From NCBI GenBank assembly GCA_944323685.1, contig CALUTJ010000007.1, positions 1-64,000 on the forward strand: DNA of 64,000 nt, given 5' to 3'. Position 1 is the stretch's first letter. Every line of letters begins with the position of its first letter. The notes under the pieces are model-generated. The model ran no database searches, was not told the DNA's origin, and saw only the letters and a list, made by a program, of their open reading frames with translations. This DNA is from Candidatus Gastranaerophilales bacterium. Lineage in GTDB: Bacteria > Cyanobacteriota > Vampirovibrionia > Gastranaerophilales > Gastranaerophilaceae. Of this stretch, positions 1-64,000 are shown piece by piece. Both the position numbers and the translations under genes were made by a program.

Positions 1-518
1 CTTTCGTCGATTGTGTCTTGTTCGATGCCGATGTAGCGAAGTGTTACTGATGGCGAAGAGTGGTTAAAGATTTTTTGTAGGAGTACTATATCATTATATT
101 TTTTATAATGATGATATCCAAAAGTCTTCCTTAGCGTATGCGTTCCAATTCTTTCCTTTACCCCAACAGCTTGTGCTGCCTTATTCAAAATTCTATACGC
201 CTGTGCTCTATCAAGCCTGCAATGTTTTTGTGTATAAAAAAGCGGTTGTTCACTCGGCAAACCTTCTACAAATAAATCAATCTCCTCTTTCAAAAACCTA
301 TTAAGCGGAAATTTCTTATACTTATTCGTCTTTTTCTCTCTAATTTCAATATAATCTCTGCCTTTTACATCCCCAATATCAAGCGATAATATATCTGATA
401 TTCTAAGTCCTGTATTTATCCCAAAACTAAAAAGCAGTGCATCTCTTGGCTTTTTTGCCAAATATTTTTTAATCTTTTGAATATCTTCTAGCTTTTTTAT
501 AGGTTGTACTATATTCAT
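1..518 (-). CDS. Short tyrosine recombinase/integrase, 3' end cut by window edge
   Basis: The protein reads leftwards from an ATG at 516-518 and runs off the window at base 1, so about 172 residues are visible and its C-terminus is missing. The tyrosine-recombinase catalytic set can be read: Arg in NTGLRISD (about residue 39), the HTLR box (H-x-x-R), a late His in FNHSSPSVT, and the nucleophile Tyr in LRYIG close to the cut. The catalytic domain starts almost at residue 1, so there is no N-terminal SAM-like core-binding domain. That size resembles FimB/FimE-type invertases or cassette-borne recombinases rather than a full phage integrase. It is transcribed away from a run of strong hairpins (601-739) and a hipBA pair, which suggests a mobile or invertible locus. 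Substrate and function are inferred. Confidence 0.88.
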   Translation of the reverse strand, partial: MNIVQPIKKLEDIQKIKKYLAKKPRDALLFSFGINTGLRISDILSLDIGDVKGRDYIEIREKKTNKYKKFPLNRFLKEEIDLFVEGLPSEQPLFYTQKHCRLDRAQAYRILNKAAQAVGVKERIGTHTLRKTFGYHHYKKYNDIVLLQKIFNHSSPSVTLRYIGIEQDTIDE

Positions 519-600
519 TTTAAAACTCGTCTAATCTCCGACAATGATTGCTTCTTCCCTATAAAAAGTAAAGTCTAATGACACAAAATTTAAACACTTG

Positions 601-635
601 AGTTTGCGGAAAAATTGACATTTTTCTCGCAAACT
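601..635. repeat. Hairpin 1 next to the recombinase
   Basis: AGTTTGCGGAAAAA (601-614) pairs with TTTTTC-T-CGCAAACT (621-635) with a single bulged T. This gives a stem of about 14 bp with the loop TTGACA. Confidence 0.75.
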
Positions 636-650
636 GCGGGGAACGGTTTC

Positions 651-688
651 GCATCAGGTTGTGTGCTATCCCGCACACGACCTGATGC
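651..688. repeat. Hairpin 2: 16-bp stem, 6-nt loop
   Basis: GCATCAGGTTGTGTGC (651-666) pairs with GCACACGACCTGATGC (673-688). There is one mismatch, which would be a G-U pair in RNA, and the loop is TATCCC. No T-tract follows, so it is not a standard intrinsic terminator. It could be a recombination or structural element serving the neighbouring recombinase. Confidence 0.8.
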
Positions 689-719
689 TCACACACCTAA
701 GGTCGGATTTGAAAAATCT

Positions 720-739
720 CAAAAATTTGTCAATTTTTG
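720..739. repeat. Hairpin 3: perfect 8-bp inverted repeat
   Basis: CAAAAATT (720-727) and AATTTTTG (732-739) form a perfect stem around TGTC. It is the third hairpin in 140 bp upstream of the recombinase. Confidence 0.6.
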
Positions 740-912
740 GATTTTCTTGCATCCTCATTATTTAAACAGCGTTCAAAAAGTGTTCAAAAATTTCGGCAAT
801 GTTCAAAATATACTTCCACCTGCAAAAAATTCATTCACTCCTACCCACATATATTTACCCCCAAAATACAACACAACTTCATTTTGTTGTATTTCTATCC
901 AAGATAAATTTA

Positions 913-926
913 GATAATATATTATC
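913..926. promoter_or_regulatory. Operator-like palindrome 1 of hipBA
   Basis: GATAATATATTATC is a perfect 14-bp palindrome. A near-copy (TATAATATATTATC) lies at 953-966, exactly 40 bp further on centre to centre. Paired palindromes over the promoter are what an autoregulating HipB-type repressor usually binds. Binding is inferred from position. Confidence 0.6.
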
Positions 927-952
927 CAAATATTGACTTTTGTTAAATTTAG

Positions 953-966
953 TATAATATATTATC
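953..966. promoter_or_regulatory. Operator-like palindrome 2 overlapping hipB -10
   Basis: TATAATATATTATC repeats the palindrome at 913-926 with one outer base changed. It contains a TATAAT and ends one base before the hipB ATG at 968. A TTGACT at 933-938 is the best -35. No Shine-Dalgarno sequence fits between this site and the ATG, so the hipB message may be leaderless or nearly so. Confidence 0.55.
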
Positions 967-967
967 T

Positions 968-1246
968 ATGAATAGCTTTTTATTTAATTCTAAAACTCCT
1001 AATAATATAGCAAAAGAATTGGTTGAGAAAATTAAGCAGCACAGAAAAAAGCTTAAGATTTCACAAACTCAACTTGCAACAAAATCAGGTGTCAGTCTTG
1101 GTTCCATTAAAAGATTTGAATCCAAGTATGAAATTTCTTTGAATTCTTTTATAAAAATCTTAATCGCTCTTAATTTAGAGCGGGATTTAGAAAATTTATT
1201 TACGCAAAAGGGCTACAACTCCATTGATGAGGTCATAAATGGATAA
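968..1246 (+). CDS. XRE/HipB-type antitoxin and autorepressor
   Basis: This 92-residue protein is almost entirely one helix-turn-helix domain. The region K-I-S-Q-T-Q-L-A-T-K-S-G-V-S-L-G-S-I-K-R-F-E (about residues 33-54) is a clear XRE/Cro helix-turn-helix. Its last 8 bases overlap the start of a HipA-type kinase gene, the normal antitoxin-toxin order and coupling. In the HipBA family the small partner represses the operon and neutralises the kinase. The twin palindromes at 913-926 and 953-966 are the likely operators. No in-frame ATG exists downstream, and no Shine-Dalgarno sequence precedes 968. Family assignment is firm; the antitoxin role is inferred from the partner. Confidence 0.85.
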   Translation: MNSFLFNSKTPNNIAKELVEKIKQHRKKLKISQTQLATKSGVSLGSIKRFESKYEISLNSFIKILIALNLERDLENLFTQKGYNSIDEVING

Positions 1247-2345
1247 CTATAAATATTTAAAAGTTTTTTATAATGATATTTTAGTTGGCACTCTGGCTAA
1301 AACTCCGGATAGAGTTGTTGCTTTTGAATATGACTCAGATTGGTTAAATAATGGATTTAGTATTTCACCTTTTAGTTTACCGCTCATCAAGAAAGTTTTT
1401 ATCCCGAAATACGACCCGTTTGGCGGTTTATTTGGAGTTTTTAACGACAGTTTGCCTGATGGTTGGGGAAGATTGCTTGTTGATAGATTGTTTTTAAAAA
1501 ATAAAATTAATCCTGTAGAAATTGATAACCTCAATAGGCTTGCTGTTGTCCAAGAAAGTGGTATGGGAGCTTTAACTTATAAGCCGGAACATAGATTTGA
1601 ATCAAAAAATAATATTTCTGATTATGATATTCTTGCTCGAGAATGTTCTAAAGTATTAGAATCGCAAAATTCGGATAATTTGGATGAGCTTTTTCAGCTA
1701 GGCGGCTCTTCTGGTGGTGCAAGACCAAAGATTTTGACATCGATTGACAACGAGGATTGGATTATTAAGTTCCCGTCATCATCTGATACTAAAAATATCG
1801 GAGAAAAAGAATATCAATATTCATTATGTGCAAAAGATTGCGGAATAAATATGACGGAAACAAGGCTTTTTCCATCCAAAATTTGTTCAGGGTATTTTGG
1901 CATAAAAAGGTTTGACCGCAAAAATGATAAAAAAGTTCATATGGTATCAGCAAGCGGACTGTTAGAGACAAGTCACAGGCTTCCTAACCTAGATTACAAT
2001 ATATTGATGAAACTAACACTTGAATTAACAAGAAATTATCAGGATATTGAACAGTTATTCAGGTTAATGTGCTTTAATGTGTTTGCTCACAATAGAGATG
2101 ACCATTCAAAGAATTTTTCATTTCTTTTTGATGATACTAAAAAAGAATGGCACTTATCTCCTGCGTACGATTTGACTTACAGTTTTTCAATTAATGGGGA
2201 ACACGCGACAACAATTAATGGTGAAGGAAAAAATCCAACTTTAGATGATATTTTAGCCGTGGCAAAAAATATAGGACTCAAGGAAAAATTTGCAAAAGAT
2301 GTTGCCTTAAATATTCAAGAAAAATGTTCTAAATTATTTAATTAA
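1239..2345 (+). CDS. HipA-family serine/threonine kinase toxin
   Basis: This 368-residue protein shows the HipA N-terminal domain (about 1-100, including FGVFNDSLPDGWG) followed by the HipA kinase fold. SGGARPK (about residues 156-162) is the flexible loop next to the ATP site, WIIKFPSS carries the ATP-binding Lys, and NVFAHNRDDHSKN (about 284-296) holds the catalytic Asp and the Asn. SPAYDLTYS supplies the metal-binding Asp. HipA kinases phosphorylate glutamyl-tRNA synthetase or related targets and induce dormancy; the target here is unknown. It is shorter than E. coli HipA (440 aa) but has all recognisable motifs, so it is probably active. It overlaps the antitoxin gene by 8 bp, implying translational coupling. 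Confidence 0.92.
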   Translation: MDNYKYLKVFYNDILVGTLAKTPDRVVAFEYDSDWLNNGFSISPFSLPLIKKVFIPKYDPFGGLFGVFNDSLPDGWGRLLVDRLFLKNKINPVEIDNLNRLAVVQESGMGALTYKPEHRFESKNNISDYDILARECSKVLESQNSDNLDELFQLGGSSGGARPKILTSIDNEDWIIKFPSSSDTKNIGEKEYQYSLCAKDCGINMTETRLFPSKICSGYFGIKRFDRKNDKKVHMVSASGLLETSHRLPNLDYNILMKLTLELTRNYQDIEQLFRLMCFNVFAHNRDDHSKNFSFLFDDTKKEWHLSPAYDLTYSFSINGEHATTINGEGKNPTLDDILAVAKNIGLKEKFAKDVALNIQEKCSKLFN

Positions 2346-2390
2346 TCTCATCTCTAAGTACATTAATCTTTAACAGAAGAGTCTTTATAT

Positions 2391-2429
2391 AAGCACAATT
2401 ACCTCTATAGCTTATGTAATTGCTTTTTT
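2391..2429 (+). terminator. Intrinsic terminator after hipA
   Basis: AAGC(AC)AATTAC pairs with GTAATTGCTT, with a 2-nt bulge, and is followed by a run of six T. It lies 46 bp after the hipA stop. Confidence 0.6.
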
Positions 2430-2475
2430 GTTATGTTAGACTGTTTGTGTAACATAAACGAGGCTGTGTTATTTT

Positions 2476-3450
2476 ATGGAAAATAATAAACAAAGATGTG
2501 AAAATTGTATAAACTTTAGAAAAGTTGTAATGATAGGTTGCGGTTTTGTGGGTTCTGCCAGTGCTTTCAGCCTTATGGAATCAGGTTTGTTCACAGAGAT
2601 GGTGATGATAGATGCAAACAGGGAAAGAGCAGAAGGTGAAGCTCTTGATATCAATCACGGTGTCCCCTTTGCAAGGCCGATGAAAATTTATGCCGGTGAT
2701 TACGATGACATAGAGGGTGCTTCATTGATAATAATTACCGCAGGTGCAAACCAGCAGCCCGGTGAAACCAGATTGGATTTAGTTAAAAAGAATGTAGAAA
2801 TTTTTAAATCAATCATACCTGAAATAACAAAACGTAATTTTAACGGGATAATGTTGATTGTGTCAAATCCTGTTGATATTTTAACTTATACCGCACTAAA
2901 ACTCAGCGGTTTGCCTAAAAACAGGGTAATAGGCTCGGGTACGGTGCTTGATACAGCAAGATTGAAATACGAAATAGGCAAACATCTTGATGTCGATAGC
3001 AGAAGCGTTCAGGCTTTTATAATCGGTGAACACGGTGACAGCGAAATAGCCGCATGGAGCTGTGCTAACGTTGCCGGTATAGGTTTAAGCGATTTTTGTG
3101 AAATGCGCGGTCATTATGATCACGACAGTGCAAATCAAAGAATTGCGAATGATGTTAAAAACAGTGCTTATGAAATTATCTCAAAGAAAAAAGCAACTTA
3201 TTACGGCATTGCAATGTCTGTGAAACGTATTTGTGAGGCTATTGTGCGAGATGAAAAATCAGTGCTGCCAATTTCTTCTTTGATGTGCGGAGAATACGGA
3301 TTAGAGGATGTGGTTTTGAGCATGCCGTCAGTTGTAGGGAAAAACGGGCTTGAGGCGCATGTTCCTATTTCTCTAAACCGTGAAGAAATTGAAAAACTTC
3401 ACAATTCTGCTAATACATTAAAAGATATTCTTAAACAAAACGGACTATAA
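2476..3450 (+). CDS. ldh: L-lactate dehydrogenase
   Basis: This 324-residue NAD-dependent 2-hydroxyacid dehydrogenase reduces pyruvate to lactate in the cytoplasm and regenerates NAD during fermentation. The Rossmann glycine motif is GCGFVGSA (about residues 22-29). SNPVDILTY, DTARLKYEIG and IGEHGDSE (catalytic His, about residue 180) are diagnostic of L-LDH. The first 14 residues form an extension with a CxxC pair (RCENCINF) not usual in LDH. A plausible GAGG Shine-Dalgarno lies 12 bases before the ATG. The gene is monocistronic. A 178-bp repeat begins two bases after its stop and an intrinsic terminator follows at 3648. Malate dehydrogenase is the main alternative, but the substrate-loop region and GEHGDSE fit LDH. 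Confidence 0.9.
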   Translation: MENNKQRCENCINFRKVVMIGCGFVGSASAFSLMESGLFTEMVMIDANRERAEGEALDINHGVPFARPMKIYAGDYDDIEGASLIIITAGANQQPGETRLDLVKKNVEIFKSIIPEITKRNFNGIMLIVSNPVDILTYTALKLSGLPKNRVIGSGTVLDTARLKYEIGKHLDVDSRSVQAFIIGEHGDSEIAAWSCANVAGIGLSDFCEMRGHYDHDSANQRIANDVKNSAYEIISKKKATYYGIAMSVKRICEAIVRDEKSVLPISSLMCGEYGLEDVVLSMPSVVGKNGLEAHVPISLNREEIEKLHNSANTLKDILKQNGL

Positions 3451-3452
3451 AT

Positions 3453-3630
3453 TTGTCCGAGAAAAATTCGTGATAAGGAGCAAAGAGAAGTGAACGAATT
3501 TTTGGAGTGACACATTGTTCACATAGTGAAGCCATTTTTCAGGCTTCACCACAGTTCAGCCGAAAAAGAAGGCAAAGGTGAGCAGTGCCGGCTCGAAGGC
3601 TCGAGGCGGCAACTGCGACACTAGATTAGA
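3453..3630 (+). repeat. 178-bp structured dispersed repeat, copy A
   Basis: It begins TTGTCCGAG and ends GCGACACTAGATTAGA. Nearly identical copies lie at 4717-4894 (inverted), 56061-56238 (direct) and 63660-63837 (inverted). Internal inverted repeats include AAAAATTCGT/ACGAATTTTT and GTGAAGCC/GGCTTCAC. The ends are not inverted repeats of each other, so it is not a simple MITE. Copy A differs from the others by GAGAAG in the variable spot and by AGTGAC in place of AGTGTC. It starts 2 bases after the ldh stop and may form part of that 3' UTR. Confidence 0.9.
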
Positions 3631-3647
3631 ATATAATTGCAAAATAT

Positions 3648-3684
3648 AAAGCCGGCGTGTATTAATTATGCGCCGGCTTTTTGT
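3648..3684. terminator. Bidirectional terminator between ldh and 3759-4604
   Basis: AAAGCCGGCG (3648-3657) pairs perfectly with CGCCGGCTTT (3671-3680), followed by T-rich sequence. It sits between convergent genes. Confidence 0.8.
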
Positions 3685-3758
3685 TTAATAAGATGTCCAT
3701 AATAAATTATTATGATTAAAATTGTTTATAAGTATTGTGTATAGTTTAAAACGCTCTG

Positions 3759-4604
3759 TTAGGGGCTAACTTGCTTTAAAAATCCCTCAAAAAAGTTTCT
3801 TAATTTTTTATAAGCTTTTAATTCTGATTGCGCCTGTGTTTTTTCCTGATTTGATAAATCTTTATTAGCAAGTTTCTCTTTTAACTTGTCTATCTTTGAG
3901 TCAAATTTTTGTATGTTTTTTTGTACGAAGTTTTGAGAATTGTTACCAAAAATATTTTTTAAATTTTCTTTAGAAAGTTTTTTTACATCATCAGGATTTT
4001 TGGCATCATTCAAATTTGACGGAGCAACGTTAATACTGTCTATCATTCCTGTCAGAGCTTCAGTAATTTCATTAGTATTTATTCCCATTGCTTTTAAGTC
4101 TAAAAAGACAGGAACAAGTGTTGATAACATATCTGAAATTTTAAGTAAAGCGTCAGCTTTCGCTTCGGCCTCTGCAATAATCGCATCTTTTTTTGCCATT
4201 ATCATCTTTATTTTTGATTCTTTTTCTTCTTCAGACAGTTTTTTATCATTTAATATACCGTTTAAATCACCGGACAGTCTTTTTAGTGCACTCAAAGCGC
4301 TTTGATTAATATTAGACAGTTTGTTTTTTGCTTTAGATGCAACGCTTTTTAAGGCAACACATCCGATATCTCCAAGTGATTTTTCATTTTGCGCAATTGA
4401 TGCACTAACTTCATAAAGATTTGTAAGACCTGCATAAATTTGTTTATCATATTGCAGTTTTGTTTCTATGTCTTCAATAGACTTTTCGTCTTTTGGCTTT
4501 TGAACCTTAAAATCCGGCTGGGTAGCCTGTCCTTGCTTTATTTTATTATTTGTATAGTTGTTTGTTATGTTATACAAATTTGGTGCCAAAATATTGATTG
4601 TCAT
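3759..4604 (-). CDS. Hypothetical coiled-coil protein (281 aa)
   Basis: I do not recognise a family. The protein has no signal peptide or membrane segment. The N-terminus (about 1-40) is rich in Asn, Thr and Gln. Residues about 85-170 are Ala/Lys/Glu-rich and helical, including a run on KKDAIIAEAEAKADALLK, and the last 60 residues (about 218-281) form a charged coiled coil. The ATG is well supported by GAGGAG about 8 bases upstream. The gene is alone and lies between inverted copies A and B of the 178-bp repeat, which could flip or mobilise it as a unit. The low-complexity N-terminus resembles those of several other hypotheticals here. Secreted effector, structural or scaffold roles are all possible; none is shown. 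Confidence 0.75.
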   Translation of the reverse strand: MTINILAPNLYNITNNYTNNKIKQGQATQPDFKVQKPKDEKSIEDIETKLQYDKQIYAGLTNLYEVSASIAQNEKSLGDIGCVALKSVASKAKNKLSNINQSALSALKRLSGDLNGILNDKKLSEEEKESKIKMIMAKKDAIIAEAEAKADALLKISDMLSTLVPVFLDLKAMGINTNEITEALTGMIDSINVAPSNLNDAKNPDDVKKLSKENLKNIFGNNSQNFVQKNIQKFDSKIDKLKEKLANKDLSNQEKTQAQSELKAYKKLRNFFEGFLKQVSP

Positions 4605-4716
4605 AAAATCTCCTCGTTGTATATTTATATAAAAACAATTGCAGGGTCAAAATTGCCAAATTGTTGCTGATGTCAGGCAGGATGCGCTAAATCTGTGATT
4701 TATTGCATTAAAAGAA

Positions 4717-4894
4717 TCTAATCTAGTGTCGCAGTTGCCACCTCGAGCCTTCGAGCCGTTACTGCTCACCTTTGCCTTCTTTTTCGGCTGAACTGTGGTG
4801 AAGCCTGAAAAATGGCTTCACTATGTGAACAATGTGACACTCCAAAAATTCGTTCACGTCGCTTTGCTCCTTATCACGAATTTTTCTCGGACAA
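4717..4894 (-). repeat. 178-bp structured dispersed repeat, copy B (inverted)
   Basis: Read on the minus strand it is nearly identical to copy A, with CGACG in the short variable spot and AGTGTC intact, so it can pair with the terminal GACACT. It lies upstream of 3759-4604 and downstream of the autotransporter, between two minus-strand genes. Confidence 0.9.
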
Positions 4895-4930
4895 CTTAAT
4901 GATACCGCGTAAGCGATACTATTAAACAGG

Positions 4931-5258
4931 TAGGTTGGGCTTTCAGCCTAACTGTCATTCTGAAGCGTCCGTCGTTGAAGGTTTGCGATGATTGTGTGTG
5001 TTCAGAATCTTACCGGCTGAGCGTGGAATTACTAGGCTGGTAATGTGTATTGTCGACCCTCACCTGCGTCCGTAATTCGCTTACGCTCATACGGCTGCTT
5101 CCCTCTCCCGCCGGAGAGGAATGATTTTTTCGTCATTCTTGTATATGTTACGTAATTCGATGACAAATTTTGTTACAAAGTAGTTGTAGGGTGGGCAAAG
5201 CCCTAAGGCGTGCCCACCATCATAAAGCAACGTAGGTTGGGCATACTTGCCCAACACT
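4931..5258. repeat. Mosaic of short palindromic repeats downstream of the autotransporter
   Basis: This stretch has no gene. It holds GTAGGTTGGGC...GCCTAAC (4931 onward), a degenerate copy (about 4951-5042) of the unit found inside the autotransporter gene, CCTCTCC/GGAGAGG (about 5103-5120), GGTGGGC...GCCCACC (about 5190-5218) and GTAGGTTGGGCATACTTGCC (from 5230). Palindromes of the GTAGGTTGGGC/GCCCAAC kind recur at 8431 and 8639. Such repeats are common in cyanobacterial and proteobacterial genomes; how they spread here is not visible. Confidence 0.7.
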
Positions 5259-5268
5259 ACATAATTCT

Positions 5269-8200
5269 TTATTCTCTGCCGATTTTCCAGCGAAGGCCTG
5301 CGGAGAGTGATACACCGTTTCGTCCGCCGTTGTGTATCATTGCCTGTCCAAAGGCTAAGAATTTATCGTTTACACGTTTTTGTAAACCAACACCGTACTG
5401 TACATACGGTTTTATACTCATTTCGGGTAATCTTACACTGTCTGCTGTTACTTTCGATTCATCAAGCAGGTTCCAAACCATGCTTACACCTATGTATGGC
5501 TGCCAGCCGTTTTTGGTGTTGCCGATTAACTTGATTCCCGGAGCCAACTGTATTGCGTGCATAGGGTCAGATTCTATTCTTACACCTGCTCCGTTTGTGT
5601 AATCAAATGTATTAACGAATGTATATGATATCAACATACTCGGCTGCAATATCATACCGCCGTCAAAGAACTCGAAGTTGTAACCTGTTTTGTTGCCTAA
5701 ACCGGCAAGCAACATTGTATAGTTTTCAGAACCGTACATTGTTGAGGCATCGCCTGCGGAAGCTCCTACACTCAATGTCGTTGCGTTAAAGAAGTTGCCT
5801 TTGTAGAAGGTTGCAGTTCCGCCTAACAAACCGCCGTTTTGATATGCATCAACACCTGAATATCTTTGAGAAGCACCGTTGTAACCGATGTAACCTGTCA
5901 ATACTCGTTCAAAACCGTTAGATATAGACTGCAATGGTGAGTCGTAACCAACTAAAGTTCCGTAGTTGATATTAGAAACTTTAGGGCCGTTCTTTAAAGG
6001 AACATTTTCAAAACTTGCGTATGGTTTAACCCAGAAGCCTGCACTTTCTTCTTTAAGAAGAAGAGGAGAATATGTACCTACATCTGTTGCATCACCTGTT
6101 GGTGATAAAGCATATTTGCCTTGATTTATGATAGCTACACGTTCAAGATACGGGATGTTCATGAACGTATCTGCGTGCTGGAATGCGTAGTTAAATGTTT
6201 GAAGCTGAGTAGTATAAGCACCTGCTTGAGTAGCAACAGGAGAAGCAAGGACTGAAGGGTTAAAAGCATCGCTTGCATTGCCGCCAGCTCCTGAGCCGCC
6301 GCGGGTGAAGCTAAAGAACCCGTCATCAGGGTTGTATGATACATCATATTTCCAGATAGGAGAATACGCGATAGGAGAAGTGCCTGTGAAAGCGACATTT
6401 GTAGCTAACTCATCATCTGCAAATTGAATGTTAGTAACATCTTCTTTTGCATCTGATAATAGTACAACGTTGTTGACGTTAAGCATAGCTCCATCTTTAA
6501 CGTTGTAGCTATCAGCTGTAATTCTGTCCATGGATTTGTTTGCTAAATCAGCATCGACAGAAATGTTTGTATTGCCGTTTAAATTCAATGTCGGAATATG
6601 CATTGTGCCGACTGTATTGTTATTAAGGTATATTGAGCCTGAATTGAGTGTTAAAGATTGTGATTTATCAAAGACATCTTCTCTGCCGAGATACAAATTA
6701 GTATTATCTAAACTGATGTTTGCGTTGATAATATCGTTGTTTAAAACCACTTTGCCTGTAGAGTCGCCGTCTAATGCCAGTGTATAAGTGTATTTATCAC
6801 CTTGGGATTCTGTTAGCGTTTTTTCGTTATCTATTTTTAAATCACCGTACATTATGCCCTTATTAATGATTTCTTCGTCTGTTGTATCTTCATCATACAA
6901 GTACCATTCTTTTGCATATTTGATATATTGATCGATTGTTGAAACACCGAAATCGTCTTTTGCATAATCTGATAAAACAAGGTCGCCTGTTTTCGTTACT
7001 GTATTTGTTCCAGCAACGACAATATTGCCGTCTATTGTGTTATCAAAAACTATTACACCGTTTGTGTTTGCATCGAGTGTAAGTGTCGGAACAGAAAGCG
7101 GGGCTTCAGCTTTTGTAATTTCTTCAAAAGTAACTTTGGTGTTATCTATAGAAATTATATTCCTGTCGGTATTTGTATAACTGTCACTAATAGTTGCTAC
7201 ATATATAGCATTAGGCGTTTTTACACCGTTAGATTCAGTATAGTTTCCAGAAAAGATTGACTGCCCGCCGTCTTTTGCTATGATGTTAAGGCTGTTGTCT
7301 GTGTAAATCGCACCGCCGAGTGCAACTGCATTTTCGCCTGTTGCTGTAGCGTGATTGCCCCAGAAGTTGGAGTTAACGATACCGCCTGTGAGATTTCCAT
7401 CTTTATCTTTTGTGCCAATTATTGAAGAGCCGTCAATGCTATTGTAATAAATATTCGTTTTATTATATATAGCTCCCCCATAGGCTGTACTATGATTACC
7501 TGCTAAAGCTGCATAATTGCCTATAAAATTACCATTTATACTGTTAATTTGCGCTATTCCACCATAATATATTATATTACTGATTGCGCCGCCGCCATTA
7601 GTATAAATGTTCTGCCTATTACTTACGTAATTGCCGATAAAGTCGCCTGTTATATTATTGATTATAGACGGAGATATGCTACTGTGTGATATATTGCGTA
7701 TAGCGCCACCTCCTTCAGGAAAATCATTATTATTACCTATAAAAGTACCGGATATATTATTTATAAGGCTGTAACCGTAAGGACCTTCGCCAGTGTCAAT
7801 ATCTGTGTTATAAATCGCTCCGCCTTTATTTCCTATAAAATTGCCGGATATATTATTTATTGTTGCATTATTAATATATCCCAGCTCATAAGAACTGTTA
7901 TGAATAACACCATAAAAGGGATTAGAGTCGTTGTTGATAAAATTACCTTTTATTTCACCAATAGTTCCACCAAAGGTATTACTTATCGCTCCATCCCCCG
8001 AAATATAATCGTTATTAACAGAATCAATTGTTTGCCCTGCGCCGCTATTTTCTATTGGCTGAGCAATATTGCCGGAGTTATACTTAACAGTTATGGTATT
8101 TTTACCTGTAGTCGGAGCTGAGACTTCTTTAAATTCAAGATTTCCTGTTTCAGTATTTTGAACCCACTCAAAGTATTTTGTTGTATCGCCTGAGCCTATA

Positions 8201-8592
8201 TTTTTTATAGAGTCTTTTAAATCAACGCGATAATATACAGGAAAAAATTTATTTTCTGTTTGCGACCACTCGTATTTAGTAATAGTATTAATACCTTGTT
8301 CCTCAACCCTTGTAAGTGTATAGGCAGTATTGTCTTCTGTAGCCGGAGTTGATTCGGCTGCGATAGCAGATTGGGTAATAAAAAACGACATTGCAAGGGT
8401 CAAGGCGGCTGTTTGTGCCAATTTTGTGATGTTGGGCAGGTATGCCCAACCTACATTGTTGGTTTGCGATGATTGGGTGTGTTCAGAATCTGACCGGCTG
8501 GGTGTGTTGTTTAATAGTTGGTAAGATCCTGAGCTCGCTTCGCTCCTCAGGATGACAGTTAATTTATTATTTTTGCGGAAAATCTTTTTCAT
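5269..8592 (-). CDS. Pmp-like autotransporter adhesin with interrupted signal peptide
   Basis: This 1107-residue type V secreted protein has three parts. Residues 55-79 form a signal-peptide core ending SAIA-AES. The passenger (about 80-800) is a predicted beta-helix with repeated G-[NTD]-FIGN and GGA[IV] words (for example GNKGGAIYN and EGGGAIRN), the alternation typical of chlamydial polymorphic membrane proteins. About 830-1107 is an autotransporter beta-barrel (AGFWVKPYASF...GLRWKIGRE). It should be exported by Sec and displayed on the outer membrane. The ATG follows AAGGAC at good spacing. Residues 11-54 are encoded by a 132-bp palindromic repeat inserted in frame; without them the start would read as an ordinary signal peptide. 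A surface adhesin role is inferred. Confidence 0.88.
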   Translation of the reverse strand: MKKIFRKNNKLTVILRSEASSGSYQLLNNTPSRSDSEHTQSSQTNNVGWAYLPNITKLAQTAALTLAMSFFITQSAIAAESTPATEDNTAYTLTRVEEQGINTITKYEWSQTENKFFPVYYRVDLKDSIKNIGSGDTTKYFEWVQNTETGNLEFKEVSAPTTGKNTITVKYNSGNIAQPIENSGAGQTIDSVNNDYISGDGAISNTFGGTIGEIKGNFINNDSNPFYGVIHNSSYELGYINNATINNISGNFIGNKGGAIYNTDIDTGEGPYGYSLINNISGTFIGNNNDFPEGGGAIRNISHSSISPSIINNITGDFIGNYVSNRQNIYTNGGGAISNIIYYGGIAQINSINGNFIGNYAALAGNHSTAYGGAIYNKTNIYYNSIDGSSIIGTKDKDGNLTGGIVNSNFWGNHATATGENAVALGGAIYTDNSLNIIAKDGGQSIFSGNYTESNGVKTPNAIYVATISDSYTNTDRNIISIDNTKVTFEEITKAEAPLSVPTLTLDANTNGVIVFDNTIDGNIVVAGTNTVTKTGDLVLSDYAKDDFGVSTIDQYIKYAKEWYLYDEDTTDEEIINKGIMYGDLKIDNEKTLTESQGDKYTYTLALDGDSTGKVVLNNDIINANISLDNTNLYLGREDVFDKSQSLTLNSGSIYLNNNTVGTMHIPTLNLNGNTNISVDADLANKSMDRITADSYNVKDGAMLNVNNVVLLSDAKEDVTNIQFADDELATNVAFTGTSPIAYSPIWKYDVSYNPDDGFFSFTRGGSGAGGNASDAFNPSVLASPVATQAGAYTTQLQTFNYAFQHADTFMNIPYLERVAIINQGKYALSPTGDATDVGTYSPLLLKEESAGFWVKPYASFENVPLKNGPKVSNINYGTLVGYDSPLQSISNGFERVLTGYIGYNGASQRYSGVDAYQNGGLLGGTATFYKGNFFNATTLSVGASAGDASTMYGSENYTMLLAGLGNKTGYNFEFFDGGMILQPSMLISYTFVNTFDYTNGAGVRIESDPMHAIQLAPGIKLIGNTKNGWQPYIGVSMVWNLLDESKVTADSVRLPEMSIKPYVQYGVGLQKRVNDKFLAFGQAMIHNGGRNGVSLSAGLRWKIGRE
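8431..8562 (-). repeat. 132-bp palindromic repeat inserted in frame in the autotransporter gene
   Basis: The unit runs from GTTGGGCAGGTATGCCCAAC at 8431 to AGGATGACAGTTAA at 8562, exactly 44 codons. It contains a GTTGGGC/GCCCAAC palindrome and an ATCCTGAG/CTCAGGAT hairpin. Related segments lie at about 8990-9070 and 4951-5042. Joining the flanking codons would give a canonical signal peptide (MKKIFRKNNK then ITKLAQTAAL...). This is comparable in kind to Rickettsia palindromic elements inserted within genes. Confidence 0.8.
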
Positions 8593-8638
8593 CTTTTTAT
8601 GTCCTTTATGTAATAACTAATTCTTTTTTATTTTTTGT

Positions 8639-8662
8639 GTTGGGCACGTATGCCCAACCTAC
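8639..8662. repeat. Short palindrome GTTGGGCACGTATGCCCAAC
   Basis: GTTGGGC and GCCCAAC surround ACGTAT, followed by CTAC. This is the same short repeat as at 8431 and 5230, without the longer companion segment. Confidence 0.7.
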
Positions 8663-8728
8663 TGTGCTACGGTGCCGTGGTGCTTGTTTTTTTACATCCG
8701 AGCTTTGTGGAATGAATTACAGAAAGTT

Positions 8729-9307
8729 TCACAAACAACCACAAGCGAGGTTTGTTTGAGGGCTATGTAAATATAACAAACACTTTAATTTAATGAGGGA
8801 GAGCAATTTATATAGCCCGAGTTGCCGAGCACAGGTTTGTGTTACTTTCTGTATGAATGGAACAGCAGCTCGGGAGTTTCTTGGGCTCCACCCGTTCTTT
8901 GCTCCAAAGAATGGGTGGAACATAAAACAAAAATTTGGGTTATTTTTCTTTGATACTTTTCCTTCTTCTAAAAGTTCTTTTGCAATTTGTGAGGTGTGTT
9001 CAGAATTTGACCTGCTGTGCGTGGAATCACAAGACTGGTAAGATCCTGAAATAAATTCAGGATGACAGCTAGCTTTATTGTTGTTTTCATTTACCAAAGA
9101 AAAATCGTCATTCCGAACTTGTTTCGGAATCTGTACAATTTTTGAAGGTTTACTTGAAGCTTGCTCAAAAAGTTTGTTATTCTCTGATTCAACAGGCTCT
9201 TTTGCAGTTTTGTGTTCAGCTCCTGAGCCATGTTGTCTTGCTGAATCCTGCGCACAAGCAAGCGGCGCAATGATTTGTGCATTGCGTTGTTGTTTTAAAT
9301 CACTCAT
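8729..9307 (-). CDS. Doubtful repeat-built ORF upstream of the autotransporter
   Basis: The frame is open from an ATG at 9307 with a good GGGAGG 6-7 bases upstream. An earlier TTG at 9319 is less likely. The first 50 residues (starting MSDLKQQRNAQ) could be a genuine gene start. The rest translates dispersed palindromic repeats: IPKQVRNDD from an ATTCCGAA/TTCGGAAT hairpin, the CHPEFISGSYQ segment related to the autotransporter insertion, and HPFFGAKNGW from the 8887-8919 hairpin. No domain is recognised. It may be a small gene extended by repeat insertion, or an accident of repeats lacking stop codons. It lies in the same direction as the autotransporter gene, about 140 bp upstream. Confidence 0.3.
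   Translation of the reverse strand: MSDLKQQRNAQIIAPLACAQDSARQHGSGAEHKTAKEPVESENNKLFEQASSKPSKIVQIPKQVRNDDFSLVNENNNKASCHPEFISGSYQSCDSTHSRSNSEHTSQIAKELLEEGKVSKKNNPNFCFMFHPFFGAKNGWSPRNSRAAVPFIQKVTQTCARQLGLYKLLSLIKLKCLLYLHSPQTNLACGCL
8887..8919. repeat. Long hairpin with 15-bp arms
   Basis: TCCACCCGTTCTTTG (8887-8901) pairs with CAAAGAATGGGTGGA (8905-8919) with one G-T mismatch and a 3-nt loop. No T-tract follows, so it is more likely a palindromic repeat than a terminator. Confidence 0.7.
8990..9125 (-). repeat. Related palindromic repeat units
   Basis: About 8990-9070 resembles the autotransporter insertion: GTGTTCAGAAT, then GGTAAGATCCTGAA...TTCAGGATGACAG with perfect ATCCTGAA/TTCAGGAT arms. 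A second palindrome, ATTCCGAA...TTCGGAAT, follows at about 9113-9132. Both lie inside the doubtful minus-strand ORF. Confidence 0.65.
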
Positions 9308-9686
9308 ACACCCTCCCAAACCCTTGCCATAAACGGCTTTTAGAATCTCGGGGGGGGGGTAAAATGCTATTATATAAGCCTTTCTGGCTGTTTTTAAAAC
9401 CTGTTTTTGAGTTCATGATTATACCCTGTTATCAAAAGTTTAATTCTCGTGAATCAAATAAGGAGCGCAAGCAAAAATTTGCACACTAATCCTTACTTTT
9501 TTTATTTCGACCAGGTTATGAAAAAACTTTAGGGGAAAATCATACTTTTTTACAAAAGTTAATATTTTACCTGTGCGTATTATTAAAATTTTATTGGTAA
9601 TCCAATTCTGTCATTTTTTATAAAACAAACGATAGACAAATTTTTGGTGCTAAAATAAACTTATCCGTAAAAAGAGAGAGTGTGAT
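9308..9686. other. Gene-free gap with a G10 homopolymer
   Basis: A run of ten G occupies 9350-9359, about 43 bp upstream of the doubtful minus-strand start at 9307. The remainder is AT-rich, with GCAAAAATTTGC at about 9470-9482. I see no gene or RNA. The ispG promoter must lie in the last 100 bp, but I cannot place it with confidence. Confidence 0.5.
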
Positions 9687-10739
9687 ATGACAGCAAGAAG
9701 AGTTTCCAGACAAATAACTATAGGTGATGTAAAAATAGGTGCAGACGCGCCGATAAGTGTTCAGTCGATGTGCAACACAGATACCCGCGATGTTGCTGCT
9801 ACCGTAAACCAGATAAAACAGCTTCAAGATGCCGGATGTGAGCTTATACGTCTGGCTGTGCTTAACAAAGATGCAGCAGCAGCAATAAAAGATATAAAAA
9901 AACAGGTTGATATTCCTGTTATTGCTGATATACATTTTGATTACAGGCTTGCTATTCAGTGCATAGAAAACGGTGTTGACGCTCTCAGGCTTAATCCCGG
10001 AAATATCGGCAGAGAAGAAAATGTCAAAAAAGTAGTTGCACTTGCAAAAACAAACAATGTGCCTATTAGAATAGGTATAAATGCCGGCTCTTTAGATAAA
10101 AATATAGCTGCGCTTGATATTCCTCTTCATGAAAAAATGGTTAAAAGTGCTATGCAGCACGTTAAAATACTTGAGGATAATGATTTTGACAAAATAAAAA
10201 TCTCTCTTAAGTCAAGCAGCGTGCCTACTACAATCGAGGCTTACAGGCTAATGGCAAAGACCGTTGATTATCCGCTGCATCTCGGGTTAACGGAATCAGG
10301 TACGCTAAAAGGCGGGCTTGTAAAATCCGCAATAGGAATAGGCACCCTGCTGGCAGAGGGGATAGGTGACACAATAAGGGTGTCTTTAACAGAAAACCCG
10401 GTGGAAGAAGTTTATGCCGGTTTTTCGATTTTGAAATCGCTTGAATTAAGACAAAGAGGTGTAAATTTTGTGTCGTGTCCGACTTGCGGCAGGTGTCAGA
10501 TAGATTTAATCGGGCTTGCTAAAAAAGTAGAAGATGCTTTGAAAAATTTGGACAAACCTATTACCGTTGCCGTAATGGGCTGTCCGGTAAACGGCCCCGG
10601 GGAAGCTAAACATGCTGACTACGGTGTGGCCGGTGCAATCGGAGAAGGGTATATTTTTAAAAAGGGTGAGGTTATAAAACGTGTGCCCGAAAAAGATATA
10701 CTAAGCGAGCTTTTAAATCTGATTAACAGTGAAAATTAA
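9687..10739 (+). CDS. ispG: 4-hydroxy-3-methylbut-2-enyl diphosphate synthase
   Basis: IspG (GcpE) carries out the penultimate step of the MEP isoprenoid pathway, converting MEcPP to HMBPP with a [4Fe-4S] cluster. The 350-residue length matches the short bacterial form. The N-terminal TIM barrel includes VQSMCNTDTRD (about 23-33) and LRLNPGNIG (about 107-115). The C-terminal domain carries the cluster cysteines in CPTCGRC (about 265-271) and the conserved GCPVNGPGEA (about 298-307). The ATG follows an AGAGAG purine run. It is a single gene with an AT-rich downstream spacer. Confidence 0.97.
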   Translation: MTARRVSRQITIGDVKIGADAPISVQSMCNTDTRDVAATVNQIKQLQDAGCELIRLAVLNKDAAAAIKDIKKQVDIPVIADIHFDYRLAIQCIENGVDALRLNPGNIGREENVKKVVALAKTNNVPIRIGINAGSLDKNIAALDIPLHEKMVKSAMQHVKILEDNDFDKIKISLKSSSVPTTIEAYRLMAKTVDYPLHLGLTESGTLKGGLVKSAIGIGTLLAEGIGDTIRVSLTENPVEEVYAGFSILKSLELRQRGVNFVSCPTCGRCQIDLIGLAKKVEDALKNLDKPITVAVMGCPVNGPGEAKHADYGVAGAIGEGYIFKKGEVIKRVPEKDILSELLNLINSEN

Positions 10740-10820
10740 ATACCCCAAAAAAAGGATTTGCCTAAATTTTGAAAATAATATAGTATAATAATATATATAT
10801 AACTTTAGAGAGGTTTATAG

Positions 10821-11144
10821 ATGAAAGATTTTACAAAATATGCTCTTTTAACAGCAGTGCTTGTCATAGCTCCTTTATGTGCCAATGCGGAACTTTCTGT
10901 TAAAGATACTACATCTCCCGAATTTATCCACAATCAGGGGTATTCGCCTGAGATATCAAGAATTATTGATGTTAAAACAGTTGAACCTATGACTCCGATT
11001 CCGGCTGAAGAAACAGGTAAAAATGTAAAGTGGAAAAAATTCGGCTGGGTTTTATTAGAAACTTTAGATCCGAGCTACAGCAGAGATACAGATTTTGTTA
11101 ATCACTATACAAAATTCGATAAGTACAGAACAGATGATCTATAA
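10821..11144 (+). CDS. Small secreted hypothetical protein (107 aa)
   Basis: A signal peptide is clear: basic MKDFTK, hydrophobic YALLTAVLVIAPLC, then ANA-E cleavage at about residue 24. The mature part has about 83 residues, is mildly charged, has no cysteines and no recognised domain, and contains one Trp-rich stretch (VKWKKFGWVLLE). AGAGAGG lies about 9 bases upstream of the ATG. It is followed by an intrinsic terminator and is monocistronic. A periplasmic or cell-surface role is inferred from the signal peptide only. Confidence 0.75.
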   Translation: MKDFTKYALLTAVLVIAPLCANAELSVKDTTSPEFIHNQGYSPEISRIIDVKTVEPMTPIPAEETGKNVKWKKFGWVLLETLDPSYSRDTDFVNHYTKFDKYRTDDL

Positions 11145-11165
11145 TCAAATTTTGTTATAACAAAA

Positions 11166-11192
11166 ACGCCCTGACAACAGGGTGTTTTTTTT
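11166..11192 (+). terminator. Intrinsic terminator after the 107-aa secreted protein
   Basis: ACGCCCTG pairs with CAGGGTGT around ACAA, followed by eight T. Confidence 0.85.
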
Positions 11193-11386
11193 ATGTCTTT
11201 AAACAATGTTAAGAAATGTTAAGCTTGCTGTAGTTGAAAAAATAACGCCAAAAACCATGGCTAACATGTGTTTCGGGCACATAGTCAAAATATTTTAAGG
11301 GCTGCATAATTAACAGTTTGTGCATTATTTGAATATGTTTTATACTAAAATAAGTATTGGTGTAATCACCTGTACAGATTCTTGGG

Positions 11387-12061
11387 ATGAGGGTTAAAAT
11401 TCAAATGAATACAGTTGAATATAACTTGTCTGAACTAAGAAAAGAAATCGTACCTTACAAACCTAAAATAATCGCTGTAACAAAATACTTTGGTGCAGAT
11501 AAGCTTATAGAAGCGTATAATGACGGGCTTAGAGAGTTTGCCGAAAACAGAGTTCAAGATGCTTTGGAAAAATTCGGTTCTTTGCCTGATGAAATAAAAC
11601 AAAATTCAAAATTTCATCTTATAGGGCATTTGCAATCGAACAAAGTAAAAAAGGCTGTCGGTAATTTCGATTTAATCCAGTCAATTGATTCGCTAAAGCT
11701 TGCCTGTTCGGTTTCCGAAACGGCGCTGCAAAAAGGTATTGTTCAAAAGATTCTTCTACAGGTTAATAACGCAAATGAAGAGGCTAAATCGGGTTTTGCC
11801 GTCGAAGATTTACTACAGGTATTTCCCGAGATAATTGCACTAGAGGGCGTCAAGGTAGAAGGACTTATGAATATTGCGCCAATTGCACCGGAAAATGAGC
11901 TTAGACGCTTGTTTAAAGGTATGCAGGAGCTGAAAGTTCAGTTGGAACAACAGTTCTCTTTTGAGCTTAAGGAACTGTCCATGGGTATGAGCAGTGATTA
12001 TAAAATAGCGTTGCAGTACGGTTCAACGATGATTAGAATTGGTAGAAAGCTATTTACATAA
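11387..12061 (+). CDS. yggS: YggS/PROSC pyridoxal-phosphate homeostasis protein
   Basis: This 224-residue protein of the YggS/PLPBP family carries PLP on a Lys in the first strand (AVTKYFG, about residue 33) and buffers free PLP in the cytoplasm. Diagnostic stretches are FAENRVQDALEKF, HLIGHLQSNKVKKA and the C-terminal SMGMSSDYKIAL...STMIRIG. Two starts are possible: ATG 11387, and ATG 11405 with GAGGG 11 bases upstream. The gene lies 20 bp upstream of sepF in the same direction, the order found in Cyanobacteria and Gram-positives, so the two are probably co-transcribed. It has no known direct enzymatic activity. Confidence 0.93.
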   Translation: MRVKIQMNTVEYNLSELRKEIVPYKPKIIAVTKYFGADKLIEAYNDGLREFAENRVQDALEKFGSLPDEIKQNSKFHLIGHLQSNKVKKAVGNFDLIQSIDSLKLACSVSETALQKGIVQKILLQVNNANEEAKSGFAVEDLLQVFPEIIALEGVKVEGLMNIAPIAPENELRRLFKGMQELKVQLEQQFSFELKELSMGMSSDYKIALQYGSTMIRIGRKLFT

Positions 12062-12081
12062 AATATCGGGAGGAGAAAAAA

Positions 12082-12567
12082 TTGGCAGGCGTTTCAGACA
12101 AAATTAAATCTATCGTAGGTTTTTTAACATCAGGATTCGAAAACAGAGATGATATATTCGGCGAAATGGAAAACGAAATGGATGAATATCCTGTTTCCGA
12201 CAACCTTGCGTTGGAACCTATGTATTCTTCAAAACAACATCAAACACCGGCTTCTAACGTAGTGAGCCACCCGGGCTTTAAAGGTTATGAAGTTGTTGTT
12301 TCAGAACCACGCTCTTACGAAGAATCCGTTTCTATTGTAAGACAGTTAAAAGAAAAGAAAACAGTTATTCTCAACCTTCACCTTTTGGACAAAGATCAGG
12401 CTATGAGAATTGTTGATTTCTTGTGTGGTGCAACTCATGCACTTAACGGCAATCAACAGAAAATCGGTGATTCTGTATTCATTTTTACACCTAACAATGT
12501 AGCTTTAAGCTCAGAATCACAAAAAAGCAAATTCATTAGAGATGCTTTGTGGAACCAACCGCAATAG
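12082..12567 (+). CDS. sepF: SepF cell-division protein
   Basis: This 161-residue protein has an N-terminal amphipathic helix (about 1-15, for membrane binding), an acidic linker (about 25-70), and a C-terminal SepF domain (about 70-155) with the conserved EPRSYEES, VILNLHLLDKDQAMRIVDFL and SVFIFTP stretches. SepF anchors FtsZ to the membrane in lineages without FtsA. Translation starts at TTG, fixed by the strong GGGAGGAG 6 bases upstream. It follows yggS, probably in one transcript, and is ended by terminators at 12619 and 12671. Confidence 0.93.
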   Translation: MAGVSDKIKSIVGFLTSGFENRDDIFGEMENEMDEYPVSDNLALEPMYSSKQHQTPASNVVSHPGFKGYEVVVSEPRSYEESVSIVRQLKEKKTVILNLHLLDKDQAMRIVDFLCGATHALNGNQQKIGDSVFIFTPNNVALSSESQKSKFIRDALWNQPQ

Positions 12568-12618
12568 CTTTTTAAACCAAATTCATAATCACTAAGAATA
12601 GTTGGGGATATAATCAAG

Positions 12619-12648
12619 AGCCGCGTATCGAATACAGCGGCTTTTTTC
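12619..12648 (+). terminator. Intrinsic terminator after sepF
   Basis: AGCCGC-GTAT pairs with ATAC-A-GCGGCT around a 3-nt loop, followed by six T. Confidence 0.8.
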
Positions 12649-12669
12649 TTTTGATTAGGTTTATATAAG

Positions 12670-12701
12670 AAAGCCGGCATTGTTAAGAGCCGGCTTTTTA
12701 T
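12670..12701. terminator. Bidirectional terminator between sepF and the phosphohexomutase gene
   Basis: AAGCCGGC (12671-12678) pairs perfectly with GCCGGCTT (12689-12696), followed by a T-run. It lies just beyond the stop of the convergent minus-strand gene. Confidence 0.75.
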
Positions 12702-12707
12702 TTTTAT

Positions 12708-14984
12708 TTAGAATACCAGAGTTTTTGTGTAATCAGGGATAACGAATTTTTCGTTATTTGCGTCTTTATTGGTAAATTCGGCATAATCCTTAAGCGACAA
12801 TTCTTTGGCATTTTCATACAAATTCATATCAACGTATTTTTTGTAAAACTCCGTTAAATCGCCCGAGTAGTTCCCCATGATTTGTGCAAACTTTTTAATT
12901 TCGTTTTTGTCTGCACCGGCGCCGTATGCTTTGGTTTTTGCATCAGTGCCGGAGGGGCGGATTTCTATAAATTTGTCGTCAAATTCCATATATGTACCGT
13001 CGCCTACGAATTTTACGTCCGTAAGGTTATCAAAATTTAATTCTTTGAACGTATCTTTTAGGATTTCTCTTATTTGTTCAAGTGTTATTTTTCCGTCTTT
13101 TTTTGCTACAGCCATTGACAGATAGAACACATCGTTTTTGGTTCTTTGAGCTTCGCCTAAAGTTTTTGCTTGTTTAAGTTTTTCAATATCCGGCTCGGAT
13201 TCGTTGTAGTATGCGATGTCTTCTCTTATATCAAATTTTGAAATTATTTGATTTTTGTTGAAAACATTCTCCAGATATTCAGACATTGTTTTGCCTTCTT
13301 TTTGCAGATATGAGGTAAGGGCAGAGGCAACTATTATTGCTTCTGTTGCGCTTTTTTCTCTCATTGCAATAGCTTTCCTTCCTGCCTGAGAAGTTATAAT
13401 AGATTCCGAGCCTATAATCATGCCGCCGGATTCTTCGCCGCCAAAGATGAGTTTGGGGTTGATGCCGAGGTTTATGTCATTACCCAGAACATCCGTAACG
13501 ACAACTTCTTTGTCAGGATTGTCTTTAAGCTGTTTTTCAACTTTCTTCATAATATTTGCAATTTCTTTAAAGCCGACAGGAACGTTAACAACTTTGACAT
13601 TGTTTTTCTTTGCCCATTCGTCCCAGGAGCGTGCGGAAGCCGTTGTTTTTATGATGAATCTCGGGTGTTTGTCAAACAATCCTTCTCGTTTAAGGCTGTC
13701 AGCCCAGAAATCCATAATCATAAGGAAGGACTGATTTGCCGTAAACACGGTAAGAATCCTTCCGCTGCCCAGTTCTACATAATCAACGCCTAAAGCTTTT
13801 AAGAATTCTTTTTTGTTTTCGTCTTCAATCTGGCAAACTGTCAACCTGTCGTGGTCAGGGTCTGTTATGAGTACAACAGTGCCTGTCGGGCAATCCTTAA
13901 GTTTTTCTCCGTAATTAAGTGTTTCTATAACGGGGAAGTAAGGGAAACCGTCTTTACCTTTTGAAATAACAGTTGCATCAACGGAATAATCATAGAACGT
14001 TTTATTCCCATTGGGGTCAACGTCATATTTCCCGATTCCGTGGAAAAACGGATCTTCTTCAATATTTTGCCACGTAAAATGTGAGTCGATATCAAGAGAT
14101 TTTAAAATGCGGCTTAAAGTTCTGTATGCGGAACCGCCGACATTTTCGATAACAATTTTGTCTTTTAATTCCTTAATCAGATTAAGGTTTGCATCTTTTG
14201 CAACTCCGTCTATAAGATACTGTTTGTATAGTTTTACTCCGTCATCAAGTTGTTTCATTAAATCTTCACTGATGAGCGGGTTGTCATTTGCTGCGATTTT
14301 GATATCGTAGCTGCCGTTTTTTTCAACCTGCTCAAAGATGTATTTGATTTTGTTTACAAAAAGCATTGATTCTTCCGGCAGATACTGGCTGCCTTGAGAA
14401 TTAAGATCTTTTGTTGCATTTTTAACGGAAATTCCGTGGCTGGAAGTGATGTATTCGCCGCCTAAAAGGTCAAGTTTGAAGGCTAAGAAGGATGCAAGCC
14501 AGATAGGGATAGTTTTTCTTCCCTGCGGGACTAGTGTTTTTATTCCGTGTGCAGCCTGAACGCGGGCAATTAGCTCTAAAAAGTCTTGTGAATTGTAGCG
14601 GACTTCGCAGCCTGCAAGTTTTAAGAGTTCACTTTGCGGGTTGAGTTCTTTTGCTACAAGAGCTTTAGCTTCGGTTGCAAGCATTATCCCTATCATATTG
14701 ATAGGGAATCTTGTATCGTGCGGGTAAAGAATGTTCTGGGGCCCGCGTATGCCTGCTGTTGATACGGCAGCTTCTTTTGCATAGTTTTTAAACCACTCGT
14801 TGAGATTCAGACCTTCGGGATTTTGTTCGCTATAAGGCAGAAGGTGCTCTTTTTTAAGCGTAAAAACAATTTCGCCTTTGTTATTAAGGTCTATGAGTTT
14901 GTTTTGTTTTATATAATCCGGTGTTTTAGATTCAACAGAGTCAAAAAGTGATTGCTCTAAAGCACTGTTTGATTTTTTATCCAT
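12708..14984 (-). CDS. Large phosphohexomutase-superfamily protein with atypical Ser loop
   Basis: This 758-residue protein is larger than usual phosphoglucomutases (450-600). The superfamily motifs occur in order: STAGIRG (about 75-81), the phosphoserine-loop position YITSSHGIS (about 178-186), the metal loop TDPDHDR (about 370), the sugar loop GGEESGG (about 525), and the phosphate-binding RPSGTDAKTK near 690. Such enzymes shift phosphate between C1 and C6 of hexose phosphates for glycogen, LPS or capsule precursors. The usual TASHNP is replaced by TSSHGIS and DGDGDR by DPDHDR, so substrate and activity may differ from the standard. The length comes from inserts in the N-terminal half. The gene is alone, convergent with sepF, and the ATG lies in a weak purine context. 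Confidence 0.85.
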   Translation of the reverse strand: MDKKSNSALEQSLFDSVESKTPDYIKQNKLIDLNNKGEIVFTLKKEHLLPYSEQNPEGLNLNEWFKNYAKEAAVSTAGIRGPQNILYPHDTRFPINMIGIMLATEAKALVAKELNPQSELLKLAGCEVRYNSQDFLELIARVQAAHGIKTLVPQGRKTIPIWLASFLAFKLDLLGGEYITSSHGISVKNATKDLNSQGSQYLPEESMLFVNKIKYIFEQVEKNGSYDIKIAANDNPLISEDLMKQLDDGVKLYKQYLIDGVAKDANLNLIKELKDKIVIENVGGSAYRTLSRILKSLDIDSHFTWQNIEEDPFFHGIGKYDVDPNGNKTFYDYSVDATVISKGKDGFPYFPVIETLNYGEKLKDCPTGTVVLITDPDHDRLTVCQIEDENKKEFLKALGVDYVELGSGRILTVFTANQSFLMIMDFWADSLKREGLFDKHPRFIIKTTASARSWDEWAKKNNVKVVNVPVGFKEIANIMKKVEKQLKDNPDKEVVVTDVLGNDINLGINPKLIFGGEESGGMIIGSESIITSQAGRKAIAMREKSATEAIIVASALTSYLQKEGKTMSEYLENVFNKNQIISKFDIREDIAYYNESEPDIEKLKQAKTLGEAQRTKNDVFYLSMAVAKKDGKITLEQIREILKDTFKELNFDNLTDVKFVGDGTYMEFDDKFIEIRPSGTDAKTKAYGAGADKNEIKKFAQIMGNYSGDLTEFYKKYVDMNLYENAKELSLKDYAEFTNKDANNEKFVIPDYTKTLVF

Positions 14985-15188
14985 TATTAATGTTCTCCGC
15001 GGTTATTCTACATATAGGCGGATTATAGCATAAAGCAGAGTGTATGTATAATATTTTGTTATGGCTTATTACTTTGTTAGCAGAAGCGGAAATATATTAT
15101 CAAACTAGACTTGATTACTTTCAAAATTTGACTTAAACAAAATTATAATTAAATAAAAATTGTTAATATAAACAGTGAGGTGGATATC

Positions 15189-15563
15189 GTGTTTTTTTAT
15201 CATAAAAAAGAATGCGTGCATTCAAAGGTTTCTCCCGACAAAGATGCCTGCTATTGTCCTGATTGCGGGAAATATATAGAAAACAGGTGGTATCTCACCC
15301 GTTGCAGCTGCTGTAACCTTAAAAGAAAAACAATCATTAAATTTGATAAAATTATGCCGGAAACCAGATACTGTCCTAATTGCGGTTCGGAGCACTATTA
15401 TGTGGAAGAGGTAAAATCTATCAATTTTATTGATATAAACTTTGCCGTACTGATAAAACAGGTAAATGAAGAACGCTCCCTAAACAGAACCCAAACTTGG
15501 TTGGAACGTGAAAATAATGAGCCTATCAGGCTTTTAGGGTTGAATTTGAATTTTAGTAAATAA
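15189..15563 (+). CDS. Small zinc-ribbon protein
   Basis: The protein has 124 residues from GTG 15189, or 127 from GTG 15180. The later start has GAGGTG about 8 bases upstream and is preferred. It has three Cys pairs: CPDC (about 22-25), CSCC (about 37-40) and CPNC (about 59-62), plus a lone Cys and His nearer the N-terminus, giving probable zinc ribbons. The C-terminal third is charged without motifs. No family is recognised. It could bind nucleic acid or protein, but nothing here shows which. It is monocistronic, between divergent and co-directional neighbours. Confidence 0.75.
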   Translation: MFFYHKKECVHSKVSPDKDACYCPDCGKYIENRWYLTRCSCCNLKRKTIIKFDKIMPETRYCPNCGSEHYYVEEVKSINFIDINFAVLIKQVNEERSLNRTQTWLERENNEPIRLLGLNLNFSK

Positions 15564-15653
15564 TTAAGTATTGTAAAAAATTAGTCTCTGAATTATTCAT
15601 TTTTTTTGTGTTAGTTTTTTAAGTAAACAGTTACAAAACTAATTGAGGAAAAT

Positions 15654-16136
15654 ATGAAATTTACACTACGCACAATCCAGTCTCCTATTAACGACTATTT
15701 TGAAGGAGCAATGCCGAAAACTAACCCTAAACAACTTTTGCGCAAAATGGTTGCAAACCCTGATTTTGAAAAATTTAAATCTTTGCAAAGAAGAGCTGAT
15801 AAAGGCGATGTAAGATTCCATTTTACATTCCCCGAAGAATCGTGTGATACAATACGTTTGAGTATAGCAGACAGAAAAAATCCGACATCAACTGATGTTG
15901 GTATTGTTTTAGATAATATGTTCAGAGCTAAAAAAGACAGAGAACAGTTGCCTACAATGTCTACAAAAGAATTTTTCGGGTTTTTTAAATCTGTTTTTAA
16001 AGGCGTATTCTTTCCAAATGCAGTTTCAAAATATCCTGTAAAAAAAGTAGAATTTAATCCGTCAGAGCCCTATGCGGATAAAATTTCTACAGCATTAAGA
16101 GAATTTGCTAACGACAGACTTTTTGGCGTTAAATAA
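15654..16136 (+). CDS. Hypothetical protein, F-E-G leader type (160 aa)
   Basis: A good Shine-Dalgarno (TTGAGGAAAAT-ATG) supports the start. The N-terminus reads MKFTLRTIQSPINDYFEG, similar in build to the S-F-K-G leaders of other hypotheticals here. The body is basic with no membrane segment. It has an alternating stretch at about 60-80 (VRFHFTFPEES) and an aromatic segment at about 105-125 (EFFGFFKSVFKGVFFP). No domain is recognised. It lies 73 bp upstream of tpiA on the same strand but probably has its own unit. Confidence 0.7.
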   Translation: MKFTLRTIQSPINDYFEGAMPKTNPKQLLRKMVANPDFEKFKSLQRRADKGDVRFHFTFPEESCDTIRLSIADRKNPTSTDVGIVLDNMFRAKKDREQLPTMSTKEFFGFFKSVFKGVFFPNAVSKYPVKKVEFNPSEPYADKISTALREFANDRLFGVK

Positions 16137-16209
16137 ATCATTCTTGATAAATCTCCTTGTTTTGTCTACTATTCAATTGTGAATTAGTACAAAATAAGGA
16201 GATTTTATT

Positions 16210-16989
16210 ATGTCAAGAAGACCCGTTATCGCAGGTAACTGGAAAATGCACAAATTGCAAGCTGAATCAGTTGAGTTAATCAACGGTTTGATGGCAGAAT
16301 TGAAAGAATTAGACAAAGCAGCAATGCCTGAAGTTGTTGTTGCACCGGTGTTTACTTCATTGTATGCAGTTAACAAAGCTATGACTGATTGCGGCTGCGG
16401 CAGAGTTAAACTTGCTTGCCAGAATTGTTTCTATGAAACACAAGGCGCTTTTACCGGTGAAGTTTCTGTTGAAATGGCTAAAGATGCCGGCTGTGAATAC
16501 ATCATTATCGGTCACTCCGAAAGAAGACAGTATTTTGGTGAAACTGATGAAATGGTTAACAAAAAAGCTAAAAAAATTCTTGCAGAAGGTATTGTTCCTA
16601 TCATCTGCTGCGGCGAATCTCTTGAACAAAGAGAAGCAGGTGTTACAGATTCTCATATAGCTTCTCAAATCAAGGTAGCCTTGAACGGTCTTACTCCTGA
16701 TGAAGTTGCAAAATCAATCATTGCTTACGAACCTATCTGGGCTATAGGAACAGGCAAAACTTGTGATTCAACAGAAGCAAACAGAGTTATTGCAATGATT
16801 AGAGGAGTTGTTAAAGATATCGCAGGCGCTGATGCAGCAAATTCTATAAGAATTTTATACGGCGGAAGCGTTAAACCTGAAACAATTGAAGAACAAATGG
16901 CACAATCTGATATAGACGGTGCTCTTGTCGGCGGTGCAAGTCTTAAAGCTGACAGCTTTGCAAAAATTGTTAAGGGAGCAATGAAATAA
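16210..16989 (+). CDS. tpiA: Triosephosphate isomerase
   Basis: This 259-residue TIM barrel interconverts dihydroxyacetone phosphate and glyceraldehyde 3-phosphate in glycolysis. The catalytic residues are visible: Lys in AGNWKMHK (about residue 12), His in IIGHSERR (about 100), Glu in AYEPIWAIGTGK (about 173; the following residues form loop 6), and the phosphate-binding YGGSVKPE and GALVGGASL. The ATG has AAGGAG 8 bases upstream. An intrinsic terminator at 17079 separates it from the convergent cca. Confidence 0.98.
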   Translation: MSRRPVIAGNWKMHKLQAESVELINGLMAELKELDKAAMPEVVVAPVFTSLYAVNKAMTDCGCGRVKLACQNCFYETQGAFTGEVSVEMAKDAGCEYIIIGHSERRQYFGETDEMVNKKAKKILAEGIVPIICCGESLEQREAGVTDSHIASQIKVALNGLTPDEVAKSIIAYEPIWAIGTGKTCDSTEANRVIAMIRGVVKDIAGADAANSIRILYGGSVKPETIEEQMAQSDIDGALVGGASLKADSFAKIVKGAMK

Positions 16990-17078
16990 CAGGAGTGTGA
17001 AAACAAATACGCTTGGTGCAGGTCAAAGTCGTATTTGCTAAAGCCGTATGCTCCGGCGTTGCGCAAGATGTAAAAAGA

Positions 17079-17113
17079 AAAACGGGATTCAATTTGTCGA
17101 ATCCCGTTTTGTA
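17079..17113. terminator. Terminator between tpiA and cca
   Basis: AAAACGGGATTC pairs perfectly with GAATCCCGTTTT around an 8-nt loop, with A/T tails on both sides serving convergent genes. Confidence 0.85.
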
Positions 17114-17129
17114 GTTTTTATTGTAGTTC

Positions 17130-18536
17130 TTATTCCCTTTTTAGTCCGGTTACAAATGCAATTGCGTCGTCTTTTGTCACTACCTCTGAGGATAGTTGGG
17201 CTTCTTTCAGTTTTTCCACAATTTCACCGAGTTCCCTTGATGCCGGCATGTTAAGAAGCTGCATAATTTCATTTCCGTCTAATAGCTTCGGCAACGGTTT
17301 GAGCTCTTTTTTCTGTTTTAGATAACCGTCTAAAAGTTTTTCCAGACCTTTAATATTTTTGTTAATCATATCTTGCGTAATTTCAGGCCCCAGTGCCGAC
17401 ATTCTATCAGCGTATGCTATAGCTATAAGGTCTATTACTTCGTCTTCCATTTTTCTGTAAAAACGCAAGTATGCTTTGTCAGAGGCTTCATCAGATGTAA
17501 CAACCCCTGCGGGATAAATATGATTTTTTATGATTTTTTGCAGGTATGCAATTTGTTTTTTTGAAAATTTTAAATCTTTTAAATAAGGTACAACTATCTT
17601 TGCTCCTTCGCTGTCATGCATAATAAAACGATGGCGCCCTGTTTGCGGCTCAATTGTCCAGGTTGAGGGTTTGCCGATATCGTGCAAAAAAGCTCCCAGT
17701 TTTAAATAAGCAAGCCGGCTGTGACCTGCAAAAAGTTCTTGCTCAAGATGTTCTTTGATTTCACAATCTGCTTTTTCAAAATATTTTTGAACCTGATTTA
17801 CCGTTTCTATTGAGTGGTTTAATAAATCAAGATGGTGGTGCGAGTTTTTGGGGACTTTTTTTAAGTCTGCTGCAAACGGGAAGACTATTTCCAAAATCTC
17901 GTAAGAATCCATGCTTTTGAGTGTTAGTGCGCTGTATTGTCCACCGAAAAGCTTTAAAATTTCCGTATTTACACGCTCTTTTGCAGGTGTTTTAAGCAAA
18001 TTTGCATGTTTTTTTATAATTTTTTTTAAATTGTCAGAAAATTCAAATCCTAGTTCGCTCTGGAATCTAAAGGCTCTTAAAATTCTTATCGGGTCATCAG
18101 TAATATTAAATTCCGAAATTTCACGGATTATTCTTTTTTTTAAATCATCTTGAGCATTTACAACGTCAATGAAAGTGTTGTTTTTGATGTCATAAGCAAG
18201 AGCATTTATTGTAAAATCACGTCTTTTTAAATCTTCTTCAATATTTTTGCCTGTGCAATCGGCTATATCAACATAATTAACCTTGTCAGCAAACACAACT
18301 CTGTATATGTTGTTTGTATTGTCAAGTTCGACTAAATAACCGTTTATATAATCAGCAAGCCTTTTTGCTGTGTCATAAGCTTTGTTTTTGTCGGCAACAA
18401 TGTCAACATCACAGCTCGGACGTTTAAGCAGACAATCTCTTAAAAAACCGCCGACAATGTATGCGTTGCCGTTATTTTGTTCAAAAAACGGAGTAATTGT
18501 TTTTATTATTGTGTTATTTTTTAAAACTTCAAGCAT
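17130..18536 (-). CDS. cca: tRNA nucleotidyltransferase / poly(A) polymerase family with HD domain
   Basis: A class II nucleotidyltransferase head domain starts the protein: AYIVGGFLRDCLL then SCDVDIV with the catalytic Asp pair, followed by the RRDFTINALAYD and ITDDPIRILRAFRF stretches. A C-terminal HD domain follows (LGAFLHDIGKP, about residue 280). Enzymes of this family add CCA to tRNA 3' ends, and the HD part is a phosphohydrolase. The open frame extends to 18575, but ATG 18536 is preferred because it overlaps the rsmE stop by only 8 bp and removes a Met-rich tail. It is probably translationally coupled to rsmE. A split A-adding/CC-adding specialist cannot be excluded from sequence alone. 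Confidence 0.9.
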   Translation of the reverse strand: MLEVLKNNTIIKTITPFFEQNNGNAYIVGGFLRDCLLKRPSCDVDIVADKNKAYDTAKRLADYINGYLVELDNTNNIYRVVFADKVNYVDIADCTGKNIEEDLKRRDFTINALAYDIKNNTFIDVVNAQDDLKKRIIREISEFNITDDPIRILRAFRFQSELGFEFSDNLKKIIKKHANLLKTPAKERVNTEILKLFGGQYSALTLKSMDSYEILEIVFPFAADLKKVPKNSHHHLDLLNHSIETVNQVQKYFEKADCEIKEHLEQELFAGHSRLAYLKLGAFLHDIGKPSTWTIEPQTGRHRFIMHDSEGAKIVVPYLKDLKFSKKQIAYLQKIIKNHIYPAGVVTSDEASDKAYLRFYRKMEDEVIDLIAIAYADRMSALGPEITQDMINKNIKGLEKLLDGYLKQKKELKPLPKLLDGNEIMQLLNMPASRELGEIVEKLKEAQLSSEVVTKDDAIAFVTGLKRE

Positions 18537-19272
18537 CTTGTTCCAGTTCATAAATAACATTTGACAGTGCTGCAATCACAGCTGTTTCTGCCCTCAGTAT
18601 AAGCTTGCCGAGACTGACTTTGTATATGTCTGTTGTGTTTTTCAGCAGTTTTAGTTCAGCCGCGCTGAAGCCGCCTTCCGGCCCTATTATAACAATAATT
18701 TTCTTGCCTTTACAATCTTTTAATCCTTTCAGGCATGTTTTCAGCGAAGAATCCGTGCATCGTTCCACACATGCAATTTTTATGTCATATTCCGTGCTGT
18801 TTAAAATATTTTGCAGTGTCATACGCTTTTGTACTACCGGAAAATCTGCTCTTTCACATTGCTTTACTGCTTCATTGGCTATTTTTTGCCATTTTTCGAT
18901 TTTTGCATCAGCAACGGATTCTTTTATAACCGAGTTATCGCTGATAAAGGGGATAATTCCTTTTACCCCGAGCTCGGTAGCTTTTTGAACAACAATATTT
19001 TGCGCGTCTGTTTTAAGTACACTTTGAGCGAGATAAAGTTCTGTTTGCAGAGAATGTGCGGATTTAGAGGTTTCTACAACTTTAGTTGTAATTGTTTTTG
19101 CGTCAATGTTTTCTATAACCGCTTTGTAGCTTATTGCGTTTTCGTCAATAAGCGTGAGAATTTCCCCCTTTTTAGCTCTTAAAACTTTTGCGATGTGATG
19201 AAAATTTTCTTTGTCGCAAATCGTTATTACGTCATTGTTTATATCTTTTGTGTTTATGAAAAAATGCGGCAT
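18529..19272 (-). CDS. rsmE: 16S rRNA m3U1498 methyltransferase
   Basis: This 247-residue SPOUT-class methyltransferase methylates U1498 of 16S rRNA with SAM. The N-terminal PUA-like domain includes FHHIAKVLRAKKGE (about 24-37). The SPOUT knot carries IIGPEGGFSAAE and the C-terminal LGKLILRAETA, both diagnostic of RsmE. Its end overlaps the start of cca, forming a small RNA-processing operon. Upstream is the spacer shared divergently with the flagellin gene. Confidence 0.95.
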   Translation of the reverse strand: MPHFFINTKDINNDVITICDKENFHHIAKVLRAKKGEILTLIDENAISYKAVIENIDAKTITTKVVETSKSAHSLQTELYLAQSVLKTDAQNIVVQKATELGVKGIIPFISDNSVIKESVADAKIEKWQKIANEAVKQCERADFPVVQKRMTLQNILNSTEYDIKIACVERCTDSSLKTCLKGLKDCKGKKIIVIIGPEGGFSAAELKLLKNTTDIYKVSLGKLILRAETAVIAALSNVIYELEQDA

Positions 19273-19316
19273 ATAAGCTTTTCCGTGTTTTAACTACATC
19301 AAATGTATGATTTGTC

Positions 19317-19328
19317 ATACTAAAGTAT
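19317..19328. promoter_or_regulatory. Extra copy of the flagellin -35-like word
   Basis: ATACTAAAGTAT occurs here and again at 19396-19407, inside the flagellin promoter. Its arms ATACT/AGTAT are complementary, so it could also be a protein-binding palindrome. Only the second copy has a matching -10. Confidence 0.4.
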
Positions 19329-19399
19329 AGTAGCAGTAAAATCTTTTTATAACAAGTGTTTTGGCCTGTTTTTTATGAGATTTTAATCAAAAATCATAC

Positions 19400-19427
19400 T
19401 AAAGTATAAAATCGGTTCGTCCGATAT
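19400..19427 (+). promoter_or_regulatory. Sigma-28 (FliA)-like flagellin promoter
   Basis: TAAAGTAT (19400-19407), 12 bases, then TCCGATAT (19420-19427). This closely matches the sigma-28 consensus TAAAGTTT-N11-GCCGATAA and lies 65 bp upstream of the flagellin start, as expected for class 3 flagellar genes. Confidence 0.75.
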
Positions 19428-19491
19428 AAAAAGTGTTCACAAAAATGCAATAAAGAGAATAAACCAGAAAAGAGAGAAAGAGAGACAAAAA

Positions 19492-20427
19492 ATGGCTTTA
19501 TTTATCAACACAAACATTAACTCTATGATTGCACAAAGATGTTTGAACGGTGCTACTACAAATTTGCAAACAGCAATCGAAAGGTTATCAACCGGTTATA
19601 GAGTTAACAAATCAGGCGATGACGCAGCAGGCCTTTGTGTAGCAGAAGGTCTGGACACTCAAATCAGAGGTAACAAAAGAGCTATGCTCAACGTGGAAGA
19701 CGGCCTCAATATGATGTATATTACAGAAGGCGGTATGACAAACGTTACCGAAGATTTACAAAGAATTCGTGAATTATGTATTCAGGCTGCAAACGGCATC
19801 TATTCCAATGAACAAAAACAAACATTGATGAACGAAATCAGAGAAAGACTTGAAGATATCAATGTTATTGCAAATTCAACAACCTTTAACGGAATGGAAT
19901 TAACAAACGGAACTAATCCTGAGGTTATTTTGCAGTCAGGTGCCGGTTCTGATGCATCTTGCAATACAATAGATGTTTCTTCTGCAATGACAAACATGCT
20001 TTGTACAGCACTCGGTATTGCACTTGATATTGTAGACATGGACGAAGCTAATGACGGTGACTTAGGCGAAGACTATATGGACGTAGGCGGCGGCTATGAC
20101 CCTGCTAATCCTCCTAAAGTTAACGGTGAAAACTGGTCTAACGAAGCTATCAGAGCTTACCTTGATAAAATTAGTGCAGCTATTGACAAGATTTCACAGG
20201 ACAGATCAACTTTAGGTGCTTACCAGAACAGATTACAGGCCGCAGCAGACAACCTTGCCGTAATGAACGAAAACTATGAACGTTCTATGTCACAGATTAT
20301 GGACGTTGATATGGCTGAAGAAAGCGCTAACATGGTTAAATATCAGGTATTGCAGCAAACCTCGGCAACAATGTTAGCACAGGCAAACCAGATTCCTGCA
20401 ATCGCAATGCAGCTTTTACAGGGTTAA
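19492..20427 (+). CDS. Flagellin with internal cysteines
   Basis: This 311-residue flagellin has the conserved N-terminal D0/D1 domain (INTNINSMIAQR...LSTGYRVNKSGDDAAGL...IRGNKRA) and C-terminal D1/D0 domain (DRSTLGAYQNRL...NQIPAIAMQLLQG), with a short acidic middle domain (about 180-215). It is exported through the flagellar type III apparatus and forms the filament. It has five cysteines (in QRCLNG, GLCVAE, ELCIQA, ASCNTI and MLCTAL), unusual because most flagellins have none. A sigma-28-like promoter lies upstream, with AAAGAGAGA before the ATG and a perfect 11-bp terminator downstream. No other flagellar gene is in the window. Confidence 0.95.
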   Translation: MALFINTNINSMIAQRCLNGATTNLQTAIERLSTGYRVNKSGDDAAGLCVAEGLDTQIRGNKRAMLNVEDGLNMMYITEGGMTNVTEDLQRIRELCIQAANGIYSNEQKQTLMNEIRERLEDINVIANSTTFNGMELTNGTNPEVILQSGAGSDASCNTIDVSSAMTNMLCTALGIALDIVDMDEANDGDLGEDYMDVGGGYDPANPPKVNGENWSNEAIRAYLDKISAAIDKISQDRSTLGAYQNRLQAAADNLAVMNENYERSMSQIMDVDMAEESANMVKYQVLQQTSATMLAQANQIPAIAMQLLQG

Positions 20428-20502
20428 GCCATATTACACGTTTAATATTTAAAATACTTTTTTTAAATTATCCATTAATAAAGACACTAAATGTCTCTCT
20501 TA

Positions 20503-20531
20503 ACGGCAGATATTTTATATCTGCCGTCTCT
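20503..20531 (+). terminator. Hairpin after the flagellin gene
   Basis: ACGGCAGATAT pairs perfectly with ATATCTGCCGT around TTT, followed by a short T/C-rich stretch. A second hairpin follows at 20552. Confidence 0.75.
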
Positions 20532-20544
20532 CGTATATAAAATT

Positions 20545-20575
20545 AAAAAAAGGCCGGTTTTTTTACCGGCCGCGT
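20545..20575. terminator. Terminator of the M48 protease gene (minus) and backup for flagellin
   Basis: GGCCGGT (20552-20558) pairs with ACCGGCC (20565-20571). On the minus strand seven T follow, so it mainly terminates 20593-21453. Confidence 0.8.
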
Positions 20576-20592
20576 TTTCTGTTTTTTAAGTA

Positions 20593-21453
20593 TCATTGCT
20601 GTATGTTGATATATTTTGATACAGCTTCGTTATATGCGTCTGTTTCAAAACCTTTTTGGGTAAATTGCGGATATTTTTCGACTACATAATTGTACATTGA
20701 TACAACTCTCTTGTCTGTTGAAGGGTGGTCTGCCCAAAAATCAGAATAATTTGCGCCGATTTTGTACATGATAGAAATACCTGCTAACGGGTTGTATCCG
20801 GCTTTTACAAGAAAATCAAGACCGAGCTCGTCTGCATCGTTTTCAAGGCCTCTGTCCATTTTGCTTGTACCTGCTTCTTTAGTATATTCAATACCTGTTG
20901 CGGCAACACTTGTTACATCAATACCTGTATAAGAGGCAAATTTGCCCGCAAAGCCTGATTTTTTAAGAGCATTGCTTGCTGTTTTTTTAGCAACATTTGC
21001 CCCTGTCTGAGCAGCAACATCTCTTACAAAACCTCTTATAACGTGGTTTTTGGCAGCATGCCCGATTTCATGACCTATAACAAAGGCGAGTTCATCTTCG
21101 TTCTGGCAATATTTAAACAAGCCTGAATATACTGCAACCGTATCAGCTGCATCAGTGTATGCATTTGCAACATTTTCATTAATCAACACAAATTTAACAG
21201 GGGTGTCAACGGCATTTGCTTTCAAAATTTTTGTACCTATTTGAGTCACAAGTGCCTGCATTTCCGGAACAGTCATCGCTGAATAGTTAACAACTTCCTG
21301 TGTTTTCGTTACCGAACCCTGTACGGACGGTTGTTCAACTGTCGGAATAGATTCAGAAACAGGTGGAACCTGTGCATTTGTTTGAAGGTTTGTACACATC
21401 AAGCACGCACAAACCGCTAACGTACATACCGCGCCTTTCTTTTTAAATTTCAT
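20593..21453 (-). CDS. Secreted M48-family zinc metalloprotease
   Basis: ATG 21453 is preferred over the TTG two codons earlier; AAAGGA lies about 9 bases upstream. A signal peptide or lipoprotein leader (KFKKKGAVCTLAVCACLMC) precedes a Pro/Gln-rich linker. The protease domain carries FVIGHEIGHAAKNH (zinc-binding HExxH, about residue 122) and the downstream ENDADELG Glu ligand. This is the M48C/Oma1-BepA layout, suggesting a periplasmic protease for outer-membrane quality control. A lipobox is possible at LMC but not certain. The gene is single. Confidence 0.88.
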   Translation of the reverse strand: MKFKKKGAVCTLAVCACLMCTNLQTNAQVPPVSESIPTVEQPSVQGSVTKTQEVVNYSAMTVPEMQALVTQIGTKILKANAVDTPVKFVLINENVANAYTDAADTVAVYSGLFKYCQNEDELAFVIGHEIGHAAKNHVIRGFVRDVAAQTGANVAKKTASNALKKSGFAGKFASYTGIDVTSVAATGIEYTKEAGTSKMDRGLENDADELGLDFLVKAGYNPLAGISIMYKIGANYSDFWADHPSTDKRVVSMYNYVVEKYPQFTQKGFETDAYNEAVSKYINIQQ

Positions 21454-21750
21454 AATCAAAATCCTTTCATGTTTATTTTATCTTCCCGTATAGTGAATTT
21501 TATGCCCTGTGTTTGTTTTTTATAAAATTTATTATTTGGCTAAAGCTCACTTTGCGTTTATCGGCTACTTTAAAATAAAACTTTAATTATTTTTGAAAAA
21601 TAAAAAATTTTTTGAACTTCGATTTTTCAGAAATCCTTGCAACCGGTAATTTTTAGTGTAAAAAATACAAGTTAATATTTTGTAATATAAAAGAAATAAA
21701 ATAGGGCTTGACTGATAGTTGCTATCAGGTTGTATTTTATTAATGTGTAT
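21454..21750. other. Divergent spacer; nothing recognised
   Basis: This AT-rich spacer of about 300 bp lies between the M48 protease gene (minus) and the flavodoxin-fold gene (plus). I see no gene, RNA or clear operator. Both promoters must be here. Confidence 0.4.
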
Positions 21751-22392
21751 ATGAACAGGCGAAATTTTATAAAAAATACTCTTTTGGGTGCAGCAGGCGT
21801 ACTTGCTACAGGTACAATGTCCGGCTGTGCTGCTGACAAGCTATTGAACGGAGGCAAAAAGATGAAAATATTAGTTATAACGGGAAGTCCCCGAAAAAAC
21901 GGTAATTCTAACACTTTGGCGGATAATTTTATTAAAGGTGCAAAAGAAGCTGGGCATGATGTTGTCCGTTTTGATGCGGCGTTTAAAAGTGTGCATCCAT
22001 GTATTGCTTGTGACAAGTGCAACATGAGCGGTCAGTGTGTTTTTAAAGATGATTTTGAATTTGTAAAAGAAAATATTATTGATTCAGACGCAGTGGTTTT
22101 TGTCACGCCTATGTACTATTTTGGTATCTCCTCTCAAATTAAGGCTGTAATTGACAGATTTTATGCAATAAACAGCCGGATTCAGGTTGCCAAAAAATCA
22201 GCTTTGATTTTGACATATGCAGATACTGCATTAAAAGAGGCGCAGCCTATTATAAGCCATTATGAAGCAGTTTTAAACTATCTTGGCTGGAGTGATTCCG
22301 GCAAAGTTATTGCCTCAGGCGTTTGGACGGCAGGTTCTGTTAATAATACACAGTACCCGAAACAGGCTTATGAATTAGGCAAAAATATATAA
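21751..22392 (+). CDS. Flavodoxin-fold NAD(P)H:FMN reductase family protein with Tat-lipoprotein leader
   Basis: From ATG 21751 the protein begins MNRRNFIKNTLLGAAGVLA, a twin-arginine leader, ending in MSGC, a lipobox, so the long form may be an exported lipoprotein. The enzyme domain starts at MKILVITGSPRKNGNSNT, the FMN-phosphate loop of the NADPH-dependent FMN reductase/flavodoxin_2 family. A Cys cluster (HPCIACDKCNMSGQC) follows, and VTPMYYFGISSQIKAVIDRF is typical of the family. ATG 21862 has a much better ribosome-binding site (GGAGG, 7-base spacing) than 21751. A cytosolic short form of about 176 residues is therefore equally supported. The frame opens at TTG 21730, an unlikely start. 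A strong terminator follows. Confidence 0.85.
   Translation: MNRRNFIKNTLLGAAGVLATGTMSGCAADKLLNGGKKMKILVITGSPRKNGNSNTLADNFIKGAKEAGHDVVRFDAAFKSVHPCIACDKCNMSGQCVFKDDFEFVKENIIDSDAVVFVTPMYYFGISSQIKAVIDRFYAINSRIQVAKKSALILTYADTALKEAQPIISHYEAVLNYLGWSDSGKVIASGVWTAGSVNNTQYPKQAYELGKNI
21850..21864 (+). promoter_or_regulatory. Internal ribosome-binding site and alternative start in the flavodoxin-fold gene
   Basis: GGAGG at 21850-21854 lies 7 bases before ATG 21862, exactly where the globular flavodoxin domain starts. The 21751 start has only a weak purine stretch. This supports translation of a leaderless cytosolic isoform. Confidence 0.6.
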
Positions 22393-22407
22393 AATAGACT
22401 TAAAAAT

Positions 22408-22439
22408 AAAGGGCTTCTTCAGTAAGCCCTTTGTTTTTT
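22408..22439. terminator. Terminator after the flavodoxin-fold gene
   Basis: AAAGGGCTT pairs perfectly with AAGCCCTTT around 7 bases, followed by GTTTTTT. It is shared with the convergent amidohydrolase gene. Confidence 0.85.
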
Positions 22440-22449
22440 ATATAAAATG

Positions 22450-23415
22450 TTAACCTGTAATATTGATATTCTGTTTATCCAGCAATTTTTTACTGTTTCT
22501 GTAAAAAATTCTGCTTATAAGTTTGTTGGCATCTTCTCCGAAGTTTTCTTTGATTACATTTTTTATATTTTTAATATTTTGGTCGTATGCTCCTTTTTGT
22601 TTAAGCGCTTTTTCTCCAAAAACTCCAAGAGGTGCATCAGTACCGAACAAAAGACGCTCTGTCATATCACCTTTTGAGGAATGCTGTAGTTTGTCAATAG
22701 CTTCTACTATATGAGGTTTGTTCGGGTTGTCCCAATCTACCCAGGCGAGGTCGGCGTACAACCTGGCATCGTTATTATCTATTGATTTTATAAGTGTTTT
22801 AATACCTGCTTCGTGTGCTTTATCACCGCCAAGCCCCATATGTCCGAGAATTACCGGTACTTTAGGAAAACGTTTTGCTGTTTCGTAAATAACCTCGGGG
22901 TCAGAAACACCGTTTTTTAGCATATTACCTGCTTCATCAGATAAAACTTCACTATGAAAAAGGCAGGGTTTGTTGTATTTTTCAGCAAGCTGCATATAGG
23001 GCATATAGCGAATGTCATTTGCTGCAAGATTAAGACATGCGGGATGGAATTTTAGTCCTTTGATAAGCTGAGGATATTCTTTTAACAGGATTTCGATATT
23101 TTCGGCAGACCCGTGCCCAGGCTGGCAAACTACAAACGGAACAAATTTTTTGTCTTTTATTGAGGCGTTTAACAATAATAAATTTCCGCTGATTTCATCT
23201 TTTAGCGGTTTGTTGTTTTTTCCTGTTTTTATGCAGTCAAGATTGGAAATAATGACTCTGTCGACGTAATCTTTGCCGTTATTAAATTTTCGGTTGAAAA
23301 ATTTTATAACATCTTCGCACGGGAATCTGTCAAAATTCCATTGACCGCAATGTACATGCGCATCAATGATTTTGCCTTTAAAATTAAAGTTAGTATTATT
23401 GTTTGTGGATAACAT
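22450..23415 (-). CDS. Amidohydrolase-2 family metal-dependent hydrolase
   Basis: This 321-residue TIM-barrel hydrolase has the amidohydrolase signature in order: IDAHVHC (metal ligands, about 17-23), GLKFHPACL (about 119), CLFHSEV, VILGHMG (about 190) and LLFGTDAP with the catalytic Asp (about 263). Family members are metal-dependent decarboxylases or hydrolases; the substrate here is unknown. The first 14 residues (Asn/Thr-rich, ending NFNFKG) resemble the leaders of unrelated hypotheticals in the window and lie just before the first catalytic strand. The gene is single, with a terminator shared with the upstream convergent gene. Confidence 0.85.
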   Translation of the reverse strand: MLSTNNNTNFNFKGKIIDAHVHCGQWNFDRFPCEDVIKFFNRKFNNGKDYVDRVIISNLDCIKTGKNNKPLKDEISGNLLLLNASIKDKKFVPFVVCQPGHGSAENIEILLKEYPQLIKGLKFHPACLNLAANDIRYMPYMQLAEKYNKPCLFHSEVLSDEAGNMLKNGVSDPEVIYETAKRFPKVPVILGHMGLGGDKAHEAGIKTLIKSIDNNDARLYADLAWVDWDNPNKPHIVEAIDKLQHSSKGDMTERLLFGTDAPLGVFGEKALKQKGAYDQNIKNIKNVIKENFGEDANKLISRIFYRNSKKLLDKQNINITG

Positions 23416-23822
23416 AGTTGTTCTTTTAATCGGTAATATATGGCGTATAACAGGTGCAAATAATAAATTTTGCTATTCTTCGGAAGGTATTTTTACAAAA
23501 ATCAATATAAAAAATAATATCCCCAAGCGATTTGAATGATTTATACTCTTCATTTGAAAATACGTCTTTATGAGAAATATCTCTTGCAATTAGCGTTTTT
23601 TATAATTTGCAAACGTTACTGATTCACGGGTATAATATACTTATGGAAAATTTAACACCCGAAAAAACTAACGCAGTTGCCGTAAAAAATTGTCTGAGTG
23701 GGACCTCGCTTGTAGGAGTGGTCCACGGAGTGCGAGTGGCGCAGAGTCTAGCATTTTACGAAAGTGACCCCATGTACTTGTTGCTGGTGCCCGGGTTATA
23801 ATATGATGGTTGAACTTGTTTT
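23416..23822. other. Structured intergenic region upstream of the helicase gene
   Basis: A good promoter is visible: TTGCAA (23607-23612), 18 bases, TATAAT (23631-23636). It would start transcription at about 23643, where a 53-codon open frame begins (23643-23801) without a ribosome-binding site. The transcript would then pass a GGACC/GGTCC hairpin at about 23701-23725 and the nested inverted repeat at 23765-23852. A second TATAAT is at 23797-23802. I call no gene; the frame or the RNA itself could be functional. Confidence 0.45.
23607..23636 (+). promoter_or_regulatory. Candidate promoter upstream of the helicase gene
   Basis: TTGCAA, 18-base spacer, TATAAT. The predicted start coincides with an ATG at 23643, so any protein made from it would be leaderless. 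Otherwise it gives a leader of about 180-220 nt for the helicase gene. Confidence 0.55.
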
Positions 23823-23852
23823 ATGCACCAGTTCAATAAGTTATCGGGGTCA
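23765..23852. repeat. Nested imperfect inverted repeat over the helicase start
   Basis: TGACCCC (23765-23771) pairs with GGGGTCA (23846-23852), and CTGGTGC (23784-23790) pairs with GCACCAG (23825-23831), with extra ACTT/AAGT pairing between. The 34-base loop holds a TATAAT, and the upstream candidate ATG of the helicase gene (23823) falls in the structure. Confidence 0.6.
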
Positions 23853-23861
23853 GTTGACTAT

Positions 23862-25817
23862 ATGAAATACGTTTTAAAAAAACAAAATACACAATCGCAA
23901 TACAAAATAGATTACGAAAAAGAGCTGAATCCGGCACAACTGGAAGCTGTCAAAAGCAAAGACGGCTCAATACTTGTTATAGCAGGTGCAGGTTCCGGTA
24001 AAACCAAAACACTGACCTACCGTGTGGCAAGATTGATTGAAAGCGGAATAAAGCCTGAAAATATTTTGCTTTTGACGTTTACCAAAAAAGCCGCTGATGA
24101 AATGCTTAACCGTGCGGTAATGATTCTTGATTCCCGCTGCGAAAAGGTTGCGGGCGGAACTTTTCATTCTTTTGCAAACTATATTCTGCGCAAATATTCA
24201 AACTGCCTTGAACTCCAAAACAACTTCACTATCATAGACCGTGCCGATGCAGAAGATGTGGTTAACCATATAAGAAGCCAAGTCGTTGACAAACACGAAA
24301 AGCGATTTCCACGTAAAAACACCATTCTTGATATTTATTCAAAAGCAATAAACAAAAACATGTCGGCTAAAGCTGTTATCGAAACCGAGTACAACCAGTT
24401 TGAACACTGTCTGGAAAAGATTAATGAAATTTCAAAGCAATACGTTGCATATAAAAGACAAAACAGCCTGCTTGATTACGATGATTTGCTTTTGTATTTA
24501 AAAACACTTTTAACTTCAAATGAACAGATAAGAAATAAACTCTCAAACCTGTATAAATACATAATGATAGACGAATATCAGGATACTAATGCCTTGCAGG
24601 CGGAAATAATTAAACTTCTGGCATGCGGGCATAACAATGTCATGGCTGTGGGGGATGATTCGCAGAGTATTTATTCGTTTAGAGGGGCAAATTTCAGGAA
24701 TATTCTTGATTTTCCGCAAATTTTTCCGGACACAAAAATTATCAAACTCGAGCAAAACTACAGAAGTTCTCAAAATATTCTTGCTTTGACCAATGAGATT
24801 ATAAAAAAAGCAAAAGAAAAATACACAAAAAATCTTTTTTCAGAAATTGTGTTTAATGAAAAACCGGCAATTATTGCCGCAAATGACATGCAGACAGAAG
24901 CGGAATTTGTTGCACAAAGGGTGCTGGAACTTCAGGAGGAAGATATTTCCTTAAACGACATGGCTGTTCTTTGCCGCAGTGCAAGAATGACGTATAATCT
25001 CGAAATTGAACTTGCCAAACGCGCGATTCCTTATAAAAAATTCGGCGGCCTAAAATTTATAGAAACCGCTCACATAAAAGATGTTATTGCTCATTTGAGA
25101 TTTATTCTAAACCCGAATGACGTAATCAGCTTAAATCGTATACTCCTGCTTTTAGACGGAGTGGGAAACCAGACGGCAATGCGGCTTTTGCCTATGCTTT
25201 CAAAACCGGAGGTTCAAACAGACAAACTTATGCTGCCCTCTAAAAGCTCTGACGGCATAAAAAAATTGTTTAATACCGTTGAAAACCAGCGCAAACTCCT
25301 TTCAAATCCAGCAACAATTGTAGAAAATGTAATTGCTTATTATGAGCCGGTTTTAATGGATAAATACGATGATTATAAAAAGAGATTAAAGGATTTGGAG
25401 CATTTTTTGTATTTGTCGCAGCAGTATAAGAGCCTCGAGAATTTTTTAAGCGACCTTGCTCTTGAACCGCCTGATTCTTCAGTCTCAGAAGTTGAAGACG
25501 GAGCAGTAAAGGACGAATATTTGACGCTTTCAACCATTCACAGCGCAAAAGGGCTGGAGTGGAAAGCCGTATTTATTATAGGTGCTGTTGACGGGCGGTT
25601 TCCGTCTGTTTATTCTTTTAATTCCGAAGAAGAATTAGACGAGGAACTGCGCCTTATGTATGTTGCAGCGACACGGGCAAAAAGCCTGCTTTATATTACA
25701 TATCCGATTGATATGTTTGATTACTCAACAGGTATGGTGTTATCCAAACCTTCACGCTTTTTAGACGGCATAGGAGAGGATATTTTAGAGCGCTGGTCGC
25801 TGGAACTTGAAGAATAG
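23862..25817 (+). CDS. UvrD/PcrA/Rep-type superfamily 1A DNA helicase
   Basis: The protein has 651 residues from ATG 23862, or 664 from ATG 23823. Neither start has a strong ribosome-binding site; 23862 avoids the inverted repeat. The helicase motifs occur in order: Q motif LNPAQLEAV, Walker A AGAGSGKTKT, motif Ia LLTFTKKAADEM, Walker B IMIDEYQDTN, motif III VGDDSQSIYSFRGA, motif IV LEQNYRSS, motif V TIHSAKGLEW and motif VI YVAATRAKSLL. It is an ATP-driven 3'-5' DNA helicase acting in repair and replication restart. PcrA, UvrD and Rep cannot be separated by reading alone. It lacks the usual long C-terminal tail. pepA follows, probably as a separate unit. Confidence 0.93.
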   Translation: MKYVLKKQNTQSQYKIDYEKELNPAQLEAVKSKDGSILVIAGAGSGKTKTLTYRVARLIESGIKPENILLLTFTKKAADEMLNRAVMILDSRCEKVAGGTFHSFANYILRKYSNCLELQNNFTIIDRADAEDVVNHIRSQVVDKHEKRFPRKNTILDIYSKAINKNMSAKAVIETEYNQFEHCLEKINEISKQYVAYKRQNSLLDYDDLLLYLKTLLTSNEQIRNKLSNLYKYIMIDEYQDTNALQAEIIKLLACGHNNVMAVGDDSQSIYSFRGANFRNILDFPQIFPDTKIIKLEQNYRSSQNILALTNEIIKKAKEKYTKNLFSEIVFNEKPAIIAANDMQTEAEFVAQRVLELQEEDISLNDMAVLCRSARMTYNLEIELAKRAIPYKKFGGLKFIETAHIKDVIAHLRFILNPNDVISLNRILLLLDGVGNQTAMRLLPMLSKPEVQTDKLMLPSKSSDGIKKLFNTVENQRKLLSNPATIVENVIAYYEPVLMDKYDDYKKRLKDLEHFLYLSQQYKSLENFLSDLALEPPDSSVSEVEDGAVKDEYLTLSTIHSAKGLEWKAVFIIGAVDGRFPSVYSFNSEEELDEELRLMYVAATRAKSLLYITYPIDMFDYSTGMVLSKPSRFLDGIGEDILERWSLELEE

Positions 25818-25867
25818 TGACGTTAGGCGTATAATTGACGCAAAGACAGATTTTAAAGGAGTTTATA

Positions 25868-27370
25868 ATGGCTGAAAAGATAGAATTAAACGTAGAAAAA
25901 GGACTTTTAGAGGATACTCCTGCAAATGTGCTTGTTTTAAATCTTTATGAGGGAGTGAAAATTCCCTCGGGTGCTACAGGCTCGGTAGATATTGCCCTGA
26001 ACGGTTTAATAACAAAATTTGTAATAGGACAGGAGGGGTTTGACGGAAAATTCGGCTCGATGTATACATTGCAGACATACGGCAAAATCGGCGCGGAAAA
26101 AATCCTGCTTGTCGGTATGGGCAAGGCAAAAGACTTTACACCTAACAGATTGAGAGAATTATCAGCAAAAGTTATTAAAAAGTGCAAAAAAATGACTAAT
26201 GCCAAAAGGGTAATTTCTGTTTTGCATGGCGCAGGCATAGGCGGTTATGACCCCGAACTCAGCGCAAGAATGATTACAGAAGGTACTTTGCTCGGGGCTT
26301 ACACTTTTGACAAGTATAAATCCGACAAGAAAACCCAAAAAATCAACGAGTTTGTCATAGTTGATATGGACGAGGAAAATTGCAAAAAAGCAAAAGCCGG
26401 TATGAAAAAAGGCAAAATAATTGCTTCTGCCGTTAATTTTACAAGAGATTTGTCGAACGAACAGCCCTCTTATACTACGCCGACAAGACTTGCCGAAATT
26501 GCGCAAAAGCTCAAAGATGTAGAGGTAACTGTCTATGACAGAGACGAAATTGCCAAAATGGGAATGGGGGCATTTTTAGGCGTTGCAAAAGGCAGCAGCC
26601 AGCCGCCCAAATTTATCCACATCAAATACAAAGGCAGCAATCAAAAGTTAATCCAGAGAAAAATTGCAATCATAGGCAAGGGTATCTGCTTTGACTCCGG
26701 CGGGCTTGATATAAAACCGCCGTCATCAATGCTGAATATGAAAGATGACATGTCAGGCGCAGCTGCAATTTTAGGCGTTATGAGCGTTCTGAAAGACCTG
26801 AAACCCTCGTGTGAGGTACACGGAATTATTGCCGCGTGTGAAAACATGCCGGGTGCTTCTGCGTACAAACCCGGTGATATCCTGACCGCTAAAAACGGAA
26901 AAACGATTGAAGTTGATAATACTGACGCAGAAGGCCGATTAACACTTGCGGATGCTTTGTGTTACGCCTGCGAGCTTGATGTTGACGAGGTTGTTGACCT
27001 TGCGACACTTACGGGAGCTTGTGTGGTAGCATTGGGCAGTACGGCGTCCGGTATTATGGGCAACCACCAGCCGACAATAGACAAGCTGATAAAATGTGCA
27101 AACGCAGGCGGTGAAAAAATGTGGCAAATGCCTATGTTTGAAGAATACAAAGATTCTTTAAAAAGTGATATAGCAGATATGAAAAATACAGGCTCGAGAA
27201 TGGGCGGCACCCAGATAGCAGGATTGTTCCTGCAAAACTTTGTTAAAAAAGTCCACTGGGCGCACATAGATATTGCCGGTACAGCGTACATAGAAAAACC
27301 GCAGAATGAGTTCTGTAAAGGGGCGACAGGTGCAGGGGTAAGGACTTTAATAAACTACATTATGTCTTAA
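25868..27370 (+). CDS. pepA: Cytosol (leucyl) aminopeptidase, M17 family
   Basis: The frame opens at 25835, but ATG 25868 has AAAGGAG 7 bases upstream and starts MAEKIELNVEKG, the likely true N-terminus (500 residues). The N-terminal macro-like domain is followed by the catalytic domain with GKGICFDSGGLDIKP (metal and catalytic Lys), the Asp/Glu ligands in VDNTDAEGRL, and DLATLTGACVVALG. M17 enzymes are hexameric two-metal exopeptidases that release N-terminal residues from peptides in the cytoplasm. A perfect 12-bp terminator follows. Confidence 0.96.
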   Translation: MAEKIELNVEKGLLEDTPANVLVLNLYEGVKIPSGATGSVDIALNGLITKFVIGQEGFDGKFGSMYTLQTYGKIGAEKILLVGMGKAKDFTPNRLRELSAKVIKKCKKMTNAKRVISVLHGAGIGGYDPELSARMITEGTLLGAYTFDKYKSDKKTQKINEFVIVDMDEENCKKAKAGMKKGKIIASAVNFTRDLSNEQPSYTTPTRLAEIAQKLKDVEVTVYDRDEIAKMGMGAFLGVAKGSSQPPKFIHIKYKGSNQKLIQRKIAIIGKGICFDSGGLDIKPPSSMLNMKDDMSGAAAILGVMSVLKDLKPSCEVHGIIAACENMPGASAYKPGDILTAKNGKTIEVDNTDAEGRLTLADALCYACELDVDEVVDLATLTGACVVALGSTASGIMGNHQPTIDKLIKCANAGGEKMWQMPMFEEYKDSLKSDIADMKNTGSRMGGTQIAGLFLQNFVKKVHWAHIDIAGTAYIEKPQNEFCKGATGAGVRTLINYIMS

Positions 27371-27390
27371 TTTGACTATAAAAAATAAAA

Positions 27391-27426
27391 AAATACCCTT
27401 TTATTTTCAAAAGGGTATTTTTTTTA
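27391..27426 (+). terminator. Terminator after pepA
   Basis: AAATACCCTTTT pairs perfectly with AAAAGGGTATTT around ATTTTC, followed by a T-run. Confidence 0.9.
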
Positions 27427-27490
27427 TGAAATAATGTAAATTTTTATAATAGCCGTAACAAAATTTTTTATTCAGCAGCTTTAGCCGAGT

Positions 27491-28321
27491 ATGCATATAC
27501 AGTTTACCCCGCAGTACAATTATCAGTCCTTTGGTGTCAAACATAAATCTGCACCGCCTTTTCAAGGTGCCAGAGATATAAACCTTAGATATATTTATGA
27601 CAATCGTTTGAGGCTACTGCCTGAGCGTATGCGCCACAAGGTAATAAACGCTGTAGAAAATAACGGTAATATATACGAACCGTTAAGGGATATTCATTTA
27701 AGAAGTTATGCTCCTCTTCTTGAATGCAAAACTCTCGGTAAGGCACAGAATATGTTTTTTGAATTCAGAGATGTTTTACCTGCACAAACAGCCATACAAC
27801 ATAAATCCCCGAACGTTAAAAAGATTATGCAAACAGTCCCGCTTGAAGATTTGTCGCTTGTTCTTTTAAAGGAACGCTGGGGCAAATTAAGAACGCTTGA
27901 TGAAATAGCCAGAGAGCTTGGACTGAAAGACAGAAGTGCGTTAGCTTGGATTATGTCAAAAATCAGGATTCCAGATTTCGGGGCAAATTACCACAAGCTT
28001 CTGAGCGCAACAGATGAAACGCTTAACAGTCAAATTGCTCAAAAGACAAAAGATTTCAACGCGGCAAACAGGGGTGTTATTATTGCTCATAACAGAGAAT
28101 TAAGCAAACGATTTAAAGAGTTTAACCGTCTTGTGTCCCAAATTGCATGGGATAGGCTGCCGCACATAAAAGAGGCTTTTTCTAAACTTGCATCTCAAAC
28201 AAACGGCAAAGAACGCTTCGCTGCTTTTTGGGAAAAATATCCTGATTACGCCAAAGAATACGGGCAAATGCGTAAAATCGTTGCTGCTGAACTCCGCTCG
28301 CAGGGTTTGAAAAATTTGTAA
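27491..28321 (+). CDS. Hypothetical protein with F-Q-G leader and HTH-like middle (276 aa)
   Basis: The N-terminus (about 1-26) is rich in Gln, Tyr, Pro and Ser and ends PPFQG, matching other leaders in this window. Residues about 122-160 (LLKERWGKLRTLDEIAREL then GLKDRSALAWIMSKI) look like a helix-turn-helix of sigma-region-4 or phage type. The C-terminal half is helical and basic. There is no signal peptide or membrane segment. Convincing Shine-Dalgarno pairing is missing. It is convergent with the GGDEF gene, 7 bp away. DNA binding is a guess from the HTH-like stretch; no family is recognised. Confidence 0.65.
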   Translation: MHIQFTPQYNYQSFGVKHKSAPPFQGARDINLRYIYDNRLRLLPERMRHKVINAVENNGNIYEPLRDIHLRSYAPLLECKTLGKAQNMFFEFRDVLPAQTAIQHKSPNVKKIMQTVPLEDLSLVLLKERWGKLRTLDEIARELGLKDRSALAWIMSKIRIPDFGANYHKLLSATDETLNSQIAQKTKDFNAANRGVIIAHNRELSKRFKEFNRLVSQIAWDRLPHIKEAFSKLASQTNGKERFAAFWEKYPDYAKEYGQMRKIVAAELRSQGLKNL

Positions 28322-28328
28322 TAAAAAC

Positions 28329-29939
28329 TTAGTCGTCAGTTTTAGGCAACAATATGCAGCCTGTGTTGGGGTTGTATTCGCAAACACAGTTTTTGCCGTT
28401 ATTTTTCGCGTTATATAATGCAACATCCGCAAGCTCTATCAGGGTTTGTTCGTCAAGTGCGCAGGACGGATATTCGCTCATACCTATACTTACTGTCGGA
28501 CAAATATATATATCGTCTTTTACATTGATTTTGATTTTGCTTATGTTTTTTCTTATTCGCTCAGCAATAATTTTGGCATCTTTTATATTGGTTTCAGGCA
28601 AAATTACCGTAAATTCTTCGCCGCCGTACCTTGACGCAATATCTATTTTTCTTATTGTCTGTTGAATACAGTTAGCAATTTCTCTTAGAACCTGATCGCC
28701 TACTGGGTGGCCGTATGTGTCATTGACCTGTTTAAAGTTGTCAATATCCATCATTAACAGGGTCATTTCATGGTTGTATCTTGAAGAACGTTTGATTTCA
28801 TTTTCCAAAAGTGTATAGAAATGTCTGTAGATATATAGTTTTGTCAACCCGTCTTTTGTGGCAAGTTCATAAAGTTTTGCGTTATCGATTGCAATAGCGG
28901 CCTGATTAGCGAGAGCTTCTATAAACTCTAAATCCTGTTTGTTAAAGAGTTTGCCGTTCAGTTTGTTAGTTATGTTGATTACGCCTATAGGCTCACCTTT
29001 GGCAATCAAAGGTACGCACAACAGCGAATTAACACTCAACTCCTGTCCGTTATCAATGAATCTAGGGTCGTTTTGACCGAGGTTTGAGATTATGGATTTT
29101 TTTTCAACAAAAACCGTGCCTGCTATCCCCTCTCCGACTTTAATTTTAGAGCATTCGATAAGCCCGTTATTGATTTCTGTTTCAAGGTTTTTGTCGGCAA
29201 GTCCGTATACAACTTTTGTCTGTAATACGTTCTCGGTAAAGTTATACAGCATTAAAGAGCCTTTTTCCGCATCTATTGTCTCTAACGCTTTATTCAAAAT
29301 TACGCGCAGCAGGCGTTTTAAATCGTCAATAAAGTTAACCGCCTGCGAAATATTGTACAAAATAGAAATGTTATGCAAAGATTTTTGCAAACGCTTAAGG
29401 TCGTTCTCCTGCTCTCTGCGTTTGATATATTTAATAAGTATCGGCCCGATATAGTTAAAGATTTTTGTAAGGTATCTTAAAGCCTCGTCAGAATATTCGT
29501 TGCTGTTGTCTTTCGTGCCGAGAGAACAAATAAAATAAGGCATGTTATCTTTCTGGAAAAGTTTAAAATAACAGCTCTTTAAATTTTCGAGGTTGTATTT
29601 TTCCCAGAAAGAACGATAAATTGGTTTTCCAGTAGAATCGCAAACTTTTATAAATTCGTTTTTGTTTAATACTTCCCAAAAACCTTCGTCATCATTTTCA
29701 AACTGAAAATATTCCTGAGTATCATTGTTGCGCGTGGCGACCATGTAATAAACTCTTTCATGGTTAATAAAAAATCTTACGTCCGAAATATTCAGCCCCT
29801 GTGTAATAAAATCAGTAACTTTTTCTATCAAATCCTCTATGGAATCCGCCTGTGTGGCAATAATACTGAGTTCAAAAAGACTGTTCAGGTCATAAAAGTT
29901 TTTTTGCAGAGTTGTAATTTTTTCAGAAAGATTTTCCAT
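28329..29939 (-). CDS. GAF-GGDEF diguanylate cyclase
   Basis: In this 536-residue cytoplasmic signalling protein, residues 1-170 form a GAF-like sensor and about 190-350 a second, clearer GAF domain (LCVPLIAKGEPIGVINI...ANQAAIAIDNA). About 365-525 is a GGDEF domain with RYGGEEF (about 436) as the active site and RKID five residues before it, the standard inhibitory I-site. It should make cyclic di-GMP from two GTP, with product inhibition. There is no membrane segment, so the input is intracellular. No partner EAL or PilZ protein is in the window. The gene is single. Confidence 0.93.
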   Translation of the reverse strand: MENLSEKITTLQKNFYDLNSLFELSIIATQADSIEDLIEKVTDFITQGLNISDVRFFINHERVYYMVATRNNDTQEYFQFENDDEGFWEVLNKNEFIKVCDSTGKPIYRSFWEKYNLENLKSCYFKLFQKDNMPYFICSLGTKDNSNEYSDEALRYLTKIFNYIGPILIKYIKRREQENDLKRLQKSLHNISILYNISQAVNFIDDLKRLLRVILNKALETIDAEKGSLMLYNFTENVLQTKVVYGLADKNLETEINNGLIECSKIKVGEGIAGTVFVEKKSIISNLGQNDPRFIDNGQELSVNSLLCVPLIAKGEPIGVINITNKLNGKLFNKQDLEFIEALANQAAIAIDNAKLYELATKDGLTKLYIYRHFYTLLENEIKRSSRYNHEMTLLMMDIDNFKQVNDTYGHPVGDQVLREIANCIQQTIRKIDIASRYGGEEFTVILPETNIKDAKIIAERIRKNISKIKINVKDDIYICPTVSIGMSEYPSCALDEQTLIELADVALYNAKNNGKNCVCEYNPNTGCILLPKTDD

Positions 29940-30172
29940 AATAACTATTTTATTAGAATTTCAACAATAATTCAAATAATTTTGTAAGGTTTCAATAGAC
30001 CGGAGGATATTATTAATAATTGATGTTAACAAAAATTATAATGATTTGAACAAAAGTGGCAAAAATTTTTTTTCAGGGTTATTTACATAATATAGTCTTT
30101 AAATTAATATAAAAGCTCTTACTCAAATTTATGGATAAAAACAGTTGTCAATTATTTTAAAGGGATATAAAA
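29940..30172. other. AT-rich spacer; nothing recognised
   Basis: This divergent spacer of about 230 bp is very AT-rich. I see no structured element or gene. Promoters for both flanking genes must be here. Confidence 0.35.
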
Positions 30173-31459
30173 TTGTCGGAATTCAGCACCACATACTCGG
30201 TGATAATGCCCAGAGTCAAACTCACGCCGATTAAGCAAAAAACTAAAAAAGAAGAGATAAAAGAAATAATCCAAAATCCGGATGACCCTCTGGCCAAGTT
30301 TCCGCTGCGCGCTTTTGCTTATTCAAACGAAGTAGGTGCTGCACTGTCAGCCATGCCGGTCTGGGGCAAAGCTGCCGAACTCCTATTATGGATACCTGCT
30401 TTAATGTATCTGGGTGCTGATATTTATGACAAATACAGACGCGGTAAAGAAGGCGACTATACAAAAGCCTCTGCGGGTGCAGCCGTCCAGCAGGCAATTT
30501 TTCAGGCATTGGCCAGTGTTATTTTACCGACTGCCGCCGTAAAAATGGGGCAAAATATTGCAGGTTATACTACAAAATTCGGCAAATCACACCTTAGTGC
30601 AACTGCGTTAGAAGAAACATATAACAGGCTGCTTGATGAGTTTGATAACAAAAACTTTGCTAAGGGTACTGTTGTTGACCCTGACGGGACAGTAAAAACA
30701 GGGTTTGAACGGGTTAAAGAGCGTATAATAGACGAAAAATTAAAGCCTGCCCTTGCTTCTACAAGAAAAGACCTTAAGACAGAAGGTATTTTCTCTAAAA
30801 TTGTAAGATTTTTCGGACACACAAAACGCCCTGTTGCCTCTGCTAAAGCAAACGAATCTGATGTTATTGATTTCTTTGAAAGACAGGCAAAAAATATTTT
30901 TGACAAGCAAAATGTACTCGAAAATTCTACAAGAGAGCAAATTGCTTCAGAACATCCCGAGCTGCTTAAGCTCTATGATAAAGCTACAAAAAATTCAGAA
31001 AAAAGAGCAAAATTGCTTATCGAAAAATCACCTGATTACCTTGTCAAAAAGATTCTCAATTCCGGTGCAAAAGAGGAAAAATCGCTTATTAAAGCGATAA
31101 CTCAAAGCTATGACAGTATAGAAAAACGAAGAATACTGGTGAAGGATAAAATTGGTTCTGCAAAGGTAATACAAGAATTGCTGCAAAATCCGCAGCACAA
31201 AGCTGCCGTCGAAAATTTTGCAAACCGTGTTGAAATTGCACGTACTGCTCTCAGGAGCTACATTAAAGGCAAAAGTCTTAAACTTGGTCTTTTAAAAACT
31301 GCGGGCGGTTTTATTTCGCTTACATTGCTGGCGGTGCCTATTGACAATTTTGTACACAAATATATTATCAAAAAATTTGTTGAACCCGGATTGGAAACGG
31401 TTGAATCATTAAAGCGCAAACCACATGAACCTGTTGACGGCAGAAAAATAGGTATATAG
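30173..31459 (+). CDS. Hypothetical membrane-associated protein (428 aa)
   Basis: Translation starts at TTG, supported by AAAGGGA about 8 bases upstream. Two or three hydrophobic segments are visible: about 62-83 (AELLLWIPALMYLGADIY), about 100-118 (QQAIFQALASVILPTAAV) and near the C-terminus about 380-400 (LLKTAGGFISLTLLAVPI). Between them lies a long charged helical region (about 135-370). No family is recognised. The layout suggests a membrane-anchored cytoplasmic or periplasmic scaffold, with topology not decidable by eye. It is followed after about 100 bp by a secreted protein on the same strand. Confidence 0.7.
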   Translation: MSEFSTTYSVIMPRVKLTPIKQKTKKEEIKEIIQNPDDPLAKFPLRAFAYSNEVGAALSAMPVWGKAAELLLWIPALMYLGADIYDKYRRGKEGDYTKASAGAAVQQAIFQALASVILPTAAVKMGQNIAGYTTKFGKSHLSATALEETYNRLLDEFDNKNFAKGTVVDPDGTVKTGFERVKERIIDEKLKPALASTRKDLKTEGIFSKIVRFFGHTKRPVASAKANESDVIDFFERQAKNIFDKQNVLENSTREQIASEHPELLKLYDKATKNSEKRAKLLIEKSPDYLVKKILNSGAKEEKSLIKAITQSYDSIEKRRILVKDKIGSAKVIQELLQNPQHKAAVENFANRVEIARTALRSYIKGKSLKLGLLKTAGGFISLTLLAVPIDNFVHKYIIKKFVEPGLETVESLKRKPHEPVDGRKIGI

Positions 31460-31567
31460 ATGCTAAAGAGATTTAGCCGGATTGTCGTATGGTGTAATTT
31501 TATCTTTTTAATAAAAATAAAATCTGAAATTGTTGCGTAATATTGCACACAAGGAGGGTTTATTTTT

Positions 31568-32374
31568 ATGAAAAGAATAAAAACATTTATTCTGTCAACA
31601 CTGTTTATGTCGCTTTGTAGCGCAGGTGCCTTTGGTGCAATAAACGGCAATGTTGAAAAAAACGGAATTTACGGTGATTACAATCAGGTTATAGATGCTA
31701 AAACGCAGGCTCCTGTCAGCAGAGCTGATGTCAAGCTTCCGTCTAAAGGCTATCAAACGAGAACTGACGAACAGGGCCGATTTTCACTGGGGGCAAAGAT
31801 TAACGCTCCTACAATCATGTCCGTTGAAAAGGAAGGTTACAAACCGTTTTCTTTGACAATAGACGGTCAATCAACCGGCAAGCCGCTTGTTATTGGTATA
31901 GAAAAAACCAATCCGCATGATATCATCATAGACAAAGAGTTGTACCACATAGGTGATGATAATTATTCCGAGAAATCGGCTAATGCATCGGATTTCAGGA
32001 TAAAAGCAATTGGGCCGTTTTATACGAAAAATTTCAACATAAAAAAGCTGCCGCCTGACGGAGATATGTATCTTATAATAGGTTCTGTTATCGGTATAGA
32101 TACAAAAATGGCACGTGATATGGGGCAATCTAAGGTGACGACATCGTTTGCTGCGCCGCCTCAGATTTATTTTAACGGAAATATGATTGCCGAACTCAAT
32201 CTGAACGGTGATAACCAGCAGATAAAGATACCCCGTTCTCTTATACGTATCGGACAAAACCAGCTTACAATCAAAGCCGGAAAAAATCTGTTTCAATACG
32301 CTTATGTTGATTATGATGACATAGAGATTATGAATCTTTTTATTGAATCAAAATCCAAAATTGCCGCGGAATAA
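31568..32374 (+). CDS. Secreted protein with carboxypeptidase-regulatory-like domain
   Basis: A strong AAGGAGG precedes the ATG. The signal peptide (MKRIKTFILSTLFMSLCSAG, about 1-25) is followed by a CarboxypepD-reg-like beta-sandwich (about 45-105; VIDAKTQAPVSRADVKLP...TRTDEQGRFSL...VEKEGYKP), the pattern found in envelope proteins and before TonB-linked domains. The C-terminal half (about 120-268) is beta-rich without a known signature (IIIDKELYHIGDDNYS). Its end lies one base from the stop of the convergent rsmI. It is probably periplasmic or outer-surface; function unknown. Confidence 0.8.
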   Translation: MKRIKTFILSTLFMSLCSAGAFGAINGNVEKNGIYGDYNQVIDAKTQAPVSRADVKLPSKGYQTRTDEQGRFSLGAKINAPTIMSVEKEGYKPFSLTIDGQSTGKPLVIGIEKTNPHDIIIDKELYHIGDDNYSEKSANASDFRIKAIGPFYTKNFNIKKLPPDGDMYLIIGSVIGIDTKMARDMGQSKVTTSFAAPPQIYFNGNMIAELNLNGDNQQIKIPRSLIRIGQNQLTIKAGKNLFQYAYVDYDDIEIMNLFIESKSKIAAE

Positions 32375-32375
32375 T

Positions 32376-33206
32376 TTAAACGGCTAAAGAAAGCTTGTAC
32401 ACCTTGTTTTTATTATATCCGTAAAGCGTACTGAGTATAGAAGAAATATCCCTGTCGGAACAGTTAAGAGATTTAAGCTTTTTAATTTTTTCGATAATAT
32501 CCGACTCCTGTTCGTCTGAATTTGAGTCAGCATAAAGCATACAGACTATTTCACCCTTAAGGATGTTTGTCCGGTAATATTCAATAATTTCCTCAACTGT
32601 GCCTGTTTTTACTTCTTCAAACATTTTTGTCAGCTCTCTGCCGACTGCGATTTTTGTGTTTGTACCTCTTGTCTGTTTAATATTTTCGAGTGTTTCCAAA
32701 AGTCTGTTCGGTGATTCATAAAATACAGTATCAACAGGGGCAAATTTTTTAAACAGTTTTTTCTGTTGATTTTTTACGCGCGGTAAAAAGCCGACAAAAG
32801 CAAACTCTTCTGTATTTCTGGGTATCATTGATAAAAAGGTTATAACCGCACATGCTCCGGGGATAGAGCTTATTTTTATGCCGCAGTCAAAAAGCTCATT
32901 AACAAGTATCCTGCCTGGGTCAGAGATACACGGTGTTCCTGCATCTGATATAAGTGCAATTTTTTGCCCTGCCTGCAATAGTTGTAAAAATTCCTGTGTT
33001 CTTTGCTTTTCGTTAAACTTGTGATAACTCACAAGTTTTGTTGTTATTCCGTAAGCTTCAAGTAAATTTGCGCTGGTTCTGGAGTCTTCACAGGCAATAA
33101 TATCAACATTTTTTAATGTATCCACAGCACGGGGGCTTAAATCGGCTTTGTTTCCGATGGGTGTGGCCACTATATAAAGTTGTGTGCAATCGTTAGTCAA
33201 ATGCAA
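32376..33206 (-). CDS. rsmI: 16S rRNA 2'-O-ribose C1402 methyltransferase
   Basis: This is a tetrapyrrole-methylase-fold enzyme: LYIVATPIGNKADLSPRAV at the start, CEDSRTSANLL, the SAM-binding IALISDAGTPCISDPG (about 85-100) and FYESPNRLLETL. RsmI methylates the ribose of C1402 in 16S rRNA, working with RsmH. The start is TTG at 33206, overlapping the end of the STAS-like gene by 14 bp; an in-frame TTG two codons later is an alternative. This implies coupling with the upstream gene. Confidence 0.94.
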   Translation of the reverse strand: MHLTNDCTQLYIVATPIGNKADLSPRAVDTLKNVDIIACEDSRTSANLLEAYGITTKLVSYHKFNEKQRTQEFLQLLQAGQKIALISDAGTPCISDPGRILVNELFDCGIKISSIPGACAVITFLSMIPRNTEEFAFVGFLPRVKNQQKKLFKKFAPVDTVFYESPNRLLETLENIKQTRGTNTKIAVGRELTKMFEEVKTGTVEEIIEYYRTNILKGEIVCMLYADSNSDEQESDIIEKIKKLKSLNCSDRDISSILSTLYGYNKNKVYKLSLAV

Positions 33207-33504
33207 GCCCCTGACGTTTTCTTATACTGTGTAAGGTATTGTTGCCAAAACTCAGCAATTTATACAGACCTGTCTGCTCAAATATGCGCGAAATCTGAGG
33301 CTGCATATTTTCAACACTGAGTTTTATACCGTTAAATACAGCCACTTTTTGAAGATCTAAAAGGCGCTCTATGTCATTAAGGCAAATATCTTCTACCTTT
33401 GAAAAATCAAGCTTTAATTCGTTATCCGCAGTCTGAATTACTCCGAAAGCCGAATTTTTTGCATTCAGCCAGGAGTTAATATAAATTTTTTGCATTATTA
33501 ACAA
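33193..33504 (-). CDS. STAS-domain-like small protein
   Basis: The protein has 103 residues from ATG 33504, or 100 from ATG 33495. The pattern ELKLDFSKVEDICLNDIERL, then VAVFNGIKLSVENMQPQI, then a final IFEQTGLYKLLSF follows the beta-alpha repeat of STAS (SpoIIAA-like) anti-sigma antagonists, in which the TGL word near the end is typical. The usual phosphorylated Ser in the D-S-S/T position is not obvious, so regulation by phosphorylation is doubtful. It overlaps rsmI by 14 bp. Assignment is by pattern only. Confidence 0.65.
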   Translation of the reverse strand: MLIMQKIYINSWLNAKNSAFGVIQTADNELKLDFSKVEDICLNDIERLLDLQKVAVFNGIKLSVENMQPQISRIFEQTGLYKLLSFGNNTLHSIRKRQGLAFD

Positions 33505-33677
33505 CCCAAGATTATAATATTTTTCTTAAAAAATTATGAGAGATTTTTTAAACGATATCCTCAACACATTTAATCATAGCAGAGAATTTTTCCATGCCAA
33601 TTTTTTAATATTTTTTAATATTACTGACAAAAATATCTGCTATAATTGAATTGCCGTCATAAAGAAAGGTTAAAGCC

Positions 33678-33995
33678 GTGAACATTAATTCACTTTCGCC
33701 TGTTAGTTTCAAAGGCGTATATTTTACACAGAGTGCAAACGAGTTTTGCTCGCCAAAAGCAAAACAAAAAATTAAAAAACTTGCTGATGACCCGCATTGT
33801 GTTTATCAAAAAGATGTTTTTGTACAGGCTTTTAAGTCTGATGACAACACAGACCCTGTAGTAAAAGTCGAGGTATACAATCTGTACAGACCGATATACA
33901 AAGAAGGCAAACTCGAAAGTATACAACGGGTGCTGGAAGATACCTACTTTGCTTCCGCAAAAGATTTCAGCGCGGTGCCTATGACAAGAAGATAA
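33678..33995 (+). CDS. Small hypothetical protein with S-F-K-G leader (105 aa)
   Basis: Translation starts at GTG with GAAAGG about 9 bases upstream. The first 13 residues, MNINSLSPVSFKG, are the clearest example of an N/S/P-rich leader ending F-K-G shared with other proteins here. The body is basic then acidic, with two Cys and no membrane segment or signal peptide. No domain is recognised. A GC-rich terminator lies right after the stop. It is monocistronic, diverging from the STAS/rsmI pair. Confidence 0.7.
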   Translation: MNINSLSPVSFKGVYFTQSANEFCSPKAKQKIKKLADDPHCVYQKDVFVQAFKSDDNTDPVVKVEVYNLYRPIYKEGKLESIQRVLEDTYFASAKDFSAVPMTRR

Positions 33996-34007
33996 TTTTT
34001 TATATTA

Positions 34008-34050
34008 AAACGGCGGGGCGGAATTTTTCCGCCCGCCGTTGCTTAAAAAA
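34008..34050. terminator. GC-rich terminator between 33678-33995 and dapB
   Basis: ACGGCGGGGCGG pairs with CCGCCC-GCCGT with one bulge, around AATTTTT. It is shared by convergent genes. Confidence 0.8.
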
Positions 34051-34052
34051 AC

Positions 34053-34835
34053 TTACATTATTTTTTCCAATCCGTATATGAACTCATTATGCGAAGCCAC
34101 ATATTTTATTGCGAGCTTAACACCATCCATATAGCATTTTCTGTCCATTGAGTCGTGGCGGATTGTAAAAATTTGTCCGGAAGCGCCGAATAATACTTCT
34201 TGAGAAGCAATATAACCCGGCATTCTTACGGAATGTATGTGTATGTCGGAATAAGATTTGCCGCCGCGAGCACCTGTTATTGTTTCGGTTTCAGCACAGT
34301 TACCGCCTGTGAAGGTCATTTTCCCTGATTCTGACATCATAAGCGCTGTTTTTATAGCAGTACCCGAGGGTGCATCTTTTTTCTGATTGTGGTGGAGTTC
34401 TATAATTTCTGCGTTATCAAAATATTTTGCAGCCTGTTTTGCAAACATCATCATCAATACAGCGCCTGTTGAAAAGTTTGGCGCAATCAAGCAGCCAAGT
34501 CCCTTAGCTTGTGACATTGAATTTAAAACTTCCATCTGTTCATCGGAAAGTCCGGTGGTACCGATTACCGGTCTGACACCGTTTTCAATACAAGTTTTTG
34601 CATTTTCAAATACTGAAGCAGGCTGGGTAAAATCTACAATAACATCGGGTTTATGTATTTCAATTGCTGATTTTAAATCGCCTATTATTCTTACATCCTT
34701 GTCTGAACACACATCACCGTCGATATTTATTTTGTCAACCGCGCACACAAGCTGAAGCTCATTATCTTTGCAGACAGCTTCTATAACCTCTTTGCCCATT
34801 TTGCCCATGGCTCCGACTACACCGACTTTAATCAT
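34053..34835 (-). CDS. dapB: 4-hydroxy-tetrahydrodipicolinate reductase
   Basis: ATG 34835 is preferred (AAAGGA 7 bases upstream); the frame itself opens at 34898, inside ftsY. The 260-residue enzyme reduces HTPA with NAD(P)H in lysine and diaminopimelate synthesis. The Rossmann motif is GVVGAMGKMG (about 5-14). The catalytic ELHHNQKKDAPSGTA (about 149-163) holds the His pair and Lys. The C-terminal YMDGVKLAIKY is typical. It lies just downstream of ftsY on the same strand, possibly co-transcribed. Confidence 0.96.
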   Translation of the reverse strand: MIKVGVVGAMGKMGKEVIEAVCKDNELQLVCAVDKINIDGDVCSDKDVRIIGDLKSAIEIHKPDVIVDFTQPASVFENAKTCIENGVRPVIGTTGLSDEQMEVLNSMSQAKGLGCLIAPNFSTGAVLMMMFAKQAAKYFDNAEIIELHHNQKKDAPSGTAIKTALMMSESGKMTFTGGNCAETETITGARGGKSYSDIHIHSVRMPGYIASQEVLFGASGQIFTIRHDSMDRKCYMDGVKLAIKYVASHNEFIYGLEKIM

Positions 34836-34891
34836 ATTATTATCCTTTCTTGTTTCTATTTTATGCAGAAAATCAAACCGGTAAAAACCGA

Positions 34892-35935
34892 TTAGCAAAA
34901 TAATGCTTTTACAAAATCTGATGCGCTAAAATCCTTGAGGTCTTCCATTTTTTCACCGACTCCGATTAATTTTACAGGCAGGTTCATCTCTTTTGCAATG
35001 GAAATTATTATCCCGCCTTTAGCGGAACCGTCAAGTTTTGTCAGTGCAACAGAGGTCAAGTTTACGCATTCGCTGAACACTTTTGCCTGAGAAAGTCCGT
35101 TTTGTCCTGTGTTGGCGTCCAGTACAAGCATAGATTCTCTTAAAGAATCAGGCGCATTTTTGTCAATGACGCTTTTTATTTTAGAAAGCTCCTGCATAAG
35201 GTTAAACTTGTTTTGCAGTCTGCCTGCGGTATCAACGAGAATTACATCATAATTTTCATCTTTTGCTTTTTTTATTGCATCAAAAACAACAGATGCGGGG
35301 TCTGCACCGTCATTTCTGACAATGTCGGCTCCTGCTCGTTTGCTCCAGATATCAAGCTGTTCTTCTGCTGCTGCACGGAAAGTATCCCCTGCCGCAACCA
35401 GCACTTTTTTGCCCTGCTGCTTAAACCTGTATGCAAGCTTTGCGATAAGTGTTGTTTTGCCTGCACCGTTTACCCCAACAATAAAGTAAAGATTGAGTTC
35501 ATTGCATTTGTAATTTAAAGAGTTTGAACCCGCAGCGTTAAGTATTGAAGAAAATTCGTTTTGAAGATACTCTCTGACCTGCGACGGCTTCATATTGTTT
35601 TGTTTACGAAGCTTGTCAACGATTGAAGATGCCGTATTAACACCTAAATCTGCTTTTATTAGCAGTTCTTCCATATCATCAAGTATAAATTCGTCGAACT
35701 CTTCTTCTTGTTCAACCTGCTTGACAATATTACCTACAAGTGATTGAGAAGTATTTTCAATTGTTTTTTTTAAAGATTCAAATGTCAGAGAGAAAAAATT
35801 CTTTTTTTCCTGCGCAGCCGGCTGCTGTGCCTGATGCTCTGGTTCAGTGTGGAAAGATTCCCCTGAAGGTACCTGTATGGTATCTTCGTGAGGCGGCTGT
35901 GTTTTTGTATCTTTTTTCTTAAAAAAGTCAAACAT
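34892..35935 (-). CDS. ftsY: Signal recognition particle receptor FtsY
   Basis: This SRP-GTPase of 347 residues has a short acidic/Gln-rich N-terminal A region (about 1-50), then N and G domains with GVNGAGKTTLIAKLA (P-loop, about 153), DTFRAAAEEQLDIW, LVDTAGRL and TKLDGSAKGG. It docks ribosome-SRP complexes at the membrane for co-translational insertion. The A domain is shorter than in E. coli, as in Gram-positives and Cyanobacteria. Order nusB-ftsY-dapB on the minus strand. Confidence 0.97.
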   Translation of the reverse strand: MFDFFKKKDTKTQPPHEDTIQVPSGESFHTEPEHQAQQPAAQEKKNFFSLTFESLKKTIENTSQSLVGNIVKQVEQEEEFDEFILDDMEELLIKADLGVNTASSIVDKLRKQNNMKPSQVREYLQNEFSSILNAAGSNSLNYKCNELNLYFIVGVNGAGKTTLIAKLAYRFKQQGKKVLVAAGDTFRAAAEEQLDIWSKRAGADIVRNDGADPASVVFDAIKKAKDENYDVILVDTAGRLQNKFNLMQELSKIKSVIDKNAPDSLRESMLVLDANTGQNGLSQAKVFSECVNLTSVALTKLDGSAKGGIIISIAKEMNLPVKLIGVGEKMEDLKDFSASDFVKALFC

Positions 35936-36004
35936 TGTTTGTTATCCTGCTGGGGTTAATACATAGCTTTATAAAATACGGTGATAGTATTGTTTAAGCA
36001 AAAG

Positions 36005-36670
36005 TTATAAATTTTCTCTTTTTTTCTCGTCAATAACTTTGCCTAAAATACCGTTGATAAATGAAGAGGAATCATCCGTAGAGTATTTTTTAGCAAGCTC
36101 AAGAGCCTCATCAACAACAACTTTCACCGGTGCGCTTTCAATGTACACAAGCTCAGCTATTGCGATTCTTAAAATATCTTTGTCGATTTTTACGAGTCTG
36201 TCAATATCCCACCCGCGGGCAAACTTCTTGATAAGTCCGTCAATCTCTGTGGCATGTTCTTTAAAAGTAGCGGCAATTTCTATGACATAATTTTTTACGT
36301 CGCCTGTGTATTCAAGCGCGGTCATTTCTGCAATTTCGAGTGCGAGAACAACTTTTTCGCAAATATTTAAAAGTTCATCTAGTCTTCCGCTAAGGTCGGA
36401 TGTCATAGGCAATGCAACCGGAATATTGTTGGATTGCAACGGTCTTGAAAGGTTCACGGGGCTTTCTGCTTCATAAGTGTCAACATATTCTTTCATTGCG
36501 TTGATTGCGCCAACCGACACTTTAAGCTCATCAAGAGCATTATTGGTTAACGTTCTTACCGATTTTAATATAATATCTTCAAACTCTGCCTGATTGTATT
36601 GTGTTATTTTTTTGTCAAATTGAGAAAATAAAATTAATGCCAATTCTCTTGCAGCTCTTCTTGCTTGCAT
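36005..36670 (-). CDS. nusB: Transcription antitermination factor NusB, long form
   Basis: The protein has 221 residues against about 140 in E. coli. The start ARRAARELALILFSQFD and the C-terminal IAELVYIESAPVKVVVDEAL, then ELAKKYSTDDSSSFINGILGK are diagnostic of NusB. The middle (about 60-145) is an extra helical insert, a length class also seen in Cyanobacteria. With NusE (S10) it binds boxA in rRNA leaders. It is the first gene of the nusB-ftsY-dapB group, and a 570-bp gap lies upstream. Confidence 0.9.
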   Translation of the reverse strand: MQARRAARELALILFSQFDKKITQYNQAEFEDIILKSVRTLTNNALDELKVSVGAINAMKEYVDTYEAESPVNLSRPLQSNNIPVALPMTSDLSGRLDELLNICEKVVLALEIAEMTALEYTGDVKNYVIEIAATFKEHATEIDGLIKKFARGWDIDRLVKIDKDILRIAIAELVYIESAPVKVVVDEALELAKKYSTDDSSSFINGILGKVIDEKKRENL

Positions 36671-37035
36671 AATTTTTCCTTATCTTGTCTGTTGCTTAAG
36701 TTTTATTATATGTCAAAAAAAGTATTAATAAAAAAATAACTAAAAAATTTTGTATTAACTTTTGTAAAAAGTGTATTTTCTCATTAATCTTTTTGTTTGA
36801 CCGGAATTATGAGAGTGCATAAATGTGTTTTTAAAAGAAAGTTTTGTTTTGTTGTTTTTAAATATTTTTCTAAGAAGAGGGAAAATATCTGTTTAGTGCA
36901 TTGATGTTTTGAGCGCTGTAATCAAGTCTACAGGACAAATTTAACAATACTGTTAGATTATAATATAATTTATTATTTTTATATTTGTAAACAAATATTA
37001 CAAACATTTGGAAAATTTTTTTTAATTTAGGCAAT

Positions 37036-37063
37036 TTTACAAAATAAAAATACTTTATATAAG
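37036..37063 (+). promoter_or_regulatory. Candidate promoter of the 37070 small RNA
   Basis: TTTACA (37036-37041), 16-base spacer, TATAAG (37058-37063). Confidence 0.4.
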
Positions 37064-37069
37064 AGTAAG

Positions 37070-37235
37070 GGAAATCTAAAATTTAAAGGAAGCAATTAAC
37101 CATTAAAATCTTTTAAGTTCAAAGATTGAACTACAGTTAAAACAAACGACAATTAAAGTTTTATCCATATACTCTCTCTCTCTTAATATCCTCGTGTTTA
37201 TTTAATGCTTGACGAAATGCTCAAGCATTTTTTTT
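37070..37235 (+). ncRNA. Candidate intergenic small RNA with its own terminator
   Basis: A promoter-like pair upstream and a terminator at 37205-37235 (ATGCTTGA/TCAAGCAT perfect stem, then eight T) enclose about 165 nt with no start codon after its one good Shine-Dalgarno-like word (AAAGGAAG, 37085-37092). The T-tract is on the plus-strand side only, so the hairpin does not serve the minus-strand gene that ends at 37243. No known RNA family is recognised. Confidence 0.4.
37205..37235 (+). terminator. Plus-strand intrinsic terminator with no plus-strand gene upstream
   Basis: ATGCTTGA and TCAAGCAT form a perfect 8-bp stem followed by eight T. There is no coding gene upstream on this strand. 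Confidence 0.8.
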
Positions 37236-37242
37236 ATGTTTA

Positions 37243-39006
37243 CTAATCATCAAAAAAATCATCTTCCGATACTTCGTTATGCAGATAATTTCTGTTGGGG
37301 ACAAATTGTGCAAACAAGCCATGTAGCCCCGGAGCATTTGTATCGCTGCCCATATAAGGGAAAACAATAGCTGTAGTTGCAAGGATATGCTTATCAAATC
37401 TGATTAGTTTTAGCAACTCATTAGCGTAATCCTGCTTTAAATCTTCCGGCCAGTTTATTTTTTGTGTATCAACGTTTACAAAATCGTCTGCTTTTTCTCT
37501 TGATGCATATTGGATATTCTTTTTTATCCTGTTTTGGGCTGCATTTGTGCTTAAAACTGATGCAAACAAAATATTTGTATCGTCTCTTTGGGTTTTAATA
37601 TTACTTGCTTCTGCCTGATAATTAAACATTTCATACATTATTGTATTGCCTGAGATAAAACAATCATCGAGTATAACAATTGTCGACTTTTCAGGCAGTT
37701 TCAAATCCGTGCGCGCGTTATAAGAACTGCCTTTCCAGTAAATAATTTTATCATCTGGAATATTATTAACATTCTGAAACTGATATGCTATAAGCCCAAA
37801 GCTTTTGTTTGGATTAAGCACTGTATAATAGATATTTTTTGTCGGGTATCCTTTTTCTTTTACTGATTGAATAATTTTTTTATGCAGAATTTTGAGTTTT
37901 TGGCTTAAAGAAGCAGGCGAATAAACCGCAAGATTTTTATTAAGGTAATCCAGCAAAATATTTTCCATTAATTCAGGTTCAACGTTGCGGGAATGTTTTG
38001 CGAAAGTTTGTACAAAATCAATAAATTGTTCTTTTGTCGGCATAACAGGGCGCAAATTTTGTGCAATTGTTTGAGAATCAATATTTTCTGAATGCTTTGG
38101 TTGCATATGCAAAGGCGTAAAACCCAGCTCTTTTATTGCCTTTAGATTTTGAGAATTAAACAGTACATCTAATAGCTTTTGGTGCGAAAACTCGGGATGT
38201 TCGCCTTTTAAAGTCCTGTATTTTTCTGTAAAATTAAACACTTCCTGTTCAAAACTCTTACCCTGATTCAAAAAATTATAAGAATTTTCAAAATTATCAA
38301 TATACACAGGAACAAACATCTCATTGTTCAAAAAATCTCTTTTAAAAGCATCGGGTTCTGCTGATTTTATTTTTTGAAAAAGTTTAATTGAATTTTTATC
38401 TAAAATCAGAGCTGCTTTTTTTCTTCCGTAGTTCATCGGATATTTAAAAAATGTCAAATAATCCAGCACACACCCCAGCGGAACACCGAGTTTTTGGGGG
38501 ATGTGTGTAATAACCTTAGGGCTGTATTCTCCCTTAATTTTTAAAACAGCGTCCATTGAAAACGGATTTTGTGTTTTTTCTTTGACTGTTTTGTCTTGAT
38601 AAGTGAGCAATGCCGAAAAATCAAAAACTTCGCTTATGCCTTTGGTATACAAATCAGAAGCAATGTGTTGCATCGAAGCATAGCTGCTGTATTCTGACAT
38701 TGCCCCCATAACGGAATAGATTTCTTTATTATCAATATCAGGAAAAGCTGACTTAACTTTTGCGGCAATTTTTTCAATGTCGTCTGCTTTAATAACCTGC
38801 AATGAATCTTCTATCTTTTTATAAGATTTTTCTATACGCGAACTGCTAATATCTTTGTCTAATGCAGTTAAAGAACATTCAAAAGTGTCTGGCTCGCAGG
38901 GGATAGCGTGCAAAGAATATCCTGACAGATTCGGCGTATTTATTATACAGCGTGATTGCGGAGCGTTTGGTTTATTAAAATTGTAATTTAAAACAGGTAA
39001 AATCAT
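37243..39006 (-). CDS. Large hypothetical protein with phosphoribosyltransferase-like C-terminal motif
   Basis: This is a 587-residue protein without signal peptide or membrane segments. The N-terminal 45 residues are Asn/Pro/Cys-rich like other leaders here. The middle (about 60-380) is helical and unrecognised. Near residue 440, TIVILDDCFISGNT fits the PRPP-binding loop of type I phosphoribosyltransferases (hydrophobic-D-D-x(4)-[SG]-x-T), followed by a plausible flanking fold (NILFASVLSTNAAQ). PRTase-like domains act in nucleotide salvage, competence (ComF) or regulation. The loop resemblance is seen; the activity is inferred and could be absent. It is divergent from the candidate small RNA, and a J-domain gene lies upstream. 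Confidence 0.65.
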   Translation of the reverse strand: MILPVLNYNFNKPNAPQSRCIINTPNLSGYSLHAIPCEPDTFECSLTALDKDISSSRIEKSYKKIEDSLQVIKADDIEKIAAKVKSAFPDIDNKEIYSVMGAMSEYSSYASMQHIASDLYTKGISEVFDFSALLTYQDKTVKEKTQNPFSMDAVLKIKGEYSPKVITHIPQKLGVPLGCVLDYLTFFKYPMNYGRKKAALILDKNSIKLFQKIKSAEPDAFKRDFLNNEMFVPVYIDNFENSYNFLNQGKSFEQEVFNFTEKYRTLKGEHPEFSHQKLLDVLFNSQNLKAIKELGFTPLHMQPKHSENIDSQTIAQNLRPVMPTKEQFIDFVQTFAKHSRNVEPELMENILLDYLNKNLAVYSPASLSQKLKILHKKIIQSVKEKGYPTKNIYYTVLNPNKSFGLIAYQFQNVNNIPDDKIIYWKGSSYNARTDLKLPEKSTIVILDDCFISGNTIMYEMFNYQAEASNIKTQRDDTNILFASVLSTNAAQNRIKKNIQYASREKADDFVNVDTQKINWPEDLKQDYANELLKLIRFDKHILATTAIVFPYMGSDTNAPGLHGLFAQFVPNRNYLHNEVSEDDFFDD

Positions 39007-39081
39007 TTTCCGTTACGGCTTTTCTTCAATCCCCATGCTATCTTTTGATATAAAAAGCGAACATAAAAAATTTTGCGCACT

Positions 39082-39654
39082 TTAGTGTTTTTCTGTAACA
39101 AAAAGGTTTACAAACCCCAGAACAACGTTGCTGATGACATCTGCGCCATGCCAGACAAGCGCAACAACAAAAAATGCAGGCTGCATAAAAAGCCGCACAA
39201 TTAATGGTAGAGCCATTGCATCCGAGTTTATCAAATACAATTTGTCAAAAAAAGAGCCGCTGCATGTATTTTTTTTGCCTTCTTCTATGTTTTTTTCAAA
39301 ATCACTGTAATATTTATTAGCATCTGTGTATTTATTCTCATATTTTTTTTGAACTTTTTCTCTTACTTCTTGAGAAACGGGATTGTAAGAGGATGAAGAA
39401 TAATAAGTTTTTGTTTGTTTTTTTCCTTTTACGGAACCAAACATAACTTTGTTGTATTCGTTGCGCAGGCGAAAATCTGACAATACCTCATAAGCTTCAT
39501 TAATGTCTTTCATCATCTGTTTGCTTTCCGGCGAATTTTCGTTCAAATCAGGGTGCCAGCGTTTGACAAGCTTTTTATATGCCTGTTTGATTTTGTTTTC
39601 ATCATCTGTAGGCTCTATACCAAGTATCTTGTAGTAATTCCGGTTAAAATTCAT
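39082..39654 (-). CDS. J-domain protein with C-terminal membrane segments
   Basis: Residues 5-68 are a J domain: YYKILGIEPTDDENKIKQAY, then LVKRWHPDLNE with the essential HPD, then INEAYEVLSDFRLRNEYNK. There is no G/F region or zinc finger, so it is a class C-type J-protein, not DnaJ itself. The linker (about 75-125) is Ser/Lys-rich. About 140-185 is hydrophobic (ALPLIVRLFMQPAFFVVALV...VVLGFVNLF), placing it in the membrane. J domains stimulate DnaK-type Hsp70 ATPase. The partner and cargo are unknown. Confidence 0.88.
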   Translation of the reverse strand: MNFNRNYYKILGIEPTDDENKIKQAYKKLVKRWHPDLNENSPESKQMMKDINEAYEVLSDFRLRNEYNKVMFGSVKGKKQTKTYYSSSSYNPVSQEVREKVQKKYENKYTDANKYYSDFEKNIEEGKKNTCSGSFFDKLYLINSDAMALPLIVRLFMQPAFFVVALVWHGADVISNVVLGFVNLFVTEKH

Positions 39655-39764
39655 TTGTAAAATGCCTGAAAGTTGTAAATTGAACCAACATCAACAATTT
39701 TATCATATAATAGCAATAATTTTTATTCATAAGTTTTGTAGAAAAACAAAAACAGGATACCTGA

Positions 39765-40625
39765 ATGAATATAAATGATTTAAACAGCCTTTTACAATTT
39801 GATTTTGTAAGACCAACAAAAATAAAAGTCCAAAAAGATGAACATCGTGTTTTGCCTGATAATTTGAAAAACGATGTATTTGAAAAATCCCAAAAACCTT
39901 TTGAAATCCAAATTAAACATACATGCCCGAAATCAACTGCAACAAAGAATATAAATGTCACAATAAATCCTCTTGATAAAGGCACAATATACAAAAAAGT
40001 TTTAAATAACAAAACGGGCAAAACAGAAAAAGTTCCTATGCAGGTTGATATAGCGAAATCTCAAGAAAAAACAGGGGTAAGCTATTATTTTTTGAATCCT
40101 AAAAATCACGAGGAAATCGGGTTTGTTGTCATAGACGACTGGCAAAAAGCAAGGCGCAATTATTTGCTTGATTTTGATGCAACATATAATTCAAAATTGC
40201 TTGAAGATTATCCTGAACTGGGGATTTTCGGTGATAGGATTTCAATATACTACTTACAAAATAATGATGAAAGCAAATATTGCGGAATCGGAAAATTAGC
40301 AGACAGGATAGCGATTGAATACTGTCTGCAAGAAGGCATTGAGCCAAATATAATTTCTCTGGCCGATACAAATTCTCATGTGGCACATTACAAAAGGGGA
40401 AGAAGATTTCTGCCGGTCACACCGGAGGACACAATAAATTACAGAGTCTTTTTAGAAAAATACGGAACAGACGATCCTAATAAAATCATAGAAGCAAGAA
40501 TCGCGGCAGCAACCGATGGTCAAAAAGTTGATACGACAGACTTGTCAGGGCTTTATATGTATATGCCGCAAGAGATTATAGACAAGTATATTGAAGAAAT
40601 AAAGAAAAATCCTACATTGCATTAG
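39765..40625 (+). CDS. Hypothetical protein with GNAT-like acetyltransferase fold
   Basis: The protein has 286 residues. The N-terminal 115 residues are basic and unrecognised. From about 120 the pattern fits GNAT: EIGFVVIDDW, then YLQNNDESKYCGIGKLADRIAIEYCLQEGI (about 164-193), where C-G-I-G-K-L-A matches the acetyl-CoA loop Q/R-x-x-G-x-G/A. SHVAHYKRGRRF follows, as the usual A-x-x-x-Y-x-x-x-G-F end of the domain. It probably transfers an acyl group to an unknown acceptor. Evidence is motif-level only. The gene diverges from the J-protein gene. Confidence 0.6.
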   Translation: MNINDLNSLLQFDFVRPTKIKVQKDEHRVLPDNLKNDVFEKSQKPFEIQIKHTCPKSTATKNINVTINPLDKGTIYKKVLNNKTGKTEKVPMQVDIAKSQEKTGVSYYFLNPKNHEEIGFVVIDDWQKARRNYLLDFDATYNSKLLEDYPELGIFGDRISIYYLQNNDESKYCGIGKLADRIAIEYCLQEGIEPNIISLADTNSHVAHYKRGRRFLPVTPEDTINYRVFLEKYGTDDPNKIIEARIAAATDGQKVDTTDLSGLYMYMPQEIIDKYIEEIKKNPTLH

Positions 40626-40641
40626 GCAATTTATGCTATAA

Positions 40642-40681
40642 AAAATCCTCTGCTGATTATAGCCGGCAGAGGATTTTGGGT
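40642..40681. terminator. Bidirectional terminator ending the rpoBC operon and 39765-40625
   Basis: AAAATCCTCTGC pairs perfectly with GCAGAGGATTTT around 12 bases. On the minus strand six T follow, which suits termination after rpoC2. Confidence 0.88.
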
Positions 40682-40698
40682 TTTATTAGTTATTAAAT

Positions 40699-43600
40699 TT
40701 ATTCGTCACCAACCGTAAAGTCGGGAGCACCGAACATACCTTCGATTTCTTCCAGTATTGCGGAAGGTTTACGGGCATTGTTCTTTTGTGCTGCTCTTCT
40801 TTGAGCTTCTTTATCTTTTTCTTCGGAAGCGTGTGTCAAGTGGTAGTAACCTGTACCGGCAGGAATTAATCTACCGATGATTACGTTTTCTTTAAGACCT
40901 CTTAACAAGTCTTTTTTGCCGTCAACAGCTGCTTCTGTAAGGATTCTTGTAGTTTCCTGGAAGGAAGCTGCGGAGATAAAGCTTTCTGTGTTCAAAGAAG
41001 CTTTTGTAATACCGAGTAATACAGGTTCGTAAGTAGCAGGTTGTCCGCCGGCTTCTTCTACTGCCTGGTTTTCAATTTCGAGTGATTGAATTTCAACCAG
41101 TTCACCCGGAAGAAGTTTTGTGTCGCCGGAATCAACTACTTTAACTTTCTTAGTCATCTGACGAACGATGATTTCAACGTGTTTATCGGCAATTTCTACA
41201 CCCTGAGAACGGTATACTCTTTGTACTTCGTCTACAAGGTACTGCTGTGCAGCTTCAATACCGTTCAATCTGATAACATCGTGAGGGTTCAACGGACCGC
41301 TTGTTAAAGGCTGACCTACGTGGATTTGTTGTTTATCCTGAACGATGATATTTGAATCAATCGGATATTTGATTTCTGTTCTGCCGTTTTCACTGTTCAA
41401 GTACAATCTCGGTACATCGTCTTCGATTTCGATTTCGGCAACAGCGTCAAATTCTGCAAGGATAGCTGAATCTTTAGGCTTACGGCCTTCAAGAAGTTCT
41501 TCTACCCTCGGAAGACCTTGTACGATGTCGCCTGTTTTTTGTCTTTCAAATACGAGGTTGGCTAACATATCACCTCTGAGTACGAGAGAACCTGAATCAA
41601 CCTGTAACATAGTACCGGGGCTGATTAAGTACGGACGGCCGATACGGATTTTTACCGAATCTTTTCCGACTTCAACAACACGGCCTGATGTAGGAGTTGT
41701 TTCGCCGCTTTCTGAGATTACTCCGTCACGTCTTACAAAATCGCCTTCTTTTACGACAGGTTTTGTTTTGAGTTTAACTGTTTGTTCTACGTTATCAGAG
41801 ATAAGAAGCAATCTTCTCAAGTCTTCTCTGTCTGATTTTATGCTTGCAACACCATCATTTACTGCAAGTACCTGAGTTTTTGCAACAGGTTCTTTCGGTG
41901 CTATTGTTTGACCGTCTTCTACAAGAAGTTCTGTTTGCAGAGAAGCTTTATTGGTACCTTCAACTTCACGTCTTACGATTAATGTTTCAAGTACAACAAC
42001 CTTCAATGCATTATCCTTGGTCATTTCAACCATACCTTTTAAGTGGCTCAAATAACCCTGCATTTGAAGAACAAGACTTGTTCTTGTCAATGTAGAACCG
42101 TCAAGGTTTCTTACTCTTGCACCGTCTTTGTACTGCAATTGAGTAACAGGAACGATGCTGATAGCTTCGTCTGTACTTTCAAATTCAATACTTACTGATT
42201 TCGGTTTGATTTCGAACTGTTGAACAGGTCTTACAAGGATTTGAATCGGTTTGTTAGTGATATTTTCTTCATCAAGTGATGTAACATCGATTTCTTCATC
42301 AAGGTCATCAATTTCAAGATTATCATCTTCAGATTCAAGAATAGTAACGATAGATGTCTGTTTAGCCTTGATTTTACCTGCGATAACAGTTCCGGCTTCA
42401 ACAACTTCACCTTCTTCTACCTTTAAGTCGCCTATAGATTCGAGTGTATAAATTTCACCCGGTCTTACTACAACTTCGTGGATGATATCATTGAATTCTT
42501 TGATTTCAACAATACCGTCGATGTGGGTATAAAGGTCTTTTACAACCTCTGTACCTGCTGTAACAAAGGTATTGTTTTCAACCATTTTCAATGTAACGTC
42601 TTTGCTTATCTGGTGAACTTCTTCAGGTATGAAAATAACTGAACCCGGTTTTGTAATAATCTGGTTTTCGTCAACTTCGATACCCTGATATCTGATTTCA
42701 CCTGATGAGTTAACTGCGTATTCATCGTCTAAGAGTTCTGCGATAATCATACCGTTTTCAACAGAAGTATCAGCAGGTGATTTAACGATGTATTTTTCAC
42801 CGGTTGAATCAACTGTCCAGAACTGTTCTTTTTTAGTTGTTTCAAAAGTTGCGTTAGAAGGTGCAATAGAAGCGATAACGATTGTCAATTCTTTACCCTG
42901 AACAATCTTTTTAATCTTCTTACCGTCAAATTTAACTTCTTCTACAACAAGGTTGTCGCCGACTCTTACTTCACCGCCGTGTTCTGATGAAATATGAGTT
43001 TCTGCAAGTTTTTCACCTGTTTTAACTTTTTGTCCGTCTTTAACAAGTATTTTAGAACCGCCCGGAAGGTTGTAAACATCGCCGCCTAAAACCCAAACAA
43101 TACCGTTTTTGTTGGCTGTTCTTGATACGTTGCCCTGTCTGTCTTTCTTTTCGTCTGCAACAAAGTCTTCGAAGAATACTTCACCTGACAAATCAGAGTT
43201 AATATCTTTTGTAGCTTTTTCTGTCAAGCGGCTTCCGTCACCTGATGAAGCAGGTTCAAACTCTGCAATCATATCACCTTTTTTGATAGTCATACCGTTA
43301 GCTACAAACATTTTTGCGCCTGTCGGTATGTGATATTTTCTGGATAACTTAGCGCCTTTAACTTCTAAATCGCCTTCTTGGATGTTAACCTGAACGATAT
43401 CACCGTGACGGGTTCTCATTTCTTTTGTTCTTAATTTAGAAACAACTTCCCCATCGATTTCGGCATTAATGTGTTTCATCGCACCTGAACCTTTGAATAC
43501 ACCGCCTGTGTGGAAGGTTCTCATTGTAAGCTGTGTACCCGGTTCACCGATTGACTGAGCTGCGATAATACCGATTGCTTCGCCGACATCAACCATTTTT

Positions 43601-44628
43601 TGTGTGGTCATTGCCCAGCCGTAGCATTTGCGGCATACGCCGTATTCCAGCGCACATGTCAGAGCGGAACGGACTTTAAGAGCGTGAAGGTCAAGAGAAT
43701 CAATTTTTTTAATGTCTTCTCTGTCAACGGTTGTACCTGCTTTAACAAGCACATTTCCGTCTGCATCTTTAATATCTTCAGCAATTGTTCTGCCCAAAAG
43801 TCTTTCTTTTAAAGGAACAACGATTTTGTCGCCGTCTTTAATATCTGTCATTGTAATGAATTTTGTTGTATGACAGTCATCTTCTCTTATGATTACATCC
43901 TGCGCAACATCAACCAGACGTCTTGTCAAATAACCGGAGTCAGCTGTTTTCAACGCCGTGTCTACAAGACCTTTACGTGCACCGTATGAGGAGATGATGT
44001 ATTCGGTAACTGACAAGCCTTCTTTAAAGTTTGATTTAATAGGCAAGTCGATGATTTGTCCCTGTGCGTCAGCCATCAAGCCACGCATACCAACAAGCTG
44101 TGATACCTGTGATAAGTTACCTCTCGCACCTGAGAAAGCCATCATATAAACCGGATTTAATCTGTCAAAGTTTTCTACTACCTGTTCTGTCAATTTGGCT
44201 GTTGTTTCAGACCAGGTGTCGATAACTTTTGTATATCTTTCTACTTCTGTAATTTCACCTTTTAAGTAGCGGTTTGTTGATTTTTCAATTTCTTTTTCAG
44301 CTTCTGCAAGCATTTCTTTTTTAACGGGAGGAACGCTCAAGTCGCTGATAGAAATTGTTGTACCTGAAATAGTAGCATATTTATAACCAAGGTTCTTTAA
44401 GCTGTTAGCAAGGCTGGCAGCTTTAGATCCGCCGTACTCGAGGTAAACCTGAGCAAGAAGGTTATTCAATGCTTTTTTGTTCATTACCTGGTTAATGAAC
44501 TCCATTGTTTTCTTGTTATGTTTGTGAATTAATGTATCCATTTGTTTTTTTCTTCCCTTAGTTTTGTTTGTACTTCTGAGGTTTTTAGTATTTTTAAATT
44601 TTAGATTATCGGCGTTCACGGAAAGCAT
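40699..44628 (-). CDS. rpoC2: RNA polymerase beta' subunit, C-terminal half (RpoC2) with SI3 insert
   Basis: This is the C-terminal part of beta' as a separate gene, as in Cyanobacteria and plastids. It begins where intact beta' continues after GR-I-I-F-N: FINQVMNKKALNNLLAQVYL, then YATISGTTISISDL. The first half of the trigger loop is GEPGTQLTMRTFHTGG (about residue 360) and the second half GLPRVEELLEGRKP (about 1034). Between them lie about 640 residues of beta-barrel-like repeats (SI3), the cyanobacterial hallmark. ATG 44541 is an alternative start; ATG 44628 sits only two bases after GGAGG. It is the third gene of the rpoB-rpoC1-rpoC2 operon. Confidence 0.97.
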   Translation of the reverse strand: MLSVNADNLKFKNTKNLRSTNKTKGRKKQMDTLIHKHNKKTMEFINQVMNKKALNNLLAQVYLEYGGSKAASLANSLKNLGYKYATISGTTISISDLSVPPVKKEMLAEAEKEIEKSTNRYLKGEITEVERYTKVIDTWSETTAKLTEQVVENFDRLNPVYMMAFSGARGNLSQVSQLVGMRGLMADAQGQIIDLPIKSNFKEGLSVTEYIISSYGARKGLVDTALKTADSGYLTRRLVDVAQDVIIREDDCHTTKFITMTDIKDGDKIVVPLKERLLGRTIAEDIKDADGNVLVKAGTTVDREDIKKIDSLDLHALKVRSALTCALEYGVCRKCYGWAMTTQKMVDVGEAIGIIAAQSIGEPGTQLTMRTFHTGGVFKGSGAMKHINAEIDGEVVSKLRTKEMRTRHGDIVQVNIQEGDLEVKGAKLSRKYHIPTGAKMFVANGMTIKKGDMIAEFEPASSGDGSRLTEKATKDINSDLSGEVFFEDFVADEKKDRQGNVSRTANKNGIVWVLGGDVYNLPGGSKILVKDGQKVKTGEKLAETHISSEHGGEVRVGDNLVVEEVKFDGKKIKKIVQGKELTIVIASIAPSNATFETTKKEQFWTVDSTGEKYIVKSPADTSVENGMIIAELLDDEYAVNSSGEIRYQGIEVDENQIITKPGSVIFIPEEVHQISKDVTLKMVENNTFVTAGTEVVKDLYTHIDGIVEIKEFNDIIHEVVVRPGEIYTLESIGDLKVEEGEVVEAGTVIAGKIKAKQTSIVTILESEDDNLEIDDLDEEIDVTSLDEENITNKPIQILVRPVQQFEIKPKSVSIEFESTDEAISIVPVTQLQYKDGARVRNLDGSTLTRTSLVLQMQGYLSHLKGMVEMTKDNALKVVVLETLIVRREVEGTNKASLQTELLVEDGQTIAPKEPVAKTQVLAVNDGVASIKSDREDLRRLLLISDNVEQTVKLKTKPVVKEGDFVRRDGVISESGETTPTSGRVVEVGKDSVKIRIGRPYLISPGTMLQVDSGSLVLRGDMLANLVFERQKTGDIVQGLPRVEELLEGRKPKDSAILAEFDAVAEIEIEDDVPRLYLNSENGRTEIKYPIDSNIIVQDKQQIHVGQPLTSGPLNPHDVIRLNGIEAAQQYLVDEVQRVYRSQGVEIADKHVEIIVRQMTKKVKVVDSGDTKLLPGELVEIQSLEIENQAVEEAGGQPATYEPVLLGITKASLNTESFISAASFQETTRILTEAAVDGKKDLLRGLKENVIIGRLIPAGTGYYHLTHASEEKDKEAQRRAAQKNNARKPSAILEEIEGMFGAPDFTVGDE

Positions 44629-44678
44629 AACCTCCGCTCACATAGGCATTTCCTTTCGGGCAGCCCATCCGAAATCAG

Positions 44679-46397
44679 CTATGACGAAAGTGACTTTCTT
44701 ACGGTTTCGTTGAAGATGATTCTTCCTACCGTAGTTTCTATTCTTTCGCCTTTTTCATCTCTTACGACAATTTTGTCGTGAAGGTCGATGACTTTAGCTT
44801 CCAGAGCGGAAATTGCATCGTCAAAGCTGTAGAAGTAGCCTTTGATGTCGTCTTGTCCATCGTGGTTTTTCAAAATAGTCAGATAGTACATACCCAGTAC
44901 CATGTCCTGTGTAGGAGTGATAATAGGTTTACCTGTAGCCGGTGCAAGTATGTTGTTTGTAGCGAGCATTAACATTCTTGCTTCGGTTTGTGCCTCAATT
45001 GACAACGGAACGTGAACAGCCATCTGGTCACCGTCGAAGTCAGCGTTGAATGCCGTACATACAAGCGGATGAAGCTGAATAGCGCGGCCTTCAACCAGTT
45101 TTGGTTCGAATGCCTGAATACCGAGTCTGTGAAGAGTCGGGGCACGGTTCAATAATACAGGGTGTCCGTCGATTACTTCTTCTAAGATATCCCAAACTAC
45201 GGGTTCAGAACGTTCGATTTTCTTTTTAGCAGATTTGATATTTTGTACCAAACCGCGTTCGATTAATTTATTAACAACGAAAGGTTTAAACAGTTCGATA
45301 GCCATTTCTTTAGGCAAACCGCACTGGTTGAGGTGCAGGCTCGGGCCTACAACGATAACTGAACGTCCTGAGTAGTCAACACGTTTACCCAGCAGGTTCT
45401 GTCTGAAACGACCCTGTTTACCTTCGATAATATTTGATAATGATTTTAACGGTCTGTTGTTAGGACCTACAACCGTTCTGCCTCTTCTGCCGTTATCGAT
45501 AAGAGCGTCAACAGCCTCTTGAAGCATACGTTTTTCGTTTCTTACTATGATTTCAGGTGCACCCATCTCAAGCAATCTCAACAAACGGTTATTTCTGTTG
45601 ATAACACGTCTGTAAAGGTCGTTTAAGTCTGATGTTGCAAAACGTCCGCCGTCTAACTGTACCATCGGTCTTAAGTCAGGCGGTGTAACAGGCAGAACAT
45701 CCATAATCATCCATGTAGGTTCTGTGTTAGAAGCAATCAAAGATTCGATAAGTCTTAATCTCTTGATTAATTTTGCTCTTTTTTGAACAGAACCGCCTGC
45801 TTGAGCAAGCTCGCTTCTGATTTCTTCAACAAGCTCAGTCATATTGATTTCGCCGAGAAGTTCTTTAATAGCTTCTGCGCCGATACCTACTTTCAAAGCA
45901 GATTCTTCGTTTTCCATAAGGAAATCTTCGTACTCTTCTTCTGATAACAACTGATATTTTTTGAAGTCAGAATCAGCAGGGTCAATTACAACATAGTTGT
46001 TAAAATATATAACCTGTTCAAGATCTTTTAAAGACATATCCAAAAGCAAGCCCAGATATGAAGGAATACCTTTCAAAAACCAGATATGAGAAACTGGAGC
46101 AGCCAGTTTTATGTGACCCATTCTGTGTCTTCTTACTTTTGAATCGGTAACTTCAACGCCGCAGCGTTCGCAGATGATACCTTTGTGTCTTACTCTTTTA
46201 TATTTACCGCAGAAACATTCCCAGTCCTTTGTTGGCCCGAAGATACGTTCGCAGAACAAACCGTCTCTTTCAGGCTTTAAGGTTCTGTAGTTGATTGTTT
46301 CCGGCTTTGTAACTTCGCCGTATGACCATTTCAGTATACGTTCCGGAGAAGCGATACTGATTCGTATATAGTCAAAATAATCTATACTTGTAGACAA
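44679..46397 (-). CDS. rpoC1: RNA polymerase gamma subunit (RpoC1)
   Basis: This 572-residue N-terminal part of beta' is encoded as a separate gene, a trait of the cyanobacterial lineage. The zinc ribbon [19 protein letters not shown] (about 62-80), the bridge/lid region [16 protein letters not shown], the rudder [20 protein letters not shown] and the catalytic [10 protein letters not shown] (three Asp chelating Mg) are all intact. It ends in the beta' segment [11 protein letters not shown], so the break point is after the pore entrance. It is about 50 residues shorter than typical cyanobacterial RpoC1. It lies 38 bp after rpoB and 50 bp before rpoC2. Confidence 0.98.
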
Positions 46398-46435
46398 TTT
46401 ATTATCTCCTTTAATTATTACTTCTTAAGGTGGTA

Positions 46436-49400
46436 TTACTCTTTAAATGATGTAGGTGTTTCAAAGAAGTTGATATTCAACAGCTCTGAATCTATATCCG
46501 ACAGAGTTCTCTTAGCGGAGGATTTTCTCAAATCATCCGTGTCGGACATAAGGTCAACTTCTTCACCGCCTTTTTTAGCAACAGTGATATCCAAACCGAT
46601 AGATTGAAGTTCTCTGACGAGTACTTTAAACGATTCGGGGATACCCGGTCTCGGGATATTGTCGCCCTTAACGATTGCTTCGTATGCTCTTGAACGTCCG
46701 TTAACATCATCGGATTTGATAGTTAACATTTCTTGCAGAGTATAAGCAGCACCGTAAGCTTCCAATGCCCAAACCTCCATCTCACCGAATCTCTGGCCGC
46801 CGAATTGAGCCTTACCGCCTAACGGCTGTTGAGTAACGAGTGAATACGGGCCTGTGCTTCTTGCGTGAATTTTGTCATCTACAAGGTGAACAAGTTTCAA
46901 TATGTATGTCAAACCAACTGCAACAGGTCTGTCAAACGGTTCACCGGTTCTTCCGTCGATAAGTCTAACCTTACCGTCTTCACCGACCCAGTCAACGCCT
47001 GTAGCTTTAATACCTTTGAGAAGTTCTTCTCTGGTAACTTTTTCTGACATACCGTCACCGTACATCTCATCGAATGACGGTGCTTCGTAGTGTTGTTTGT
47101 TCAAGTATGCAGCCATACCTAAGAGGTTTTCATAAGTCTGGCCTACGTTCATACGGGAAGGTACACCAAGAGGGTTCAATACAACGTCAACCGGTGTTCC
47201 GTCAGGCAGGAACGGCATATCTTCTTTAGGAAGAATTCTTGAAACAATACCTTTGTTTCCGTGACGGCCTGAAAGTTTGTCGCCCACAGAAACTTTACGT
47301 TTTTGAGCGATGTAAACTCTGATAACTGTGTTAGCTCCAGGAGGCAGTTCGTCGCCTTTTTCACGGTCGAAAACTTTAACGTCGACAACGCGTCCGCCTT
47401 CGCCGTGAGGAACTCTCAGTGAGTTATCTTTTACATCTCTTGCTTTTTCAGCAAAGATTGCTCTTAACAGTTTTTCTTCCGGCGGGTGTTCTGATTCACC
47501 TTTCGGTGTAACTTTACCTACCAGAATATCGTCAGCGTAAACTCTTGCACCGATTCTTACGATACCTCTTTCGTCCAAGTGACGTAAAGATTCTTCGGAA
47601 ACGTTCGGAACTTCTCTTGTGATTTCTTCCGGTCCGAGTTTAGTTTGACGTGCGTCTATTTCTAATTTTTCGATGTGTACTGATGTAAAGATATCGTCGT
47701 AAACGCATCTTTCGGAAAGCAGGATAGCATCTTCGTAGTTATAGCCTTCCCACGGCATATAAGCAAGAAGAACGTTTTTGCCTAATGAAAGTTCGCCCAT
47801 GTTTGTAGAAGCGCCGTCTGCGATTACATCACCCGCTTTAACCTCGTCACCGTCACGTACGATAGGTTTCTGGTTAATGCAGGTATCCTGGTTGCTTCTT
47901 ACATATTTCATCAACTGATATCTGTGGAGTTTGTTTGCTTTGTCTCTGATGTAGATTTCTTCGCCCACAACTTTTTCAACAGTACCGTCAACATCTGAAA
48001 CAACAACCATGCCGGAGTCTTTAGCAGCTCTCTTTTCAAGACCTGTACCAACAACAGGACGGTCTGTAATAAGAAGAGGTACTGACTGACGCTGCATGTT
48101 AGAACCCATCAAAGCACGGTTTGCGTCATCGTGTTCGATAAACGGAATCAAAGAAGTAGCAACAGAGAAAATCTGAATCGGAGAAACACCGATGTAGTCA
48201 ACTCTGTTTGCTTCTGACATAGCAAATTCTGATCTGTAACGTACAGGTACGTACGGATATTTGATACTCTTGTCAGGATTCAACTCGAGGTCGGCAGGTG
48301 CAATACGCAGGTTATCTTCTTCGTCTGCTGTCAGGTAGTGAACTTCGTCAGTTACAACACCGTCTTTAACAGCAAAGAACGGAGATTCGATAAAGCCGTA
48401 ATCGTTAACTTTTGCGTGAGTAGCAAGAGAACCGATAAGACCTGCGTTCGGACCTTCAGGAGTTTCAACCGGACAAATACGTCCGTAGTGTGAAGGGTGA
48501 ATGTCACGAACAGCAAACCCTGCTCTTTCTCTGACCAAACCGCCGGGGCCTAAAGCTGAAATACGTCTTTTGTGAGTCAACTCTGCTAGCGGGTTAATCT
48601 GGTCCATGAACTGTGACAACTGAGATGAACCAAAGAACTCTTTTAATGAAGCAACTAACGGTTTAGTGTTCAACAAGTTCAAAGGTGTCAGTGTGTCGGA
48701 ATCCTGAAGAGTCATTCTTTCTTTAACAATTCTTTCAATTCTTGAAAGACCGACTCTGAACTGGTTTTGAAGCAATTCGCCAACTGAGCGGATTCTTCTG
48801 TTTCCGAGGTGGTCGATATCATCAATAGAACCTTCATCATAAGTTAAGTTGATTAAGTATTCGATTGATGCAACCAAATCCTGAATAGTAATTGTTCTTT
48901 GAGTTTCAGGAAGGTTCAAACCTAATTTTTTGTTTAATTTATAACGTCCCACACGACCGATATCGTATTTCTTTTCGTCAAAGAAACGTGCTTCCAAGAT
49001 AGAACGTCCGCCCGCAGCAGAAGCAGGGTCGCCGGGTCTTAATTTTTTGTAGATTTCGATTAATGCGTCATCAGTAGTTTCCGTTGTGTCTTTATCAAGA
49101 GTCTTTTTCAAAAACTCTGCGTGAGTAAAGAGGTTTTCCATTTCAGAAACAGTGATACCCAATGCTTTAAGCAATGTAGTCGCAAGAATTTTTCTGTTTT
49201 TATCAATCTTAACGTAAATTACATCGTTAGCATCGGTTTCGATTTTTAACCATGCACCTCTGTTAGGGATAAGAGTTGCGTTATATAAACGTTTACCGGT
49301 CGGAGAAATTTCACGTTTGAAATATACACCCGGTGAACGAACAATTTGTGAAACGATTACACGTTCGGCACCGTTAACAATAAAGGTACCTTTGTCGGTC

Positions 49401-49750
49401 ATTGTAGGAATATCGCCTATGTAAACTTCCTGTTCTTTGATTTCACCGGTATCACGGTTAACCAATCTGACCATAACACGCAATTGTTTAGCATAAGTAG
49501 CATCGTGGATGCGGGCTTCTTCAATTGTGTATTTAGGATTGTCGAAGGTGTAGTTAGGAAGGAAGTGCAATTCCAAACGACCTGTATAGTCTTTAATAGG
49601 AGAGAATGAAAGTAATTCTTCCTTTAAGCCTTCTTTTAGGAACCATTCAAAAGAATTCTTTTGAACTTCAATTAAGTCAGGTAAATCATCCAATCTGGTA
49701 TTAGGGATACCCATTGGTGTTACTCTGGTTGCTAGTTGTTTTGTCGACAT
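46436..49750 (-). CDS. rpoB: RNA polymerase beta subunit
   Basis: The 1104-residue RpoB is close to the cyanobacterial length and much shorter than E. coli (1342), lacking the large insertions. Recognisable stretches include the rifampicin region [20 protein letters not shown] and [45 protein letters not shown], and the C-terminal [20 protein letters not shown]. It is the first gene of rpoB-rpoC1-rpoC2. There is no rplJL upstream; instead a 340-bp leader with a possible 16-codon uORF precedes it. Confidence 0.98.
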
Positions 49751-49781
49751 TTATTTACCTCGCTAAATGTGGCTTACTACA

Positions 49782-49832
49782 TTAAATTTTGTAAACTGTT
49801 ATTAAATTTTCGGACATAGACTCCGTACGCAT
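49782..49832 (-). CDS. Possible 16-residue leader peptide upstream of rpoB
   Basis: ATG 49832 to TAA 49782 encodes MRTESMSENLITVYKI. GGGGAG sits 4 bases before the ATG, a strong though slightly close Shine-Dalgarno. It ends 31 bp before rpoB. A translated uORF here could tune polymerase expression, but a chance frame of this length is also plausible. Confidence 0.3.
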   Translation of the reverse strand: MRTESMSENLITVYKI

Positions 49833-50108
49833 AACGCTCCCCGGACTCTAATGATATATGAATTTGTAATTACAAGTTATAGTTTTACTCATATCTAACC
49901 ATTATATAATCTTATTTGCTAAAACATGCCCGTCAAGAAAAACACCGAGTTTTGACAGATTTTGTGAAACATTTATTAATATAAATTTACAAAAATGTTA
50001 CATTCCGGTTGTATTGCTTATGGCTCTAAGTGAAATCTGTCAAGTGTACTCCTCGAGATAAATTGTGTTAACGGTTTGGCATAGAATCGTATACCATTTT
50101 GCAAGGGC

Positions 50109-50137
50109 TTCCATTTGCTACAAAAATAGTATATAAT
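50109..50137 (+). promoter_or_regulatory. Candidate promoter of the 50192 gene
   Basis: TTCCAT (50109-50114), 17-base spacer, TATAAT (50132-50137). Confidence 0.45.
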
Positions 50138-50191
50138 GTAGTTAGAAGAATATACTTCAAGTGTGTTACTAAAAAAGAAAATGAGAAAAAG

Positions 50192-50455
50192 ATGTCCTTT
50201 GGTATCAACGGCCCGAACCCTATACACGGAATACAGGAAGCCCAGAGCATGCGTAACAATGGCGGCGGGGGCAATTTAGGGTATTTTCAGCGCCGGAACA
50301 AAAAAGGCAAACCAAAAGAAGACGAGGTTGATGTTTTTCAATCAAGTGATGAAGGTGATGTCTTTGTACCTGAAGAAGCACTTGAAGAAGATAATATTTT
50401 AAAAAAGGCATCGGATTTTATCAAGCAGTTTAAAAAACCGAGAAGGTCATTGTAA
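50192..50455 (+). CDS. Small hypothetical protein (87 aa)
   Basis: The frame opens at 50099, but the upstream part overlaps the promoter. ATG 50192 (GAGAAAAAG just upstream) gives 87 residues starting MSFGINGPNPIHG. The N-terminus is Gly/Asn/Pro-rich, including GGGG, followed by a basic patch (QRRNKKGKPKE), an acidic middle and a short helical basic end (FIKQFKKPRRSL). No domain, signal or membrane segment is seen. It diverges from rpoB and is convergent with the DUF1796 gene, whose stop is 2 bp away. Its composition fits the leader-type proteins described elsewhere here. Confidence 0.6.
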   Translation: MSFGINGPNPIHGIQEAQSMRNNGGGGNLGYFQRRNKKGKPKEDEVDVFQSSDEGDVFVPEEALEEDNILKKASDFIKQFKKPRRSL

Positions 50456-50456
50456 C

Positions 50457-51170
50457 CTATCCGTTGTATATTGTATCAATACAGCTTTTTATGAGCGGTT
50501 TAACCTCCGGCAGGCTGTCGGTTTCTTTAGTCCACCACTGTGTCCATTTTGTGTCATAGGGTGAAATATGTTCATAGTAATATGCATTTTTGGCAACTTT
50601 TATCAACTGCCTTTTTGAGGGTGTTTTTTGGGGGATTAAATTAACAATTTTATAAGTATATTTGTATTTGCAGTATCGTTTTAGAGAATTATTGGTTTTT
50701 TCGATATCAGAAAATAACTTATCATTACTTTCTGCATTAAATAAAACTTGAACAAACAGAATATTTTTTTGTGTGTTTGTTATATGTCTGAAATTTTTAA
50801 TCCTTTGTTTGTATCTTTTTATAAAATCTTCTTTGTTTAAATCATCGTGAATATAAAAAATTTTGTATTTCGTATTTTTCCAGCATTTTCTTTCTGCGTC
50901 ATATTGGATATCTTCAAAATAGTCAGCAAAGTCGTTTTCTAGAATTTTTGCAACAGACTCTAATGGAGTAGTACACAAATCAAACGGGCAGCTTAACTCG
51001 CCATCGCGTTTTGAAGGCTTGATTTTGAACTGGTTCATCTTCATTCTTGGAAAACAGTTTGTTCCGAGGCTTATGAATTTATTAAGGAGCTTTAGTCTGT
51101 GGCTGATTTTTACACCAAACAAAATAAACTCAAAATAGTTGTATTTCTTTTTTAATTTAAATATTTTCAT
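50457..51170 (-). CDS. DUF1796 putative papain-like cysteine peptidase
   Basis: This 237-residue protein has SLGTNCFPR (about 32-40) followed by GELSCPFDLCTTPLESVAKI, the conserved start of DUF1796, in which the Cys is the proposed nucleophile. The first 28 residues (KIFKLKKKYNYFEFILFGVK) form the short leader often seen on glycan- and capsule-associated proteins. Later WWTKETDSLPEV and a basic C-terminus complete it. Family members often lie near polysaccharide genes, but here the neighbours are regulators and small proteins. Catalysis is inferred from family. Confidence 0.72.
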   Translation of the reverse strand: MKIFKLKKKYNYFEFILFGVKISHRLKLLNKFISLGTNCFPRMKMNQFKIKPSKRDGELSCPFDLCTTPLESVAKILENDFADYFEDIQYDAERKCWKNTKYKIFYIHDDLNKEDFIKRYKQRIKNFRHITNTQKNILFVQVLFNAESNDKLFSDIEKTNNSLKRYCKYKYTYKIVNLIPQKTPSKRQLIKVAKNAYYYEHISPYDTKWTQWWTKETDSLPEVKPLIKSCIDTIYNG

Positions 51171-51319
51171 TTTAGTAAAATTAGCTAATATGTTTTTTGA
51201 AAAATAGTATTTAAGAATAATTTGCTGCGCTCAATGTTAGCGTTTTTTGCTAAAAATTGCAACAAAAAATAGTAAATAAGCAACTGCTATTTTTGAGTAA
51301 AAGACAATAAAATTTAAAA

Positions 51320-51661
51320 ATGACTACATTAAAGAAAAAACTCGGAGCAAGAATCCAGTATTTAAGAAAACAGCAAAAGCTTACGCAAGAAACGCTCGCA
51401 GAAAACATTGGTATGGATACTCCTAACCTTAGCAATATTGAATGCGGCAAACGTTTTATGACCGCAGAAACCCTTGAAAAGATTGCGCATGCTCTAAATA
51501 CAACGGAAAGAGAATTGTTTAATTTTAATTATAAAGAGCCTGAAAAATACATGCGTGCAGATATAGATGATTTATTGGATATGGCTGATTCCGAGGATTT
51601 GATATTTTTCAGTAATGTTTTAAAAAGCTATTATCAAAGAAAATCCAGATTTAAACAGTAA
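51320..51661 (+). CDS. XRE-family transcriptional regulator
   Basis: Residues 8-66 form a Cro/cI helix-turn-helix: GARIQYLRKQQKLTQETLAE then MDTPNLSNIECGKRFMTAET. A short acidic C-terminal helix (about 78-113) may mediate dimerisation. The partner gene or target is not evident; it stands alone with its own terminator. AATAAAATTTAAAA precedes the ATG with no clear Shine-Dalgarno. It has the usual size of a stand-alone repressor. Confidence 0.88.
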   Translation: MTTLKKKLGARIQYLRKQQKLTQETLAENIGMDTPNLSNIECGKRFMTAETLEKIAHALNTTERELFNFNYKEPEKYMRADIDDLLDMADSEDLIFFSNVLKSYYQRKSRFKQ

Positions 51662-51690
51662 AAAAGCCCTGATTTCCCAGAGCTTTTTAT
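51660..51690 (+). terminator. Weak terminator after the XRE regulator
   Basis: AAAAGC(C)CT pairs with AG(A)GCTTTT, followed by T-rich sequence. Confidence 0.55.
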
Positions 51691-51716
51691 ATGAATTATT
51701 TTATTTGTTATTCTAA

Positions 51717-51971
51717 CTAAGCATAGAGCAATTGTAATTTTGCTCCGGGTTCCGCATTATGAGGCTGTAGTTCTCCGGTTCCGTTATAAGCCGGTATGAA
51801 TCTTTTCATATCAGCCAGTTCTCTGTCAACAGCAGAACCTCCCGAGGTACCAAACGAACCGCCTGCTTTTTCGGTACCGCCAACGCCCTGTGTGCCTTGT
51901 CCGCCTACAGGAGCAATGTGCTGTACAGGCTGTTGAAAGAAATTAACTTTTGGATTAAATTCCAGGCTCAT
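51717..51971 (-). CDS. Small Gly/Gln-rich hypothetical protein (84 aa)
   Basis: AAAGGA lies 5-6 bases before the ATG. The N-terminus MSLEFNPKVNFFQQPVQ is Asn/Phe/Gln-rich, followed by a Gly-rich middle (about 23-48) and a short polar tail ending LQLLYA. There are no Cys, no signal peptide and no membrane segment. No family is recognised. It resembles the small leader-bearing hypotheticals of this window and may be a structural or secreted protein. It is monocistronic, with a 248-bp gap upstream. Confidence 0.65.
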   Translation of the reverse strand: MSLEFNPKVNFFQQPVQHIAPVGGQGTQGVGGTEKAGGSFGTSGGSAVDRELADMKRFIPAYNGTGELQPHNAEPGAKLQLLYA

Positions 51972-52097
51972 AGTTTTCCTTTAGTTACATAAACTCTATA
52001 CATATAAATAAAAACATCCGCATAAAAAAAATTGCCAGTTTTTTAACAAACTTTACAAAAGTTAATTGTAAACAGGAGAATATCAAAACGGGGATTA

Positions 52098-52175
52098 GAT
52101 ATTTTTGTGTTATAAGCCGTCAGGTTTGGGTCTTAAAAATATCCCGCGGCAGGTACTTTTAAGAACAGGCTTTTT
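52098..52175 (+). promoter_or_regulatory. Structured leader upstream of cysS
   Basis: GATATTTTT (52098-52106) pairs with AAAAATATC (52135-52143). AAGCC (52114-52118) can pair with GGCTT (52168-52172), which is followed by three more T. The two stems cross, so they exclude each other unless a pseudoknot forms. GCCG/CGGC offers a third short pairing. This is compatible with an attenuator, but no known family is recognised. Confidence 0.35.
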
Positions 52176-52219
52176 GTTGTAATATATGAGTTATTATTGA
52201 GCAAAATCAGGTTAGTTTT

Positions 52220-53656
52220 ATGTTGAAATTATTTAATACTTATTCAAATACAATTGAAGAATTTGTTCCGATTAGCGGAAATCACGTAAATATGTATGTA
52301 TGCGGGCCTACCGTTTATGATCATCCTCATCTCGGACATGCGCGCTGCTATATTACGTGGGATGTTGTATACAGGTATTTAAAATTTTTAGGCTATGACG
52401 TAAAATACTGCCGCAATGTTACGGATGTTGACGATAAAATTCTCAACAAATCCGTTAAAGAAAATTGCACGCCTGATGAAATTGCAAAAAAATATTATGA
52501 TATTTTCTCCGAGTCAATGAAAAAGCTTAACAACCTTAAACCGGATGTAGAGCCTTTTGCAACAAAGACACTCGGGGATATGATAAAAATGGTTAAAACT
52601 TTAATAGAAAAAGGTTATGCTTATGAGGCAGACGGTGATGTCTATTTCAGGGTGAAAAAATTCCCCAGATACGGATATTTAAGCAAACAGCCGATAGATG
52701 ACCTTGAAGCCGGGGCGAGGGTTGAGACATCTTCCATTAAAGAAGACCCGCTTGACTTTGCGCTGTGGAAAAAAGACGAAAAATTCGGCTACAAAAGTCC
52801 GTGGGGTATAGGCCGCCCGGGGTGGCACATAGAATGTTCGGCAATGAGCAAAAAACATCTTGCTGATGAAATTGATATTCACGCAGGCGGTGCTGATTTG
52901 ATTTTTCCGCACCACGAAAACGAAATAGCACAATCCGAATGCGCAAACGGCTGCCGGTTTGTTAAATACTGGCTGCACAACGGTTTTGTTACCATTAATA
53001 AAGAAAAAATGTCAAAATCTCTGGGGAACTTTATAACCATTGACGGTTTGCTTGAAAAATATGACGCAAACACAATCAGATTCTTTATTTTGACAAATAA
53101 TTACAGAATGCCTGTCGAATTTAATGACGAAGCGCTTGAAGCAGCAGCGGCAGGAGCAAAAAGACTCAAAAATGCGGCAAATAACGTACTTGCGTGGGTT
53201 GGCAAAGACGCTTTGATTGAAAATATTGAAGGTGATGAAATCGAAGAGTTTAAAGAAGCAATGAACGATGATTTCAACACCTCAAAAGCGCTGGCAGTCC
53301 TTTTTGAAATTGCTACAAAAGCGAACAAAGCCAAAGATGCAAACAACAAAGATGAGGCAGTTAAGTATATTTCAATGCTTATCAGGCTTGCCCGCGTAAT
53401 GGGGTTTGACTTGGAAAAAGTCGAACTTGATGAAAATCAGCTTAAAGAAAAACTCACTCAAATTATTGATGATTTTGATTTTATTACGGATAAAAATGCG
53501 GATGCCAAGGAGATTATGAATAAGATAATCGAAGTCAGAAACGAGGCCCGTGCTCAAAAAGACTGGGCTGTTGCTGATGCAATAAGAAATTCTCTGGATA
53601 AAATCAACATAGTGTTAAAAGATTCCAAAGAAGGAACGTTTTTTGAATTAAAATAG
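52220..53656 (+). CDS. cysS: Cysteinyl-tRNA synthetase
   Basis: This 478-residue class I synthetase has YVCGPTVYDHPHLGHAR (zinc Cys and HIGH signature, about 27-43), CRNVTDVDDKI, GRPGWHIECSAMS (zinc ligand Cys), FPHHENEIAQSE and KMSKSLGN (about 266-273). It charges tRNA-Cys in the cytoplasm. It is the first gene of a run with coaE, a small membrane protein and a GT-C protein, with gaps of 26 bp or overlaps. A structured leader lies upstream. Confidence 0.98.
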   Translation: MLKLFNTYSNTIEEFVPISGNHVNMYVCGPTVYDHPHLGHARCYITWDVVYRYLKFLGYDVKYCRNVTDVDDKILNKSVKENCTPDEIAKKYYDIFSESMKKLNNLKPDVEPFATKTLGDMIKMVKTLIEKGYAYEADGDVYFRVKKFPRYGYLSKQPIDDLEAGARVETSSIKEDPLDFALWKKDEKFGYKSPWGIGRPGWHIECSAMSKKHLADEIDIHAGGADLIFPHHENEIAQSECANGCRFVKYWLHNGFVTINKEKMSKSLGNFITIDGLLEKYDANTIRFFILTNNYRMPVEFNDEALEAAAAGAKRLKNAANNVLAWVGKDALIENIEGDEIEEFKEAMNDDFNTSKALAVLFEIATKANKAKDANNKDEAVKYISMLIRLARVMGFDLEKVELDENQLKEKLTQIIDDFDFITDKNADAKEIMNKIIEVRNEARAQKDWAVADAIRNSLDKINIVLKDSKEGTFFELK

Positions 53657-53682
53657 TTAACTTACAGAAAGTTGGCAAATGT

Positions 53683-54273
53683 ATGCTAAAATTAGGTCTC
53701 ACAGGCAATATTGCCTCAGGTAAATCAATTGTTCAAAGTTATCTGGAAAAAAAGGGAATTCCGGTTATTGATGCGGACTGGATTTGTCACAGATTGATGG
53801 ATAACGATGAGGAAGTTATCGAAAAGGTTAAAAATCTTTTTCCCGGACAGGATATTTTTCTTGAAGACGGAAGACTCGGCCGACATAAAATAGGGCTGAT
53901 TGTTTTTGCTGACCCTGAAAAAATGGAAGCTTTAGAAGATATTTTGCATCCGCTTGTTGAAAAAAGAATACTTGAATTTTTTGACGAGCACGAAAACGAT
54001 GAAATCGTTGTTGCATCTGTTCCTTTGCTTTTTGAAGAAAACATGCAAAATCTTTTTGACAGAACAATCCTTGTTTGTGCGGATAAAAAGATTCGTCTTC
54101 AACGTTTAATGACCCGCAGAGGATACCCGTTGGAACACGCGCTTGAGCGTATAAATGCACAGGTTTCGCAGGAAGAAAAAAGAAATCTTGCCGATTTTAT
54201 AATTGAAAATAATAACAATCTTATAGAGCTTGAAACTCAGATTGAAAAAACTCTTGAAAGGTTATGGTTATGA
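53683..54273 (+). CDS. coaE: Dephospho-CoA kinase
   Basis: This 196-residue P-loop kinase has GLTGNIASGKSIVQSYL (Walker A, about 4-20), IDADWICHRL and ASVPLLFEENM, all typical of CoaE. It phosphorylates the ribose 3'-OH of dephospho-CoA, the last step of CoA synthesis. Its end overlaps the next gene (ATGA with ATG 54270), so the downstream membrane genes are likely co-translated. Confidence 0.96.
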   Translation: MLKLGLTGNIASGKSIVQSYLEKKGIPVIDADWICHRLMDNDEEVIEKVKNLFPGQDIFLEDGRLGRHKIGLIVFADPEKMEALEDILHPLVEKRILEFFDEHENDEIVVASVPLLFEENMQNLFDRTILVCADKKIRLQRLMTRRGYPLEHALERINAQVSQEEKRNLADFIIENNNNLIELETQIEKTLERLWL

Positions 54274-54722
54274 TATTTAAACTCCATAGAATTCCTGATA
54301 GGTTTATTTTTCGTGTAATTTTTTTGCTGATTATTTTGTGGAATTTAAAATATCTGTTTTTAATTGTTCAGGTGCCGTTTACAATGCTTTTTGTTGATTA
54401 TTTCGGTAAAAACAGTTTTTATTCACAGGTAAATGACATTAAAAACTCTGTTAAAAATATTAAGGATTTTCAAGATGAGGGCAAAATCGGCTTTGTGTCA
54501 GACACTGCACAAAATAGTGTTTTTGATAAGGAAGGTTCGATAAAAAATTTCTATATTGCTCAATATGCAATAGTTCCTTCTGTTTTGAAAAATGATAAGC
54601 TTGAAAATTATGTCATAGGCGCTTATGAAAATTCACATCAAAAGGTGACAGTGCCTGACGGTTTCAAAATTTACAAAAAAATTAACGATAAAACATATAT
54701 ATTTAAAAGGATAGACAAATAA
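54270..54722 (+). CDS. Small membrane-anchored hypothetical protein
   Basis: The protein has 150 residues from ATG 54270 (ATGA overlap with coaE), or 152 from ATG 54264. One N-terminal membrane segment (about 13-38; FIFRVIFLLIILWNLKYLFL) is followed by a soluble alpha/beta domain outside the membrane (about 40-150; KIGFVSDTAQNSVFDKEGSI, VIGAYENSHQK), which has no recognised family. Its stop overlaps the start of the GT-C gene by one base, so it probably serves the same process as that protein. The role is unknown. Confidence 0.72.
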   Translation: MIFKLHRIPDRFIFRVIFLLIILWNLKYLFLIVQVPFTMLFVDYFGKNSFYSQVNDIKNSVKNIKDFQDEGKIGFVSDTAQNSVFDKEGSIKNFYIAQYAIVPSVLKNDKLENYVIGAYENSHQKVTVPDGFKIYKKINDKTYIFKRIDK

Positions 54723-56059
54723 TGACAGGCTCGTTGTTAGGTTTTATACTCGGATTACTGGTTACGCTGTTTAGCGGTTATTTTGCAGTATCAATAATAG
54801 AAAGAGAGATGGAATTAAGGTTTCGTCTATTGTTTGCCATACCTCTCGGATTTGGCATAAATTCTATTCTTTATTTTCTGTTTTTGTGTTTGCATATAAA
54901 CAGCTTTGATTGTTTTAAATGGTTTGAACTTGTACTTACGCTCGTTCTTGCTCTGATTTATTATAATGAAGAAAAACCTGATTTGAGCAAACACAAATTA
55001 AAAAAACTGTCTAACTGGTTTTATCTTTTGAATTTGTATGCAGTTTTGATTTACTTAAAATATTTTATAAACAACCCTATGGGCAGCTGGGACGGTTTTA
55101 GGATATGGAATATAAAAGCAGAGTTTTTGTTTTTGAATAATCCTCTGTGGCAAAATGTGTTTTCACTGCCGCATTTTATGTCCCATAATGACTACCCGAT
55201 GATGATACCGGCAGCAACGGCAAGACTTTGGAACTATACAGGAGCCGAAAACTATATAGTTAATGCGACTATCGGGCTGTTTTTTACTTTCGGACTTGTT
55301 TACCTTTTGTATCAGGCAATTACTTATTTTAAAAGCGAAAAAGCGGCAATTGCTGTAACCTCGGTTTTTATGATACTTGATATATTTCTTGTAAACGGTG
55401 CTGCACAGTGTGCGGATATTCCTTTAGCTTATATGTATTTATGCACAATTGTCAGTCTGTTTTTGTATTTCAGGAAAGAAAAATTTTCTTATATTGTGCT
55501 TTCAATTTTGTTTGCGGCTTTGAGTGCGTGGACAAAGAATGAGGGTATGCTCTTTTTTGCTGTTTATCTTGTATGTATAGCGGGGTATTTTTTAAGCATA
55601 AAAAATATCAAAAAGCTCGGGTTGTTTGCACTGACTGCGCTTATCCCTTTAGTTTTACTTGTTTTGTATAAAAACACAGCACATGCAGCCAATGACCTTA
55701 TTGCCGGATTTGCCGCATTAAAGACTTATAATTTTGCGCTGGATTTGAGCAGATACGAAATTATTTTAAAAACTTTTGTCAAAATGTTTTTCTTAAAATT
55801 CCCGCTGCTTATAGTTCTTTTATTGTTATGTATTAAAGGTTTTAAAGTAAAAGAAATAAACAAAATTCCGTTTAAAATTTCTGTGATTATTTTTGTATTA
55901 ATGACAACCGGATATTTTTGCGTTTATCTGTTTTCACCGCACGACATAACATGGCTTGTACAAAATTCTATGGACAGATTGATTTTACAGCTGTTACCGT
56001 TATTCATGTTCCTGTTTGCGGTTAATTTAAGAATAGGCAAGCCGGACAGCGTAAATTAA
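54722..56059 (+). CDS. Polytopic GT-C-fold glycosyltransferase-like membrane protein
   Basis: This 445-residue protein has about 10-11 membrane segments. The first large loop carries NPMGSWDGFRIWNIKAEFLF (about 120-139), where Asp-containing loops of the GT-C/GT39 class bind lipid-phosphate sugars, then LPHFMSHNDYPMMIPAATAR. SAWTKNEGM (about 261-269) resembles the conserved K-x-E-G of related ArnT-like proteins. It probably transfers a sugar from an undecaprenyl carrier at the outer face of the inner membrane. Donor and acceptor are unknown. The 178-bp repeat copy C begins two bases after its stop. Confidence 0.72.
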   Translation: MTGSLLGFILGLLVTLFSGYFAVSIIEREMELRFRLLFAIPLGFGINSILYFLFLCLHINSFDCFKWFELVLTLVLALIYYNEEKPDLSKHKLKKLSNWFYLLNLYAVLIYLKYFINNPMGSWDGFRIWNIKAEFLFLNNPLWQNVFSLPHFMSHNDYPMMIPAATARLWNYTGAENYIVNATIGLFFTFGLVYLLYQAITYFKSEKAAIAVTSVFMILDIFLVNGAAQCADIPLAYMYLCTIVSLFLYFRKEKFSYIVLSILFAALSAWTKNEGMLFFAVYLVCIAGYFLSIKNIKKLGLFALTALIPLVLLVLYKNTAHAANDLIAGFAALKTYNFALDLSRYEIILKTFVKMFFLKFPLLIVLLLLCIKGFKVKEINKIPFKISVIIFVLMTTGYFCVYLFSPHDITWLVQNSMDRLILQLLPLFMFLFAVNLRIGKPDSVN

Positions 56060-56060
56060 T

Positions 56061-56238
56061 TTGTCCGAGAAAAATTCGTGATAAGGAGCAAAGTGATGTG
56101 AACGAATTTTTGGAGTGTCACATTGTTCACATAGTGAAGCCATTTTTCAGGCTTCACCACAGTTCAGCCGAAAAAGAAGGCAAAGGTGAGCAGTGACGGC
56201 TCGAAGGCTTGAGGCGGCAACTGCGACACTAGATTAGA
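56061..56238 (+). repeat. 178-bp structured dispersed repeat, copy C
   Basis: Same orientation as copy A, starting 2 bases after the stop of the GT-C gene. The variable spot reads TGATG and AGTGTC is intact. Together with copy D (inverted, 63660) it encloses about 7.4 kb holding the efflux operon, skp and a flippase. Confidence 0.9.
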
Positions 56239-56253
56239 TAATATTGTGGTAAA

Positions 56254-57483
56254 TTATTCGTACCTTAAAGCTTCAATCGGATTAAGCAGAGATGCTTTGT
56301 ACGCAGGATAATATCCGAATAAAATCCCGACAATACCGGCAAAGCCGAAGGATATTAACACAGGTACAGGTGAGATTATAACAGTCATTTCAGAGAACAT
56401 ACCGACAATTTTGCTGCCGAGTATACCGACAATTACACCGATAAACCCGCCTGCAAGTGAAAGCAGTAAAGCTTCAAACAAAAATTGAATCCGTATATCC
56501 ATTGCCGTAGCTCCTATTGCCATACGTATGCCTATTTCTTTAGTGCGTTCCGTTACGGAAACCAGCATGATATTCATAATCCCGATACCTCCGACAAGCA
56601 GTGATACAGAGGCAATAGAACCTAATAAAATCGCCATTGTGTTTGAGGCCTGTTTTGCTGTTTCAAGCATCTGGGTAAAGTTTCTTATAGTAAAATCATC
56701 TTCCTTTGTTTTTCCAAGGTTGTGGCGTTCGCGTAAAAGCTCAGTTATTTCTTCCTGAGCTGATTCCAGACTTTCTTCATCTCTTGCCTGAACGCTTATA
56801 TGTTTAACCATACCGGGAAAATCCGTACCGAAAAGTTTTTTCTGTGCCGTTGTTATGGGGATTAAAACGGTATCATCCTGATCCTGCCCCATTCCGTTTT
56901 GGCCTTTTTCTTTTAATATACCGATAATTTTAAACGGCATACCTCCGATACGTACTGTTTTATTAAGCGGGTTCATATCGCCGAAAAGGTTTTCGGCAAC
57001 CGTTGTGCCGAGTATGGCAACTTTTGTTGTGTTTTTTAAGTCATCTTCGCTAATCCCTCTGCCGGATTCGATTTCCCACATTCTTATCGGCATAAAACCG
57101 GGAGTGATACCGTTTACGGTAGTTGACCAGTTCTGGTTTGAGTACACAAGCTGTTGTACCTGACCTACTGTAGGGGCAACCTCCAGTACAGACGGACAAT
57201 GTTTGAGCATTGCTTCGGAATCTTTTATTGTAAGAGTTGGCTGTGTTCCGCTGCCCATCCTGACCCCGCTTGAGGTTGTAGAGCCTGACATTACCATAAG
57301 CAGGTTAGACCCCATTGAGGCGATGTCTTTGTTAATACGCTGTTTGGCGCCTTCTCCTATTGAAAGCATTATGATTACGGCGCTTACACCAATGATTATA
57401 CCGAGGCTTGTCAGTATCGAGCGCATTTTGTTAACTTTAAGAGAACGAAGCGAAATTTTTAAAGTTGATTCAAAATCAATCAT
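56254..57483 (-). CDS. MacB-type ABC transporter permease
   Basis: This 409-residue permease of the MacB/FtsX type has one N-terminal membrane helix (about 22-42; ILTSLGIIIGVSAVIIMLSI), a large periplasmic MacB_PCD domain (about 50-285) and three C-terminal helices (about 285-400), with the conserved MNIMLVSVTERTKEIGIRMAIGA coupling segment. The ATPase is a separate gene overlapping by 4 bp (ATGA). Such permeases move no substrate through themselves but drive a TolC duct mechanically. The substrate here (peptide, drug or lipid) is unknown. Confidence 0.93.
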   Translation of the reverse strand: MIDFESTLKISLRSLKVNKMRSILTSLGIIIGVSAVIIMLSIGEGAKQRINKDIASMGSNLLMVMSGSTTSSGVRMGSGTQPTLTIKDSEAMLKHCPSVLEVAPTVGQVQQLVYSNQNWSTTVNGITPGFMPIRMWEIESGRGISEDDLKNTTKVAILGTTVAENLFGDMNPLNKTVRIGGMPFKIIGILKEKGQNGMGQDQDDTVLIPITTAQKKLFGTDFPGMVKHISVQARDEESLESAQEEITELLRERHNLGKTKEDDFTIRNFTQMLETAKQASNTMAILLGSIASVSLLVGGIGIMNIMLVSVTERTKEIGIRMAIGATAMDIRIQFLFEALLLSLAGGFIGVIVGILGSKIVGMFSEMTVIISPVPVLISFGFAGIVGILFGYYPAYKASLLNPIEALRYE

Positions 57484-58187
57484 TCTCCCCTTACCTCCGT
57501 TCTGTTGTTGTTAATTTCATCGCTGATTATGTTGCCGTCTTTAAAACGAACAATCCTTTTACAATATAGTGCGATATCAGGTTCGTGCGTAACGAGGATT
57601 ATTGTTTTGCCTGAATTATTTAACTTAACAAAAAATTCCATAACTTCGATAGAGGTTTTTGTATCAAGGTTCCCCGTCGGCTCGTCCGCAAGAATAATTG
57701 GGGCATCATTCACAATTGCACGTGCAATGGCTACCCTTTGCTGCTGACCGCCTGACATCTGGTTTGGCAGGTGGTTTTCTCTGTATTCAAGCCCGACTAT
57801 TTTCAACGCGTCTTTTGCTCTTTTTACCCTTTCTTCGGGAGGAACACCTTTGTAAATCATCGGCATTTCAACATTTTCTATTGCCGAAGTACGCGGTATA
57901 AGGTTAAACCCCTGAAAAACAAATCCGAGTTTTCTGTTTCTGATTGTGGAAAGTTCGTTCATTGACATTTTGCTGACATCAATTCCGTCAAGAAAATAAC
58001 TGCCTGAGGTCGGTTTATCAAGGCAGCCGAGTATATTCATACAGGTTGATTTGCCTGAGCCGGATGCTCCCATAATCGCAACAAATTCACCGGTATCAAC
58101 GCTCAAAGACACATCATTAAGCGCGTTGAACGAGGTATCTCCAGTTTCATAAGTTTTTATAAGATGTTGTATTTCTATAAGTTTCAT
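57480..58187 (-). CDS. MacB/LolD-type ABC transporter ATP-binding protein
   Basis: This 235-residue ATPase has GASGSGKST (Walker A, about 40-48), a Q loop (FVFQGFNLIPRTSAIENV), the signature LSGGQQQRVAIARA (written MSGGQQQRVAIARA here), PIILADEPTGNLD (Walker B) and the H loop VTHEPD. It belongs to the LolD/MacB/FtsE class. It pairs with the downstream permease (ATGA overlap) and lies 6 bp from the adaptor gene, so stoichiometric production is likely. Confidence 0.96.
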   Translation of the reverse strand: MKLIEIQHLIKTYETGDTSFNALNDVSLSVDTGEFVAIMGASGSGKSTCMNILGCLDKPTSGSYFLDGIDVSKMSMNELSTIRNRKLGFVFQGFNLIPRTSAIENVEMPMIYKGVPPEERVKRAKDALKIVGLEYRENHLPNQMSGGQQQRVAIARAIVNDAPIILADEPTGNLDTKTSIEVMEFFVKLNNSGKTIILVTHEPDIALYCKRIVRFKDGNIISDEINNNRTEVRGE

Positions 58188-58193
58188 TGCCGT

Positions 58194-59360
58194 TTAAAAC
58201 AACCTCATCGGACGTTTTGACGTTTTAGCGGTTTTGTCATTGTCCGTTCTTTTTCTCAAAATTACTCTGTCTTTTTCTTTAAGCTGGTCAGAGATAATCT
58301 CAGTTCTGTCAGAATCTTTTGCACCTGTTTTTATTGTAATACGCTGAGGTTTGTTATCTTTTATTATCCACAGTCCTTGATCTTTGTATTTTTTACCGCC
58401 CGTGAGCTCTTTATCAGTAAATTTTAAAGCATCAGTCGGTACAGAGATAACATTTTCACGTTTGTTTGTGATAATTGAAACATTTGCAGTCATACCCGGA
58501 ATCATTTTTTGTTCTTTGTTGTCGACATCAACAATTACTGTATAAGTAACAACGTTAGAAACTGTTGTCGGGGCAATACGCACCTCTGTAACTTTGCCGT
58601 GGAATACTTCATCGGCATAGCCGTCAAGGGTGTATTCAACCTCTTGATCCTTTTTGATTTTGCCTATATCGGCTTCCGATACATTAACCTCTATTTGCAT
58701 ATTGGTTAAATCCTGTGCAACCTGAAATAATGTTGGGGTTTGGAAACTTGCCGCAACGGTCTGACCAACGTCAACGGCTCTTGATACAACAATGCCGTCA
58801 ACTGGTGAAACAATTTTTGTATATCTTAAATTTGTCAGGTTATTTTGTAAAGTTGCTTCAGCCTGAGCAATTGTACCCTCTGCTGCCGCAATTTGTGCAA
58901 GGTCTGATTTATAAGTGGCTTCCGCAAGGTCAAGGTCGCTTTTTGCTACATAGTTTTTTGTATAAAGTTTTTTATATCTTTCGTAATTCTTTTTGTCATA
59001 TACAAGCATAGCTTCTATTTTAGCTTTGTTTGAACGTGCTGCAACAAGGTCGCCGCGGGCTTTTTCTACCTGTGCTTGAAACAGAGATGGGTCAATTTGT
59101 GCAAGAAGCTGACCTTTTGTTACTTTAGAGTTATAGTCCACATAAATTTCCTTAATCATACCGGAAACCTGTGAACCAATATCTACGGTATTAACCGGAT
59201 TAACCGTGCCTGAGGCCTCAACGGCTTCAATGATTGTCCGCTTTTTGGCACGTACGGTTACATAGTCAGACATCGGATTCTTTTTAAACCACACGGCAAA
59301 TCCGCTGACAAAAAATACCGCTAACAATATGGAACTTATTATAATTATTTGTTTTTTCAT
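58194..59360 (-). CDS. MacA/HlyD-type periplasmic adaptor
   Basis: In this 388-residue protein one N-terminal membrane anchor (about 5-24; IIIISSILLAVFFVSGFAVW) is followed by the adaptor layout: first lipoyl half (about 60-85; VDIGSQVSGMIKEIYVDYNS), a coiled-coil hairpin (about 100-180), second lipoyl half (VSPVDGIVVSRAVDVGQTV) and beta-barrel domains. It links the MacB-type permease to the TolC protein. The start overlaps the tolC stop (ATGA). Confidence 0.95.
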   Translation of the reverse strand: MKKQIIIISSILLAVFFVSGFAVWFKKNPMSDYVTVRAKKRTIIEAVEASGTVNPVNTVDIGSQVSGMIKEIYVDYNSKVTKGQLLAQIDPSLFQAQVEKARGDLVAARSNKAKIEAMLVYDKKNYERYKKLYTKNYVAKSDLDLAEATYKSDLAQIAAAEGTIAQAEATLQNNLTNLRYTKIVSPVDGIVVSRAVDVGQTVAASFQTPTLFQVAQDLTNMQIEVNVSEADIGKIKKDQEVEYTLDGYADEVFHGKVTEVRIAPTTVSNVVTYTVIVDVDNKEQKMIPGMTANVSIITNKRENVISVPTDALKFTDKELTGGKKYKDQGLWIIKDNKPQRITIKTGAKDSDRTEIISDQLKEKDRVILRKRTDNDKTAKTSKRPMRLF

Positions 59361-60883
59361 CTTACCCCCATTGATTTTTGGAACTGTTCTTTTGCGACGT
59401 TATAATCAAACACCGCCTGAACAAAAGCCAGCTGGGCATTGTTGTAGTTTGTCTGTGCCTGCTGTAATTCAATAAAGTCACCCAGACCAACTGTATATCT
59501 GCCGTCTGCAAGCTCAAAGTTTTCTAATGTTTGTTGTACTTTTTGTGCCATCAACGGAATCTTTTTCTGTAGTACAACCATATTTACATAATTGTTTTTA
59601 ACTTCAAAGTGAATATTTTTTTTAGAAAGATCAATGTTTTCTTCAGCCATTTCAAGATAAGATTTTCCCTGAGCAATGCTGTATTTCATATCCATGAAAT
59701 TAAGTGTCGGGAAATTGAGCGTTACGCCTACATTAAAGCCAGTATTAGATACATCGCTGTTTTTTCTGTAGTTATAACCTGCATTGGCGCCTAAAACAGG
59801 CAGATAAGAACGTTTTATTGCTTTTAAAGATTCTTTTTGCGCTCTTTCTACCATAAGCAGGGATTTTAAATCCGGTCTGTTTTCGTAAGCCTTTTGTATT
59901 GCTTCGTCAACAGGCATTATTAAAGGCTGAAATTTATAATTTTGCAAAATATCCTGCTTTTCAATACCAGAGGTCAAAATTGCTGTTTGTTCGTATTCTT
60001 TGCTGCCGCTTTTTTTAACGGTACTGACATTAACTTCTTGCTTTTGAGCAGGTTTGCTCCTTTGAAAATTAAAACTTTCTGTGTTTTTTAAAGTGTAATC
60101 AGGTGCATCCGGATAATACATTGCATTGTTGAGGTTAACAAGTGCGTTTTGATACTGCCCCTGAGCGTCAATAAGGGAAATTTTTGCATCAGTCAGGTAT
60201 ACCTGAGCGTTTACAACATCTATTTTAGATTTTAACCCTTCTTTAAACAGAGCGTTTGTTCTGTCATAATTAAGTTTATTAATCCTTACGGAACGCTCAA
60301 AAACATCCTGATTAGCCAGAGCCGCGAGGGCCTCAAAATACGCCATCTTGACTCTGTATACCGTGTTTAAAATAGTATTTTCAAGATCATAGCCGACAGA
60401 TTCTCTGTTGTATTTTTGCATATTTATACGTGCAATGGTGGAGCCGAAATCCCAGATAAGCTGGTTAACACCGAGGTTAAGTTGATAATAGTTGTTATCA
60501 GAGGAGGTACTGCCGCCTTGATTGTAGAATCCTCCGCCTCGTCCGCTGTTTTTATTGTGCTGGGAGGTAAAACCGTTACCGATTGTAAGGTTTGGAAAAT
60601 AATCGGATTTTGCAAGTCCTACTTGAGAATTAGCAATGTCTTTCTGGGTTTTTGCAAGTTTTATATTCGGGTCATTGGCCAGTGCAATGTTTATGCAATC
60701 TTCAAGTGAATATTCAACCTGTTTGTTTACTTCCGCAGTCATTTGTACTGCGGGTTTGTTATTGTTGTTTTTAGGTTTATTCTTTTTAAAAGGAATCGAA
60801 AACGCATATGCACCGGAAAACAGCTGACAGCTCATAAACGCCATCAAAAGTATTGCGCTTATACTTTTTTTACGGAGAAACAT
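59357..60883 (-). CDS. TolC-family outer membrane efflux protein
   Basis: The frame opens at 60964, but ATG 60883 gives a normal signal peptide (MFLRKKSISAILLMAFMSCQ...GAYAFS), so 60883 is preferred; no start has a clear Shine-Dalgarno. Two OEP repeats are visible (about 65-250 and 315-500), with heptad-rich helices such as LEDCINIALANDPNIKLAKT and YSLAQGKSY-type segments. It forms the trimeric outer-membrane duct and is the first gene of tolC-macA-ATPase-permease. A Ser/Gly-rich loop with GRGGGFYNQGGS is unusual but compatible with an external loop. Confidence 0.94.
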   Translation of the reverse strand: MFLRKKSISAILLMAFMSCQLFSGAYAFSIPFKKNKPKNNNNKPAVQMTAEVNKQVEYSLEDCINIALANDPNIKLAKTQKDIANSQVGLAKSDYFPNLTIGNGFTSQHNKNSGRGGGFYNQGGSTSSDNNYYQLNLGVNQLIWDFGSTIARINMQKYNRESVGYDLENTILNTVYRVKMAYFEALAALANQDVFERSVRINKLNYDRTNALFKEGLKSKIDVVNAQVYLTDAKISLIDAQGQYQNALVNLNNAMYYPDAPDYTLKNTESFNFQRSKPAQKQEVNVSTVKKSGSKEYEQTAILTSGIEKQDILQNYKFQPLIMPVDEAIQKAYENRPDLKSLLMVERAQKESLKAIKRSYLPVLGANAGYNYRKNSDVSNTGFNVGVTLNFPTLNFMDMKYSIAQGKSYLEMAEENIDLSKKNIHFEVKNNYVNMVVLQKKIPLMAQKVQQTLENFELADGRYTVGLGDFIELQQAQTNYNNAQLAFVQAVFDYNVAKEQFQKSMGVR

Positions 60884-61113
60884 TTTATTATTCAACTCTG
60901 ATTTTAACCTTGTAACAAATTTTGTTATTAGTATTCTATATAAATTCATTGATATATAAATCATCCTATTATCTTAGATTTTAATCAAGCAGCCCTTTCG
61001 AGTTATTTTGCATCAGCCGGACGGGTTAATATATCTTATGTATTAATAAACGATTTATGTTATAATTTGTTCAAATTTAACGGATAGAATTTTTAATGAC
61101 ACGGAGAAGGAAT

Positions 61114-61596
61114 ATGAAAATTATTGAAAAAATCACATTATTGTCTGCTGCTGCAATTTTAACGCTTTTGTTTGTTCCGGAACTTTCAATTGCTCAAGAA
61201 ACTACTGCCTCTGTTGCCCAAACAAAAAATTATGCTGTTGTTGATGTGAAAAAGGTTGTTAATGCATCCAAAAGTGTTAAAGCCTTAAAAGCGGAAAGAA
61301 AAAAACAAAACGAAGCCATAGCACAGTTTATAAAAGACGGCAATGCTCAATTGAATGCCGAAAAAGACCAGAAGAAAAAAGATGCATTAAAAAAGAGTTT
61401 GAATAACGATTTAAAATATATGACCCAAACTTATGACAAAAAGTATAAAGAAAACCTTGTGAAAGTAAACAGAGAAATTTTGACGGAGATTGCACAAATC
61501 GGTAAAACAAAACAGTATGATCTTATTCTGACAACGGATGCCGTTTTGTACGGCGGTGAAAACATTACGAAGGAAGTTATAAAAGAGGTTAAATAA
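61114..61596 (+). CDS. Skp/OmpH-family periplasmic chaperone
   Basis: ATG 61114 is preferred to 61096 (GGAGAAGG just upstream). The signal peptide is followed by KNYAVVDVKKVVNASKSVKA, the start of the OmpH/Skp domain. A long charged coiled coil (about 50-130) forms a tentacle, and YDLILTTDAVLYGGENITKE closes the domain. Skp holds unfolded outer-membrane proteins, such as the autotransporter here, on the way to the BAM complex. It lies 3 bp upstream of the flippase gene. Confidence 0.88.
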   Translation: MKIIEKITLLSAAAILTLLFVPELSIAQETTASVAQTKNYAVVDVKKVVNASKSVKALKAERKKQNEAIAQFIKDGNAQLNAEKDQKKKDALKKSLNNDLKYMTQTYDKKYKENLVKVNREILTEIAQIGKTKQYDLILTTDAVLYGGENITKEVIKEVK

Positions 61597-61599
61597 TAT

Positions 61600-63054
61600 A
61601 TGTCTGAAGAAGTAAATAAATATATTAAAGAAGTTGCTCTTCCGATGAAGGCAATTTTCAAAGATATGTTAAAGTATGCGCCGTCAAAAATATTCGGGTT
61701 GTTAGGCAATATTGCAATAGTACCTGTTTATACAAACCTTCTCTCTCCGTCACAGTACGGGGTTTATGTAATTTCTCTGGCGGTTTTAAGTTTTTTATGC
61801 ATACTTTTTTCAGATTGGATAGGTTTGTCCGGTCTGCGTTTTTTCAGACAGAATCAGCTTGAAGGTATTGTTCCTAAATATGTATCAACGCTTGCAATGA
61901 TACTGTGTTCGAATCTTGTTGTAATGTTCATTGTAGCACTGCTTTGCCGGCAAAAGTTTTATGAATATTTTAATATTTCACCCAAGATATTTTTATTCGT
62001 ACTCATTTTGATTATACCTGTTGCTATGAGAGCACTGCTTTTTCAAATTTTAAGAGCACAAATAAAACCCGGTGCTTTTACTGTTACCACTATTATTAAC
62101 CAGATACTGACAATAGTTATTGCTGTGTTAATATTAAAATTTACAAGTCTTGGTGCTGTTTCCATTTTAATAGCCATGGCAATATCTATTACATTAATTG
62201 ATGTTGTCCTTGTTTTTCAAACCGATATTTTGTGGCTCTTAAAATTTGAAAAACCTGATTTTAATATGATAAAGACTCTGTTTGCTTACGGCGTTCCTAT
62301 AGCTGTTGCTGCGTTGAGTTTGTGGATAATAAATCAGAGCAATAAATTTATCACAAGCCATTTTCACGGACTTGTTGATGCTGGCTTTGTCGGGGTGGCT
62401 TATAATTTAACCTTCCCTATCTTGATGACACTTTTTGCAATAATCACGATTGCCGCATATCCGAGATTGATTAATCTTTATGAAGACAAAACTGATGTAA
62501 GACCTTTAATATCAAAACTAACAGGCTATTATATGCTGATTTCCCTGCCGGTAGTTGTGATTATGTCACTGTATGCAAAAGATTTGATAGTGGTATTTGC
62601 CAACGCAAAATACTATAACGCGTTTGTATTGCTGCCATATCTTGCTTTCAGCGCTTTCTTTTTAAGTTTTACAGATTACACAACTTATCAGTATCATCTT
62701 TCCGGCAAGACTTATATTCTTACTACGCTGAAAGTTGTGTCGGCAATCATAGGGCTTGTCTTAAATATTTTATTAATTAAACAGATGGGACTTGTAGGCG
62801 TAGGTATAGCTACTCTTGTATCAAATATATTGTATTTTATTCTGACGGTAGTTGTAGTCGTGCCGGGGTTAAACTGGCAGGTACCTTATAAAAGAATTTT
62901 TCATCTCATTTTATGTTTTGTTCCGTCGGCTGTATTGTGGTATATTTTGCAATTAAGCCCTATTACCCCGATTGTACAGATTTATATTCTTTTATCTTTT
63001 TATTATTTGTTGTTCTATTTTTCAAAAGGAATTTTTAAAGATGAACTCGGTTAA
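61600..63054 (+). CDS. Wzx/MATE-like polysaccharide flippase
   Basis: This 484-residue protein has about 12-14 membrane helices and the MOP-superfamily start (KDMLKYAPSKIFGLLGNIAI, then PVYTNLLSPSQYGVYVI, a typical polysaccharide-biosynthesis/Wzx opening). The repeated pattern of paired helices with YGVPIAVAALSLWIINQSNK in the middle is also typical. It probably flips lipid-linked oligosaccharide across the inner membrane. There is no operon with glycosyltransferases here, only skp upstream and a secreted protein downstream overlapping by 14 bp. Confidence 0.88.
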   Translation: MSEEVNKYIKEVALPMKAIFKDMLKYAPSKIFGLLGNIAIVPVYTNLLSPSQYGVYVISLAVLSFLCILFSDWIGLSGLRFFRQNQLEGIVPKYVSTLAMILCSNLVVMFIVALLCRQKFYEYFNISPKIFLFVLILIIPVAMRALLFQILRAQIKPGAFTVTTIINQILTIVIAVLILKFTSLGAVSILIAMAISITLIDVVLVFQTDILWLLKFEKPDFNMIKTLFAYGVPIAVAALSLWIINQSNKFITSHFHGLVDAGFVGVAYNLTFPILMTLFAIITIAAYPRLINLYEDKTDVRPLISKLTGYYMLISLPVVVIMSLYAKDLIVVFANAKYYNAFVLLPYLAFSAFFLSFTDYTTYQYHLSGKTYILTTLKVVSAIIGLVLNILLIKQMGLVGVGIATLVSNILYFILTVVVVVPGLNWQVPYKRIFHLILCFVPSAVLWYILQLSPITPIVQIYILLSFYYLLFYFSKGIFKDELG

Positions 63055-63637
63055 AAAATTAGCTGTATTCGTTTTTGTATATTTTATATTCAACACTGCG
63101 GTTTATTCGCAAGACACTGTTGAAATACCTCAAAAAGTTTTGCAGGGAAGTGTTTTGTACAATGAAGAATCTGCAAGAAAAATGGCTTTTGACGGGCTTG
63201 ATTTAAAACTTGATAAAAAAATACTTAAAGAACACCTTGAAGATAAAAATAACAAAGAAAATCGTCAGGCAATCAAGGAAGACCGACAGATTGAAGGCCG
63301 TTATATTATGTCTTTTAACATTCGCGGGGTTGTAAAAGGTTATGTTGTTGTTTATGACGACAAACCCCAGTATGCTTTTTATTATACAACAAGCGGGTAT
63401 CTGGCTGCTGTTGATGTTAATAAATCTTTCGGGGCGGAGTTTCCTTACCGTATAGGAAAATACAACCCCGTCACCGGAAATTTGGTTTCAATTGGTGTTT
63501 ATATCTCTGATGATGAGCAATATTCATATACAAAAAACGGTAAACTAAAAGCTCACTGGGTTGGTGATACGGGATATAATTCAAAAGGTAAACCTATAGC
63601 TAAAAGGGAAGTTGTTACTCAAATTCCGGAAGATTAA
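63041..63637 (+). CDS. Secreted hypothetical protein (198 aa)
   Basis: The frame opens at 62972 inside the flippase gene; ATG 63041, with AAAAGGAA about 10 bases upstream, gives a proper signal peptide (MNSVKKLAVFVFVYFIFNTA, cleaved near VYS-Q). The mature part has a charged N-terminal half (KEHLEDKNNKENRQAIKEDR, about 66-85) and a beta-rich C-terminal half with many Tyr and Gly (about 95-198; GYVVVYDDKPQYAFYYTTSG). No family is recognised. The 14-bp overlap suggests coupling to the flippase and a role in the envelope. Confidence 0.75.
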   Translation: MNSVKKLAVFVFVYFIFNTAVYSQDTVEIPQKVLQGSVLYNEESARKMAFDGLDLKLDKKILKEHLEDKNNKENRQAIKEDRQIEGRYIMSFNIRGVVKGYVVVYDDKPQYAFYYTTSGYLAAVDVNKSFGAEFPYRIGKYNPVTGNLVSIGVYISDDEQYSYTKNGKLKAHWVGDTGYNSKGKPIAKREVVTQIPED

Positions 63638-63659
63638 AAATAATCTTTTCGCTTTAATA

Positions 63660-63837
63660 TCTAATCTAGTGTCGCAGTTGCCACCTCGAGCCTTCTAGAC
63701 GTCACTGCTCACCTTTGCCTTCTTTTTCGGCTGAACTGTGGTGAAGCCTGAAAAATGGCTTCACTATGTGAACAATGTGACACTCCAAAAATTCGTTCAC
63801 GTCGCTTTGCTCCTTATCACGAATTTTTCTCGGACAA
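63660..63837 (-). repeat. 178-bp structured dispersed repeat, copy D (inverted)
   Basis: Inverted relative to copy C and nearly identical to it, with CGACG in the variable spot as in copy B. Its apical stem differs by a TCTAG change. Flanked by TTTAA on the left and TTTAAA on the right. It lies between the secreted protein and the GH57 gene and fills most of a 303-bp gap. Confidence 0.9.
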
Positions 63838-63940
63838 TTTAAAACAAATCTAAAAGACACTCTTTGTATTTTGTGCTACAATTCATTTACATTGTAGTAC
63901 TAATAAAAGCAAAGGCTGTAGATAAAAACAGGGGTTAAAA

Positions 63941-64000
63941 ATGAGCAACAAGCTTTCGGTCGCATTAATCTGGCATATGCACCAGCCTATATACAAATCT
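63941..64000 (+). CDS. Glycoside hydrolase family 57 enzyme, 5' end only
   Basis: Only 20 residues are in the window: MSNKLSVALIWHMHQPIYKS. WHMHQP-Y is the GH57 signature at the start of the catalytic barrel (alpha-amylase, branching enzyme or amylopullulanase). AGGGGTTAAAA before the ATG is a good ribosome-binding site. Which GH57 subtype cannot be told from this fragment. Confidence 0.85.
   Translation, partial: MSNKLSVALIWHMHQPIYKS

Follow-up and report, generated by a model that had tools for sequence, protein, structure and literature searches.

REP-type repeats in the signal-peptide region of an autotransporter gene of Candidatus Gastranaerophilales

Described systems and the present locus

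Intragenic REPs, the Rickettsia palindromic elements (RPEs) and the enterobacterial RU elements are already known as short repeats that can lie within genes (PMC3733652, PMC2759123). Di Nocera et al. 2013 (PMC3733652) set REP superfamilies by their GTAG or CGTC tags, the CGTC stems being 8-9 bp long and AT-starting, with unusual loops in some species; RPE-4 and RPE-6 of Rickettsia were assigned to the CGTC superfamily, for which no transposase is known (PMC3733652). The locus described here lies in the window, by which we mean the whole 64-kb stretch of DNA analysed, on contig C7 of a 2.3-Mb Candidatus Gastranaerophilales genome (G000). As with the RPEs (RPE-4, RPE-6 and the longer RPE-1 type), palindromic repeats occur in ORFs in frame and have copies elsewhere, and the left hairpin in the window conforms to the CGTC type of RPE-4 and RPE-6 by tag and stem, so that the likeness to Rickettsia elements proposed in an initial annotation of this DNA was apt. 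Unlike the RPEs, the repeats belong to another phylum and join a GTAG REP to a CGTC unit; RPEs are found in many unrelated genes, whereas here, among 23 genomes of the genus, all copies in ORFs of more than 250 aa belong to one family and occupy one position. With GTAG and CGTC REPs and with REPtrons the locus shares the tag, stem lengths, dimers, an intergenic preference, occasional intragenic copies and, as RAYT-like copies with an internal TAG, genes bordered by GTAG hairpins, but the intragenic REPs of that study lie in varied genes (many of them for DNA repair) and in varied places, and those found here only in autotransporter signal peptides (PMC3733652). The elements RU-1, RU-2 and RU-3 are likewise small mobile repeats read in frame, and a signal peptide is predicted for some of the proteins that contain them, but they are 103-168 bp units in single gene cases, with no recurrent site in a paralogous family (PMC2759123).

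The gene also has described counterparts. ESPR autotransporters similarly carry a long N-terminal extension preceding the hydrophobic core; in contrast, the n-region in the window is repeat-derived and variable in sequence and length, and it has no ESPR profile match (Pfam ESPR motif, none at E up to 10, a search in which HMMER filters discard very weak matches). The phase-variable autotransporter genes capC and capD of Campylobacter resemble the present family in a 5' poly-G/C tract (in the sister genes), a conserved barrel and a divergent passenger, and slipped-strand phase variation is known for capD (PMC7168839). They differ in phylum and in the setting of the tract, which in the sister genes here adjoins REPs within the signal-peptide n-region and in the window gene is confined to a separate upstream ORF. 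In the open-access literature we met no case in which the signal peptides of a paralogous family are occupied repeatedly, at one restricted position and next to a switch tract. Full-text search of the same literature found no paper for Gastranaerophilales with phase variation and, for Melainabacteria, one flagellin survey only. Intragenic REPs and RPEs have so far been scattered curiosities; here one position appears refilled by different REPs in a paralogous family of seven species.

Anatomy of the gene and its repeat-derived stretch

The features of the locus are as follows.

4930..5255, plus strand: downstream REP cluster, with GTAG at 4930, CGTC at 4954, a spacer copy at 4975-5025, GTAG at 5186 and a GTAG hairpin at 5232-5255
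5269..8592, minus strand: autotransporter gene (ORF, 1107 aa), with a signal peptide of about residues 1-78, passenger and C-terminal beta-barrel
5272..6252, minus strand: beta-barrel domain, by alignment, fold and structure search (TIGR01414, AlphaFold2, Foldseek)
8359..8430, minus strand: translated remainder of the signal peptide, ITKLAQTAALTLAMSFFITQSAIA, with a hydrophobic core conserved across sister genes and likely cleavage after AIA
8431..8562, minus strand: 44-codon repeat-derived stretch, LTVILRSEASSGSYQLLNNTPSRSDSEHTQSSQTNNVGWAYLPN, codons 11-54, 132 nt, stop-free, between the Shine-Dalgarno/ATG and the hydrophobic core
8431..8454, minus strand: GTAG-tagged REP hairpin, GTAGGTTGGGCATACCTGCCCAAC, stem 8 bp, loop 4, RNA -12.0 kcal/mol
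8455..8525, minus strand: REP-dimer spacer, SYQLLNNTPSRSDSEHTQSSQTNN, with TCA in the in-gene copies where many non-genic copies have TAA
8526..8557, minus strand: CGTC-type REP hairpin, tag TGTC, stem ATCCTGAG/CTCAGGAT of 8 bp, loop 12 nt, RNA -12.8 kcal/mol, with dispersed copies
8563..8592, minus strand: codons 1-10, MKKIFRKNNK, of which codons 4-10 match dispersed non-autotransporter element copies in genome G008
8602..8607, minus strand: AAAGGA, resembling a Shine-Dalgarno, 9 nt ahead of the ATG (8592); sister genes L042, L044, L046 and L049 have it at the same place
8639..8662, minus strand: a further GTAG REP hairpin, in non-coding DNA 5' of the gene; sister genes C7:106264 and C9:88502 have it upstream as well
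8987..9067, minus strand: additional CGTC-unit copy in the upstream region, CHPEFISGSYQSCDSTHSRSNSEHTS, from repeat searches
9350..9359, minus strand: run of 10 C, as read in gene sense, within a leader ORF that lies separately upstream (ATG at 9416..9414)

The identity of the gene was established from its C-terminal 327 residues, which in a profile search with the barrel domain as query matched TIGR01414 (autotrans_barl) at E 7.5e-10; 39 of the 42 aligned relatives match it as well, giving the family the C-terminal autotransporter barrel of type Va. AlphaFold2 predicted a barrel fold for this domain (pTM 0.75), and Foldseek with the predicted barrel returned EspP, AIDA-I and BrkA as the best PDB matches. 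Pfam profiles gave no match to the barrel, and the whole protein drew no match from NCBIfam, in which TIGR01414 came up when the barrel domain was the query. A sequence search against solved structures found nothing relevant; the kinship of the barrel was settled by fold comparison.

Judged from its sequence, the stretch at 8431-8562 is composite, combining a spacer with two hairpins that belong to different REP superfamilies. The GTAG hairpin consists of the tag followed by GTTGGGCA-TACC-TGCCCAAC, within the 5-13 bp stem and 2-20 nt loop expected of a GTAG REP. The other hairpin has an unpaired TGTC at 8554-8557 (gene sense), as in the CGTC type, and when folded its 8-bp stem of ATCCTGAG and CTCAGGAT starts A, T and falls in the 8-9 bp range; its loop is 12 nt, versus 4-5 nt in published families, and a copy elsewhere in the genome (L202) reads ATCCTGAA-CTTGT-TTCAGGAT, with a loop of 5. 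In the congener G008, two copies (L192 and L193) within short non-autotransporter ORFs show an 89% match to the window gene between about 8583 and 8454, codons 4-10 included, and the edge between codons 10 and 11 is therefore no proven insertion boundary. Repeat homology thus appears to extend on the left to about codon 4, into the supposed native n-region. Among relatives, taken as one genome per species, we found no orthologue in which MKKIFRKNNK is fused directly to ITKLAQ, the exact empty site that the initial annotation had proposed to look for; L071 of genome G002 (MNKYCKPAAIIPLALSFFIAAPALA) is repeat-free with a similar core, but its start is different and it is not an exact empty site. 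The initial annotation had read a single 132-bp insertion splitting a textbook signal peptide between codons 10 and 55. The coordinates and openness of these 44 stop-free codons hold, whereas one unit with those ends is rejected on the composite anatomy and the repeat homology beyond the left edge; on these grounds, and with no exact empty site found among the relatives, a simple split of the signal peptide is not supported.

The stretch is open in 1 of its 6 frames, namely that of the gene. Taken alone, this single open frame is little proof of translation, because 312 of 2000 dinucleotide shuffles (16%) are open too, as are 21% of 132-nt stretches taken arbitrarily from the window.

Repeats and homopolymer tracts in the sister genes

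The stretch has kindred outside the gene, as had been claimed for the adjoining non-coding DNA: the spacer copy at 4975-5025 is 88% identical to it and has TAA in the gene frame, and the hairpin at 8639-8662 is a further relative. Within the window, 9 of 10 REP cores lie at 4930-9117, behind, inside and before the autotransporter gene. A repeat relation to other loci, which the initial annotation presupposed, is evident genome-wide, with 47 matches to the stretch and 18 copies of the exact GTAG hairpin pattern, against 0 for a reversed control. A search for other genes that contain the unit in frame was equally productive: with the consensus of the 39-residue translated unit, all 14 copies in ORFs of more than 250 aa, among the 23 genomes of the genus, lie in autotransporters, and they contain 0 stops.

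In a count over 40 autotransporter ORFs, the signal-peptide 5' region had 35 REP cores in 10.2 kb (3.4/kb) and the mature part 4 in 131 kb (0.03/kb), a difference in density of about 100-fold; the 5' region was taken from the in-frame stop upstream, and some of its bases may not be translated. The flanks hold 27 in 13.2 kb (2.05/kb) upstream and 28 in 9.2 kb (3.05/kb) downstream. From these values the signal-peptide region seems to accept REPs like intergenic DNA and the mature part hardly at all. That the stretch is simply tolerated is the best-supported of the consequences suggested for it at the outset, and the pattern speaks for tolerance in a segment that is removed and under no constraint, not for a role of the peptide itself.

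The reading frame of the repeats was examined in several ways, and these openness tests all point to translation through them. Of the spacer copies, all 13 within signal peptides of autotransporters keep an open frame, whereas 14 of 26 others contain a stop, mostly TAA at the site read TCA in the gene copies (Fisher 6e-4); in the host genome alone, 8 of 8 in-gene copies are open against 5 of 18 others (Fisher 8e-4); and an open frame runs through 14 signal-peptide regions of 96-363 nt, against 0-9% of the shuffles of each, although the gene copies tested share descent, so that both the Fisher and the shuffle values overstate independence. In a codon-position comparison directed at protein-level selection, the spacer differences among the gene copies, which are few and related, are distributed over all three positions (11, 9 and 14).

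The host genome has 34 matches to the autotransporter family. Its sister genes are mosaic: the 5' cassette and the 3' flank are each 91-98% identical and the barrel about 85%, between genes whose passengers cannot be aligned. Among those with a common Shine-Dalgarno, ATG and MKKIF start, the sets of repeats before the same hydrophobic core differ; four genes of this genome carry the GTAG block at the same position. In genomes G006 and G016 the n-region contains another CGTC REP (CGTCATTCTGAGCGAA...) whose flanks are near-identical; it occurs in a short form (NVILSECEESHKL), with 30 nt more, and in much longer forms, each of which keeps the reading frame. In G010, L141 and L211 differ by a REP-type block that stands in frame ahead of the core. 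Since this comparison used one assembled genome per species, these are differences between genes and not polymorphism within a species. Repeats in the signal-peptide region occur in seven species (G000, G006, G008, G010, G013, G016 and G017), and others have plain signal peptides; related proteins of similar size (L063, L070, L072 and L071) carry plain short ones. The 44 residues are accordingly not a constant of the family, with some sister genes lacking the stretch and others carrying different repeats. Such natural short and long alleles, together with the deficit in the mature part, make the survival of palindromic repeats in proteins testable.

A separate locus of the host genome (L202, C13:21954 onward) is an orphan 5' cassette, with Shine-Dalgarno, ATG, MKNIFRK and an intact REP dimer, that leads into a 134-aa ORF and no autotransporter.

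About 20 sister genes in the genus have a run of 9-13 G or C between the start codon and the hydrophobic core (L052, L199, L178-L190, L203, L205, L210 and L214, in genomes G006, G008, G010, G016, G017, G018 and G000). Their start codons mostly have a Shine-Dalgarno, the poly-C group having none by the criterion used. In each, exactly one length class out of three keeps the frame open into the autotransporter, and the other two meet a stop after a few codons; the assembled length is the open class in two copies (L203 and L210), homopolymer lengths from assembled metagenomes, with one assembly per species, being uncertain. At least 7 of 9 tracts of 9 or more G/C in the host genome lie at or before autotransporters. 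We take these tracts as probable slipped-strand phase variation, which would give Gastranaerophilales, a gut lineage, a set of switched autotransporters. No frame-setting homopolymer is present in the ORF of the window gene itself; such tracts belong to the sister genes instead. The leader ORF upstream of it (MNSKTGFKNSQKGLYNSILPPP..., 9416..8729, minus strand) is short at the assembled length and reaches 228 aa in one other length class, ending before the autotransporter start. The ORF at 8729-9319, which is REP-rich and has a sub-threshold DUF as its only profile match, we treat as a leader remnant. A similar leader is found on contig C38 of the same genome (L255). Runs of 9 or more G/C were also seen in 99 of 117 genomes of family f1; some genera have up to hundreds of overlapping matches, and among the ORFs concerned are one resembling a flagellin (L257) and, at C2:69843 in the host genome, one for a membrane protein next to an MBOAT-like gene (L250).

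Origin and consequence of the repeats

Based on these findings, we propose that the stretch quite probably reflects recurrent, tolerated insertion of REPs into a permissive n-region, spread by duplication and recombination of a 5' cassette. The entry of palindromic repeats in frame, as originally suggested, agrees with the filled and short alleles in sister genes and with the copies outside genes. A CGTC-type REP dimer, represented by the left hairpin and the spacer, would sit in or at the extreme 5' end of the coding region, with a GTAG-tagged REP hairpin taking the place of the dimer's right end; we infer that these repeats arrived by transposition. From the ATG at 8592, the REP-derived DNA would then be translated as the n-region of the autotransporter signal peptide. 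The n-region of a Sec signal peptide is subject to loose limits on sequence and length, and it is for this reason that in-frame, stop-free repeats may be retained there, to be removed with the signal peptide, their residues presumably serving no useful role and export still working. REPs in the passenger or the barrel would be purged by selection. The cassette, comprising the upstream REP, the Shine-Dalgarno, MKKIF, the repeats and the hydrophobic core, would have been copied among sister genes, and other species would have placed other REPs at the same position. The REP identity of the blocks, their in-frame state, the length alleles, the depletion in mature parts and the stop-free gene copies, on which this proposal draws, can be read directly in the DNA.

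Other readings make different use of the same observations. The near-identical 5' and 3' REP blocks could be kept as recombination handles that swap passengers or switch leaders between sister genes, as the 91-98% identity of cassette and 3' flank around unalignable passengers and the cassette without an autotransporter at L202 would suggest; the conserved core and barrel alone would permit the same recombination, however, and we give this idea roughly one chance in a few. It is unlikely that the long n-region is adaptive, an ESPR analogue that slows inner-membrane translocation of large autotransporters. Long n-regions do recur in this family, and long signal sequences are common among autotransporters of other organisms (PMC2805444), but length and sequence vary freely among the sister genes, similar-sized relatives are served by plain short signal peptides (L063, L070, L072 and L071), the ESPR profile does not match, and the residues stem from repeats also present as non-coding DNA.

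Rather improbable, in our estimate, is a misplaced start codon, with translation beginning downstream and the REPs acting as 5' untranslated regulatory hairpins. The non-coding flanks are indeed REP-rich, and such an error has been suspected for many N-terminal REPs, with cases in other species (PMC3733652). A good Shine-Dalgarno and ATG nevertheless precede the stretch, while the downstream candidates (TTG at codon 58 and an ATG within the core) lack both a Shine-Dalgarno and a basic n-region; the gene copies avoid the TAA found in other copies; and in the sister genes with a tract, exactly one class of tract length keeps the frame open from an upstream start codon across the REPs as far as the core. 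Finally, the 44 residues might be the ancestral n-region of the family, with no insertion at all, to which the four host genes with the GTAG block at the same position could be referred. We consider this very improbable, and the allele series already goes most of the way to refuting it: within this genome and in others, sister genes are without the block or have other repeats in its place, and the blocks are found many times outside genes.

Returning to tolerated insertion, we tentatively extend it to a possibility that we rate as less likely than its contrary. The n-region may be a standing landing site of mobile REP DNA combined with the poly-G/C switch tract, such that REP turnover would rewrite the export signal and slippage would toggle the protein, selfish repeats thereby feeding a contingency system.

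A possible source of the GTAG repeats is present in the same genome. Contig C11 carries two identical copies of a Y1 (HUH) transposase or RAYT-like gene (Y1_Tnp), at 40859-41475 and 46417-47033 (L208), both flanked by inverted GTAG hairpins (GTAGGGTGGGCA...TGCCCACC) with different DNA outside; these hairpins differ from that of the window in one stem base pair. Mobilization of the GTAG REPs by RAYT is therefore plausible, and the transposase may now be dead, because a TAG lies inside each copy.

The window also contains a dispersed repeat of about 185 bp, strongly structured and unrelated to the REPs, in four copies that are 92-98% identical and occur in both orientations (3447-3635, 4716-4899, 56055-56243 and 63659-63842).
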